From NCBI GenBank assembly GCA_020444175.1, contig JAHLLM010000044.1, positions 1 through 45,106 on the forward strand: 45,106 nt of DNA. The letters are read 5' to 3'. Positions within the stretch are counted from its first letter, which is position 1, and each line of letters opens with the position of its first letter. Positions 1 through 45,106 of the stretch are shown piece by piece. A program made the position numbers and the translations under genes. A model generated the notes under the pieces. It saw only the letters and a program-made list of their open reading frames with translations. It searched no databases and was not told where the DNA came from. This DNA is from Desulfobulbaceae bacterium (GTDB lineage Bacteria > Desulfobacterota > Desulfobulbia > Desulfobulbales > SURF-16).

Positions 1-44
1 GTTGGAATTTGTCTAAATTGGCCTTGACGGAACAACTCAGAAGT

Positions 45-116
45 CTATTCAGCTGTGCCTTAGATTTGGACAAGCAGGCCTGATCGTTCAAAGATGAGGT
101 GCAGCTGAATAGTTAC
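45..116. repeat. Dispersed repeat family A, half copy with inverted ends
   Basis: The ends CTATTCAGCTG and CAGCTGAATAG are inverted repeats, so the 72-nt unit can fold into a hairpin or act as a MITE-like element. The same 72 nt, interrupted by 57 extra bases, recurs at 23584-23712. This copy lacks the GAGGGCTCG...CCAGGCCGTAAC half found in other copies. It ends 1 nt before the stop codon of the downstream minus-strand activator gene. Bases 1-44 show nothing recognisable. Confidence 0.75.
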
Positions 117-117
117 G

Positions 118-1533
118 TTATTTTTTGTAGTCCTCTTTTCTGATACCAAACCGTTTCATCTTGTTGTACAGGGCTCTTGAATGTATTCCAGCTATAACGG
201 CAGCTTCTCCGATGCGTCCTTTTGTTTCCCCCAGCACCATTTGAATGTACTCTTTTTCCACCTGATCAACAACTTCCCTGCGAACCTCTGGAAGTGTTTT
301 CCCTTTCCAAAGACTCGTTTCCGTCTTGCCTGTTTCAGCAGTCTGGGGAAGAAATCCGTTTTCCCTATGAAATACGCTCGGTAAATCCTGCAGGCTTATT
401 TCTTTTGTTTTACAGATCAGCATGGCACGTTCAATAACGTTCATAAGCTCCCTGATATTACCAGGCCAGTCATAGTTATACAAAGCCTGCAGAGTCTGGT
501 CGGTAATGAGAACAATGTCCTTTGCTATCTTATACCTGTAGTAATTGATAAAACGCCGGGTAAGATTGGGTATGTCTTCACGTCGCTTGCGAAGGGGAGG
601 GATGGTCAAGGTCATAACGCTGAGCCTGTAAAAGAGATCCTTCCGGAAATTCCCCAGCTCTATCTCATTTTCAAGATCACGATTCGAGGCGGCAATAACC
701 CGGACATCAACCCATATGGATTTGTCTCCGCCAACCGGCCTGATCTCGTAATCCTGCAGAACCCGCAATAGTTTTGTCTGCAGATGCAAGGGCATTTCTC
801 CGATCTCATCAAGGAAAATAGTTCCACCATGGGCTTGTTCAAAAGCTCCTCTTCTGGAACGTGTGGCACCTGTAAAAGCGCCCCGGGAATGGCCGAATAA
901 TTCACTTTCCAGCAACTGTTCCGGAAGCGCCGCCATGTTTAACGCAATAAAGGGGCCGCCTGCCCGCGCGCTCTCCGCATGAATTGCCTTGGCCAGGTGT
1001 TCCTTGCCGACCCCGGTTTCTCCGAGAATGAGCAGGACAGAATCGCTGGGTGCAACCTGATGAACTTCATTAATAAATATCTGCATTGATTCACTGCTGG
1101 AAATAAAGTCAGAAAGATGCGGCTGCTTGTATCGTTTTCTGTCCAGCAGATCGAGCTTGACGAGTTGCAGCCGTGAATCGATCGTTGATTCTATTGCTTC
1201 AACAAGGCTTGTCAGTGAAACACCTGAATAGAGAACAACGTCGGCTCCAGCTGCCATTAATTTTGCATGTTCCTCCGATGAGTCAAAATCATGGATGATG
1301 ACTGTTGTCGGTGCCTCAGGAAGATTATTGAGTACTGCGATGCTCGAATCTACAGGTGGAGGGATAAGGGATTCGCTGATAACAATGATATCGGCGCAAC
1401 TCTGCACCACATGCTGCCAGGGATGAGCAATCCGGCCGCAGCATTCAATCTGAGTTTTGGTCGCCACCAGGCTTTCTTCAAGATGGTCCTGCAGTTCCTT
1501 GTTGTCAATTGAGATAACCAGCCGTGACAGCAT
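118..1533 (-). CDS. Sigma-54-dependent transcriptional activator with pseudo-receiver domain
   Basis: 471-aa NtrC-family enhancer-binding protein that would use ATP hydrolysis to open sigma-54 promoters. From the ATG at 1533: receiver-like domain about 1-120; AAA+ domain with Walker A GETGVGKE (171-178), the sigma-54-contacting GAFTGA loop (218-223) and Walker B ending LDEIGE (241-246); Fis-type HTH at the C-terminus (about 425-465). The usual phospho-acceptor Asp of the receiver appears replaced by Ser53 (context DIIVISESLIPPP), so control by phosphorylation is doubtful. I chose ATG 1533 because GGAGGGG lies just upstream; an in-frame TTG at 1551 is less likely. No partner kinase is adjacent. 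It is divergent from the sigma-54 promoter at 2250 and is the obvious candidate activator for that operon (inference). Confidence 0.93.
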   Translation of the reverse strand: MLSRLVISIDNKELQDHLEESLVATKTQIECCGRIAHPWQHVVQSCADIIVISESLIPPPVDSSIAVLNNLPEAPTTVIIHDFDSSEEHAKLMAAGADVVLYSGVSLTSLVEAIESTIDSRLQLVKLDLLDRKRYKQPHLSDFISSSESMQIFINEVHQVAPSDSVLLILGETGVGKEHLAKAIHAESARAGGPFIALNMAALPEQLLESELFGHSRGAFTGATRSRRGAFEQAHGGTIFLDEIGEMPLHLQTKLLRVLQDYEIRPVGGDKSIWVDVRVIAASNRDLENEIELGNFRKDLFYRLSVMTLTIPPLRKRREDIPNLTRRFINYYRYKIAKDIVLITDQTLQALYNYDWPGNIRELMNVIERAMLICKTKEISLQDLPSVFHRENGFLPQTAETGKTETSLWKGKTLPEVRREVVDQVEKEYIQMVLGETKGRIGEAAVIAGIHSRALYNKMKRFGIRKEDYKK

Positions 1534-1562
1534 ACATTCCCCTCCGAACAATAATAAGAAAT

Positions 1563-1704
1563 TTTGCCTCTATACAATTCTCAGTAGCCAACCTCTAGAC
1601 TCCCGCCTCCGCGGGAGTGACGGCGGGCTTGGTTATGTCATTCCCGCGGAGGCGGGAGTCTAGTATTGGAAACTTGACGACAGGAAAGTGGCAATTTTTA
1701 ACTG
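1563..1704. repeat. Dispersed repeat family B, copy 1 (142 bp)
   Basis: Nearly identical to 35133-35274 at constant offset, from TTTGCCTCTATACAATTC to CAATTTTTAACTG. It contains long inverted arms, CTAGACTCCCGCCTCCGCGG and its complement (1595-1663), around a GC-rich loop. Both copies lie just outside a gene: this one upstream of the activator start, the other immediately after the recJ stop codon. There is no coding potential. It looks like a non-autonomous palindromic intergenic element. Confidence 0.85.
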
Positions 1705-2249
1705 CGAATTGTTTATAACCATATAAGAAATTAATTTCCTTTTTTTATCATAAAGCATTAACTGCCGCCTTATAAAAAGAAATTTAATTCTTGTTTTTAA
1801 CTATCTATTTTAAATTATGATTACCACTCATCTTCAGCCTTTTTATAGGTCATTCCCGCGAAAGCGGGAATCCAGGAGGACTAGCCAACTACTCCGGATT
1901 CCCGCTTTCGCGGGAATGACTTTTGTGTAGACAGTATTTTTTTTGAATTATTAATGCATTACAGTATCTGCTGCAAGACTGGCTGAGTTTCAGTGGTAAT
2001 CACATTTTAAATAGTCGTTTTGCTCAATTACATCGAATAAACAGGATATTATGAATTGTTCTTGCCTTCCTTTCTTATCATTTGCAGTGTTTATTTAAAA
2101 GTTTATTGAGGCATGCTTCTGCTGGTGATTAAAATCAGTATTTTAATTCTCGTTTTTTGGGAATTATTGTCATGCCAGATTTGATATTTTGAAATAATAC
2201 ATTAATGAATTCAGCAAGTTATCATTTGAAATGAACGATTTTTCTGAAA
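1705..2249. other. AT-rich intergenic region upstream of the sigma-54 promoter
   Basis: No gene seen. It holds the palindrome at 1849-1920 and otherwise AT-rich sequence. This is where enhancer (UAS) sites for the sigma-54 operon and the activator's own promoter would be expected. I looked for an obvious dyad typical of NtrC-family binding sites and could not pick one out with confidence. Confidence 0.5.
1849..1920. repeat. Palindromic intergenic repeat family C
   Basis: Near-perfect inverted repeat: GTCATTCCCGCGAAAGCGGG on the left and its complement on the right, about 25 bp per arm, around an unrelated centre. Each arm is itself a small hairpin (CCCGC GAAA GCGGG). Elements of this look are common in proteobacterial intergenic DNA. 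Transcribed, it would form a very stable stem. Confidence 0.8.
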
Positions 2250-2265
2250 TGGCACTGGTGTTGCT
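2250..2265 (+). promoter_or_regulatory. Sigma-54 (-24/-12) promoter
   Basis: TGGCAC-TGGTG-TTGCT matches the sigma-54 consensus TGGCAC-N5-TTGCW at every specified position. The predicted transcript start is about 2276, leaving a leader of roughly 125 nt that contains a dispersed repeat. It faces the peptide/speD-like operon and lies about 0.7 kb from a divergent sigma-54 activator gene. I saw no comparable match elsewhere in the window on either strand. Confidence 0.85.
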
Positions 2266-2303
2266 AGATCATAATTGCCTTTCAGGAATAGTTATAAGAA
2301 AGG

Positions 2304-2386
2304 CAACTGTTCAGCTGTACAAATCTGGTGCACATCTGAACAGTTACAGTCTGGAGTTAAGGCCCGTTTCGGTCTTGGCTGAATCG
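2304..2386. repeat. Dispersed repeat family A, degenerate inverted copy in operon leader
   Basis: In reverse orientation this matches family A: CACATCTGAACAGTTAC, then CTGGAGTTAAGGCCC, then GGCTGAAT, aligning with 23541-23600. The left part forms a hairpin with arms AACTGTTCAG / CTGAACAGTT. It lies wholly between the sigma-54 promoter and the start of the small peptide gene, so it would be transcribed as 5' leader RNA. Confidence 0.65.
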
Positions 2387-2401
2387 TTAAGGAGAAAGAG
2401 T

Positions 2402-2569
2402 GTGAAAAAGGATAAACCTCAGAGTTTAAAGAACAGAAAGAACAAACAGGCAGGCATTGACAGTGATTATAATCACAATGATTTTTTCAACGATGATGAC
2501 GAGAAGTGGTCACGTTCCAAAAAGAAAAATAAACGAAATAAACCGGCCCATAAAAACTGGGAATATTAA
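2402..2569 (+). CDS. Small highly charged 55-aa protein, first gene of sigma-54 operon
   Basis: Family not recognised. The GTG start at 2402 is chosen because AAGGAGA stands 8 nt upstream, the best Shine-Dalgarno in the operon. Codons upstream of it in the same frame belong to the repeat-derived leader. The protein is very rich in Lys, Asn and Asp: a basic N-terminal third, an acidic middle (NDDDEKW), a basic KKKNKRNK stretch and a C-terminus ending NWEY. It has no signal peptide, membrane segment or Cys. It is 22 nt upstream of the speD-like gene. Possible roles are a peptide substrate or carrier for the ATP-grasp and acyltransferase enzymes, a polyamine- or nucleic-acid-binding protein, or a leader-type regulator. 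None is proven. Confidence 0.65.
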   Translation: MKKDKPQSLKNRKNKQAGIDSDYNHNDFFNDDDEKWSRSKKKNKRNKPAHKNWEY

Positions 2570-2591
2570 CCTCTACTGATCAGAGAAAACC

Positions 2592-3020
2592 ATGCAAAGT
2601 ATAGCGCAACAAATACCGGTAAGAAGCGGCCACGAAGGCCTGTTTGCTATGAATGAAGCAATTGCCCGGAACGCATGGGGCATAGCCTCGGCCATTGACA
2701 TTTACAACTGTGATTTTCACAAAATTCGAGACGCGGAGGTTATCCGTCGATTTGTTGTTGAGTTATGCGATCTCATTGAAATGAAACGTTTCGGGGAGAC
2801 CCAGGTCGTTCATTTTGGTGAAGATGAGCGTGTAGCGGGGTTTTCAATGGTCCAGCTCATCGAAACTTCATTGATTTCCGGACACTTTGCCAACCAGACC
2901 AATGCCGTGTACCTGGATGTCTTCAGTTGCAAACCTTACCTTCCGGAAACTGTCCAGGAATTTGCTCAAAGATATTTCGAGGGCACCCACAGCAATCTCA
3001 ATATCAGTTTGAGGCTTTAG
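2592..3020 (+). CDS. SpeD-like pyruvoyl-dependent decarboxylase (S-adenosylmethionine decarboxylase family)
   Basis: 142 aa, close to bacterial class 1B SpeD proenzymes, which self-cleave at an internal Ser to make a pyruvoyl cofactor. By hand alignment to the Thermotoga enzyme (numbering from memory), the self-processing and catalytic residues are kept: Ser93 (pyruvoyl Ser63), Ser85 (Ser55), His98 (His68) and Cys113 (Cys83, in DVFSC). The usual ESHLT.H.WPE motif has become TSLISGHFANQ, losing the Glu before the cleavage Ser, the following His and the Trp-Pro-Glu of the substrate pocket. The fold is therefore probably active on something other than, or besides, SAM. No spermidine synthase gene is nearby. 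The start has only a weak AGAGAA site, and the stop is 1 nt before the next ATG, suggesting coupling. Confidence 0.75.
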   Translation: MQSIAQQIPVRSGHEGLFAMNEAIARNAWGIASAIDIYNCDFHKIRDAEVIRRFVVELCDLIEMKRFGETQVVHFGEDERVAGFSMVQLIETSLISGHFANQTNAVYLDVFSCKPYLPETVQEFAQRYFEGTHSNLNISLRL

Positions 3021-3021
3021 C

Positions 3022-3990
3022 ATGTTGCGCGTACGAGTATGCGAAGACCTGGACGAGTGTGCGTATCTTTGGGGGCGAGTCTGGCCGCAGACATGTTTTT
3101 TTGATCTCTGGCCTGTCAGGGCAAGCTTTGCCACCTGTTTTAAACGACTGCCCTATTTTTTAATTGCTGATCAATCCGGAAAAATTGAAGGAATGATGGC
3201 CTTGAACTGGATTGAAGAAGAGCAGTATTTCGGCCATTTTCCCGGAGAAACCTATCATGGTCAAACATGGCTTGAGCAAAACAGGATTCCTGCGCGTTCT
3301 CCACAGGTTTTGAACATTCTTCTCGACAGTATGCCGGGGCCTGTACAATTGCGTTATCTTGCCGGTGAATCCGTCCTCATGGATGGTTCACCTTTGGCTG
3401 TGGACGAAATCGGATACCTCTTTTTGCCCCGTAATTACAACTTTTCCTTCCAAAACTACATGCAATCTTTTTCAGGTAAATCCAGGAAAAAACTGGCACG
3501 TGAATCAGCCGGCTTACAACATTTCGGGGTTACCTGGCGCTACAATCATTTCCCGGATGTGGATCAGCTGTTTCGGATGAATATGGCGAACTTCGGTGAG
3601 TGGTCTTATTTCAAGGATTCCAGGTTTCTGGCCTCATTTGAAAAACTGGTGCACTGGCTTTCGCAAAACAACATGCTGCGGGTAACAACCCTTTCACTTG
3701 GCGGTACTGTTGCGGCCATTGACATCGGGGCGCTTTGGAACAGATCATATACGGTGTTGGCCGGTGCCACCCATCCGGATTTTCCAGGGGTTGCGAAGAT
3801 GATCAATTTCCATCACATGGAATGGGGCTGCAGGCAAGGTCTTGAGATTGTAGATTTTTTGTGCGGTGATTTCGGTTGGAAGAAACGTTTCCATTTAACA
3901 AGCCGCCCCCTCTACAAAATAGACCGTCAGGCCGAGTGGAATGTTTTCCCGGAATTTACTGTCCCTTCGCTCTACGCCAATGCACAGTAA
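3022..3990 (+). CDS. GNAT/FemAB-like acyltransferase (CelD/BcsL-type)
   Basis: 322-aa cytoplasmic protein with the features of the CelD/BcsL acetyltransferase group (a double GNAT/FemAB-type fold). There is an N-terminal GNAT-like half (about 1-150), a basic FSGKSRKKLARE helix (about 151-165) that resembles the 'kt.R...R' turn of this group, and a C-terminal half with L..GG.VAA and the family-like DFLCGDFGWKKRF block near 285-297. Such enzymes move an acyl or aminoacyl group to an amine. It starts 1 nt after the speD-like stop and overlaps the ATP-grasp gene by 11 nt, so it belongs to the same pathway. The donor and acceptor cannot be read from sequence. Confidence 0.72.
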   Translation: MLRVRVCEDLDECAYLWGRVWPQTCFFDLWPVRASFATCFKRLPYFLIADQSGKIEGMMALNWIEEEQYFGHFPGETYHGQTWLEQNRIPARSPQVLNILLDSMPGPVQLRYLAGESVLMDGSPLAVDEIGYLFLPRNYNFSFQNYMQSFSGKSRKKLARESAGLQHFGVTWRYNHFPDVDQLFRMNMANFGEWSYFKDSRFLASFEKLVHWLSQNNMLRVTTLSLGGTVAAIDIGALWNRSYTVLAGATHPDFPGVAKMINFHHMEWGCRQGLEIVDFLCGDFGWKKRFHLTSRPLYKIDRQAEWNVFPEFTVPSLYANAQ

Positions 3991-5248
3991 AGACAAAGTT
4001 CTCGTGGTTGGCACCACTGCAGACTACATCCACTGGATCCGGCAGGCCAATCCCGGCAGGGCGATTTTTTTGACGGCCCCTGAAATCAGACATCCGGCCA
4101 ATGAGGCGAATCCTCATCCGGTTGAAGAAATACTTTGCGACCTTGAAGAACCTTCCCATGCGCTGCATGAATTGATCAATCATCTGCAGAACTGGGATCT
4201 CACCGTAAACGGCATTGCCTGCTTTGACTGTGAATCCCTGGAGCTGGCAGCATATCTTGCCATGGAACTGAATCTGCCTTATCCTTCGGTTGAAAGCATC
4301 CGTCTCTGCCGTGACAAATTCGTCACCAAAACAATCTGGCGGAAAAATCAGATTCCCTGTCCCCGCGTCAAACTCGTACAATCTGCCGGCGATGTATCTG
4401 ATTTTCTCATGGAGCTTGACGCACCCTGTGTTTTAAAGCCTGTAACAGGCAGCGGCAGCGAGCTTGTTTTCCGCTGCTCAACCCGGAAGGATTGCGACCA
4501 GGGAACCCGGCTCATACTTAAAGAGTTAAAAAACAGAAAATCGGATCGACTCTACAGAAGTATGACAACATGGTTTGTGGTTGAAGAATGTCTCAGGGGC
4601 GACGAATTCAGCTGTGATTTTTTTATCAGGAATAATTCTGTTCGGATTATTCGACTGACAAAAAAAATAAAGGACCCGGATAAGCCGTTTGGAACCATCT
4701 CCGCATATATGCTTTCCGACTGCAAAACAGAAGGACTGGACAAGAATGCACTTGAGCGTATTCTCTGCAGGGCTGCAGGAGCTTTAGGTGTTTCCGAAGC
4801 AATATGCATGGTTGATTTTATTGCTTGCGGCGGAGAGATTTCCTTGCTTGAGATGACGCCTCGACCCGGTGGAGATTGTCTGCCCTTTCTTTTAAAGCAA
4901 TCCATGGCGCTGGATATTTTAACGTACACCCTTGATTTTGCGCAGCGGAAAAAGTCAAGTCTGCCCAAAAGCAACGGCAGGTATGCTGCGCTTCGTTTCC
5001 ATGCAAATTGTCCCGGGAAAATAACAAAAATTAACGACAATCTGTTGCAACAGGATTCCCGTGTCATTGAAATCCACCGACTCAGGCAACCGGGACATCA
5101 TGTCACCATGCCTCCCCACGATTATGAGTCGTGGTACCTGGGGCACGTTATCTTTAAACCGTTTCCGGACATCGATCTGGATGTTCAAACCAGGGAACTC
5201 AGTCAAAGTTTAAACGTGGTAATGGAAAATGACGGCCACTCTTTTTAG
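3980..5248 (+). CDS. ATP-grasp domain ligase
   Basis: 422 aa from ATG 3980, which overlaps the end of the preceding gene by 11 nt; an in-frame ATG at 3941 would give a longer overlap and is less likely. Layout: N-terminal Rossmann-like domain (KVLVVG near residue 6), ATP-grasp start RDKFVTKTIWRKNQIPCPR, nucleotide-binding CVLKPVTGSGSELVF, VVEECLRGDEFSCDFF, and metal-binding LLEMTPRPGGDCLP near residue 300. ATP-grasp enzymes activate a carboxylate as acyl phosphate and join it to an amine or thiol. This family includes amino-acid and peptide ligases. In context it could join an amino acid or polyamine to a small molecule or to the 55-aa peptide (inference). Confidence 0.85.
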   Translation: MHSKDKVLVVGTTADYIHWIRQANPGRAIFLTAPEIRHPANEANPHPVEEILCDLEEPSHALHELINHLQNWDLTVNGIACFDCESLELAAYLAMELNLPYPSVESIRLCRDKFVTKTIWRKNQIPCPRVKLVQSAGDVSDFLMELDAPCVLKPVTGSGSELVFRCSTRKDCDQGTRLILKELKNRKSDRLYRSMTTWFVVEECLRGDEFSCDFFIRNNSVRIIRLTKKIKDPDKPFGTISAYMLSDCKTEGLDKNALERILCRAAGALGVSEAICMVDFIACGGEISLLEMTPRPGGDCLPFLLKQSMALDILTYTLDFAQRKKSSLPKSNGRYAALRFHANCPGKITKINDNLLQQDSRVIEIHRLRQPGHHVTMPPHDYESWYLGHVIFKPFPDIDLDVQTRELSQSLNVVMENDGHSF

Positions 5249-6599
5249 TATACGCTCGCAGTCCGGAGATATTCGATCATTTCTTAATCAAAACAATCCC
5301 CTCATGCCGGAGGAAGAGTTGCAGGCTTTTGTAAAGCAGTTTTTCAGGGAGAAGTCGCGCTATACAGCCTGCCTTGATCAGCACCGGACGCCGCTTTATC
5401 TAATTGACCCGGATGTTTTGAAAAAAAAATCCAGACTATTCCAGGAGGCTTTTGGCAAAGAGCTCGGCAACGTGTCCTTTTATTATGCCGTGAAGAGCAA
5501 CAACCATCCTGATGTTGCACGAATCCTTCTGCAGACGGGGGTAGGGCTTGATGTTTCAAGCGGGATGGAGCTGGAGATGGCGGTGAGTCTCAATGCCCCT
5601 GATGTTGTTTTCAGCGGGCCAGGCAAAACTGATGAGGAATTGAAGCTTGCGGTTGAAGAAGCTGATCGCCTTGTTGTCTTGATTGACAGCTTTAGCGAAC
5701 TGTCCCGGTTGCAAAAAATAGCCGCTTCCCAAAAGAAAATGGTCCGGATCGGTGTCCGGCTGAGCACAAACCCAACTGGGCTTTGGCGTAAATTCGGCAT
5801 ACTTGTCGAAGAGCTGCCACAATTCCTGCAGAAGGCATGCGACTGCCGAAACTTACGGTTTCAAGGTCTGCAGTTTCATTCAAGCTGGAACCTGACACCA
5901 GATGCCCAGGTTGATTTCTTAGAGTCACTTGGACGAATAATAGCCCAGTTGCCGCAACAAATCCAAAGACAGATACAGTTTGTTGATATTGGCGGCGGAT
6001 TCTGGCCGCCCCAGGGAGAATGGCTCCAGGAAGCCGGTACCCAGGCCGGCATCAGAAGAATGGCTCTTGGCCTGCATCCGGGGAAAAACAAAAAACATTA
6101 CAGACTGCCCGCCCTTCCTATTGAAGAATTTGCCAGGCATATCAGTCTGGCGGTGAAAAAACACATATTCCCACATGCTCCTTTGTGTCGAATCTGTTGT
6201 GAACCCGGGCGCTGGCTCTGCAATGACGCCATGCATATCCTGCTCTCGGTTGTGGATAAAAAAGGGGAGGATCTGGTTATTACTGATGGAGGAACCAATG
6301 CCGTGGGGTGGGAACGTTTTGAAACGGATTACTTTCCTGTTCTCAATTTCAGCCGACCGGCCCTGACGGAAAAAAACTGCCATATCCTCGGTTCACTCTG
6401 CACTCCCCATGATATCTGGGGATATAACTACTGGGGAGAGGATATTCAACCCGGCGACATCCTGATGATTCCGACCCAGGGGGCCTATACCTACAGCCTC
6501 CGCCAAAATTTTATAAAGCCTTTACCCGAGGTGTTTGTACTTGAAGAAGGGGCAAGGGTAGGGAGCAGCATAACTAAACAACTCTTCTCAAATCAGTAA
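5229..6599 (+). CDS. PLP-dependent decarboxylase, diaminopimelate/ornithine decarboxylase-like (alanine racemase fold)
   Basis: 456 aa, slightly long for LysA because of an extra ~50-residue N-terminus. Fold-type III decarboxylase marks: PLP-binding Lys in YYAVKSNNHP (about residue 87), FHSSWN where LysA has its His-x-Gly-Ser stretch, the glycine loop VDIGGGF, phosphate-binding CCEPGRW, the inter-subunit active-site Cys in GSLCTPHD and GAYTYS near the C-terminus. LysA acts on meso-diaminopimelate; close relatives use ornithine, arginine or carboxynorspermidine. The LysA 'CESGD'-like motif is changed to CTPHD, so substrate specificity is open. The start overlaps the ATP-grasp gene by 20 nt with TGGAAA upstream. 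Last gene of the sigma-54 operon; its 3' end overlaps the convergent mscS gene by 26 bp. Confidence 0.88.
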   Translation: MTATLFSIRSQSGDIRSFLNQNNPLMPEEELQAFVKQFFREKSRYTACLDQHRTPLYLIDPDVLKKKSRLFQEAFGKELGNVSFYYAVKSNNHPDVARILLQTGVGLDVSSGMELEMAVSLNAPDVVFSGPGKTDEELKLAVEEADRLVVLIDSFSELSRLQKIAASQKKMVRIGVRLSTNPTGLWRKFGILVEELPQFLQKACDCRNLRFQGLQFHSSWNLTPDAQVDFLESLGRIIAQLPQQIQRQIQFVDIGGGFWPPQGEWLQEAGTQAGIRRMALGLHPGKNKKHYRLPALPIEEFARHISLAVKKHIFPHAPLCRICCEPGRWLCNDAMHILLSVVDKKGEDLVITDGGTNAVGWERFETDYFPVLNFSRPALTEKNCHILGSLCTPHDIWGYNYWGEDIQPGDILMIPTQGAYTYSLRQNFIKPLPEVFVLEEGARVGSSITKQLFSNQ

Positions 6600-7467
6600 T
6601 AGCCTCAGTTACCGGAGGGTCCAGATGGACATCGAGTTGAGGAAAGGCAATCGTTATATTGGCGTCTTTAAAAGCAAACCATATTTCCTTGCGCAAATCG
6701 GACATGTATATGCGCTGCATCCATGGGTTGTCAATACTGACATAGACGCCGAAATCCACTGATGAATTGCCAAAGTCCTGCATCAGAATTCTCGGTTCGG
6801 GGTCCGGCAATCGCCATGGGATATCTCTTGCTGTTTGCTCCAGTACATCTATTACCTTTTTCATATCAGAGCCATACGTTACACCGACAACCACCCCGAG
6901 ACGAAATTCATTGTCACGCAGGGTATAATTTTTAACAGTGGATTGGGAGAAGATAGAGTTCGGCATAATAAGTTCTTCCTCTTTCCAGGTTCTGACCACG
7001 GTTGTTCTGATTCGCATGTCGATTACTTTTACAACCGTTCCTTCCACCTCGAGAATATCACCAGGTTTTATCGTTCTTTCCAGGAGAAGGAGAACGCCGG
7101 ATACAAAATTCTGAACCACATTCTGCATTGCAAATCCGATGGCAATCGCAAATACCGCACCAGCCGCAAAAAGTGCACTTAAATTGATGCCGATGGTCTG
7201 CAGGCCTATGCCGAAACCAACAAGGACAATAGTGTAATGCATGAGACGCAGCAAGGCTTCCAGTGTTCCTTCCCGTATGTCGAACCTGTGGGAAAGACCT
7301 TTTTTAAGACCGCGTTGCAAAACAAATGACACCCCGACGGTGCAGATGACTATGACGATAAAAACAGTAAGGGAAAACAGAGTCACTTCGGTGCCGGATA
7401 TTGCAAACAAGGGAGTTGTAAAGAATTTTGCAACTTGTGGTGAAATTTCATTTATATTTATATTCAA
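6574..7467 (-). CDS. MscS-family mechanosensitive ion channel
   Basis: Small-conductance mechanosensitive channel, about 297 aa, which would open under membrane tension to release solutes on osmotic downshift. It has an N-terminal hydrophobic helix (TLFSLTVFIVIVICTVGVSF), a second helix, the glycine/alanine-rich pore helix region AVFAIAIGFAMQNVVQNFV, then the beta domain (PGDILEVEG.VV.VIDMRIR). The start is uncertain: TTG 7467 has GAGGA just upstream, while TTG 7512 would add 15 residues without a Shine-Dalgarno. No ATG is available in frame. It converges on, and overlaps by 26 bp, the decarboxylase gene. Confidence 0.88.
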   Translation of the reverse strand: MNININEISPQVAKFFTTPLFAISGTEVTLFSLTVFIVIVICTVGVSFVLQRGLKKGLSHRFDIREGTLEALLRLMHYTIVLVGFGIGLQTIGINLSALFAAGAVFAIAIGFAMQNVVQNFVSGVLLLLERTIKPGDILEVEGTVVKVIDMRIRTTVVRTWKEEELIMPNSIFSQSTVKNYTLRDNEFRLGVVVGVTYGSDMKKVIDVLEQTARDIPWRLPDPEPRILMQDFGNSSVDFGVYVSIDNPWMQRIYMSDLRKEIWFAFKDANITIAFPQLDVHLDPPVTEAITDLRRVV

Positions 7468-7693
7468 GGGGTCCTCGGTGTGGATATTTTGTTGAAATTG
7501 TTTAACAAGCAAATAAATGACTTTTCATCTGCGGCAAGAGTAACGAGATTTATACAAGGTAACTGGGCAACGTGCGAAGCGAGGCGTGGTATCGTTGCAC
7601 GACATATTCAGTTCCTATAACTTGTTATTCTAGTAAAAAACCATCATAAATAACAGTGGACGTTTATAAAAATGGAGAGGAACGGGCAACTCT

Positions 7694-8104
7694 ATGAAGA
7701 TGCTTCTTTTTTACACCAAAAGATTTTATTTTAAAACAGCATCAAAAGGGCTTCCTGACCTGCCGGAACTGGATAGGGAAGAGGATGTGGGAAATGCCCT
7801 GGTTGTATTCTTTCATGTTGAGGCGGAAGATGAGGCCCGGGAGGCCAAAGTGATCCGGAAATTTGTCAAGAACAGCAAATGGCTGGCCCGTAAGTTTGAG
7901 ACAAAAAACATTGTTCTTCACTCATTTAATCATCTTTCTTTAAGTAAGGGATCTCCTGAACTTGCGGAAAAAATACTCAAAGAGGTCATCAAACGCCTTG
8001 AAAGAACTGATTTTGCTGTGTCGCATACCCCTTTTGGCTATTTCAACGAGTTCATCATGCATGTTGCCGGAGATTCTCTGGCCAAGGTCTATAAGGAGTT
8101 TTAG
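7694..8104 (+). CDS. Stand-alone archaeal-type threonyl-tRNA synthetase editing domain
   Basis: 136 aa resembling the N-terminal editing domain of archaeal ThrRS, a D-aminoacyl-tRNA-deacylase-like fold that removes Ser from tRNA-Thr. Matching features in order are an N-terminal MLLFYTKRFYF strand, a central ALVVFFHVEAEDE strand, IVLHSFNHLS (counterpart of the YPYAHLS element) and SHTPFGYFNEF (counterpart of the APFGWYK element). There is no catalytic synthetase domain. In bacteria the usual ThrRS edits with an unrelated N2 domain, so a free module like this is uncommon. ATG 7694 has GGAGAGG about 14 nt upstream. Monocistronic. It could be a trans-editing factor or act on another substrate; function is inferred from fold only. 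Confidence 0.75.
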   Translation: MKMLLFYTKRFYFKTASKGLPDLPELDREEDVGNALVVFFHVEAEDEAREAKVIRKFVKNSKWLARKFETKNIVLHSFNHLSLSKGSPELAEKILKEVIKRLERTDFAVSHTPFGYFNEFIMHVAGDSLAKVYKEF

Positions 8105-8247
8105 ACGCAGAATGCCAGTATTTCAAGAGCCGAAAATTCTTGCCCTGATTAATCAACTTATAACTAAAACAAAACGTATTTATAATATTTTACAGGTATC
8201 ATTTATTTAATGAACCTCCCTTAAGGAAGTAAATTCCTCGTAACAGT

Positions 8248-8293
8248 GAATACGTGCTCGGTCAACGGTGACCCTGCACGTATTCTTTTTTTT
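8248..8293 (+). terminator. Rho-independent terminator
   Basis: Perfect 10-bp stem GAATACGTGC / GCACGTATTC with an inner hairpin GGTCA-ACGG-TGACC, followed by a run of eight Ts. It lies about 145 nt after the editing-domain gene, so either that transcript has a long 3' end or a short RNA ends here. Confidence 0.8.
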
Positions 8294-8858
8294 GTGCGGC
8301 ATCGTAATATGCACGAAATGTCAGCGTTAAAGCAGAATTGTAATTTTTTATTGCGAGTTGTTTCCTTTGCAGGTCATGCGAACAAAAACGTAACAAAAAA
8401 TTAACAGTATCCAAATATCTCTCTCCTATAATGAAAAGGTCCACAAACGGGTAAATGACAAATCAAGTGCTTTGTTAAAAATGAAAAATAGTCGAAATAG
8501 CTCTTCTTCCATTTAGTTTGCTTAATTTAAGTGGCCATAGATTTCATCGGCCATCTGTTTCTGAGCAGCTACAAAAGAAGGGATAGGGTTCTGAAGTTCA
8601 GCCATGGGCTTCAGGATAATTTAGCTGTTTTTAACTTTTGCGAGGTATTTCTTTGTGTATTTACACCTTTTCTGCATACACCTTCCTTTTATCCGGGGCA
8701 TCATTGCTTCCGAGTCGTCAATTCCTGCAGCTTTTACTCACCTGACCCTATCCAGTTGACAGCATTCCAGGAGATTTTCCTTTCCTGTTTAAAAGCTACA
8801 ATATCTCCCCTTTGTTATGAGATAAACAAGCAAATATCCTTTACCTAAAGAGACGGAA
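8294..8858. other. Intergenic region upstream of hybrid kinase
   Basis: No convincing gene. A perfect TATAAT at 8427-8432 could be a -10 box, but its -35 partner is poor and it stands 430 nt from the next ATG. A GTG-initiated frame at 8531-8848 has no Shine-Dalgarno and low-complexity aromatic/Cys-rich content, so it is not called. Confidence 0.4.
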
Positions 8859-11800
8859 ATGACGGCCTTTGTGCGGTATATCAAAAAAAGATTAATTCTC
8901 CAGGTACTCCTTGTTTCCCTGCCAGTGCTACTTTTTGGTTTGTTCACAACAATTCAACTTCTTCAGCAATCTTTTACGGATATAACCTCTGCAAGCAAGG
9001 AGGTGCAGCACCTTTTCCAGAATGATGTGCTTAAACTTGAAAATGAACTCCTTAAACTGACTGAATTGAAATACGATAATGCTGCGAAAATTGCCGCATT
9101 CGAGGCTGACTTTTCAAAAAAACACGAAAAAGAAGTCCTCATGCAACAAGGATATGAAATACTGGGAGAAATTTATGGATATGTTCATCTTGCTAAAAAC
9201 GTTATTCAGGGATTTTCTGTGCAATCGGCTGCTTCCAGTTCTTTTATTCTTCATTCCTTACAAAACATATTCGGGGAGGCAGACCTTGACATCCTCTATT
9301 GGGATAAGAAAACACCTTTTGTAACACTTGCTGAACAAAATAATTTTTCAAAGGATTTTTCCCGCTATGTCAGTGAAGCCGCACGGCGCGGAAAAACCGA
9401 CTGGTTTGAAGATAATATCGGCAACAAAGACATCCTTGTCAGCCTGGTTCCTTATCCTGTTTCGGAAGATAATCGAGGCGTCTTTATAACCATTTTCGAT
9501 GTTTCAAATGCATACAGTTTTTTTGATCAGGCAGACCGCATCAGTTTAAGTCTTGAAGCTTCGAAGCTCCAGGAAAAGAGACTCTCAGAGGGAAAAAGAC
9601 AAAGGGGAATTTTAGAAAAAGTACGTCAAGAGCAAAACAGCGTTATAGCCAGAAATTCAGCTGTACGTAATGCCGTCATTCATGATGCACGCCAGAGGCT
9701 CATTATTTTGATCGGAGGCTGTATGGTTGCTTTGATCAGTATTTCGATCTTTTTTTTCTGGTGGCTCGGCATCAGGCAAGTCTCTAAGCTGAAAGAATCC
9801 CTCGCTGAAATAACACAATGCATCAAGGAGACGAACAGAGAAAAAAAGATAAAAGATCAACCACGTACACCGAGAGATTTAAGCTGCCTCAATAATCTTC
9901 TTAAACAACGACTGCAAAACCGTTCACAAAATGAGATAGCAGAACTGAGCAGGCATATCAATTATACCTTAACCACCTTGCAGCAGACAACGGTATCCAA
10001 AAACAGGCTGCAGGAAGAAATAGATGAAAAAAATACAATTGAAATCAAATTACGGGAAAATCAGGAGCGCCTCAAAACCATCTTTGACTCGGTGCAGGCG
10101 GGTGTGGCTATTGTTGATGCTTCAACCCAGAGAATAGTCGACATCAATCCCACGGCTCTACAGATGATCAAGGTTGAAAAGGATCAAGTTGTCGGTCAAA
10201 AGTGCTACCAGTTTATCTGCAATTCAAGTAAAGGGGAGTGCCCCATAGTCAACTTTGGGAAAAAAGTTGATACTTCGGAGAGAACTCTGCATACCTCGTC
10301 CGGAGATGAGGTCAATATTATCAAAACTGAAACAAGAGTTCAGTTAGATGGTAAAAAATTTATTATCGCCAGTTTTGTTGATATTTCAGAGATCAAACAA
10401 GCCAGGCTGAAGCTTGAACAGGCAATGCACGCTGCTGAGAAGGCTAATAAGGTAAAAAGTGAGTTTCTTGCCAACATGAGCCATGAAATCCGGACACCTT
10501 TAAACGGTGTAATCGGCATGACTCAACTCATCGCAGAGACAGAACTTGACGATGAACAGCTTCATCTCTGTCAGACTATCAATCAAGAAGCTGAATCTCT
10601 CTTAAATGTAATCAATGATATCCTTGATTTTTCTAAAATTGAGGCAGGAAAACTTGATCTGGAATACATCCCCTTTAGCCTGCGTTCAATCGTTGAACAG
10701 GTTACCGACAGCATAGCACTTCAGGTCGAGCAGAAAGGGCTTGAAGTCTTATCCCTTATCTCTCCAGACCTGCCAACGCATCTTGTCGGTGATCCGGGAC
10801 GGCTCAAACAGATACTCATGAATCTGGGCGGCAATTCGCTCAAGTTTACAAGGAAAGGCGAAATATTCTTTTCCGTGGAAAAGATTCATTTAAAAGATGA
10901 TGAAATACTACTTAAGTTTTCTGTTCGTGATACGGGAATAGGTATTGCCCCGGAAAAACTTGATACTCTTTTTGAAAGTTTTACCCAGGCAGACGGTTCA
11001 ACGACCAGAAAATATGGTGGAACCGGTCTCGGGACAACCATATCCAAACAGCTTGTTGAGTTGATGAACGGTGAAATCGGTGTTGAGAGTGTTGAAAATC
11101 AAGGAAGCACTTTCTGGTTTACCATCCCATTTAAAATTGCTGCAGAAAACTTTGACGAACAGACAGAAAATGTTTCTCTCAATAAACTGAAAGCTCTTGT
11201 TGTTGATGATAATCCGACAAATCGTTTTATCCTTGAAAATTATCTCACCTCCTGGGGCTGTCAGGTTGAACAATCTGCGGATGGAGCGGGAGCTGTTGAA
11301 CGAATAAAAACACTACACAAACAGAATACGTTTTTTGACTTTGTTGTTCTTGATTGCTACATGCCGTCCATGGACGGTCTTGAGCTTGCGAGGCACATAA
11401 GGGGAAACAGCTGCAGCCAAATAAAGAACCTTCCACTGATAATGCTTTCATCAGCCAATCCCCTTATCAAATGCGAACAGTTCCTTGATATCAACATTCA
11501 GGGATATATACGAAAACCAATTAAAAAAAATGACCTGGAAAAAATAATTAAAATTGTTTTTGGGTTTTCGGATCAATCATTTTCCAAACCCCAGGAAGTG
11601 TCAAAAGATCTACAGGCAAATCTTGATGAAAAAATGAGGCGCGGAAGGTTTTATATTTTATTGGTTGAAGACTATCCGACAAACCAGAAGATTGCCTTAC
11701 GGTATCTCACCAATGAAGGATATAATGTTGAAATTGCGGAAAATGGAGAGCAGGCTGTTGAATCTTTTGGGAAGAAATCCTTTGACCTTATTCTCATGGA

Positions 11801-12431
11801 TATACAGATGCCCATAATGGACGGTTATGCCGCAACGCACAGTATACGTCAACTCGAAGCAGAAAATTTACTTAAACCGAGAACACCAATCATTGCCATG
11901 ACCGCCCATGCTTCTACCAGCGACAGGGATAAATGCCTGGCCGCAGACATGGACGATTATGTTGCAAAACCACTGCGTAAAAACAAATTCATCGAGCTCA
12001 TAGATAAATGGTTGTTGGGTTCTATTCCGGCTGAAAAGGGAAATGATCAGGCCGCCGCGGCAATATCATGCGCTCTTGTTCCTGCAGCAATGGAGACTCC
12101 ACCTCTTGATATGCCTAAGGCCCTTGATTCATTTATGAATGATACCGTTTTCCTTGATGAGGTGATAAGCGGTTTTGTCAAAAATTTGCATACTCAGCTT
12201 GAGGAAATGCAAGCAGCACTTAGAAATAAAAATTACACAGTCCTGTGGACTCAGGCTCACACTATTAAAGGAGGAGCCTATAATTTATATGCAAACCAAC
12301 TTGGGAAAACTGCGCTTATGGTTGAGGAGGCAGGTAAGGCCGAGGATTATACGCTTTGTGAAGAAAATATGATGCATCTCCAGAGAGCTGTCAGTCAAAT
12401 TACAGATTTTTACCGAAATATAAAGAGATAA
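8859..12431 (+). CDS. Membrane hybrid sensor histidine kinase (PAS-HisKA-HATPase-REC-REC-HPt)
   Basis: 1190-aa multi-domain phosphorelay protein. TM1 is about residues 12-34, then a ~245-residue periplasmic sensor region of helical character, TM2 about 281-304, a coiled coil, PAS about 400-515, and HisKA with phospho-accepting His542 in MSHEIRTPLNG. The ATPase follows with N box NLGGNSLKFT, DTGIGI and YGGTGLGTT. Receiver 1 has Asp832 (VVLDCYMPSMDG), receiver 2 has Asp981 (LILMDIQMPIMDG), and the C-terminal HPt has His1134 (AHTIKGGAYN). All phosphotransfer residues are present, so a full His-Asp-His-Asp relay is possible. It is followed 12 nt later by the HD-GYP regulator, its likely output partner. 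The ligand is unknown. The ATG has only a weak purine-rich site upstream. Confidence 0.95.
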   Translation: MTAFVRYIKKRLILQVLLVSLPVLLFGLFTTIQLLQQSFTDITSASKEVQHLFQNDVLKLENELLKLTELKYDNAAKIAAFEADFSKKHEKEVLMQQGYEILGEIYGYVHLAKNVIQGFSVQSAASSSFILHSLQNIFGEADLDILYWDKKTPFVTLAEQNNFSKDFSRYVSEAARRGKTDWFEDNIGNKDILVSLVPYPVSEDNRGVFITIFDVSNAYSFFDQADRISLSLEASKLQEKRLSEGKRQRGILEKVRQEQNSVIARNSAVRNAVIHDARQRLIILIGGCMVALISISIFFFWWLGIRQVSKLKESLAEITQCIKETNREKKIKDQPRTPRDLSCLNNLLKQRLQNRSQNEIAELSRHINYTLTTLQQTTVSKNRLQEEIDEKNTIEIKLRENQERLKTIFDSVQAGVAIVDASTQRIVDINPTALQMIKVEKDQVVGQKCYQFICNSSKGECPIVNFGKKVDTSERTLHTSSGDEVNIIKTETRVQLDGKKFIIASFVDISEIKQARLKLEQAMHAAEKANKVKSEFLANMSHEIRTPLNGVIGMTQLIAETELDDEQLHLCQTINQEAESLLNVINDILDFSKIEAGKLDLEYIPFSLRSIVEQVTDSIALQVEQKGLEVLSLISPDLPTHLVGDPGRLKQILMNLGGNSLKFTRKGEIFFSVEKIHLKDDEILLKFSVRDTGIGIAPEKLDTLFESFTQADGSTTRKYGGTGLGTTISKQLVELMNGEIGVESVENQGSTFWFTIPFKIAAENFDEQTENVSLNKLKALVVDDNPTNRFILENYLTSWGCQVEQSADGAGAVERIKTLHKQNTFFDFVVLDCYMPSMDGLELARHIRGNSCSQIKNLPLIMLSSANPLIKCEQFLDINIQGYIRKPIKKNDLEKIIKIVFGFSDQSFSKPQEVSKDLQANLDEKMRRGRFYILLVEDYPTNQKIALRYLTNEGYNVEIAENGEQAVESFGKKSFDLILMDIQMPIMDGYAATHSIRQLEAENLLKPRTPIIAMTAHASTSDRDKCLAADMDDYVAKPLRKNKFIELIDKWLLGSIPAEKGNDQAAAAISCALVPAAMETPPLDMPKALDSFMNDTVFLDEVISGFVKNLHTQLEEMQAALRNKNYTVLWTQAHTIKGGAYNLYANQLGKTALMVEEAGKAEDYTLCEENMMHLQRAVSQITDFYRNIKR

Positions 12432-12443
12432 CCTACGGAAAAC

Positions 12444-13439
12444 ATGAAAATACTTATTGCAGAAGATGAATTTGTCAGCAGACGCAAGTTGGAGAAAATA
12501 ATTACCTCACTCGGGTATGATTTGCTGGAAGCCGAAAATGGCTATAATGCCTGGCAAATATGGCAGGATGAACGACCTGAGATTATTATTTCAGATTGGG
12601 TCATGCCTGAAATGAACGGACTTAATCTATGCCGTAAAGTTCGTGAAAATGAAGGAAGTCAGTACACCTATATTTTAATGGTTACAGCAAAGCATGATAC
12701 CCAGGATCTTGTTGAAGCCATGAATGCAGGGGCTGACGATTTTATATCCAAGCCCTATATTATGCAGGAACTTGCCGTAAGAATACGGGCGGGTGAAAGA
12801 ATAAAGAAGTTTGAAACAAAAGACCTCGTTATCTTTTCCCTGGCAAAATTATCCGAATCTCGCGACCCTGAAACAGGAAACCATCTGGAACGGATTCGCC
12901 ATTACTCCAAAGAACTTGCCCAGGCATTGGCTGACATGAGGTCTCCCAGCCACAAAATTAATAACATATTTATCGAAAATATTTTTTTGACAAGTCCTTT
13001 GCACGATATCGGCAAAGTCGGTATTCCTGACTCCATTTTAATGAAACCCGGTCGTCTTGAACCGGATGAATTTGAAAAAATGAAGGAACATTGCCAAATA
13101 GGGCACATGACTCTTTTCGAGGCCTTAAAAAAATACCCAAGAACGGACTACCTGCAAATGGGCGCGGAGATAGCCCTGTGCCATCATGAAAAATTTAATG
13201 GCACAGGGTATCCTAAAGGTCTGTCAGCGCGACAAATTCCCCTGGCCGCCCGAATCGTTTCCCTGGCAGATGTTTATGACGCTTTGGTAAGCAAGAGAGT
13301 TTATAAGGACGCCTTTTCACATAATAAGGCAAAGGAAATCATCATTGAAGAACGTGGAAAACATTTTGATCCGCAGGTGGTTGATGCTTTTCTGGCATGT
13401 GAGGATAAATTTCTGCAAATTAGGCAAAAATTTTCCTAA
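12444..13439 (+). CDS. Response regulator with HD-GYP domain (predicted c-di-GMP phosphodiesterase)
   Basis: 331 aa. Receiver domain about 1-120 with acidic pocket Glu-Asp at 7-8, phospho-acceptor Asp51 (IISDWVMPEMNG) and Lys near 103. HD-GYP domain about 140-325 with the metal-binding His187-Asp188 (LHDIGKVGI), His247-His248 and an intact Gly-Tyr-Pro at 255-257 (NGTGYPKGL). Intact HD-GYP proteins usually hydrolyse cyclic di-GMP, linking signalling to motility or biofilm switching. It is 12 nt downstream of the hybrid kinase and almost certainly cotranscribed, so the kinase's HPt domain likely phosphorylates Asp51 (inference). Confidence 0.95.
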   Translation: MKILIAEDEFVSRRKLEKIITSLGYDLLEAENGYNAWQIWQDERPEIIISDWVMPEMNGLNLCRKVRENEGSQYTYILMVTAKHDTQDLVEAMNAGADDFISKPYIMQELAVRIRAGERIKKFETKDLVIFSLAKLSESRDPETGNHLERIRHYSKELAQALADMRSPSHKINNIFIENIFLTSPLHDIGKVGIPDSILMKPGRLEPDEFEKMKEHCQIGHMTLFEALKKYPRTDYLQMGAEIALCHHEKFNGTGYPKGLSARQIPLAARIVSLADVYDALVSKRVYKDAFSHNKAKEIIIEERGKHFDPQVVDAFLACEDKFLQIRQKFS

Positions 13440-13568
13440 GCGGTCTGATGGGAGTGTAGATCAAAATTTCTGCTTGAAAAGTTCAATGATTTGACCGCGT
13501 GTCCAATATTGCATTGTGCAGGACAGGGAAGAGCGGATAAACAGAAACGACTCTGAGTTGACTCTAAC

Positions 13569-13613
13569 AAAAAAACAAAAAAAAGAGGTTACAACTTTAA
13601 GCTGTAACCTCTT
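13569..13613 (-). terminator. Terminator of tRNA-fMet transcript
   Basis: Read on the minus strand, an 11-bp perfect stem AAGAGGTTACA / TGTAACCTCTT with a 9-nt loop is followed by a T-rich tract. It starts 10 nt beyond the CCA end of the tRNA. Confidence 0.85.
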
Positions 13614-13622
13614 GAATCTACA

Positions 13623-13699
<77 letters not shown>

Positions 13700-13711
13700 T
13701 CAGATAAAGAC

Positions 13712-13739
13712 ATAATACTGCAATATTGTTAAATGTCAA
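13712..13739 (-). promoter_or_regulatory. Sigma-70 promoter of tRNA-fMet
   Basis: Minus-strand TTGACA (13739-13734), a 16-nt spacer, then TATTAT (13717-13712), ending 12 nt before the 5' end of the tRNA. The -35 is a perfect consensus. Confidence 0.75.
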
Positions 13740-13949
13740 GGTGTAATTCATTTTGATTCGCATAGTTTGCAAAAGATGTGAATGAATATTTTTATGTTTT
13801 TTTAATATGTTACGCCTGTGTGCAAATCCTTGATGCGAGCCTGCTGTCGGCTGTGCTTTGCATCATTATAATGTACCTCTATGGCAAGAAAATGATCAAA
13901 TCATTGTCCTGCTTCGAAACGCTTGAGATGCCGATGCGAATAATTTTTT

Positions 13950-14325
13950 TCACGATTCACTCCGAAGCTTAGCTGCAAGTCCAGCTAAACCAGCTCCAAA
14001 AAGAAGCAGGGTGGCGGGTTCCGGAACTGGAAAAGATGCGCCACCAAGATTTGTAACAGTGGCATGAACTGTAGCAGTGTCACCTAAAACGAGAGCAACA
14101 CCACTCTCAAAATTGACAATCTCGCAAAAAGTCCTGAAGCTGACCATCCGCCAACGCAATATCAACAAGTTACACACGTTCCGGCGGCGGTTGAGAGGTT
14201 TTTTACGAAACCGTCAAAATTAATACTAACGCTATTCCTGTCAGCCAATGTGAGGACATCAGGAAGACTTGTGGTGTCCCAGGTGAGCACCCCGGCGGAA
14301 AGTTTGCCAAGAAGGCACTTCCAAC
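13950..14325 (-). pseudogene. PEP-CTERM protein remnant interrupted by a MITE-like element
   Basis: The 3' part encodes a typical PEP-CTERM sorting tail: VPEPATLLLFGAGLAGLAAK, Pro-Glu-Pro then a hydrophobic helix then a basic end. In the organism's exosortase system this tail would target the protein for sorting and cleavage. Upstream of the insertion a second piece on the same strand reads AGVLTWDTTSLPDVLTLADR and then VSINFD, the sort of beta-rich segment seen in this protein class. Between them lies a 103-bp repeat at 14114-14216 that shifts or stops the frame. No intact N-terminus or signal peptide could be found upstream. No exosortase gene is in the window. The 5' boundary given is approximate. 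Confidence 0.65.
14114..14216. repeat. MITE-like repeat family D, copy 1 (inside PEP-CTERM gene)
   Basis: 103 bp, highly similar to 28384-28485. The ends form imperfect inverted repeats of about 17 bp, general form TGAYGGTYTCGYAAAAA. The core CTGACCATCCGCCAACGCAA is shared exactly. The flanks in both copies show ATTT on each side, consistent with a short target duplication or AT-rich target preference. A related end, ATTTTGACGGTTTCGT, also occurs at 39606-39622. Confidence 0.75.
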
Positions 14326-14328
14326 ACT

Positions 14329-14363
14329 GGGGGATCTCCCCCCTATGTTGGGGGGTATCCCCC
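14329..14363. other. G/C-run hairpin
   Basis: GGGGGAT followed by TCCCCCC, a TATGTT loop, then GGGGGG and ATCCCCC: nested inverted runs giving a very stable stem of about 14 bp. There is no U-tract on either side. Function unknown; it lies just upstream of the PEP-CTERM remnant. Confidence 0.5.
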
Positions 14364-14859
14364 TGACTAACATGGAGTTTTAGTTATATTCTCCTGGTAG
14401 TTTTACTCTTAACTTATTGATAAATAATGCTTTCTTCAAATGACACACTCCAATCAAGTTCATGGCATAAAAATAGCAAATATATTGGCCCCAATGGTTA
14501 TTCTCTGCCACAGTCAATTCAAAGGGGCTGGTTTTGTTTTGGGTTCTTTGAGCAAGTGACTTCCGGGAAGAATCTGATCTCAAACCAACAACAATGCCCA
14601 CCTGTCTGGTAGTACAGGATTTACGGAAACGAATTCTCGTGAAATATCAAGCGTGACTTATTGAGTAAGCAATGAGACATTGCGGACGAAAGGGACGGTC
14701 AGACATCGTCAGGTCTTCTTTCTTTTCTTGTGATTGATCTTGGCACACAAAACATTGAGGACAAAAGGACAGGGGGGATATCAGATGTCAGTGTGTTCTG
14801 AATATAAATTCTATGGAATAGACAGTGCCGCAAAACTGCTATAAACAATTATTTTTTAC
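14364..14859. other. Intergenic region without recognisable gene
   Basis: Minor open frames on both strands lack Shine-Dalgarno sites and family resemblance. It may contain the decayed 5' part of the PEP-CTERM gene, but I could not read one. Nothing else seen. Confidence 0.4.
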
Positions 14860-14935
14860 TGGAGCCACCTACCGGAGTCGAACCGGTGGCCTTCGGGTTA
14901 CGAATCCGATGCTCTACCAACTGAGCTAAGGTGGC
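14860..14935 (-). tRNA. tRNA-Thr (CGT)
   Basis: 76 nt, anticodon CGT for ACG codons, CCA encoded. Acceptor GCCACCT/AGGTGGC, D stem GCTC/GAGC and T stem ACCGG/CCGGT are perfect. The anticodon stem TCGGA/CCCGA has an A31-C39 mismatch beside the loop. It has its own promoter at 14956-14984. Confidence 0.95.
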
Positions 14936-14955
14936 TCTTTTACAACCGTGCGTTA

Positions 14956-14984
14956 CTATTAGCAATTGTTTTTAACGGTGTCAA
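14956..14984 (-). promoter_or_regulatory. Sigma-70 promoter of tRNA-Thr
   Basis: Minus-strand TTGACA (14984-14979), an exactly 17-nt spacer and a weak -10 TAATAG (14961-14956), about 20 nt before the tRNA 5' end. Confidence 0.6.
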
Positions 14985-15089
14985 CATTTATGAATATGGT
15001 GAAAAAATAGTGGTGCAAAAAGATATTTGCTCTTTTATACGGTGCAGTTTTTTTTATAAACCTTTTCTGTTTTAATCAACGGCTGATTC

Positions 15090-15761
15090 ATGTCTAAAAG
15101 AATTCTTTTTGTTTTAAGTTTGCTGCTGCTTTCAAATACGGGCTGTTCTGTTTATATGGCATTAAACCAACATGGCAACAGAAGCGCCGAGTTATTCAAG
15201 GTTGGAACTACTCGAAGTGAATTGATTGCCGAATTCGGTTCGCCTGTTGTTACAGGGGTGACAGCGGATGGAAGAAAATATGAAAAATTCGTTTTCAGAA
15301 AAGGTTACAGTACCCAGGCAAGAACCGGCAGGGCTCTCCTGCACGCTGTTGCAGACGTATTAACTTATGGTTTGTGGGAGGTTGTTGCCACTCCCACAGA
15401 AAGATCTCTGGGCAGCAGTGACGTAGCCTATGAGGTTGTCTATGATGCAAGGGGACGTGTAAACCAGTGGGCCAAAGTAAAAACAGCCTCTGATCTTCAC
15501 CACCTGCAGGCCCGCAGTACTCCCCGCCGGCAACATAGATCTGAGACCCGCAAGTCTTCTGCTGTCACTCCCCGCCAAACGAGTGTCAAATCCGGATTTC
15601 TTCCGTATAAAAATTACAGGTCCGGAATAACCCCAAGGCAGACTCAAAGAACTCGAGCCACGCCTCATACATCAGCAAAGCACGGCTTTATTCCCTATGA
15701 TATGACCAGAACAGGGGCTAACATGAAAACTCAAAAGATTGCCAGTCCATCCACAAGTTGA
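15090..15761 (+). CDS. Lipoprotein with BamE/SmpA-like domain and repetitive basic tail
   Basis: 223 aa. Signal peptide with a lipobox-like end (LLLLSNTGC, Cys19), so a predicted lipoprotein. Residues about 35-125 resemble small BamE/SmpA-type domains: LFKVGTTRSELIAEFGSP, then a beta-rich part ending YEVVYDARGRVNQW. The tail is low-complexity and basic and contains an imperfect duplicated unit (TPRQTSVKSGFLPYK...TG versus TPRQTQ...SAKHGFIPYD...TG). Function unknown; an outer-membrane or envelope role is likely. No good Shine-Dalgarno. Monocistronic or paired with the next exported protein 84 nt downstream. Confidence 0.8.
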   Translation: MSKRILFVLSLLLLSNTGCSVYMALNQHGNRSAELFKVGTTRSELIAEFGSPVVTGVTADGRKYEKFVFRKGYSTQARTGRALLHAVADVLTYGLWEVVATPTERSLGSSDVAYEVVYDARGRVNQWAKVKTASDLHHLQARSTPRRQHRSETRKSSAVTPRQTSVKSGFLPYKNYRSGITPRQTQRTRATPHTSAKHGFIPYDMTRTGANMKTQKIASPSTS

Positions 15762-15845
15762 TGGTCATGTAAAAAATTCTCAAACTGACCATCCTCTGAT
15801 ATTTATTTTCTGGCCGTATTTTTCACGGATTCGAGGTTCATTTTT

Positions 15846-16397
15846 ATGAAATTTATTATCTTTTTTTTGTCTGTCTGGCTGCTTTGCGTTAATTGTCATG
15901 CTGAAGAAATTACCGAGGCATTTGGTTATACTCTTGGTGAAGTCCTTGTTGAAAAGGATATTGTGACCTTCCGCAGTCCAATGGGCCCCCATGATATAAT
16001 CCCCAAAAAGAAAGCACGAACGGTAAGAAAAGTGCAGGCATATACAACCCCTGAAAACAGCAGAATTTTCATGATAAATGGTATAAATAACTTTCCGACA
16101 ATGGATGGCTGCCTGAGGATGGTTTCGGCAATTTCCTATTTTCTTGGGAAAAAATTTGCAGATGTCATTGACGAACAGGTCCAGTCCGGCAACGGGAAAG
16201 ATGAAAAAGGAATTTTGTATACTGATATGGATGGGGGAAAAGCGGTTTCAGTAACATGCACGGATGAATCTGATCAATCGATTCTTTCCATCAGATATAC
16301 GGATATAAAATTAACAAAAAAAGCTTATGAAAAATGGAGGGAACTGCATCCGGAAAGTGAGTTATCCTTTGACGGGAACGTCGATGTGGAGTTGTAG
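15846..16397 (+). CDS. Exported protein of unknown function
   Basis: 183 aa, family not recognised. Signal peptide MKFIIFFLSVWLLCVNCHA with likely cleavage after CHA. The mature part is mixed, with two Cys (in DGCLRM and VTCTDES) that could form a disulfide in the periplasm, and an acidic C-terminus. Same strand as the lipoprotein. Its 3' end overlaps the convergent small membrane-protein gene by 73 bp. Confidence 0.75.
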   Translation: MKFIIFFLSVWLLCVNCHAEEITEAFGYTLGEVLVEKDIVTFRSPMGPHDIIPKKKARTVRKVQAYTTPENSRIFMINGINNFPTMDGCLRMVSAISYFLGKKFADVIDEQVQSGNGKDEKGILYTDMDGGKAVSVTCTDESDQSILSIRYTDIKLTKKAYEKWRELHPESELSFDGNVDVEL

Positions 16398-16579
16398 AAG
16401 GAAGGATGCGAGCACGATGGATGGGTCTCTAAAGCAAACAGGTGCGCTTTCGGGGCCATCGGTGACCTTTTCATGCCGACACCATGCCGACTCTTTTCAC
16501 CACCAAACAGCAATGTGAGTATTGCTGCCACTAGGAGAGACAACGCCAGCAGGATGAGCAGCATATCACCTTTTTTCAT
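16325..16579 (-). CDS. Small predicted membrane protein
   Basis: 84 aa from ATG 16579, preceded by AAGGAAAC at good spacing. The N-terminal Met-Lys-Lys-Gly-Asp is followed by one strong membrane helix (MLLILLALSLLVAAILTLLF), then a Gly-Gly-Glu-Lys turn and a Ser/His/Pro-rich tail. It lies 61 bp downstream of the ThiI-like gene on the same strand and may be cotranscribed. The last 73 bp overlap the convergent exported-protein gene, so the tail sequence may be constrained by, or an artefact of, that gene. Family not recognised. Confidence 0.5.
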   Translation of the reverse strand: MKKGDMLLILLALSLLVAAILTLLFGGEKSRHGVGMKRSPMAPKAHLFALETHPSCSHPSFYNSTSTFPSKDNSLSGCSSLHFS

Positions 16580-16640
16580 GTTGTTTCCTTGTCTTTTTTT
16601 GAGTTCCCTCAGGGAGTTTCTTTTCTTCCTCGCTGCTTTT

Positions 16641-17651
16641 TTAACGTATCCAGCTAGAAAATACAGCATCCTGCAAAGGGGCAACGTGTACTGTTTTTTC
16701 CCAGTCAGGGGCCGTAACTGTCACATCGGCTTCTGGATCGCCTTGTTTTACCTTTTTCCCGTACCGAACAACAAGTGAAGCTGCAAAATCAATATCCTCC
16801 AGATGGGCAGAATGGCGAAGAAGTGCTGTAGGTCCCGGCCTGGTCGGCATTTTCAGACTGATATCGTCTGGCTGTTTGAGCTTTATGATTTCATCATTCT
16901 CATTCTGGTCCCGGCCCATTGCCAGCCAGCCGCCATTGGGTAATTTGAACTGTCGCCCGACCAGAAGAAAACGGATGTCGTTTATGTCAATTTCCGGTGT
17001 TTCCAGAAAAAGCCCTTTGATTCGCCTGGACAGATTCGGGTCGGTGAGCACGCAGCCGCCTGCAGGAGCAGGATAATCCGTAATGTTAAATGACCTGGCA
17101 AGTTCAATCTGATTGGTGCGGCCCCGGCCACTGAAATTGAGGAGTTTTTCCCTGTCAATAAGCCCGGAAAGCTCTGCCTGGGTGGGCGGTTGTGATTTGG
17201 CGCACAGGGGACGAAGAAGGATGGAGTCCGTCCGGCTGTCTCTTTCTATGACCCGCAAGGTGTCTTTTCGCTGGGACATGGGGCGCTGGCCGAGGACTTC
17301 CCCGGTAATGATAAATGATGCCCCGTATTCATCCATGAGTTTTTTCGCTTCCGTAAGCATCATGATCTTGCAATCTATACATGGGTTGAAGTGTTTCCCA
17401 AACCCATGGGGCGGATTGCGGAGCAACTCCAGGTAGGGGAGGGAAATATCAATGAGAGTAACATCTATCCCGTAGGTGTCTCGAATTTTTTTCTTGTACT
17501 CATCCTGTTTTTCAAGCAATTCATAATCAAAAAAAGGAGTGACGAATTTAAGGGCCTGAACAGTTATACCCTGTTCTGCTACCACACGACAGGCGAGAAT
17601 GCTGTCCAGGCCGCCTGAAAAGAGAGCAAGGGCAGTTGTTTTGTTTTTCAT
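16641..17651 (-). CDS. ThiI/MnmA-like PP-loop tRNA sulfurtransferase with NFACT-R-like C-terminus
   Basis: 336 aa. N-terminal PP-loop ATP pyrophosphatase motif SGGLDS (12-17) as in ThiI, MnmA and TtuA, a catalytic-type Cys pair Cys91-x-x-Cys94 (NPCIDCK) and another conserved-looking Cys in PAGGCVLTD. These suggest ATP-dependent thiolation of a tRNA uridine. Roughly the last 110 residues (VGRQFKL..GGWLAMGRDQNEND...KMPTRPGPTALL) resemble the NFACT-R (DUF814) RNA-binding domain. The combination is shorter than ThiI and lacks THUMP and rhodanese domains. It starts 4 nt after recN stops, so the two are cotranscribed. The exact modified position is unknown. Confidence 0.8.
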   Translation of the reverse strand: MKNKTTALALFSGGLDSILACRVVAEQGITVQALKFVTPFFDYELLEKQDEYKKKIRDTYGIDVTLIDISLPYLELLRNPPHGFGKHFNPCIDCKIMMLTEAKKLMDEYGASFIITGEVLGQRPMSQRKDTLRVIERDSRTDSILLRPLCAKSQPPTQAELSGLIDREKLLNFSGRGRTNQIELARSFNITDYPAPAGGCVLTDPNLSRRIKGLFLETPEIDINDIRFLLVGRQFKLPNGGWLAMGRDQNENDEIIKLKQPDDISLKMPTRPGPTALLRHSAHLEDIDFAASLVVRYGKKVKQGDPEADVTVTAPDWEKTVHVAPLQDAVFSSWIR

Positions 17652-17655
17652 ATTT

Positions 17656-19329
17656 TTACGAGAGTGATTGATTGCGACTTATAAGTTCTGTGACATAGGC
17701 CACCGTCTGAGGTGTGATTGAATTACCGTCAAGCATCGCGGCAAGTTCCATAACTCTTTGTTCATCACTGAGCTGCACTATCTCAGATTGCGTTCGTTCG
17801 TTTTCGGTGGATTTGCTGACTCGATAGTGGTCTTCGGCAAATGAGGCGATTTGAGGAAGGTGTGTTATGCAGATAACCTGGTGGTGGCCGGACAGTTCTT
17901 TGATCTTACGGGCCACGGACTCTGCTGCTTTGCCGCTGATTCCTGCATCAATTTCATCAAAGATAACGGTTTCAACCTCGTCTTTTCTGGCCAGAAGGCA
18001 TTTTAAGGCCAAAAGGAGACGCGATAATTCACCGCCTGATGCAATCTGGGCTACCGGCTTTAGGGGTTCTCCAGGATTTGCTGAAAATATAAAACTTGGT
18101 TTGTCTTTGCCATTCCGGCCAAGAGCAGATATTGAAAGACTGTTTTCAATAAAATCAATTTCAAATCGAGCCTGGTCAAGACAGAGGGTGTGCAGTTCGT
18201 TTTTTATCGTTTCACTTAAAGTTTTGGCTGTTTTTATCCGCTCTTTTGAAAGAGAATCAGCACTTTTCAGAAGCGAGGATTCAAGAGTAGTAAGTTCATT
18301 GCTGAGATTTTCAAGCTGGATATCAAGTGCCTCAAGTTCACCAAGTTCACGGGATGCCGTCTCTCCGTAATTAATCACGTCTTCAAGTTCCGGCCCGTAT
18401 TTGCGCTTCAGTTGTTGCAGGATATCAAGTCGAGCCATTATGTTATCAAGCTGATGGGGGTCGCTGGGCACAGTTTCAAGGTAATCCTTCAGATGAATAA
18501 GTTGCTCTTCAAGTTGGAAACTTGCCCCTGCGATTTCTTCAGAAATGGCGGACAGACTGGGGTCAACCTCGACCATCTGCTCGATGTTTTTTCGTATCTG
18601 GGCCAGAGGGTCAGTGGCGCTGTAAAGAAGAGAATAACTTTTTTGACCCAGCCTGATCAGATCAGTCGAGCTCTTTAAACGGATTTTTTCCTGGCTTAAT
18701 TTTTCATCTTCACCTGGAATCAACTTGGCTTCATTAATCTCTGAGACCTGAAAATGAAGGAAATCTTTGCGTTGCTCCTTTTCCATTTCCTTTTTGAGCA
18801 AAGAGTCATATTCCGACTTTGTAGACTGCCAGACATCATACTGGCTGGAGAAATCAAGCCGCTGGGCCCATAGACCTCCCACCGCATCTATGAAATCAAG
18901 GTGATAACGCGATGAAAGAAGCTGCTGGTGGTCATGCTGGCTTGCCACACTCAGGAGATTTTCGGCAAGTTCACTGGTAAGCTTTGCCGTGGCCAGACTA
19001 CCGTTAATATAAAAGCGGCTGCGACCCTTACGGGATAGTATCCTTTTCAGAATAATAGATTCATCACATTCAAAGCCGTGTCTGCAAAGCTTATCAATAA
19101 TCTGGCTGCGGTCGCTGCTTATTTCAAAAAGCGCCTCTATAACCGCATTTTCAGCACCACTGCGAATCCACGCACTTGAAGCCTTGCCTCCGGAAAGAAG
19201 ATGAATCGCCTGGAGGATGATGGATTTACCTGCCCCTGTTTCTCCTGTAAGCACTGAAAGTCCGCTGGAAAAGGACAAGGAGAGCTTTTCGATGAGGGCC
19301 AGGTTCGTTATGTGAAGCTCGGAAAGCAC
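17656..19329 (-). CDS. recN: DNA repair protein RecN
   Basis: 557 aa, the normal RecN length. SMC-like ATPase of double-strand-break repair. N-terminal Walker A GETGAGKS (29-36) after the typical opening MLSELHITNLALIEKLSL, central coiled-coil arms (about 150-370), C-terminal ABC signature ASGGELSRLLLALK, Walker B TVIFDEIDAGISG and HQVICITHLPQIA. First gene of a minus-strand group with the ThiI-like gene. ATG 19329 matches the family N-terminus exactly. Confidence 0.97.
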   Translation of the reverse strand: MLSELHITNLALIEKLSLSFSSGLSVLTGETGAGKSIILQAIHLLSGGKASSAWIRSGAENAVIEALFEISSDRSQIIDKLCRHGFECDESIILKRILSRKGRSRFYINGSLATAKLTSELAENLLSVASQHDHQQLLSSRYHLDFIDAVGGLWAQRLDFSSQYDVWQSTKSEYDSLLKKEMEKEQRKDFLHFQVSEINEAKLIPGEDEKLSQEKIRLKSSTDLIRLGQKSYSLLYSATDPLAQIRKNIEQMVEVDPSLSAISEEIAGASFQLEEQLIHLKDYLETVPSDPHQLDNIMARLDILQQLKRKYGPELEDVINYGETASRELGELEALDIQLENLSNELTTLESSLLKSADSLSKERIKTAKTLSETIKNELHTLCLDQARFEIDFIENSLSISALGRNGKDKPSFIFSANPGEPLKPVAQIASGGELSRLLLALKCLLARKDEVETVIFDEIDAGISGKAAESVARKIKELSGHHQVICITHLPQIASFAEDHYRVSKSTENERTQSEIVQLSDEQRVMELAAMLDGNSITPQTVAYVTELISRNQSLS

Positions 19330-19412
19330 TTTTAAATTGACAATGAGGATGTGATAATTGATAATTCAATATTAATGGCTGAATTAAGTAAATTACATTT
19401 TTTCTCTCTGGT

Positions 19413-20894
19413 TTGTCAATTCACATTTATAAATTCTTAACTCTTTCGTGTCGACCATTGCTGTCTAAAATACCAAATCATTTATTTCATTCTTTTCGGG
19501 TTTTTATTTTTCCTGTACTGATTTCTCTCCTCGTTTTTCAGTCTTTTTTTCTGCATCCTGCTGCGGCATATGCCTTTTCTGTTAAAGAAGAACGTGAGTA
19601 TGGAGAAAAAATGCTTGCCGTGATCAGGCGCGAATTTGACCTGCTTGATGAATTGGACATAACCCAATATATGAATGAACTTGGCAATTCTGTCCTGAAA
19701 ACAGCAGGTTCACAGTATTTTGAATACCACTTTTATGTCATTGCCGATAAGGAATTCAATGCCTTTGCCACACCGTCAGGTCTCATTTTCTTTCATTCCG
19801 GAATTATCAATGCCATGGATACGGAAGGAGAGCTTGTCAGCGTCCTGGCACATGAGTGCGGCCATGTTATGAGCCGGCACATTGCAAGTCGCATTGAAAA
19901 ATCCACCAAAATTAATGCTGTAACCCTTGCGGCAATGATGGCCGGCATAGCACTTGGAGGAGGGGCTCTTTCCCAGGCACTCATTACTGGCGGTATGGCC
20001 GGTGGGGCTGCCATGAGCCTTAATTTTACCCGTCAGGATGAGGAAGAGGCTGACAGAATAGGTTTCAAGCTGATGCAGGAGCAGCATCGTGACCCCGGCG
20101 ATATGGTCACCATGCTGAATAAAATGTATAAAGCTTCGAAAATCCGAATGGGCAATGTCCCGCAATACTTATTGACCCACCCGAAACCTGAACTTCGTAT
20201 GCATTATGTTCAAGACCTCATCCATGTCAAAGGCGGTAAAGACTACAGGCAATTTGAACAGTTTGATTTCCGCCGCATGCAGAAAAGAGTTGAATCGCTC
20301 ACTGTTGAACCTCAAAAACTTTTTGCCAAATACCGGAAAATAATTAGAGAAACCGAAAATAAAGACCTTAAGATGATGGCAACGTATGGTCTTGGGCTTG
20401 CTGAACTCGCCATAGGAAATCACGATGAAGCAATCCAGTATCTGCGAACGGTTATGGATTATTACCCGGACAAACCCATACTCTTTACTGATTTGGGTAG
20501 AATCTACCTGGCAGGGGGGCATCTTAAAACAGCTATTATGTATCTTGAGGAAGCCAGGCGCAAAAATCCAGGAAACTGGTATGGCGCTTTTTATCTCGCC
20601 AAGGCTCTCCAGAGAGCCGGAAATGACACCAGGGCAGAAGCACTCTACAGGCAGGTAATGGGAGATTCTCCTGATTTCCCTGGATCCTACTTTCAACTTG
20701 CCCAGATTGAATCTAAAAAAGGACTGCAGGGATTGTCTCATCTCTTTTTAGGGAAAAACTTTTATTTTGAGGGTAATTTTACATCGAGCAAATTTAATCT
20801 TCAAAAGGCGCTTGATTATTCTGATCTCTCGGTAAAAGACAGGGCGGATATTAAAGATTTGTTGGGGAAAATTAAAAAAATAGAAGACGATTAG
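19413..20894 (+). CDS. M48 metalloprotease with TPR domain (BepA/YfgC-like)
   Basis: 493 aa as given. Hydrophobic signal segment about 30-54 ending HPAAAYAF, then a peptidase M48 domain with zinc motif HECGH (147-151) and downstream RQDEEEADRIG that holds the third ligand, then at least three TPR-like repeats (about 325-450). BepA-type periplasmic proteases look after outer-membrane protein assembly and degrade misfolded LptD or BamA. The start is uncertain: TTG 19413 is the first in frame and no ATG precedes the signal segment; no clear Shine-Dalgarno. Confidence 0.9.
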   Translation: MSIHIYKFLTLSCRPLLSKIPNHLFHSFRVFIFPVLISLLVFQSFFLHPAAAYAFSVKEEREYGEKMLAVIRREFDLLDELDITQYMNELGNSVLKTAGSQYFEYHFYVIADKEFNAFATPSGLIFFHSGIINAMDTEGELVSVLAHECGHVMSRHIASRIEKSTKINAVTLAAMMAGIALGGGALSQALITGGMAGGAAMSLNFTRQDEEEADRIGFKLMQEQHRDPGDMVTMLNKMYKASKIRMGNVPQYLLTHPKPELRMHYVQDLIHVKGGKDYRQFEQFDFRRMQKRVESLTVEPQKLFAKYRKIIRETENKDLKMMATYGLGLAELAIGNHDEAIQYLRTVMDYYPDKPILFTDLGRIYLAGGHLKTAIMYLEEARRKNPGNWYGAFYLAKALQRAGNDTRAEALYRQVMGDSPDFPGSYFQLAQIESKKGLQGLSHLFLGKNFYFEGNFTSSKFNLQKALDYSDLSVKDRADIKDLLGKIKKIEDD

Positions 20895-21017
20895 CCGTTA
20901 TTTCAAGCGGACTTTAAAATGACGTATCCCTTCCTATTATTGTCCAATAAATTTTTTTCCGTTTTTATATCAGCAATGCCCGGTTAGAATTTTGCAGCAG
21001 TATCTCAGGAGTTTAAA

Positions 21018-21147
21018 CTTCCGGTTCCCATGGTCTCCGTGGGAACCTATACATGAATCTACAGGGGCAAATTGATATGCATTCCCACGCTGGACCGTGG
21101 GAACGAGGGACAATATGCCACAGGAAGGTCACAATTTTTACTGCAAT
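21018..21147. repeat. Palindromic intergenic repeat family E
   Basis: Two hairpins, GTTCCCATGGTCTCCGTGGGAAC and ATTCCCACGCTGGACCGTGGGAAC, separated by ATGAATCTACAGGGGCAAATTGATATGC. The right end (CAGGAAGGTCACAATTTTTACTGC) resembles the right end of family B. It fills most of the 303-bp gap between the protease and pseudokinase genes; nothing else seen there. Confidence 0.65.
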
Positions 21148-21197
21148 TTCTTAGCCGGACACGAGTGTCTTTATATATAAATATCCTGTCTCGCTAA

Positions 21198-23426
21198 ATG
21201 GAAAACGCTCATTCAGATAAAAACAGGCAGCTTGCCATGCCACAACCCGCAAATCTTCCAGCCCCTTTCAGCGTTGATCAAAGTCAATTTGGAAAACATT
21301 ACGTTGAATATGTTCTTTCCCGCCGTGGCTGGCAGGATAAAGTTGTCTTAAAAGCCCCCCATGCCCGATTTCAGCAGAGTCCCTTGGCAAAAGATAGATT
21401 TTGCGGAGATGTTGCTCTCTGGATAGATCTCGGCCTTCACCCACATGTAGAATCATGCTATGGGCTTGCTTCAGCACAGGATGCTTCATATTTTGTTGAG
21501 CACATTGAAGGGATATCCCTGAAAAGCTGGATCGAGAAAGGGCGGTGTTCATTGCGGAGTATCCTCTCCGTAGCAATTCAGATTTGTCATGGCCTTGACC
21601 ACATTCACAAAAAGAAAATTTCTCCCGTGGCTCTCTCCCCTGAAAGTGTCTCAGTAACAGCAAGCTCTGTTGCGAAGATTAAAGATGTCTTTCTTCCTGA
21701 GACAGGAGCTGACAAGAAAAACGGGCATTCTTTTATTCAAAAAGGTGTTTTTGATTTCGGTTCACTCCTGTGGTTTATGCTCTGCGACAACAAAGCACCT
21801 GAAGGTCTTTTCGAAGATTTACCGCCTCCAGTTTTCAGAAAAGAGTACGAGCCGTATTGTCAATTTCTGTTTCCTTTTTTAAAACAATGCCTTGCCCCTG
21901 GAGAAAACCATTTTTTCCGGGGAACAGGACATCTTCTTTCCGCTCTTAATCGGCTTTATGTCAAAATATTCGGGGTTGACTGCCCCTATTCCAAATACGA
22001 TGCTGTTTTTTTCGCTGAAGGCTATAACAATGAGGCTGTTTTTCTTTTTGAAACAGGCTGCTATAAGGAAGGATTTTTAAAACTTCAGCAAGCTCTTTCC
22101 GCCCAGGACCGTTTATCCGAAGCTGTCTATAATCACATCGTTTACAGGATGCGGTCAGGTCTTTATCCCCCCCAGCAGATTGTGTCGATGGTTGAATCGG
22201 CAAAATTTGACAGCTCTATTCCGGAATATCTTCATCTTCTTTTAACTCTGGTTCGAAAATTGTCCAGGAAAGGCACGTCTCCCCGATCTGCAGCTCCTCC
22301 ATTTCTTTTCTGTCCTCCCCCGCAGACTCTTTTTTTTTACAGGAGATCAAGAGAGACAAAGTCGGAATATAAGGTGTGTCAGAAACATTTCGCAACACTT
22401 GGTTATGAGGCCTGTCTGCAGTCTTTAATTCTAGCCTGGAAGAAAAAAAAGTTTGGCAAGGATTCCTTTTTAGCAGGTCTGTATGAACAGCTTTTAACAA
22501 AAGGAGGCAAAAACGAGATAGTAGCAGTGCAGAGATACTGCACAATAAAAGGACAAGGGCAACCTGTTACTGATCTTGCCTATCTCCCCGGTACAAAAAA
22601 AATTGTTCACGTTGAAGGCATGGACCATCTGCTGGTGCGCAACTACGGTCATGGAACAAAAAAGTCAACTCTGTCTTCCGGAGGAGAGTCCATAACCTCA
22701 CTGAATGTTTCCCCGGATGGCCGCCTGGTGGCAGTTGGCACAAAGGTGGGTTCTGTCATCTTCTGGCAGGGGAAAACAGGCAAACCATTGTTGAAAAAAA
22801 AGGTGCATTCAGGCTCGGTGCTTTCAATGGATTTCAGTTTTGACAGCCGTTTTTTTGCCAGCATTGGCGAAGATAGTCTCATGGTATTCCGTACCTTGGC
22901 AACCGGCAGAGAAAAAGTGGTCAATCTCAAGGATTGCGGCCAACTGGCAGTTTTGCTTTTCATCCCGGATGGCCTTGATCTCGTCACCGGATCAGCTGAT
23001 GGGGATATCAGGATTTGGGCCTCACGGGCAAAAAAATGCCTTCACACCGTAAAGGCCCATTCCGGACCGATTACAGCTTTGACAGTTTCTCCAAAAGGAG
23101 ATTTTTTTGTTTCTTCCGGGGCAGGTGGCGACATAAAAATATGGGATCGTCACTCAGGAGAACTTTTGCAACAGTTTTCAGGTTTGCATGACACCTTAAC
23201 GGATTTGCTGCTTTTGGATGATAACAGGCATCTGGTGTCATGCGGAGAAGATGGCATGATTCGCCTTTGGGATCTCGTGACCGGAGAAGTTGTTTTTCTG
23301 CTCGATGGCCGGGGAAACGGAATCCGCAGTCTTTCAAAAGGGGCGCACCCGCATTTCTTTTTTGCAGGACAACAAAACGGCGGCCTGCTTATCTGGAAGC
23401 TTATCTATAATCTTACTTTTAACTGA
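21198..23426 (+). CDS. Pseudokinase-WD40 repeat protein
   Basis: 742 aa. N-terminal Ser/Thr kinase-like fold (about 35-265) with the ATP-anchoring Lys52 (VVLKAPH), but the catalytic loop reads ISPVALSPESV at 141-151. Where kinases have HRD-x-K-x-x-N, this protein has Pro-Val-Ala, Ser147 and Ser150, so the catalytic Asp and the metal-binding Asn are missing. The DFG site reads DVF. It is therefore a predicted pseudokinase. A helical TPR-like middle (about 265-450) is followed by WD40 repeats from about 460 to the end, with repeated GS.DG.I.IW / SCGEDGMIRLWD units forming a propeller. There is no membrane segment. It is probably a scaffold. Neighbours give no partner. Confidence 0.85.
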   Translation: MENAHSDKNRQLAMPQPANLPAPFSVDQSQFGKHYVEYVLSRRGWQDKVVLKAPHARFQQSPLAKDRFCGDVALWIDLGLHPHVESCYGLASAQDASYFVEHIEGISLKSWIEKGRCSLRSILSVAIQICHGLDHIHKKKISPVALSPESVSVTASSVAKIKDVFLPETGADKKNGHSFIQKGVFDFGSLLWFMLCDNKAPEGLFEDLPPPVFRKEYEPYCQFLFPFLKQCLAPGENHFFRGTGHLLSALNRLYVKIFGVDCPYSKYDAVFFAEGYNNEAVFLFETGCYKEGFLKLQQALSAQDRLSEAVYNHIVYRMRSGLYPPQQIVSMVESAKFDSSIPEYLHLLLTLVRKLSRKGTSPRSAAPPFLFCPPPQTLFFYRRSRETKSEYKVCQKHFATLGYEACLQSLILAWKKKKFGKDSFLAGLYEQLLTKGGKNEIVAVQRYCTIKGQGQPVTDLAYLPGTKKIVHVEGMDHLLVRNYGHGTKKSTLSSGGESITSLNVSPDGRLVAVGTKVGSVIFWQGKTGKPLLKKKVHSGSVLSMDFSFDSRFFASIGEDSLMVFRTLATGREKVVNLKDCGQLAVLLFIPDGLDLVTGSADGDIRIWASRAKKCLHTVKAHSGPITALTVSPKGDFFVSSGAGGDIKIWDRHSGELLQQFSGLHDTLTDLLLLDDNRHLVSCGEDGMIRLWDLVTGEVVFLLDGRGNGIRSLSKGAHPHFFFAGQQNGGLLIWKLIYNLTFN

Positions 23427-23540
23427 TTCCAAATCTTTCACCATGATGGTTTGATGAATTTAAGGGAACCGTACCATTGACTCCGGAGGGATTGATTCAT
23501 AAGATGTATGTATTGTTGTTTATTGTAAGCTGACAGTATT

Positions 23541-23712
23541 TATTCAGCGAGGGCTCGCAATGGGCCTCAACTCCAGGCCGTAACTATTCAGATGTGCCTT
23601 AGATTTGGACAAGCAGGCCTGCGAGGCAGGTAAGCGAGCTTGCGAGACTCCGATAGCCCGTCTATGTGAGCAGGCCTGATCGTTCAAAGATGAGGTGCAG
23701 CTGAATAGTTAC
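23541..23712. repeat. Dispersed repeat family A, longest copy (172 bp)
   Basis: TATTCAGCGAGGGCTCG...GGGCCTCAACTCCAGGCCGTAAC followed by the second half ending GCAGCTGAATAGTTAC. Compared with 45-116 it carries 57 extra bases placed between two copies of GCAGGCCT. It ends 35 nt before the rtcB start, so it may have displaced or supplied that gene's upstream region. Confidence 0.8.
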
Positions 23713-23747
23713 AACTGACAAAGTGTTGCAGGGTTAAGCCTTATTAG

Positions 23748-24929
23748 GTGTTGTTTGATGAAACAGGTTGTAACCACGGAAAAAAACCAGTCAAACTCTG
23801 GCTCGACAACATCGAGTCCGGTGCCTTTGAGCAAGCCGGAAACCTGGCAAACCTTCCCTTTACATTTAAACATGTCGCTGTCATGCCCGACGCTCATCTG
23901 GGCTACGGAATGCCTATCGGCGGGGTTATGGCTTCCGAAGACATGGTTATACCCAATGCTGTCGGAGTTGACATTGGTTGCGGCATGTGTGCCATGAAAA
24001 CATCACTGTCATCCCTGTCAACCGAGAATCTAAAATCGATTATCGCGCATATAAGAAATTCCGTGCCGGTTGGTTTTAAACATCACAAAAGAAAGCAGGA
24101 TACATCATATATGCCCGGCATAGTGGGGGATCTGCAGGAAGATTATCCCATTTTGTCCGTGGAGTACCAAAACGCATTGACCCAATTGGGCACTTTGGGT
24201 GGCGGCAACCACTTTATTGAAATACAAAAGGGGAATGACGGGCATATCTGGATTATGATTCATTCCGGAAGCAGAAATATAGGGTTTAAGGTGGCAAACC
24301 ACTATAACCGCCTGGCCACTCAATTGAACAAAAAATGGGGCTCGAAAATTCCAACAAAGTGGCAGCTTGCATTTTTGCCGGTTCAGAGCAGGGCAGGGCA
24401 GGATTATCTTCGGGAAATGAATTATTGCGTCGAATTCGCCTATGCAAATCGTAAACTGATGATGAAGAGGGTGCAGGATGCAATCTTGTCTGTTGTCCGG
24501 CCTGTTTTTTTTGATTCTCATATTAATATTGCCCACAACTATGCTGCCCTTGAAACACATTTCCACAAGAAAGTTTTTGTCCACAGGAAGGGGGCAACCA
24601 GAGCCCTGGATGGAGAAATCGGCATAATTCCCGGCTCACAGGGCACACCGAGTTATATTGTCAGGGGAAAGGGAAACAGAGAGAGTTTTGCGTCCTGTTC
24701 ACACGGTGCTGGTAGAAAGATGGGGAGAAAGCAGGCCCAACGACAGCTCGATCTGGAAAAGGAAAAAAAGCGGCTCGATGACCAGGGTATTGTTCATGCC
24801 ATAAGCCATAAGGGGGATCTGGATGAAGCCGCTGGAGCCTATAAGGATATTTTAGAGGTCATTGACAACCAGCTCGACCTGGTTGATGTATTGGTCGAAT
24901 TGCACCCTTTGGCAGTGTTGAAAGGGTAA
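23748..24929 (+). CDS. rtcB: RNA-splicing ligase RtcB family protein
   Basis: 393 aa, the short bacterial form. GTP-dependent RNA ligase that joins 2',3'-cyclic phosphate or 3'-phosphate ends to 5'-OH ends using Mn2+. Metal-site motifs: MPDAHLGYGMPIGGV, VGVDIGCGM, LGTLGGGNHFIE, then HSGSRNIG, and the guanylylated His region SCSHGAGRKMGRK. The start is GTG 23748, but there is no good Shine-Dalgarno and the N-terminus (LFDETGCNHGKKPVKLWL) is slightly unusual. A repeat ends 35 nt upstream, so the native start or promoter may have been altered. No archease gene is adjacent, though many rtcB genes have one. Confidence 0.92.
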   Translation: MLFDETGCNHGKKPVKLWLDNIESGAFEQAGNLANLPFTFKHVAVMPDAHLGYGMPIGGVMASEDMVIPNAVGVDIGCGMCAMKTSLSSLSTENLKSIIAHIRNSVPVGFKHHKRKQDTSYMPGIVGDLQEDYPILSVEYQNALTQLGTLGGGNHFIEIQKGNDGHIWIMIHSGSRNIGFKVANHYNRLATQLNKKWGSKIPTKWQLAFLPVQSRAGQDYLREMNYCVEFAYANRKLMMKRVQDAILSVVRPVFFDSHINIAHNYAALETHFHKKVFVHRKGATRALDGEIGIIPGSQGTPSYIVRGKGNRESFASCSHGAGRKMGRKQAQRQLDLEKEKKRLDDQGIVHAISHKGDLDEAAGAYKDILEVIDNQLDLVDVLVELHPLAVLKG

Positions 24930-25111
24930 TGCAAAATAGAACGCACTCAACTTTCTGAGGTGCTCTAACCTGTTGGAATAAAGAAAAATATTTTTTCCAG
25001 CGAACTCTTTTGCCGCAAAAGAACTCTTTTTCAAAAGAAGACTAAAGAAGTACAAATAACGCGAGACCGTCACAAGTTGCACCTTATCAAATGCAATTAA
25101 AGGAGGTTTTT

Positions 25112-25474
25112 ATGTCAAAGCAGCTTTCTTTTACAAAAATTGAGAATGAATTGCTTCCGGAATTCAGGAAAAAAATCGGCACTGCTGAATCTACGGAGGA
25201 TGTGAAGAAATTTTATGTCTACACTATGCAAAATCTTTTTCGGCAGGCGTTCAGCGGCAAAATAGATCTGGAATATAATGATATAGAGCTCACCCCTGAT
25301 AATGATCCTCCTTTTTTTATGACGGAAAAATTTAAGGATGAGGCTGATTTTTCCTCTACATGGAATGCCTCAGATCTTCCTCATGTTATTTCACGCTTTA
25401 CGGAAAGTGCTGTAAACCGCTATAGGCATCTTGAGAAAAAACCTGAAAAAACAGAAGCTAAGATCAGGATGTAA
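25112..25474 (+). CDS. Conserved-looking protein of unknown function
   Basis: 120 aa from ATG 25112, chosen for the perfect AAAGGAGG 5 nt upstream; a weaker in-frame ATG lies at 25091. Predicted soluble and mostly helical, rich in Lys/Glu/Phe, with no Cys, signal peptide or membrane segment. It does not resemble archease. It ends 4 nt before the HTH/zinc-ribbon gene and forms an operon with it. Function not recognised. Confidence 0.8.
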   Translation: MSKQLSFTKIENELLPEFRKKIGTAESTEDVKKFYVYTMQNLFRQAFSGKIDLEYNDIELTPDNDPPFFMTEKFKDEADFSSTWNASDLPHVISRFTESAVNRYRHLEKKPEKTEAKIRM

Positions 25475-25478
25475 AAGA

Positions 25479-25763
25479 TTGGCAACAATAAGACAGCAAC
25501 TCATTGAGCTTTTACAGAATCAGGAGGTAAATGCCCGGGACATATCTCAGATTCTATCAATACGCGAAAAGGAGGTTTATGATCATCTCGAACATATAAA
25601 TCGCTCAATACGCACAAAGGGGCAAAAGCTGCTGGTTTCTCCATTCCAATGCCTTGGTTGCGGTTTTCTCTTTAAAGACCGTTATCGCTTTGACCGTCCT
25701 GGTCGTTGTCCGCATTGTAAAGAAGGCCATATTCGTATGGCCACTTACCGGATAGAGAAGTAG
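25479..25763 (+). CDS. HTH/zinc-ribbon transcriptional regulator (COG3357-like)
   Basis: 94 aa from TTG 25479, 4 nt after the previous stop, with AGGAT upstream; TTG 25431 would give a longer overlap. N-terminal winged-helix-like segment (IRQQLIELLQNQEVNARDIS...EVYDHLEHI) and a C-terminal zinc ribbon with two Cys pairs: CLGC, then CPHC about 20 residues later. This matches the small HTH plus zinc-ribbon regulators known from archaea and some bacteria. Target genes unknown. A terminator follows. Confidence 0.82.
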   Translation: MATIRQQLIELLQNQEVNARDISQILSIREKEVYDHLEHINRSIRTKGQKLLVSPFQCLGCGFLFKDRYRFDRPGRCPHCKEGHIRMATYRIEK

Positions 25764-25785
25764 CCTCTTTGTTTTTTCCTCATTT

Positions 25786-25838
25786 ACCCGACTGCCAGGT
25801 TATTCAATGCCTTTTATCTGCCAGTCGGGTATCTTTTT
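25786..25838 (+). terminator. Rho-independent terminator
   Basis: Stem ACCCGACTGCCAG / CTGCCAGTCGGGT (9 continuous pairs from the base plus more above a bulge), followed by ATCTTTTT. It ends the 25112-25763 operon. Confidence 0.75.
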
Positions 25839-25988
25839 GAAAATACGTGCATTCCTACCCGACATCGGGTCATATCCAGCCCTGTATGCCCCGATGTCCT
25901 CTATTTTTTCCTTCATGGCAGAATTAAAATTGAGTCAAACAAGAGAATCTCGCCAAGAATCACGACAAAAAATGAAAGGGAGGATGTC

Positions 25989-26447
25989 ATGAAAAAAAAT
26001 ATCGTATTGCTGGTTCTGACTCTTTTAGTCTTTTCCGTTGGCACCGTACAGGCTGGAAATAACGCCAGGCAGAGCACCACTGCCGGTGCAGTGGGAGGAG
26101 CCCTTGTCGGCCAGGCGATAAGCAGAAATACCGAAGGCACATTGATAGGGGCAACATTGGGTGGAGTGATTGGCTATATCGTTGGCAATGAAATGGATAA
26201 AAACGGAGAGGTGCGCTACGTGCATCATTCACGTCCAGAGGTAAAATATGTTTACGTGACTCCTCCACGGCGTCCCCCTGTGAAAGTAATTATTCAAAAT
26301 GCATTTGATTATGATTACAGGAATGGCACCAAGCATTGGAGAAAACCGAGGCCGAGAGGATACAACAAGCACCGTCATCACAAAAAATATCGCTCTGAAA
26401 GGAGATACAGGGAGAGCCGGGATAACTATAGAATTGTAATCCGCTAG
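25989..26447 (+). CDS. Exported glycine-zipper protein
   Basis: 152 aa. Signal peptide MKKNIVLLVLTLLVFSVGTVQA, cleavage after VQA. A glycine-zipper segment (AGAVGGALVGQAISRNTEGT...GATLGGVIGYIVGNEM) about 33-70 forms two small-residue helices of the 2TM type found in outer-membrane and envelope proteins. The C-terminal half is strongly basic with Arg/Lys/His/Tyr-rich sequence (residues about 95-152), which could bind nucleic acid, peptidoglycan or LPS. Good AGGGAGGA Shine-Dalgarno. Monocistronic. Function unknown. Confidence 0.85.
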   Translation: MKKNIVLLVLTLLVFSVGTVQAGNNARQSTTAGAVGGALVGQAISRNTEGTLIGATLGGVIGYIVGNEMDKNGEVRYVHHSRPEVKYVYVTPPRRPPVKVIIQNAFDYDYRNGTKHWRKPRPRGYNKHRHHKKYRSERRYRESRDNYRIVIR

Positions 26448-26505
26448 TTTGAAGTCTGAAGGTGAGTCTGTAAGGTGCTGCGTCTTTTAGAAAGATAAGA
26501 AAATG

Positions 26506-26539
26506 TCTTCGTTCCCACCGAATAGAGTGGGAACGAAGA
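26506..26539. repeat. Hairpin repeat after glycine-zipper gene
   Basis: Perfect 14-bp inverted repeat TCTTCGTTCCCAC ... GTGGGAACGAAGA with an 8-nt loop and no T-run. The arms resemble the GTTCCCAC arms of family E at 21018-21147, so this is likely a solo unit of that family. It could still stop or protect the two converging transcripts. Confidence 0.6.
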
Positions 26540-26618
26540 TGAAGGTTGTTCCTTGGCAACCATTTTCGTTGCATATACTCTCTTTGGGAATTACCCCTCA
26601 CACGCCCTCTGAGAGGTC

Positions 26619-27671
26619 TCAATCAGCACATGTTTTACAGTTAAATTTTGCGGCAAGCTGGCCGCATGCCGCAGAAATATCAGCTCCACGGCTCGTTCGA
26701 ACCAGAACGGTATACCCACTGTCACGCAGGATGTCCTGAAAGGTGTCTATTTTGTCCTGGGCAGGTTTTTTAAAGGGAAGTTTCTCCGCTTCATTACATG
26801 GAAGAAGATTTATCTTGGCGGGAATACCTCGCAGGATTTTGGCAAGATTTCTGGCATCATGCTTCGAATCATTGACATCTTTAAGAAGAATGTACTCAAA
26901 CATGATGCGCCTCCTTTTCTGAAGCGGAAAATTCCGGCAGGCTTCAAGCAATTCCTCCAGAGGATACCGGGCATTAATAGGCATAATGCGGTTTCGTGTA
27001 TCATTATCCGCGGCATGCAGGGATATGGCAAGGTTCACCCTGACATTACGACCCAGTTCAATAATTCTGGGTATAAGACCACAGGTTGAAACGGTGACCT
27101 TTCTGTCCGAAAAATTCAGTCCAAATTCATCCAGAATGACGGAAAGGGATTTCATGAGATTATCAAAATTTGCCAGGGGTTCACCCATGCCCATAAAGAC
27201 AAGATTGTTAACCACACCCGCCTCTCTCGTCTGTAAATCATGCATTACGGCACAAACCTGATTCACTATCTCGGCACATGTCAGGTTTCTGGTCAGCCCC
27301 ATGGTTCCTGTAAGACAAAAGGCGCATCCCATTGCGCATCCGACCTGAGACGAAATGCAAAGTGTGTGTCGATCATCTTCAGGGATAAGAACGCTTTCAA
27401 CCAGTTTACCGTCGGCTAATTCAAATGCATATTTAATGGTGCCGTCGCTGGAAATTTCTTTAACTGCAGGTTCAAATCGGCTGAAATAAGCCTCCTTTTC
27501 CAGAGACTCACGCAAATTCTTTGACAAATCCGTCATTTGTGCAAAACTTGTCACTTCAGGACGATAGAGCCAGGAAAAAATCTGTCTGGCTCTGAAGGCA
27601 GGCAAACCACGATCTTTTACAAAAGCGGATAAATCATCTCTGGTCAGATTTTTAAGATCAATTTTTTTCAA
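26619..27671 (-). CDS. rlmN: 23S rRNA/tRNA adenine-C2 methyltransferase RlmN
   Basis: Radical SAM enzyme that methylates A2503 of 23S rRNA and A37 of some tRNAs. From TTG 27671 it is 350 aa. N-terminal HhH-like domain (RDDLSAFVKDRGLPAFRARQ), [4Fe-4S] cluster Cys112, Cys116, Cys119 (CAMGCAFC), GMGEPLANFDN, and a catalytic Cys near the C-terminus in ADISAACGQL. The frame stays open to TTG 27746, but that extension (MKNGASEAETRIYALQGENE) is encoded by a dispersed repeat and recurs before the gene at 29903-30772, so I exclude it. Start not certain. Downstream of the response-regulator gene on the same strand. Confidence 0.94.
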   Translation of the reverse strand: MKKIDLKNLTRDDLSAFVKDRGLPAFRARQIFSWLYRPEVTSFAQMTDLSKNLRESLEKEAYFSRFEPAVKEISSDGTIKYAFELADGKLVESVLIPEDDRHTLCISSQVGCAMGCAFCLTGTMGLTRNLTCAEIVNQVCAVMHDLQTREAGVVNNLVFMGMGEPLANFDNLMKSLSVILDEFGLNFSDRKVTVSTCGLIPRIIELGRNVRVNLAISLHAADNDTRNRIMPINARYPLEELLEACRNFPLQKRRRIMFEYILLKDVNDSKHDARNLAKILRGIPAKINLLPCNEAEKLPFKKPAQDKIDTFQDILRDSGYTVLVRTSRGADISAACGQLAAKFNCKTCAD

Positions 27672-27688
27672 AATACGTATGTTCCCTT

Positions 27689-27753
27689 CATTTTCACCCT
27701 GAAGGGCATAAATCCTTGTCTCCGCTTCGCTCGCTCCATTTTTCAACAGGCTG
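27689..27753. repeat. CAGCCTGTTGAAAAA repeat (family F), partial copy
   Basis: 65 bp matching the right end of the full element at 30910-30974, with three or so differences. It carries only one terminal repeat. It lies exactly between the stop codon of the response regulator (27754) and the probable rlmN start. Confidence 0.75.
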
Positions 27754-28176
27754 TCAGTGATTTACAAAGGTTACTTCACGAAAACGATTTTTCCAGGTAA
27801 GAAATTTCTGGTGGCAGTATTGGACTCTATTTTCAAGCTCTTCAATATTAAGAGGCTTGTAAAAGATGTCGACAGCGCCAAGAAGATGTGAATTATGAAC
27901 TATATAAGGAGATTTATGGGCTGTAATGATAATTGCATCAGTGGAGGAATGGATTTCATTTATTTGTGCCACCAGGTCAAAACCTCCAAGACCCGGCATT
28001 GTTAAATCGGTCAAAACGAGATTGTATGGTCTTTTCTTAAATGACTCAAGGGCAACCAGGGGATTACTGAAAGCATCACAGGCATATCCCGTCAGAACAG
28101 CAAGTGTTGTTGCTATGCCTTCAGCAATGGCAGGTTCGTCATCGACCACCATGATTCTGTATTGTTCGCAATCCAT
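27754..28176 (-). CDS. Single-domain response regulator
   Basis: 140 aa, one CheY-like receiver: acidic pair VVDDEP (about 11-14), phospho-acceptor Asp57 (LVLTDLTMPGLGG), Thr/Ser region IIITAHK and Lys in FYKPL. No output domain; a short ~15-residue C-terminal tail. Such proteins act by protein-protein contact or in phosphorelays. It is divergent from the receiver-kinase fusion at 28702, which may be its partner (inference). No clear Shine-Dalgarno. Its stop codon abuts a family F repeat. Confidence 0.9.
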   Translation of the reverse strand: MDCEQYRIMVVDDEPAIAEGIATTLAVLTGYACDAFSNPLVALESFKKRPYNLVLTDLTMPGLGGFDLVAQINEIHSSTDAIIITAHKSPYIVHNSHLLGAVDIFYKPLNIEELENRVQYCHQKFLTWKNRFREVTFVNH

Positions 28177-28254
28177 AGTAAAATAGTAAAAAAAGTAAAA
28201 TTCTTATACTGATTGTGTTAAATTCGATATACTAATAAATATCTATGTCAGTAT

Positions 28255-28318
28255 GGGCTCGAAATGAGCCTCAACTCCAGGCCGTAACTATTGAAATACA
28301 GGGCAGATGGATAGTTAC
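28255..28318. repeat. Dispersed repeat family A, copy in divergent regulatory region
   Basis: GGGCTCGAAATGAGCCTCAACTCCAGGCCGTAACTATT matches 23549-23588; the second half is shortened to an inverted GTAACTATT...GATAGTTAC pair. It lies between two divergent two-component genes. Confidence 0.75.
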
Positions 28319-28383
28319 ATAATGAAAACAGTGCGGATTGGCAACATTGCAGGCAGACTTTTCGATGGTGTTTAGCCCAAAAT

Positions 28384-28485
28384 TGATGGTCTCGCAAAAA
28401 AGCCCTCAAGCTGACCATCCGCCAACGCAATATCAACAAGTTACATGCTTGTCGGCGGCGGTTGAGGGGGGGTACGAAACCGTCA
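28384..28485. repeat. MITE-like repeat family D, copy 2
   Basis: 102 bp, homologous to 14114-14216. Better-preserved ends: TGATGGTCTCGCAAAAA and the complement of TGACGGTTTCGTA. Internal arms CCTCAAG...CCGCC and GGCGGCGGTTGAGG can also pair. It sits 217 bp upstream of the receiver-kinase gene. Confidence 0.75.
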
Positions 28486-28701
28486 AAATTATTTCTTCAT
28501 TTATCCATTTAGGAGGCCATTGTCGGATGCCTCCTGGGTCCAAATTCGTATTTTACATGCCAAATTCTTATAATGGCAATCTTTTTCCACGGTTACCACA
28601 TATTTTTTTTTAAATACATGAAACAACAGGCGCTTTAGATTATAATTAATAACTTTAATTATCTGTTTTTCTTGGGAAATTATTTTGATACAGGAACCAT
28701 A

Positions 28702-29892
28702 ATGGAAAAAATACTCATCGTTGATGATTATCCAGCAACCATTAGAGCACTCGTTGTAAAGTTGCAGAAACATTACCACGTTGATGTTGCAACCAGTGGG
28801 GCCGAAGCTCTTGAGCTTGCTCTTGCCAGTCTTCCAGATCTCATCCTGCTTGACGTCATGATGCCTGGAATGGATGGCTACGAGTTATGTTCCATTCTCA
28901 AAGAAAGTAAAAGCACCTGTAATATTCCGATTATTTTTGTGACGGCAAGAGCCGCCGAAGAAGACGAGGAAAGGGGGCTTGCCCTTGGAGCTGTTGATTA
29001 CTTAACAAAGCCTTTTAGTACAGCTATTGTCTCGGCACGTATTCGAACCCACCTTGACTTGAAACGCCACCATGACAATCTCGAAAAAATGGTTGATGAG
29101 AGGACCGAGGAACTAAACAAGGCATTAACCCTGCTCAAAGCAAAAAAAGAAAGCGAGTATCGTCAAGCTGCACAGATTCACAGCGGCAGGCTTGCCGCCC
29201 TGGGCGAGATGGCGACTTCAATGGCCCATGAAATCAATCAGCCGCTCAATGTTCTTTCAATCACCCTGCAGGGCTGGCAGTTGCTGGAACGTAGAGATGC
29301 ACTAACCAAAGAAAAGATGTTGGGTGATGTGCAGATTCTGTTGGATAATGTTGGTCGTATCACAAAACTGATTGACCACGTGCGGACCCTCGGGCATGCC
29401 TCTCAGGATGTTTGCAGTTTCTCCCTGGCCAAAGTTCTTCAAAACGCCCTGTCCCTTTGCCGGATGCAGTTCTTGAATCATGGCATTGAGATAAATCTTG
29501 AAATTGATGAAAATGTGCCTGAAGTGGATGCCATTGAATCCGAAGTTGAGCAGGTCATCCTGAACATCTTATCCAATGCACGCTATGCCCTGGCCGAAAA
29601 AAATCAAAAGGATCAGCATTTTTCACCGGTTCTTTCCCTCTCTCTGACAGAGCAGGACAATATGATTTGTCTTGCGGTTAAAGATAATGGAGGAGGTGTG
29701 GAACCCATGGCCGAAGAAAATATTTTTGATCCTTTTTTTACGACTAAACCAGCAGGGCAGGGTACCGGACTTGGCTTGAATATATGTAAGCAGTTGATGC
29801 TTAAATTTGATGGTGATATTACACTGGAAAACAATCCGGGGCAGGGAGCCTGTTTTAAGATCTGTCTGCCTGGACCGGACAAGAAAGAGTAG
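28702..29892 (+). CDS. Receiver-histidine kinase fusion protein
   Basis: 396 aa from ATG 28702 (AGGAA 5 nt upstream). N-terminal receiver with Asp51 (LILLDVMMPGMDG), a coiled-coil linker about 120-160 (NLEKMVDERTEELNKAL), a HisKA-type dimerisation domain with His176 (MAHEINQPLNV, the NtrB/DctB-like 'HEINQPL' type) and a C-terminal ATPase (N box ILNILSNARYAL, DNGGGV, GQGTGLGLNICK). No membrane segment, so it is a cytoplasmic kinase probably controlled by phosphorylation of its own receiver from another kinase. It is divergent from a single-domain receiver and convergent with the radical SAM gene, 10 bp apart. Confidence 0.94.
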   Translation: MEKILIVDDYPATIRALVVKLQKHYHVDVATSGAEALELALASLPDLILLDVMMPGMDGYELCSILKESKSTCNIPIIFVTARAAEEDEERGLALGAVDYLTKPFSTAIVSARIRTHLDLKRHHDNLEKMVDERTEELNKALTLLKAKKESEYRQAAQIHSGRLAALGEMATSMAHEINQPLNVLSITLQGWQLLERRDALTKEKMLGDVQILLDNVGRITKLIDHVRTLGHASQDVCSFSLAKVLQNALSLCRMQFLNHGIEINLEIDENVPEVDAIESEVEQVILNILSNARYALAEKNQKDQHFSPVLSLSLTEQDNMICLAVKDNGGGVEPMAEENIFDPFFTTKPAGQGTGLGLNICKQLMLKFDGDITLENNPGQGACFKICLPGPDKKE

Positions 29893-29902
29893 CTGATTTT
29901 CC

Positions 29903-30772
29903 CTACAAAGCCCGAAGAAACTCCGGAGTGAGCTTTCTTTCCCCGGCAATGGCCTCGTCAATTGCTGCCAGAACCATTTTCTTATCCCTACTTAAACGAC
30001 AGTTCAGAGGGAGATAATTCGAGGCATGATTTGACTGAAATTGTGCTTTTGGGGTATTGATATTTTTCACAAGAAGCCGCAACTCCTCAAGCATTTCACC
30101 TTGTGTTTGAATGATAAATTTTTTCGATTTTTCAAGATGATAAAGGGAAGTGTTCGGAAGAAGCATGAGGGTCAGGGCGGCAATCTGATTTGGCGACATC
30201 TCGGTGACCACCCGTCCTGTTTCAATGGCGTGCTCTCTTGAATTCTCCTTTCCTCCAATACCAAGGAGAACAGTGACCGAAAGGAAAAGTCCTGCATTTC
30301 TGATTCGTTGACCTGCTTCAATCATCCTGGCACTGTCAGCCCCCTTTTGAATGTCTCTGAGTACTCTGTCAGAACCGCTTTCAAGGCCCATGTATACCCG
30401 GTGGAGCCCCATCTCCTTTAATTCTCGCAGCTCTTTTTCTGATTTTAATAAAATAGATTTGGCATTACCGTATAGGCTTATCCGATTCACCCAGGGGAGC
30501 TTCTTTTTTATCCTGCTAAACAGATTTACAAGTCGCCTATGGGGTATTATAAGGGCATCGCCGTCAGCAAGAAAGACCCTGTTGAGTCGAGTGCAGTGGA
30601 CAGAGGCGAAATCGATATCAGCATTCACCACATCGTCATTTTTAATGCGGAACAGGACTCCCTTGTAAGTTCCGCAGAAAATGCATTTGTTGTGCGAGCA
30701 GCCGACAGTGACCTGTAGGATTATTGAATTCGCCTCGCTGGGAGGACGTATGATTGTTCCTTCGTAATGCAT
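29903..30772 (-). CDS. Radical SAM protein
   Basis: 289 aa from ATG 30772. Radical SAM cluster motif CSHNKCIFC near residue 25, then GDALIIP, SLYGNAKSIL, MGLESGSDRVL and LLGIGGKENS, typical of the Elp3/MiaB/NifB-fold (B12-independent) radical SAM group. The target is not recognised. The frame is open further upstream to TTG 30967, but those 65 residues are encoded by the family F repeat and share their first 20 residues with the false extension of rlmN, so I exclude them. Shine-Dalgarno is weak (GAGAT, 13 nt). Confidence 0.88.
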   Translation of the reverse strand: MHYEGTIIRPPSEANSIILQVTVGCSHNKCIFCGTYKGVLFRIKNDDVVNADIDFASVHCTRLNRVFLADGDALIIPHRRLVNLFSRIKKKLPWVNRISLYGNAKSILLKSEKELRELKEMGLHRVYMGLESGSDRVLRDIQKGADSARMIEAGQRIRNAGLFLSVTVLLGIGGKENSREHAIETGRVVTEMSPNQIAALTLMLLPNTSLYHLEKSKKFIIQTQGEMLEELRLLVKNINTPKAQFQSNHASNYLPLNCRLSRDKKMVLAAIDEAIAGERKLTPEFLRAL

Positions 30773-30792
30773 AAAATAAAAATTATCTCTAC

Positions 30793-30974
30793 CAGGCTGT
30801 TGAAAAACTACTGCGCTCGAAGTCTCACTTTGTTCGCTATCTGCTGATACTGCGTCAAAATTCGGCTCAAAATGCTCATTTACTCCATGTAAACTGTGCT
30901 TTTTCGCCTCATTTTCACCCTGAAGGGCATAAATCCTTGTCTCCGCTACGCTCGCTACATTTTTCAACAGCCTG
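30793..30974. repeat. CAGGCTGTTGAAAAA repeat (family F), full copy
   Basis: 182 bp bounded by perfect 15-bp inverted ends CAGGCTGTTGAAAAA / TTTTTCAACAGCCTG, without transposase coding: a MITE-like element. A 65-bp piece recurs at 27689-27753. It lies directly upstream of the radical SAM gene and keeps an open frame into it. Confidence 0.85.
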
Positions 30975-31123
30975 CTAAACCCTGTTGACGAAGAAGAGAT
31001 GTGTTGAGGTGCTCATAAATAACAAAAAAGGCACAAAAACAAGCAGAAAAGCTGGATGCTCTGTCTGCTCCTGTCCCTGTGCCTGTCAAAGAGTTGCAAG
31101 GCAAAACGCCAATTCGTTGCGTT

Positions 31124-32203
31124 TTAAGCGTTTTTCTCAAATTCCTTCATGAAATCAACGAGATCAACTACACCCTGCTGCGGGAAGGCATTATAGATAG
31201 AAGCTCTGCAGCCACCGATGGAACGGTGTCCTTTAAGACCGTCAAATCCTTTAGCCGATGCTTCAGCAACGAATCTGGCTTCAAGTTCAGGGGTAGGCAG
31301 GTTAAAAGTTACGTTCATGAGAGAACGGGAGCTTTTCTGGGCATGTCCTCTGTAGAAATCCGTGCTGTCGATGGCCTGGTAGAGAAGGGCTGCTTTTTCC
31401 TTATTGATTTTTTCCATGGCAGTTACACCACCGTTCTTTTTCAGCCACTTGCAAACCAGACCTATTATATAAATGGCAAAGCAGGGCGGGGTATTGAACA
31501 TTGACCCTTTATCAGCGTGGGTATTATAGCGGAACATGGTTGGTACAGTGTCCGGGGTGCGGTCGAGAAGGTCATCCCTGACAATCACCAAAGTACCCCC
31601 GGCAGGACCAATATTCTTCTGAGCACCAGCAAAGACAAGGCCAAATTGATTCATGTCAAATGGGCGAGACATGATATCAGAACTCATGTCACAGACCAGC
31701 ATTTTATCTGATTTTGGCATGGATTGGAATTGCGTCCCGTAAATAGTGTTATTGGAAACAAAATAAAGGTATTCAGAATCACTATCCACACTGTAGTCGC
31801 TATCGCCAGGCACATGATTAAAAGTTGATTCTTCACTTGAGTAAGCGACGTGGGCTGAGGCGATGATATTAGCCTCTTTAATGGCTTTTTTTGCCCATGT
31901 GCCGGTGTTAAGGTATGATCCTTTTTTTCCAGGACCGAGAAGGTTCATGGGGACCATGGCAAATTGACTTGAAGCGCCACCCTGTAAAAATAAAATTTTA
32001 TAATTTGAGGGAATGTTTAAAAGCTCCCTTACAAGGCTTTCCGCTTCCTCTGCAACCGCCATGAATTCCTTGCTTCGATGGCTCATTTCGATCAGGCCGA
32101 TTCCCTTGTCATTAAAGTTTACGATGTCTTTTGCTGCCTGTGCAAGGACATCCACGGGAAGTGTTGCCGGACCGGGACTGAAGTTATAGATTCTTTCTGG
32201 CAT
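31124..32203 (-). CDS. serC: Phosphoserine aminotransferase
   Basis: 359 aa, full length. PLP enzyme converting 3-phosphohydroxypyruvate and glutamate to phosphoserine in serine biosynthesis (and an analogous step for pyridoxal phosphate). Typical N-terminus YNFSPGPATLP, FLQGGASSQFAM, PLP Lys196 in FAGAQKNIGPAG, and C-terminal FDGLKGHRSIGGCRASIYNA. Strong GGAGAGGAG Shine-Dalgarno before ATG 32203. Monocistronic; a weak AAAACGC/GCGTTTT hairpin follows the stop. Confidence 0.97.
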   Translation of the reverse strand: MPERIYNFSPGPATLPVDVLAQAAKDIVNFNDKGIGLIEMSHRSKEFMAVAEEAESLVRELLNIPSNYKILFLQGGASSQFAMVPMNLLGPGKKGSYLNTGTWAKKAIKEANIIASAHVAYSSEESTFNHVPGDSDYSVDSDSEYLYFVSNNTIYGTQFQSMPKSDKMLVCDMSSDIMSRPFDMNQFGLVFAGAQKNIGPAGGTLVIVRDDLLDRTPDTVPTMFRYNTHADKGSMFNTPPCFAIYIIGLVCKWLKKNGGVTAMEKINKEKAALLYQAIDSTDFYRGHAQKSSRSLMNVTFNLPTPELEARFVAEASAKGFDGLKGHRSIGGCRASIYNAFPQQGVVDLVDFMKEFEKNA

Positions 32204-32412
32204 ACTCTTATCTCCTCTCCGCCATATATTTATCTGACGTATTTTAAATTTTTTAAAGGTCTACAACCACCTTTGTTTTCAGCGTATTCTGACCCAACAA
32301 GCAGGGGTAAATACAATGTCTTCTGACAACCAGAGCTGAAAAACATGCAATAATAGTGTAAATAAGGAACTCTGTCATCTACTTACTGAAACACTATATA
32401 AAGAATACAACT

Positions 32413-33354
32413 GTGTCCCGAACTTACAAGCCAAAAATAATCGTTCTTATTGGTCCCACTGCTGTTGGCAAAACGGAACTCTCCCTTACCATTGCCGAAG
32501 ATTTCGGGTGTGAAATCATATCCATGGACTCCATGCAGATATATAAGCACATGGATATCGGCACGGCAAAACCTTCAAAAGAGGAACAGGAAAGAGCCCC
32601 TCATCACCTGATTGATTTTGTTGATCCCGCTGAACAGTACAATGTTGCAAGGTATGTAGCCGATGCAGAAGCATCGATGCAAAAAGTAGCTCAGGCCAAT
32701 CATCTGCCGCTTTTTGTGGGGGGAACCGGGCTCTATATGAAGGGGGTTCTTGAAGGCATTTTTGAACTGCCTGCTGTCTCCGGAGAAACAAAAAAAAGAG
32801 TACAGTATATTTTACAGGATAAAGGGTTGCCATTTCTGCATGCTGAATTAAGCAAGGTTGATCCTGAGAGTGCATCAAGGGTTCATCCCAATGATCTGCA
32901 GAGAACAACACGGGCCATGGAAATATTTATCGAGACAGGTATACCCTGGAGCCAACATCTGCACATGCATAACAAAGAAAAATCCAAATGCAAAGAGCGC
33001 TATGATGTTGTCAAAATCGGCCTGAACTATGACCGGAAATTGCTCTATGAGAGGATAAACAGAAGGGTAGACATTATGGTTGACCAGGGCCTGCTTCGTG
33101 AGGTGGAAGGACTCCTGTCTATGGGCTATTCTCGGGATCTTAACGCCATGCAGGCGATCGGCTACAAGCATATGATTGAATTCATCGATAAAAAATGGCA
33201 GTGGGAAAAAGCTTTGGAGTACCTGGCCCGCGATACGCGCCGATATGCCAAAAGGCAACTCACCTGGTTCGGGCGTGACCCGGAAATCAAATGGTTCAGA
33301 CCGGATAAGCCGAAAGAAGTTGTGCTTTTGCTGAAGGAGTTTCTTGGTCAATGA
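32413..33354 (+). CDS. miaA: tRNA dimethylallyltransferase
   Basis: 313 aa, GTG start at 32413 with a weak AAAGAA site. Adds the dimethylallyl group to A37 of tRNAs reading UNN codons. P-loop GPTAVGKT (14-21), DSMQIYKHMDIGTAK, the HHLIDFV substrate element and the C-terminal AMQAIGYK and RYAKRQLTWFGRD. Its stop overlaps the recJ start (ATGA), so the two are translationally coupled. MiaB, which methylthiolates the same base, is encoded 4 kb downstream. Confidence 0.96.
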   Translation: MSRTYKPKIIVLIGPTAVGKTELSLTIAEDFGCEIISMDSMQIYKHMDIGTAKPSKEEQERAPHHLIDFVDPAEQYNVARYVADAEASMQKVAQANHLPLFVGGTGLYMKGVLEGIFELPAVSGETKKRVQYILQDKGLPFLHAELSKVDPESASRVHPNDLQRTTRAMEIFIETGIPWSQHLHMHNKEKSKCKERYDVVKIGLNYDRKLLYERINRRVDIMVDQGLLREVEGLLSMGYSRDLNAMQAIGYKHMIEFIDKKWQWEKALEYLARDTRRYAKRQLTWFGRDPEIKWFRPDKPKEVVLLLKEFLGQ

Positions 33355-35132
33355 GTTTTATAAAAAAAGTATTTAAAGAAAGGGTCTATGACAAACGTGT
33401 CATCACGGACGCCAGGAAGTTTGGTTTGACGCCTCAACAGGCCAGAGTTGTGGCAGGAAGAGCCACAGGACACACAGATTTGCTTGAGGATATCTTGTTT
33501 CCTTCACTGAAAAAACTCCACCATCCGGAACTACTCAAAGACGGAAAAAAAGCAGCCGAACATATAGCTCATGCCGTGATACAAGGTCAACGCATTGGCA
33601 TCCTGACTGATTACGACGTTGATGGCATATGCTCCCATGTCGTCATTTACGAGGCACTTTGTAAATTCTCCGCACCACCAGACACGCTGAGCAACCTCAT
33701 TGGCCATAGGATGAATGATGGCTATGGTGTCAGTGAAAAGCTTGTGGACCGCATACTGTCGATGGAACACAGACCCCAGCTTATCATCACCGCAGACTGC
33801 GGCTCTTCAGATGAACAGCAGCTAAAAAGGCTTAAAGAGGCCGGAATTGGCGTTGTTGTCACTGATCACCATGCGATTCCGGAGGAAGGTGTGCCGGCTT
33901 CGGCGTTGGCCACAGTGAATCCAACAAGAAACGACTGTCCCTATCCGGATAAATTTATGTCAGGCTGCATGGTGAGCTGGCTGGTGATGTGTTTAGTCAG
34001 AAACCTCCTTATCGAACAAGGATTTCTTGCTATAAATACAGAAAAACTTGGCAATATGCTGGATTATGTCGCTTTAAGCACCGTGGCAGACGCTGTCTCG
34101 CTTTTCAGCCCTACAAACCGAGCAGTTGTCAGAAGCGGGCTTGATATAATAAATTCTTTGAAAAAACCATGTTGGTTTGCCCTGGCAGGGCTTATCAGAA
34201 AGGGGGAGGGGGAAGAAATCAGCGCTCAGGATCTTGCCTTTCAGTTTGCTCCAAGAATAAATGCTCGAAGCAGGATGGCTGATCCTTATGCGGCTCTCAA
34301 CTTCTTTCTCTCTAAATCAATTTGTCAGGCAGGAGACAAGCTGAAATCCCTTGAAAAGAGTAATGATGAAAGGAAATATGCTGAGCGTGAAATGGTGAAC
34401 CGGGCTAATCGATATGCCCATGAGCAGCACAGCCTTCAAAAGGCCTCTCTTGTGATTACTGATGACGATTTTCATCCTGGAGTACAGGGGATTGTCGCCT
34501 CCAGACTGGTAGATAGCTTTGGAAAACCAGCAATAGTGTTAAGCCCGGTGAATGATAATGGTGTTTTGTCCGGGTCTGCCCGGTCAATTCCAGGTGTTCA
34601 TATTCGTGATCTCCTGCAAAGGGTAGATGAAAAGCATCCTAAACTGCTTCTGTCATTCGGAGGCCATATGGGGGCTGCCGGACTCAAAATAAAAAAGGAG
34701 GATTTTGATGTTTTTTGCCAGGCATTTGAGGATGTAACAAAAGATGAAATAGGCAACAAAAGACTGATGCCCTATGTTCTGACAGATGGAATTCTTGATA
34801 TCTCCTCAATTAACGATGGTTTTATTGCCGAAATACAGGAGTTGGAGCCATTTGGGCGTGAATTTGAAGAACCTCTGTATGAAGGAATATTTGCTGTCAC
34901 CAGAAGCCGTATAGTGGGCAGTGGCGACCCGGTTCATCTGTCAATGAGACTTGAAAAAGAAGGTCAAGAATTTAATGCCATATGGTTTCGCGCCCTTGAG
35001 AACCCTGATGATAAAATGCCAATAAGATCCGGAAATACAGCAAGATGCGCATACAAGTTAAAGTCAAATTTTTTCCGCGGAAGAAAGTCTGTGCAGCTCG
35101 TTATTGAGTATGCTGAAGTTGTTATAATGTAA
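33351..35132 (+). CDS. recJ: Single-stranded-DNA-specific exonuclease RecJ
   Basis: 593 aa. 5'-3' ssDNA exonuclease of recombination and mismatch repair, DHH superfamily. Motifs: LTDYDVDGICSHV (motif I), ADCGSSDE (II), VTDHHAIP (DHH, III), then DHHA1-type SGSARSIPGVHI and GGHMGAAGL, and a C-terminal OB-fold. Start overlaps the miaA stop by 4 bp. The stop codon is immediately followed by family B repeat copy 2. Confidence 0.95.
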   Translation: MSFIKKVFKERVYDKRVITDARKFGLTPQQARVVAGRATGHTDLLEDILFPSLKKLHHPELLKDGKKAAEHIAHAVIQGQRIGILTDYDVDGICSHVVIYEALCKFSAPPDTLSNLIGHRMNDGYGVSEKLVDRILSMEHRPQLIITADCGSSDEQQLKRLKEAGIGVVVTDHHAIPEEGVPASALATVNPTRNDCPYPDKFMSGCMVSWLVMCLVRNLLIEQGFLAINTEKLGNMLDYVALSTVADAVSLFSPTNRAVVRSGLDIINSLKKPCWFALAGLIRKGEGEEISAQDLAFQFAPRINARSRMADPYAALNFFLSKSICQAGDKLKSLEKSNDERKYAEREMVNRANRYAHEQHSLQKASLVITDDDFHPGVQGIVASRLVDSFGKPAIVLSPVNDNGVLSGSARSIPGVHIRDLLQRVDEKHPKLLLSFGGHMGAAGLKIKKEDFDVFCQAFEDVTKDEIGNKRLMPYVLTDGILDISSINDGFIAEIQELEPFGREFEEPLYEGIFAVTRSRIVGSGDPVHLSMRLEKEGQEFNAIWFRALENPDDKMPIRSGNTARCAYKLKSNFFRGRKSVQLVIEYAEVVIM

Positions 35133-35274
35133 TTTGCCTCTATACAATTCTCAGTAGCCAACCTCTAGACTCCCGCCTCCGCGGGAGTGACGGCGGGCTT
35201 GGTTATGTCATTCCCGCGGAGGCGGGAATCCAGTATTGGAAACTTGACGACCGGAAAGGGGCAATTTTTAACTG
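35133..35274. repeat. Dispersed repeat family B, copy 2 (142 bp)
   Basis: Begins at the base following the recJ stop and matches 1563-1704 with few differences. In this copy the right arm ends GGGAATCCAG instead of GGGAGTCTAG, which reduces the symmetry. Confidence 0.85.
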
Positions 35275-35732
35275 AGAGCTGACCACACTGCAAACTTGCA
35301 CGCAGTTCACATTCCGTACGTCGCGTCGGCAATGTGTGTTTTTTCACCACCAACGAATAATAAACCCATCCCAGCCTTATCCTCAGCATGAACTCTTCAC
35401 CGATGTCTTGTTTTTTATGGCACAAGAGTTTTTTTGTAGCTCTTAATTAACAAAACATCAATGCAACAAGCTCCTGATTCATTCACAGAAAAAGAAAAAA
35501 GATGAAGCGTCGCTTTCAGGGGATATCGTTTTATCCAATTGATATTATTAATTTAATAAGAATTATACATAATATACATTATGCGACATTGTAAATATGG
35601 TGTTTTCTTTTCTCCCCATGAATGCTAAAAATGTTACTTTTGTCTTGAGCATTTCCAGACGTTTACCAGCACACTGTTGCATTGCCGTCTACATTCATTC
35701 ATTACGCGTAAAAAAATATGGAGTTGATTCTA
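35275..35732. other. Intergenic region upstream of purB
   Basis: No gene. Very AT-rich around 35530-35590 with a possible TTGATA (35539-35544) and several TATA-like hexamers, a plausible but unproven promoter for purB. No riboswitch or terminator recognised. Confidence 0.4.
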
Positions 35733-37178
35733 ATGAACAGAGAAATCTATCAGGAACCCCTGGTTGGCCGTTATACCAGTTTAGAAATGCAGAAAATTTT
35801 TTCTGAACAGTCCAAATTTCAAACCTGGAGACGTTGCTGGATAGCTCTGGCTGAGGCTCAGCATGAACTTGGTTTAGATAAGATTGTCACGGCTGAGATG
35901 ATCGAGCAGCTCAAAAAATATGAAAAAGAAATAAATTTTGATGTGGCCGCCCAAAAGGAGAAAGAAATTCGACACGACGTCATGGCCCATGTTTTTGCAT
36001 ACGGTAAACAGTGCCCTCTTGCTGAGCCAATTATTCATCTTGGTGCTACTTCCCAATTTGTCGGATGTAATGCTGATCTGATTTTACAGCGAAATGCCAT
36101 GAAATTAATCAAAAAGGCTGTGGTCAATGTCATTTCAAATCTCTCCGCCTTTTGTAAAACCCATAGAGCCCAACAAACTCTCGGGTATACCCATTACCAA
36201 CCAGCCCAACCAACGACAGTCGGCAAACGTCATACCCTTTACATTCAGGATCTGCTCATGGATCTTGATTATATTGAAAACCTGGAAAAGCAACTTAAGG
36301 CCCGTGGTGCAAAAGGTACAGTCGGTACCCAGGCCACTTTTATAGAACTCTTTAAGGGTGATCACGAAAAGGTTCGGCAGCTTGACAGGCTGGTTGCCGA
36401 AAAACTCGGGTTTGATGATGTTTTTGATGTTACCGGGCAGACATATACCCGTAAGCTTGATATGAAAACTTCTGAAACATTATCCGGTATTGCCGCTTCT
36501 GCCCATAAATTTGCTGTTGATCTCAGGCTTCTTTCGAATCTCAAGGTCCAGGAAGAACCATTTGCCAAAAATCAGGTTGGCAGTTCAGCAATGGCTTATA
36601 AGCGCAACCCCATGCGCAGTGAAAGAATGACCGGTCTTGCCCGCAAGCTTATGGGACTGCCCGCTAATTTTGCAGCCACTTTTGCCAATCAGTGGTTTGA
36701 AAGAACTCTTGATGATTCAGCGATCAGGCGCATGGATATTCCCCAGGCCTTTTTACTTGCTGACGCCATACTGAAGTTGTATCTTAACATTACTAGCGGA
36801 ATGGTTGTTTTTCCGAAACAAATTGAGCGTCACTTGAAGATTGAACTCCCCTTCATGTCCACAGAAAAGATACTCATGGAATGCGTTGAAAAGGGTGAAA
36901 GCAGACAGGAAATGCATGAGATAATTAAAACCCATTCTGTTGAGGCCGGTCGAGTTGTTAAAGAAGATGGCAAAGAGAATGACCTTCTTGAGCGTTTGGG
37001 GAATAATCCCCGTGTCCCCTTTACAACCTTAGAGCTTGAGGCCATGGTTGGTTCCGGCCTTGAATTTGTCGGTCGGGCAGCAGAGCAGACCGACGAGTTT
37101 CTGACTGAAGTTGTTGAGCCGCGCCTGAAAATGTATGAGGATTTGCTCGGAGATATTGATAGTGAGTTGAAGGTATGA
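35733..37178 (+). CDS. purB: Adenylosuccinate lyase
   Basis: 481 aa from ATG 35733 (GGAG 9 nt upstream; an ATG five codons earlier is possible). Purine biosynthesis: splits SAICAR and adenylosuccinate, releasing fumarate. Fumarase/aspartase superfamily: RHDVMAHVFAY (81-90), HLGATSQFVGCN, GYTHYQPAQPTTVGKR (catalytic His), and the signature GSSAMAYKRNP (283-293) on the flexible loop. It resembles the longer eukaryote/Bacteroides-like PurB form. Followed by the DUF4911 gene with a 4-bp overlap. Confidence 0.96.
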   Translation: MNREIYQEPLVGRYTSLEMQKIFSEQSKFQTWRRCWIALAEAQHELGLDKIVTAEMIEQLKKYEKEINFDVAAQKEKEIRHDVMAHVFAYGKQCPLAEPIIHLGATSQFVGCNADLILQRNAMKLIKKAVVNVISNLSAFCKTHRAQQTLGYTHYQPAQPTTVGKRHTLYIQDLLMDLDYIENLEKQLKARGAKGTVGTQATFIELFKGDHEKVRQLDRLVAEKLGFDDVFDVTGQTYTRKLDMKTSETLSGIAASAHKFAVDLRLLSNLKVQEEPFAKNQVGSSAMAYKRNPMRSERMTGLARKLMGLPANFAATFANQWFERTLDDSAIRRMDIPQAFLLADAILKLYLNITSGMVVFPKQIERHLKIELPFMSTEKILMECVEKGESRQEMHEIIKTHSVEAGRVVKEDGKENDLLERLGNNPRVPFTTLELEAMVGSGLEFVGRAAEQTDEFLTEVVEPRLKMYEDLLGDIDSELKV

Positions 37179-37414
37179 CAACTCTCTCGCAGATGAGCAG
37201 CCTTTATTTACGAATAAATCCCAGGCAGATTCATTTTTTAAAATTTCTTTTGGAGGGATATGATGGACTGGCCATTCTGTCTACAGTTGATGCCTCAAAA
37301 GGGCTCGTGGTAGTCCGATTCCCTACCGAAGTGGCATCTTTTCTCTTTGAATTATTAACCGATATAGCAGAAAGTATAGCACCCTGCCCTGCTTCAAGCC
37401 AGCCTGCTTCCTGA
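37175..37414 (+). CDS. DUF4911-like small protein
   Basis: 79 aa, start overlapping the purB stop (ATGA). Resembles the small DUF4911 proteins typically found just before miaB in Desulfobacterota: LYLRINPRQIHFLKFLLEGYDGLAILSTVD, then VVVRFPTEVASFLFELL. Soluble, alpha/beta. The Ser/Pro/Ala tail contains one Cys. Function unknown; fixed position between purB and miaB suggests a link to tRNA modification or simply shared expression. Confidence 0.8.
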   Translation: MTTLSQMSSLYLRINPRQIHFLKFLLEGYDGLAILSTVDASKGLVVVRFPTEVASFLFELLTDIAESIAPCPASSQPAS

Positions 37415-37430
37415 CATTTTATTGTACTTT

Positions 37431-38768
37431 ATGACTCAAAAAAAACTCTTTTACATAGAAACATTTGGTTGCCAGATGAATGACCGTGATTCTGAAATCA
37501 TGGCTCAACTGCTTACGAAAGCTTCGTACCAGTCAACCAAGGATATTGACACTGCAGATGCTATTATTGTAAACACTTGCAGTATTCGAGGAAAAGCGGA
37601 GCAGAAAGCCTATAGTCTTTTAGGGGCCTTGAGAAGGAGAAAAAAAGACAATCCCGCTCTTATCATTGCGGCTACTGGTTGTGTCGCCCAGCAGGAAGGG
37701 CAAAAAATGCTTACCCGTATGCCCCATGTTGATCTGGTCATTGGTCCCAAACAGATTTATCAGTTGCCGGAACTCTTTGAAAGAGCCCTTTCTCAACCTC
37801 AGGGGATTGTCAGTATTGATAAACCGAAATCGTTTCATATCCCGCCCTATCTCCCATCGTTAAATCAAGGTCTGCCCTATAAGCGATTTGTAACCATTAT
37901 GCAGGGCTGTAACAATTTCTGCACCTATTGTATCGTTCCCTATACGAGGGGGCGTGAAATAAGTAGAGATGTGAAGGATATTCTCGCTGAAGTAAGATAT
38001 CTTGCCCAAGGCGGAGTGAAGGAAATCACCCTTCTCGGGCAGAATGTTAATTCCTATGGCAATGATCAGACAATTGACCAAAGAACAAATTTCTCATCAC
38101 TGCTTCGTCAGGTAGCCCAAATAAAGGGGATTAAACGTTTGCGTTTTACCACCTCAAACCCCAAAGACCTTTCAGATGAGTTGATGCAATGCTTCGCAGA
38201 CATTGAGTTTCTCTGTCCTCATTTTCATCTTCCTGTTCAATCCGGTTCAAATTCCGTATTAAAAAAAATGAACAGAAAATATACAAGAGAATCCTATCTT
38301 GAAAAAGTAGACAAACTTCGACTTTACCGGCCTGATATTGCCTTGACCACAGATATAATTGTCGGCTTTCCGGGTGAGACGGATGCGGATTTTGCAGAAA
38401 CCATGGAGCTGCTTGAACGGGTTCGCTACCACGGTGCTTTTTCGTTTAAATATTCCAGTCGACCTCCTGCCAAATCATGTGAATTTGAAGAAACTGTCTC
38501 TGAAGACGAAAAGGCCAAACGACTGAGTATCCTCCAGAAACGACAGCAAGAGATAACACTTGAACGCAATAACGAGTATGTTGGCAGCGAAATGGAGCTT
38601 ATGGTCGAGGGGGAAAGCAGAGCCGCTGACGGTCAGTGGGCTGGACGAAGCGGCAGCAACCATACTGTAAATTTTATGAGTTTGGAAAAATTTGTTCCAG
38701 GCCAGCTTGTTCGGGTTGTTATCACCGAAGGCTGTCAGAATTCTCTACGGGGCAAGTTGGTAGAGTAA
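37431..38768 (+). CDS. miaB: tRNA-2-methylthio-N6-dimethylallyladenosine synthase
   Basis: 445 aa from ATG 37431 (a TTG 9 nt earlier is also in frame). Radical SAM methylthiotransferase converting i6A37 to ms2i6A37. UPF0004 domain Cys14, Cys50, Cys84 (TFGCQMND, NTCSIRGKA, GCVAQQEG); radical SAM Cys160, Cys164, Cys167 (CNNFCTYC) with the MiaB-type IVPYTRGRE; C-terminal TRAM domain. Works after MiaA, encoded upstream. Its stop codon overlaps the AACT flank of an inserted repeat. Confidence 0.97.
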   Translation: MTQKKLFYIETFGCQMNDRDSEIMAQLLTKASYQSTKDIDTADAIIVNTCSIRGKAEQKAYSLLGALRRRKKDNPALIIAATGCVAQQEGQKMLTRMPHVDLVIGPKQIYQLPELFERALSQPQGIVSIDKPKSFHIPPYLPSLNQGLPYKRFVTIMQGCNNFCTYCIVPYTRGREISRDVKDILAEVRYLAQGGVKEITLLGQNVNSYGNDQTIDQRTNFSSLLRQVAQIKGIKRLRFTTSNPKDLSDELMQCFADIEFLCPHFHLPVQSGSNSVLKKMNRKYTRESYLEKVDKLRLYRPDIALTTDIIVGFPGETDADFAETMELLERVRYHGAFSFKYSSRPPAKSCEFEETVSEDEKAKRLSILQKRQQEITLERNNEYVGSEMELMVEGESRAADGQWAGRSGSNHTVNFMSLEKFVPGQLVRVVITEGCQNSLRGKLVE

Positions 38769-38770
38769 CT

Positions 38771-38913
38771 AGTGCCTGTCCATAAATGGCCCTTTTGACC
38801 GATATCTGCGTCATGCTTAAAAAATTATCTTCGGTATATCGGATATATGCCTCCGGTAATTTTTTGCGCAATCCTTGATCTAGAACAAAATGACCTATTT
38901 CCGGACAGACACT
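38771..38913. repeat. MITE-like palindromic element with 4-bp target duplication
   Basis: 143 bp, imperfect full-length palindrome: AGTGCCTGTCC at the left and GGACAGACACT at the right, with the two halves pairing through the AAAAAATTA centre. AACT flanks it on both sides (38767-38770 and 38914-38917), consistent with a target-site duplication. No coding frame. It is inserted directly at the miaB stop codon. Confidence 0.8.
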
Positions 38914-38949
38914 AACTAATATTAGAATTGATTAGAGGAGAGGCTTACA

Positions 38950-39597
38950 ATGATCGACCTGCATACCCATTGTTTTTTTTCTGATGGAGAACTTGTTCCA
39001 GCGGAGCATCTGCGCCGCGTTGAGGTTCTTGGCTATGAGGCTATAGCCATTACGGATCATGCTGATTCTTCAAATATTGATTTTATCGTCCCCCGTATAC
39101 TTAAGGCCGCGGAAGACATGAATAAATTTGCTGAAACGCGTTTATTGGCCGGCATCGAGTTGACCCATGTCCCGCCCCAGCTTATGGCAAAATTGACTCA
39201 ATACGCAAGAGAGCTCGGCGCCAAGGTTGTGGTCGCCCATGGAGAAACGGTTGTTGAGCCGGTCAGACAGGGTACAAATCGGGCAGCATTGGAGGCAGGC
39301 GTTGATGTTCTGGCCCATCCCGGATTCATTACCCTGGAAGATGCACAACTTGCCGCCCAAAAAGGAATTTTTCTTGAATTATCCGGCCGTAAGGGGCATT
39401 CTCTGACCAACGGCCACGTCGCTAAAATGGCAGCAGAAAGTGGAGCCAAGCTGGCTGTAAATGCAGACGCCCATGGTCCCGGAGATTTTCTGACCACAGA
39501 GATGGCCAGAATCGTTGGTTTAGGCGCAGGGCTGACTGAAGAGCGATATGATCAAATCCGCAGTGACATGGCTGCTTTTGTTCACTCAATTCGGTAG
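38950..39597 (+). CDS. PHP-domain phosphoesterase
   Basis: 215 aa, strong GAGGAGAGG Shine-Dalgarno. PHP metal-binding motifs: DLHTHCFFSDG (3-13), ITDHAD (about 34-39), an ELTH Glu site, VVAHGE, VLAHPG and a C-terminal NADAHGP. It is the small stand-alone PHP type, related to histidinol-phosphatase and the polymerase PHP domain. The substrate is not predictable. Convergent with the ComEA-like gene; the 37-bp gap contains a fragment of a family D repeat end. Confidence 0.9.
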   Translation: MIDLHTHCFFSDGELVPAEHLRRVEVLGYEAIAITDHADSSNIDFIVPRILKAAEDMNKFAETRLLAGIELTHVPPQLMAKLTQYARELGAKVVVAHGETVVEPVRQGTNRAALEAGVDVLAHPGFITLEDAQLAAQKGIFLELSGRKGHSLTNGHVAKMAAESGAKLAVNADAHGPGDFLTTEMARIVGLGAGLTEERYDQIRSDMAAFVHSIR

Positions 39598-39634
39598 GTT
39601 TATTATTTTGACGGTTTCGTGCGTCGGTCGCCAT

Positions 39635-40069
39635 TTACAGAACACACCTTTTTTGTAGAGCAGCAAACTTTTTTGGTCCAATTCCTTGTACATCAAGGAG
39701 TTCTTCAAGCTCTTGAAAGCCTTTTCTTGCTTTTCGAAGGGAAATAATTCTTTGTCCTAATGCCGGCCCTATGCCTGGTAAGGTCTGCAGGTGTTCCAGG
39801 TCAGCTGTGTTTAACCGCACCGGCAAAAAAAAGAACGGCCTCATTACATCGGATGTTGCCGTTCTTGAAAAATTTGCTGTCTCATTTGGACGAAATTGTA
39901 AAAAATGGGATTTTGCTCCGGTTCGTTCGGAAGTTTCAACCTCAAGAAGGGAAATACATGAGGCCAGGCAGGTCAGAAGACCGCCAAAGAGGAGGATGAG
40001 AATGCGGTAGTCTCTCCCCTCCTCCTGATCGGTTGCCTCAATTTCAAGTAGTTGACTTTTTCTTTTCAT
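39635..40069 (-). CDS. ComEA-like helix-hairpin-helix protein
   Basis: 144 aa. One N-terminal membrane helix (ILILLFGGLLTCLASCISLL, about 23-42), a linker, then a C-terminal tandem helix-hairpin-helix of ComEA type (LNTADLEHLQTLPGIGPALG, then LLDVQGIGPKKFAAL) that binds DNA non-specifically. ComEA proteins receive DNA at the membrane in natural transformation; in bacteria without other com genes they may serve other roles. The start overlaps the end of cimA by 26 bp, so it is coupled to it, which is an unusual pairing. Confidence 0.88.
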   Translation of the reverse strand: MKRKSQLLEIEATDQEEGRDYRILILLFGGLLTCLASCISLLEVETSERTGAKSHFLQFRPNETANFSRTATSDVMRPFFFLPVRLNTADLEHLQTLPGIGPALGQRIISLRKARKGFQELEELLDVQGIGPKKFAALQKRCVL

Positions 40070-41645
40070 CCATCATCAGTTTATAGGTGATACTGTCAAC
40101 AAGGGCCTGCCAGCTTGCTTCCAGAATATCGTGGGACACACCAACCGTCCCCCATTGGGTCTCATGGTCTTTGGATTCAATGAGCACCCGTACCTTGGCT
40201 CCGGTTCCGTGTTCGCTGGCGAGAACACGTACTCGGTAATCTTCAAGCCACATATCCGCAAGGGAAGGATAAAATCGAACAAGTGCCTTGCGCAGGGCTT
40301 TGTCAAGCGCATTCACAGGGCCTTCACCAAGTGCTGCAGTATGCACCATCTCGCCTCCGACCTCAAGTCTGATCGTTGCTTCAGCCTCGGGCGGTTGATC
40401 CATATCGCTTTTCTGATTTATCACCCGAAAACTTTTCAGGTCAAAAAAACGTCTGGATGTGCCCAGCGCCCTTCTCATGAGAAGTTCAAAGGATGCCTCA
40501 GCTCCCTCATACTGGAACCCCTGATTTTCCAAGGTCTTCAGTTCCTTGAGAATTGAAGTCACTATTGGGTCTTTACTGTCAAGATCAATGCCGAATTTTT
40601 TTGCCTTATGCAGAACATTACTGCGACCGGACTGATCCGAAATGAGAATGCGTCGAATATTTCCGACCTTTTCCGGGTCAATATGCTCATAGGTCAGAGG
40701 ATTGCGTTTCACTGCACTGACGTGGATTCCTCCCTTATGAGCAAAAGCCGACGTGCCCACATAGGGCTGATAGCGATTATGGGGGAGATTGGCCAGCTCA
40801 TTGACGTAGCGCGATGTTTCGCTCAATTTTTTCAAATGATTGCAGGCCTCAAATTCATAGCCCATCTTCAGAGCCAGGGCCGGTATGACGGAAGTGAGAT
40901 TGCCGTTACCACATCTTTCCCCGTAGCCATTCATTGTTCCCTGAACCTGTGTTGCCCCCATGGATATAGCTACCAGGGAGTTTGCCACAGCTGTTTCAGA
41001 GTCGTTATGGGCATGAATACCGAGTTCAACAGTCTGCTTGCTCTTCTTTATATGCTTCTGCACCTCTGTGAGGATTGCAGGGATCTCAGTGGGAAGGGTC
41101 CCCCCATTTGTATCACAAAGAACAAGTATTTCAGCACCTCCTGCCACAGCACGATCGAGTGTAGCCAGGGCATATTCTCTGTTTTTCTTGAAACCGTCAA
41201 AAAAATGCTCTGCATCATAAAAAAGATGCTTCACGTGAGGGCGAAGATAGGCCAGAGAATCTTCAATAATGACGAGGTTATCTTCAAGGCCTATCCTGAG
41301 CGCATCTGTTACATGTATATCCCATGTTTTACCGAAAATCGTGATAGCAGGTGTTTTGGCGGCAATGAGAGCGTTGAGGTTGACGTCCAGCTCCGGCGGA
41401 TTCTGGAAAAGCCTTGTGCTGCCGAATGCTGCGACCAGCGCATGCTTGAGTTCATAATTTTTTATTTCTTCAAAGTATTCCGTTGCCGTCGGATTCGCTC
41501 CGGGCCATCCACCTTCTATATAATCAATACCGAGCTGGTCGAGTTTAAGGCTCACACGAATCTTGTCCTCCACGGACAAGTTGAAATTTTCAGCCTGGGT
41601 GCCATCCCGTAAAGTGGTATCGTAAATAGTAAGTGTTTTGCTCAT
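40044..41645 (-). CDS. cimA: (R)-citramalate synthase
   Basis: 533 aa, the long DRE-TIM metallolyase form. Condenses acetyl-CoA and pyruvate to citramalate, the first step of the threonine-independent isoleucine route. N-terminus YDTTLRDGTQAENFNLS (DRDG-type catalytic loop), EGGWPGANPT, HAHNDSETAVAN metal site, NGYGERCGNGNL, FAHKGGIHVSAV, and a C-terminal allosteric LeuA-like domain. The EGGWPGANP motif supports citramalate rather than isopropylmalate synthase. Lies 10 bp after lysC on the same strand, so the aspartate-family and branched-chain pathways are coexpressed. Confidence 0.95.
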   Translation of the reverse strand: MSKTLTIYDTTLRDGTQAENFNLSVEDKIRVSLKLDQLGIDYIEGGWPGANPTATEYFEEIKNYELKHALVAAFGSTRLFQNPPELDVNLNALIAAKTPAITIFGKTWDIHVTDALRIGLEDNLVIIEDSLAYLRPHVKHLFYDAEHFFDGFKKNREYALATLDRAVAGGAEILVLCDTNGGTLPTEIPAILTEVQKHIKKSKQTVELGIHAHNDSETAVANSLVAISMGATQVQGTMNGYGERCGNGNLTSVIPALALKMGYEFEACNHLKKLSETSRYVNELANLPHNRYQPYVGTSAFAHKGGIHVSAVKRNPLTYEHIDPEKVGNIRRILISDQSGRSNVLHKAKKFGIDLDSKDPIVTSILKELKTLENQGFQYEGAEASFELLMRRALGTSRRFFDLKSFRVINQKSDMDQPPEAEATIRLEVGGEMVHTAALGEGPVNALDKALRKALVRFYPSLADMWLEDYRVRVLASEHGTGAKVRVLIESKDHETQWGTVGVSHDILEASWQALVDSITYKLMMDEKKKSTT

Positions 41646-41655
41646 TTTAAGATTC

Positions 41656-42891
41656 CTATTCCCCTATGGGTAAGTTTTCCTTTGCAAGTTCAAAAGCATC
41701 ATGCAGCGCCCGCACAGCAAGTTCCGTATATTTTTCCTCAATAACACAGGAAATCTTGATCTCTGAAGTGGAGATCATCATGATGTTGATATTTTCCCTG
41801 GAAAGTATATGAAACATGGTCGTAGCAATACCGGAATGGTTACGCATTCCAACTCCAACCACTGAGACCTTGGCAATATGCGGATCTCCGCTGAAAGACT
41901 CAGCTCCCACCTCTTTGGCTGTTTTTTCAACAATTTTCATTGCCATTTCATAGTCAGTACGCGGAACGGTGAAAGTCATATCCGTCATTTCACCTGCCCT
42001 GGTATTCTGGATGATCATATCCACGATGATACCGGCATCTGATATAGGAATAAAAATTTTTGAGGCGATACCCGGGGTGTCAGGTATTTTTGAAAAAGTA
42101 ATACGAGCTTCATTTTTGTTGTATGTAACACCTGAAACCAGCATGGATTCCATGATTTTATCCTCCTCTACTACCCATGTCCCCTCTGTGTCTGTAAATG
42201 TAGACCGAACATGCAAGGGCACTTTATATCTTTTGGCAAGCCCGACCGAGCGAATATCAAGGACCTTGGCTCCGAGACTCGCAAGTTCAAGCATTTCATC
42301 ATAGGTAATTCTGTCAATCTTTCGTGCTGAAGTGCAAATATTCGGGTCTGTCGTATAGACACCGTCAACATCAGTAAATATTTCACACTGGTCGGCCTTC
42401 AGGGCTGCCGCAAGGGCAACGGCAGTAGTATCAGACCCTCCACGCCCGAGTGTCGTGATGTCGCCTTTTTCAGTAACACCCTGAAACCCGGCCACGACAA
42501 CTATTTTCCCTGAGTTGAGATGGCCCGTAATAAGTTCGGCATTAATAGATTTTATCCGAGCTTTCGTATGCATGGTGTCTGTCTGGATTTTAACCTGATC
42601 ACCGAGGAGGGACACACAGTCATAGCCAGCTTCCTTTGCAGCCATTGCAAAAAGGGCAATGGTTACCTGCTCACCGCTGGAAAGCAGCACATCCATCTCT
42701 CGGGGATCAGGAATCGCCTGCATTTGATGGGCAAGGTCGACAAATCGATTCGTTTCCCCTGACATAGCTGATAACACGACGACCATTTGATTATCTTGTT
42801 TGCCGCATTCGATGACCCGTCGGGCTACAGCTTTGATTTTTTCCGGATCAGCAACTGAAGTACCGCCAAATTTTTGAACAATTAATGCCAT
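41656..42891 (-). CDS. lysC: Aspartate kinase
   Basis: 411 aa, the monofunctional type. Phosphorylates aspartate at the entry to Lys, Thr, Met and diaminopimelate synthesis. N-terminal VQKFGGTSVAD, catalytic LGRGGSDTTAVALAAAL, FTDVDGVYTTDP, and two C-terminal ACT domains that bind end-product inhibitors. AGGAG Shine-Dalgarno about 11 nt before ATG 42891. Upstream of cimA. Diaminopimelate made by this pathway is also a conceivable substrate of the decarboxylase at 5229, but there is no direct link. Confidence 0.97.
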   Translation of the reverse strand: MALIVQKFGGTSVADPEKIKAVARRVIECGKQDNQMVVVLSAMSGETNRFVDLAHQMQAIPDPREMDVLLSSGEQVTIALFAMAAKEAGYDCVSLLGDQVKIQTDTMHTKARIKSINAELITGHLNSGKIVVVAGFQGVTEKGDITTLGRGGSDTTAVALAAALKADQCEIFTDVDGVYTTDPNICTSARKIDRITYDEMLELASLGAKVLDIRSVGLAKRYKVPLHVRSTFTDTEGTWVVEEDKIMESMLVSGVTYNKNEARITFSKIPDTPGIASKIFIPISDAGIIVDMIIQNTRAGEMTDMTFTVPRTDYEMAMKIVEKTAKEVGAESFSGDPHIAKVSVVGVGMRNHSGIATTMFHILSRENINIMMISTSEIKISCVIEEKYTELAVRALHDAFELAKENLPIGE

Positions 42892-43203
42892 ATATTTAAA
42901 AACTCCTGCATGTTTCGTTTGATATTTTTTTAGACAATTGTCACGTATATCAATACGTTATATCTTTATTTAGACGTAAGACATAAAATTAGCATAAATA
43001 CATTAGTGTACATTGCAGCTCACTTTGACAACTGAAATTAAAAAATAAATTAAATACCAGTAAACAACTGACATTATCAAGAGGAAATACTATTTTTTTT
43101 AGTACTGCAATTATAACTTGTATTAAGTCAAGGTTTTTGCTACAAAAATAATTAATTATCATGAATGCATTTTGTTAAATATCCCCCTTTTACAGGATAG
43201 ATA
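42892..43203. other. Divergent intergenic region lysC / M23 peptidase
   Basis: 312 bp, very AT-rich, no gene. It must hold both promoters, but no hexamer pair stands out. No lysine riboswitch-like structure recognised upstream of lysC. Confidence 0.4.
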
Positions 43204-44520
43204 ATGGCTCTTCCCAAAAAGATATTTGTTTTAAGCTTCGTCCTTGCTCTTTTTACACTTTTTTTTATCATTTCCACTATTCAATACAGGCTTGATCATT
43301 CACAGGCTACAGCCATAGCCTCCCTGCCTCCTGAAGTTGCAACGTATGAAGAAAGCAATGCACATAACTTTACCTATAAATCTTTGATTGAGGGCGAATT
43401 ACGTTCAGGTGACACGTTAAGTTCCTCTCTGTCCAGGGACAAACTGTCTCCAACAGTAAAAAAGCAGGTTGTCTCGCAATTGGCTCAATTGCTTGATTTC
43501 AGACGCCTTCGACCGCAGGACAAATACAGGATTTACCTCGATGATCAAGGGGAACTCATCCGGTGCGAATACGAATCAAGCCCTTTTGACTGTTATTCAG
43601 TAACCAAAAAAAATGATTCTTTTGTAACCCAGAAGGATATTGTTGATCTTAAAGTAGAAGTCTTTATGGCTGAAGGTAAAATAACGAGTTCACTTTTTAA
43701 TGCCTTTGCCGAACAAAAAATCAAAGCACCAGTTATATACGCCTTTGCTGATATTTTTTCATCCCGTATCGACTTTAACACAGAAACTCAAAAAGATGAT
43801 TCATTTCGACTGGTATACGAGAAGTATTTCAAAGACGATAAATTTGTCGGTTTCGGTAACATCCTTTACGCCAGATATGAACAGAAAAACGGTCTGGCCC
43901 ATGAAGCTTACTATTACCAAACTGACAGCAAATTAGGCGCCTATTTTGATAATAACGGCAGGGAGATGGGAGCCTCATTTATCAAATCCCCTGTGCCCAT
44001 GGGCAGAGTGACCTCAAAATTTACCTGGAGAAGAAAACATCCTGTTTCCGGTGTAGTCAAACCACATCTCGGCGTTGACCTGGCAGCCCCTGTAGGGACT
44101 CCAGTCATGGCGGCAGCAGACGGCAAAGTTGCTTTTGTTGGCAGGAAAGGTGGTTTTGGCAGACAAATCATTCTTGCTCATGCCGGCGGCTACAAGACCC
44201 ACTATGGTCATCTTTACCGTTTTGCCAGAGGACTTAAAAAAGGTGATATCGTAAGCCAGAAACAGGTAATCGGATTTGTCGGCTCATCTGGAGTCTCAAC
44301 AGGTCCTCATCTTGATTATCGGTTGCAGCACCATAGCCAGTTTCTCAACCCTTTTGCCATGAACTTCAAGCCGAAATCATTTTTAGAAGGTGATGAGCTT
44401 GCCTCTTTCAAGGGAAAAGCCGATGGGCTTATACGCCTTATCAATACAGCAACTGCTCCTGACACATTATATGTACGCCATTGTGTTGTCAAACCAGGAG
44501 AACATATTACTCTCCTTTAA
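43204..44520 (+). CDS. M23-family membrane-anchored peptidoglycan peptidase
   Basis: 438 aa. N-terminal membrane helix or uncleaved signal (IFVLSFVLALFTLFFIIST, 7-25), an OapA/LysM-like inhibitory or binding region (about 60-230), then a LytM/M23 domain: His288-x3-Asp292 (HLGVDLAAPVGTP), catalytic His in THYGHLYRF, and TGPHLDYRL where the canonical HxH zinc motif reads His369-Leu-Asp. Resembles MepM/NlpD-type proteins acting on peptide cross-links during growth or division. Whether the HLD variant is active is not clear from sequence; Asp can bind zinc. Followed after 2 nt by trmL. Confidence 0.92.
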   Translation: MALPKKIFVLSFVLALFTLFFIISTIQYRLDHSQATAIASLPPEVATYEESNAHNFTYKSLIEGELRSGDTLSSSLSRDKLSPTVKKQVVSQLAQLLDFRRLRPQDKYRIYLDDQGELIRCEYESSPFDCYSVTKKNDSFVTQKDIVDLKVEVFMAEGKITSSLFNAFAEQKIKAPVIYAFADIFSSRIDFNTETQKDDSFRLVYEKYFKDDKFVGFGNILYARYEQKNGLAHEAYYYQTDSKLGAYFDNNGREMGASFIKSPVPMGRVTSKFTWRRKHPVSGVVKPHLGVDLAAPVGTPVMAAADGKVAFVGRKGGFGRQIILAHAGGYKTHYGHLYRFARGLKKGDIVSQKQVIGFVGSSGVSTGPHLDYRLQHHSQFLNPFAMNFKPKSFLEGDELASFKGKADGLIRLINTATAPDTLYVRHCVVKPGEHITLL

Positions 44521-44522
44521 TC

Positions 44523-44999
44523 ATGAGCAGTCTTTCACAACCTTTTAATATCGTTCTTGTGGAGCCAGAAATCCCTCCCAATACAGGAAGCATTGCCAGG
44601 CTTTGCGGAGCGACGGATACTGTGCTGCATCTGGTAAAGCCACTTGGTTTCAGTACCGACGACAGGTATCTGAAACGCGCCGGTCTTGATTACTGGAAAT
44701 TCGTTAACATTGTTTACTGGGAAAGTTTCGATCATTTCCTTGAACAGCAGGAGGAAAACAGACTTTTTTTCCTCAGCAAAAAAGTTGCCCCCCTTTACAC
44801 CCATGCCAAGTTCACACCTGGCGATTTTCTGATTTTTGGAAAAGAGACAAAAGGTATTCCCGAAGAAATACTCAACCTTTACCATGACCGTTGTTTTTCC
44901 ATTCCCATGACCAACCCGAATATCAGAAGTCTTAATCTGGCTATGTGTGCAGGGATAGTCTTATTTGAAGCAATTCGGCAACAACAGGTCATCGCATAA
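44523..44999 (+). CDS. trmL: tRNA (cytidine(34)-2'-O)-methyltransferase TrmL
   Basis: 158 aa from ATG 44523, the normal length of this small SPOUT enzyme. Methylates the 2'-O of the wobble base of tRNA-Leu. Knot motifs: NIVLVEPEIPPNTGSIARLC, LIFGKETKGIP and IPMTNPNIRSLNLAMCAGIV with the Asn and Ser of motif 3. It starts 2 nt after the M23 stop, so the pair is cotranscribed. Confidence 0.95.
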   Translation: MSSLSQPFNIVLVEPEIPPNTGSIARLCGATDTVLHLVKPLGFSTDDRYLKRAGLDYWKFVNIVYWESFDHFLEQQEENRLFFLSKKVAPLYTHAKFTPGDFLIFGKETKGIPEEILNLYHDRCFSIPMTNPNIRSLNLAMCAGIVLFEAIRQQQVIA

Positions 45000-45027
45000 A
45001 ATCATTTTTTTATCGATTTTTTGTATC

Positions 45028-45078
45028 TATTCAGCGAGGGCTCGAAATGGTCCTCAACTCCAGGCCGTAACTTATAGT
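45028..45078. repeat. Dispersed repeat family A, first-half copy
   Basis: TATTCAGCGAGGGCTCGAAATGGTCCTCAACTCCAGGCCGTAAC, matching 23541-23584 almost exactly, then diverging. It lies after trmL and close to the window end, so a longer copy cannot be excluded. Confidence 0.75.
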
Positions 45079-45106
45079 TGTTCCAAAAGGAAAAAGTAAA
45101 TGATTA

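Follow-up and report, generated by a model that had tools for sequence, protein, structure and literature searches.

A conserved sigma-54-associated gene module of a Desulfobulbaceae bacterium and its candidate role in making an aminoacylated amine

What might a bacterium make with two unrelated decarboxylases, one pyruvoyl-dependent and one PLP-dependent, an ATP-grasp ligase and a GNAT-fold transferase encoded side by side behind a short charged ORF? The question is raised by a locus (Table 1) in a 45,106-nucleotide stretch of Desulfobulbaceae DNA (GenBank assembly GCA_020444175.1, contig JAHLLM010000044.1), referred to here as the window. The initial annotation, made from the sequence alone, could match the gene set to no standard polyamine, lysine or cell-wall pathway, and this still holds: the window's genome carries elsewhere two other PLP-family genes, judged by size to be LysA-sized and SpeA-sized, and no description of the set was found in the literature searched, chiefly openly accessible papers. 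We regard the locus as specifying a genetically well-defined, apparently undescribed pathway. Our preferred reading, which we consider evenly balanced between right and wrong, is that of a sigma-54-switched cytoplasmic pathway leading to an aminoacylated amine, that is, a polyamine conjugate. It starts from what is directly observed, namely the genes and the order in which they recur, the pairing of promoter and activator, and catalytic residues that are conserved.

Table 1. Features of the locus, in positions of the window.
Feature	Position	Strand	Details
Divergent sigma-54 activator (bEBP) gene	118-1551	-	Pfam Sigma54_activat 232.7 bits, HTH_8 36.1; likely ATG start 1533
Sigma-54 promoter-like site TGGCACTGGTGTTGCT	2250-2265	+	Score 0.97 of maximum
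Charged 55-codon ORF	2402-2569	+	55 aa, GTG start, AAGGAG ribosome site upstream, C-terminus KNWEY
SpeD-like pyruvoyl decarboxylase gene	2592-3020	+	Pfam AdoMet_dc PF02675, 77.8 bits (cut-off 25)
GNAT-fold (Fem-like) transferase gene	3022-3990	+	Pfam Acetyltransf_6 PF13480, 69.3 bits (cut-off 22)
ATP-grasp ligase gene	3980-5248 (ATG 3980; ORF opens 3941)	+	Pfam ATP-grasp_4 PF13535, 53.6 bits (cut-off 27)
PLP decarboxylase gene	5229-6599	+	Pfam Orn_Arg_deC_N PF02784, 108.5 bits (cut-off 23.4)

The five genes follow one another head to tail downstream of the near-consensus sigma-54 site. A single nucleotide separates the SpeD-like from the GNAT-fold gene, the ATP-grasp gene, read from its ATG, overlaps the end of the latter, and the PLP decarboxylase gene overlaps the ATP-grasp gene by 20 nt. 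Because of this spacing and of the conserved gene order described below, the five genes probably form one sigma-54-controlled unit, as had been proposed from the outset. Candidate promoters were scored with a weighted consensus of our own, and on this scale the score of the window's site was equalled in 0.5% of 200 dinucleotide shuffles. Sites scoring at least 0.84, a threshold chosen after the first site scores were known, were found in 39 of the 42 activator-bearing loci, against 1.8 expected from shuffles; predicted sites at these loci are in excess of chance, and the near-ideal promoter of the initial annotation was borne out.

The divergent gene, which encodes a receiver-like domain, an AAA+ domain with GAFTGA and a Fis-type HTH, is the likely regulator of the operon. 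With GAFTGA kept in 40 of the 42 divergent activators, both features of a sigma-54 operon with a dedicated bEBP, a GG-N10-GC promoter and a GAFTGA activator, are present (39/42 and 40/42, respectively). The putative phospho-acceptor column of the 42 activators, picked by pattern and without a structure, holds S in 35, N in 5, and D and H in one each, and no receiver family appears among the Pfam matches of the window's activator. As the receiver-like domain appears to lack the usual phosphorylation Asp, the activator probably senses a ligand or a partner rather than a kinase signal. The initial annotation spanned positions 2250 to 6599, and this likely regulator gene falls outside it.

A search for the same gene order in other genomes, which the initial annotation had suggested, covered 59 stretches, from 58 genomes, that carry this ATP-grasp gene; 55 of the stretches include upstream sequence. 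Homologues of the four enzymes recur in the same order across dozens of related bacterial genomes, an outcome by which the initial annotation withstands the refuting case it had named, homologues that never co-occur: the GNAT-fold gene is present in 56 and the PLP decarboxylase gene in 57 of the 59 stretches, and among the 55 loci with upstream sequence speD is present in 43 and the divergent activator gene in 42. The module enzymes retain one another as neighbours. Spread outside the phylum via plasmids was considered and rejected, all ATP-grasp and PLP matches being below 60% identity (22.8-28.1% among the matches listed), and no ATP-grasp relative was confirmed in the viral contigs searched. 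One scan of genome contigs returned a single locus, so the module may also occur in other phyla.

In the pathway that we propose, a SpeDC would convert L-ornithine to putrescine, probably the amine acceptor, by means of its self-made pyruvoyl group. The ATP-grasp enzyme would activate a carboxylate as an acyl phosphate and join it to the amine, the PLP enzyme would strip the carboxylate from the already conjugated amino acid to leave a new free amine, and the Fem-like enzyme would cap an amine with an amino acid drawn from aminoacyl-tRNA; the proposal does not fix the sequence of these three steps. The overall scheme of the initial annotation, in which amino acids are decarboxylated and the amines ligated or acylated, fits this outline and is amended at three points: SpeD is probably an ornithine decarboxylase, the transferase is probably aminoacyl-tRNA- and not acyl-CoA-dependent, and the PLP step may follow conjugation.

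The first of these enzymes keeps its place in the SpeD family; its residues, trees and phage contexts suggest that it most probably acts on L-ornithine, as a pyruvoyl decarboxylase of the SpeDC type. An alignment of 33 of the 44 available module SpeDs has S93, H98 and C113, the catalytic Ser/His/Cys of the SpeD fold, invariant in 33/33, and Q88, T92, F99 and Y107 are equally invariant; the latter would match the diagnostic Gln/Thr/Phe/Tyr, by our own mapping of the positions from the published text. In the accessible portion of Li et al. 2023 (PMC10407285), these four residues are diagnostic of SpeDC and several second SpeDs of SpeD/SpeE-type bacterial clusters are shown to be ornithine decarboxylases; a counter-case is the second SpeD of V. 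chlorellavorus, located beside speE (with speB), which is an arginine decarboxylase. The phage phiN3 type of SpeD is shown to be a true AdoMet decarboxylase in the accessible part of another report (PMC9992855), and in its relative from phiM12 three of the four residues are present, Gln, Phe and Tyr, the Thr alone being missing. The AdoMet decarboxylase model TIGR03330 gave the window's SpeD 28.7 bits, below its cut-off of 75.65, and the module protein differs from the canonical SpeD that adjoins speE in genomes G412, G288, G320, G600, G264 and G387. In a tree, module SpeDs are nested among phage SpeD homologues with supports of 0.49-0.99; by pattern-based assignment over contigs several of which are near-duplicates, 21 of 28 phage homologues have a canonical SpeD in their vicinity, and 14 of 28 a SpeE-like gene. 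As far as the accessible portion of PMC10407285 goes, the module enzyme shares with SpeDC the intact Ser/His/Cys and phage relatives often near SpeD1 and SpeE and, on our mapping, may share the Gln/Thr/Phe/Tyr set, whereas its gene precedes Fem-like, ATP-grasp and PLP genes and is not beside speE. An intact upstream speD is missing from 12 of the 55 loci, so putrescine may have another source or may not be the acceptor. In five genomes (G801, G684, G681, G792 and G683) no SpeD was matched; compensation by another ornithine decarboxylase was rejected for them after a search of the PLP fold, with no clear replacement among their PLP-family matches. In G412 and G738 a PLP-family gene adjoins the canonical speD.

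The 55-aa peptide reported at the head of the operon is, judged by its conservation, a genuine protein and part of a real set, although profiles recognise it in only 21 of the 59 stretches. A relative in locus L040 is 33% identical and has a comparable K/R-rich, W-containing end, and the leader peptides of four other, closely related loci are under purifying selection (dN/dS about 0.05-0.15). The 18 aligned peptides are Lys/Arg-rich with varied, mostly W-containing tails, a Trp falling among the last 12 residues in 15 (manual count); the absence of any match of these 18 to Pfam or NCBIfam led us to reject a known family. In all 21 module matches the peptide either sits immediately upstream of the leading enzyme gene or forms a fusion with it, in two loci an in-frame fusion to SpeD. 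L137, in which no GNAT-fold gene was found, retains the peptide immediately ahead of the ATP-grasp and PLP genes. Copies away from the module occur in G809, G893 and G864. Some of the 38 stretches without a match hold other charged ORFs, and four have too little upstream sequence. As 38 of 59 stretches give no match, the peptide is not an obligatory cis-encoded part; we see it as an accessory of the system in some lineages, perhaps a carrier.

In a fuller version of that idea the peptide would be the carrier or scaffold of the whole route, to which the ATP-grasp enzyme would attach an amino acid; the PLP enzyme would decarboxylate this in bound form, and the product would then be released. Such chemistry has precedents: LysX loads an amino acid onto LysW, and BtrJ onto the carrier protein BtrI, where BtrK decarboxylates it. 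The constant position of the peptide, its retention in L137, the purifying selection, the Trp near the C-terminus and the rank of BtrK with the solved structures closest to the PLP decarboxylase all speak for this arrangement, but we think it unlikely given the stretches with no peptide match, the fusions to SpeD, the off-module copies and a peptide alignment in which no conserved C-terminal carboxylate residue was seen. LysW-type amino-group carriers are small acidic proteins ending in EDWGE, whereas the peptides here are Lys/Arg-rich with other tails.

The second enzyme was initially designated a GNAT acyltransferase; its predicted structure (AF2 model, pLDDT 91) looks nearer to Fem-type aminoacyl transferases. 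The model has the tandem-GNAT fold of the FemX type, its best PDB matches being Sba18/Sbb17 (Z 18.0-18.4) and FemX (Z 17.1-17.6), a lead of less than one Z unit that amounts to a tie, and the structural match is moderate (TM about 0.5-0.6). With Sba18/Sbb17 and FemX it shares this predicted fold at Z 17-18 across about 262-276 residues, whereas identity is about 9-16%, the gene neighbours differ and tRNA use is predicted here. The protein is probably a tandem-GNAT Fem-like transferase that depends on aminoacyl-tRNA rather than acyl-CoA. A Lys follows Trp at W286-K287, K287 being invariant in 49 GNAT-fold sequences, and could correspond to FemX Lys305. A PDB sequence search with the GNAT-fold profile returned chance matches only and no Fem structure. 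Further GNAT-fold aminoacyl-tRNA-dependent transferases, VlmA, DhpH, PacB and Orf11, are named in the accessible part of a review (PMC12945691).

Fem-like and ATP-grasp enzymes could instead add amino acids and a diamine to peptidoglycan, lipid or exopolysaccharide. FemA and MprF join FemX among the fold matches, and the PEP-CTERM FemAB model is weakly matched in 15 of the 49 members; against such envelope modification, which we judge improbable, the curated FemAB profiles stay under cut-off (PF04339, 14 of 27 bits; TIGR03019, 19.9 of 260.35), the natural-product relatives match best, albeit within the tie just noted, and visual inspection of the recurrent neighbours in the first 25 stretches picked out no wall, lipid or glycosyltransferase gene.

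The best solved relatives of the ATP-grasp protein are 4dim and BL00235 (3vot, E 1.1e-27), which places the ligase, by profile comparison, nearest to L-amino acid ligases. The PLP enzyme, with both Pfam domains (PF02784 and PF00278) above cut-off and an AF2 model of pLDDT 91, is by homology an alanine-racemase-fold PLP decarboxylase related to FslC, SbnH and BtrK and to LysA. K89, C391 and D395, which we take to be the PLP lysine and the catalytic Cys and Asp, are invariant in 42 sequences. The initial label, DapDC-like, agrees with the best curated profile, that of LysA (TIGR01048, 161 bits, ahead of an exosortase-associated model at 125.8), but the score is under the cut-off of 297.9, and a deep profile ranks FslC, SbnH and BtrK slightly above DapDC, the lead of BtrK being 2.4 bits; with a five-sequence profile a DapDC outranked SbnH and BtrK. 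Structure was discarded as a discriminator of substrate, since fold comparison ties all relatives (Z 33-39). By deep profile the enzyme stands a little closer to decarboxylases that act on conjugated amino acids than to LysA, and it may work after conjugation. Where LysA carries a CES motif, the module enzyme reads LCTPHD, an LCTPxD motif as in BtrK, and this genome has another gene of the family with the size of LysA. Like the butirosin pair BtrJ/BtrK, the module combines an ATP-grasp ligase with an alanine-racemase-fold decarboxylase, but no acyl carrier protein was recognised and ornithine-decarboxylase-like and Fem-like genes are additional.

The rank of FslC, an N-citrylornithine decarboxylase, and of SbnH as top solved relatives in the deep profile also recalls rhizoferrin (FslC/FigC) and staphyloferrin B, and a rhizoferrin-like route could join citrate to ornithine or putrescine, the PLP enzyme then decarboxylating a citryl-ornithine-type intermediate. 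A same-strand citrate synthase gene does come next in L036, L037, L038 (partial), L039, L057 and L058, and another follows the lone ATP-grasp gene of L041. These are a minority of loci, however, and the gene could be a housekeeping one; neither an NIS synthetase nor a siderophore transport gene came to light when the recurrent neighbours in the first 25 stretches were inspected by eye, and the curated FslC model (NF041039) gave 90.7 bits, far short of its cut-off, 500, so that we give this route very little weight. Ordinary supply of polyamines or lysine, the operon being a variant of putrescine/spermidine or lysine metabolism whose gene neighbours mislead, would account for SpeD-type and ornithine/DAP-type decarboxylases and the LysA profile match, but is highly improbable given the sub-cut-off LysA score, the mutual retention of the module genes, the separately encoded LysA- and SpeA-sized relatives and the finding that at least six carriers have speE at a different site, next to another SpeD.

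If the aminoacylated-amine pathway is right, one small-molecule route would bring a pyruvoyl ornithine decarboxylase together with ATP-grasp ligation and with bond formation that depends on aminoacyl-tRNA. A bolder extension, which we offer tentatively and find doubtful as a whole, is that of a new metabolite class: an aminoacyl-tRNA-derived, ATP-grasp-joined peptide, decarboxylated after conjugation, on a putrescine core, built in some lineages on or attached to a novel charged peptide carrier and induced through ligand-sensing sigma-54 control. The analysis also reveals a set of short, highly charged proteins tied to these genes, and because the likely regulator adjoins the pathway genes, the pathway is testable. 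A defence system was considered as well and set aside, since none of the four enzymes has a match in PADLOC; RtcR-like models are matched by the activator across its AAA+/HTH part only.

The operon proposed in the initial annotation turned out to be a strongly conserved unit. Relatives of its ATP-grasp protein (E <= 1e-40) occur in 10 of 257 genomes belonging to the window's order, in 14 of a sample of 395 from its phylum and in 37 of 291 from a second order, three sets that overlap slightly, with one further carrier in a MAG titled Desulfobacteraceae. The mapping covered 59 stretches of 58 genomes, one genome being represented by two halves. The ATP-grasp gene has the GNAT-fold gene before it in 56 stretches and the PLP-decarboxylase gene after it in 57. 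The exceptions are a lone ATP-grasp gene with neither partner (L041), a locus without the GNAT-fold gene (L137) and two contig ends (L068, L069). Of the 55 stretches whose upstream sequence reaches 1.2 kb or more, 43 have an intact SpeD gene, 42 a divergent activator gene and 4 a TetR gene upstream. In the window the module genes are tightly packed, with a 1-nt gap plus overlaps; all four enzyme families named initially were confirmed by Pfam and the sigma-54 site was borne out, while the divergent activator gene had been left out of the unit.

Features of the module and its surroundings in the window
Feature	Position	Strand	Remark
Sigma-54 activator gene	118-1551	-	divergent from module
REP-like inverted repeat GGATTCCCGCTTTCGCGGGAATGAC	1849-1920		two exact facing copies, upstream of operon
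Sigma-54 promoter-like site TGGCACTGGTGTTGCT	2250		GG-N10-GC spacing as in sigma-54 promoters
55-codon ORF (small charged peptide)	2402-2569	+	
SpeD-like gene	2592-3020	+	Pfam family confirmed
GNAT-fold gene	3022-3990	+	Pfam family confirmed
ATP-grasp gene	3980-5248	+	Pfam family confirmed
PLP-decarboxylase gene	5229-6599	+	Pfam family confirmed
MscS-like channel gene	6574-7512		named by eye; ends against last operon gene
Third copy of GGATTCCCGCTTTCGCGGGAATGAC	35207-35231		2 mismatches

Sigma-54 sites scoring at least 0.84 were detected in 39 of the 42 loci with an activator, where shuffled sequences predict 1.8, and in 3 of the 13 loci without one (0.6 predicted). The GAFTGA motif is present in 40 of the 42 activators. 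Their N-terminal domain is receiver-like, yet no receiver family appears among the activator's Pfam hits and the column that we read as the phosphorylation site holds Ser in 35 of 42 and Asp in only one, which suggests control of the activator by a ligand or partner. Four loci (L059, L063, L068, L147) lack the divergent sigma-54 activator and have a TetR-type regulator gene immediately upstream of their enzyme genes.

Six genomes (G412, G288, G320, G600, G264, G387) encode another SpeD beside speE and away from the module, which makes the module SpeD a distinct paralogue. Ser93, His98 and Cys113 are kept in all 33 aligned module SpeDs, as are Gln88, Thr92, Phe99 and Tyr107, and the Gln/Thr/Phe/Tyr set is given as diagnostic of L-ornithine-decarboxylating SpeD homologues by Li et al. 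2023 (PMC10407285). Relatives on viral contigs (40-60% identity) show the four residues in 25 of 28 cases and lie close to a canonical SpeD in 21 and to a SpeE-like gene in 14, as judged by our own patterns and with some near-duplicate contigs included. The module SpeDs form one tree group (support 0.78) nested among phage proteins (supports 0.49-0.99). Counting against the ornithine reading, the SpeD of phage phiM12 has three of the four residues, and its relative in phiN3 is a true AdoMet decarboxylase according to PMC9992855; on balance we consider the module SpeD a likely ornithine decarboxylase. On phage contigs L224-L234, L236, L237 and L240 a canonical SpeD, a module-type SpeD and a SpeE-like gene are closely clustered; in such bacterial and archaeal clusters several second SpeDs are demonstrated ornithine decarboxylases, but that of V. 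chlorellavorus is an arginine decarboxylase (PMC10407285). Two genomes (G749, C1:3440005-3440775; G856, C10:391547-392305) carry genes of about 310 codons in which SpeD1 and SpeD2 are fused, resembling published SpeD-SpeDC fusions; the one in G856 is on the opposite strand about 1.1 kb before the peptide, ATP-grasp and PLP genes.

The predicted structure of the GNAT-fold protein (pLDDT 91) has its best matches in Sba18 and Sbb17 (Z 18.0-18.4), two peptide synthases that depend on aminoacyl-tRNA, and in FemX (Z 17.1-17.6). FemA (16.4) and MprF (14-15) follow, and tandem GNATs that use acetyl-CoA, for example mycothiol synthase (Z 13.7), come lower. Fem-family sequence profiles scored below their cut-offs. 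Its invariant Trp-Lys pair (W286-K287) could, judging from the motif rather than from coordinates, be the equivalent of FemX Lys305 and DhpH-C Lys329, which are described in a review (PMC12945691).

The closest matches to the ATP-grasp profile are 4dim, which carries the name phosphoribosylglycinamide synthetase, and BL00235, an L-amino acid ligase. With a PLP profile built from 42 sequences, FslC (N-citrylornithine decarboxylase; 139.6 bits), SbnH (137.8) and BtrK (130.8) rank above the best diaminopimelate decarboxylase (128.4), a small lead whose order differs with a 5-sequence profile; ornithine decarboxylases reach 97.3 bits and lower. The substrates of FslC, SbnH and BtrK are amino acids already conjugated, and the 42-sequence profile alignment shows an LCTPxD motif common to the module enzyme, SbnH and BtrK. 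By structure comparison alone all of these enzymes are tied. The best curated model for the module protein, LysA, scores 161 bits, under its cut-off of 297.9, and the window's genome encodes two further family members, of LysA and SpeA size, which makes it unlikely that the module enzyme is the housekeeping LysA.

Many loci encode short proteins rich in Lys/Arg and Asp/Glu, placed after the sigma-54 site and ahead of the first enzyme gene. No matching family was found in Pfam or NCBIfam, and our peptide profiles match 21 of the 59 stretches, always directly before the first enzyme gene; two of these matches are in-frame N-terminal parts of SpeD and one (L137) lies outside the training set. In four close loci dN (0.062-0.095) is below dS (0.42-1.45, one pair saturated), so in these loci purifying selection acts on the ORF at the protein level. 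A search of the 291 genomes with the profile gave 18 sites spread over 16 genomes; 14 of these are at the module (13 of which were in the query) and four lie elsewhere, one of them weak. In the window's order it hit 2 of 257 genomes, both at the module and in the query. For the window's own peptide the single clear relative is that of L040 (33% identity). Given its selection, its placement at the module and its occurrence in 21 of 59 stretches, the peptide is a real and linked, yet optional, component. A second copy in genome G864 (L218, C1:133000-150000), one of the four elsewhere, adjoins a DksA-type gene and a sigma-54 activator, and genes that we read as speA, casdh, casdc and speB are nearby.

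The module enzymes are of known kinds, but their combination fits no described pathway known to us, and the literature searched held no description of the gene set. The most economical model, with the chemistry of each step suggested by family membership, is a cytoplasmic pathway: the ATP-grasp and Fem-like enzymes would link amino acids and putrescine (or a different amine), and the PLP decarboxylase would do the trimming. As rivals to this joining route we keep a role of the peptide as carrier, a citryl-amine route of the rhizoferrin type and envelope modification. The module offers good prospects of direct test.

Neighbour clustering covered the first 25 stretches, where the recurrent genes besides the module were citrate synthase (5), DksA-type (3) and TetR-type (3), with MscS-like channel genes (3, one beside the window operon) and MgtC-like genes (2) identified by eye; none of the recurrent genes was recognised as an exporter or a siderophore receptor. 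A citrate synthase gene lies downstream on the same strand of the module in L036, L037, L038, L039, L057 and L058, and of the lone ATP-grasp gene in L041. Histone-deacetylase-domain genes occur near the module in L057, L058 and L066 (the last by clustering). D-Ala-D-Ala-ligase-like genes are also present there, and L057 and L058 have in addition a lysine 2,3-aminomutase-like gene; these extra genes are possibly a second amino acid module. DksA-type genes adjoin the module in L021, L066, L067 and L149, and the other MscS-like genes are close to it in L060 and L064. The REP-like repeat had no counterpart in 100 shuffles.
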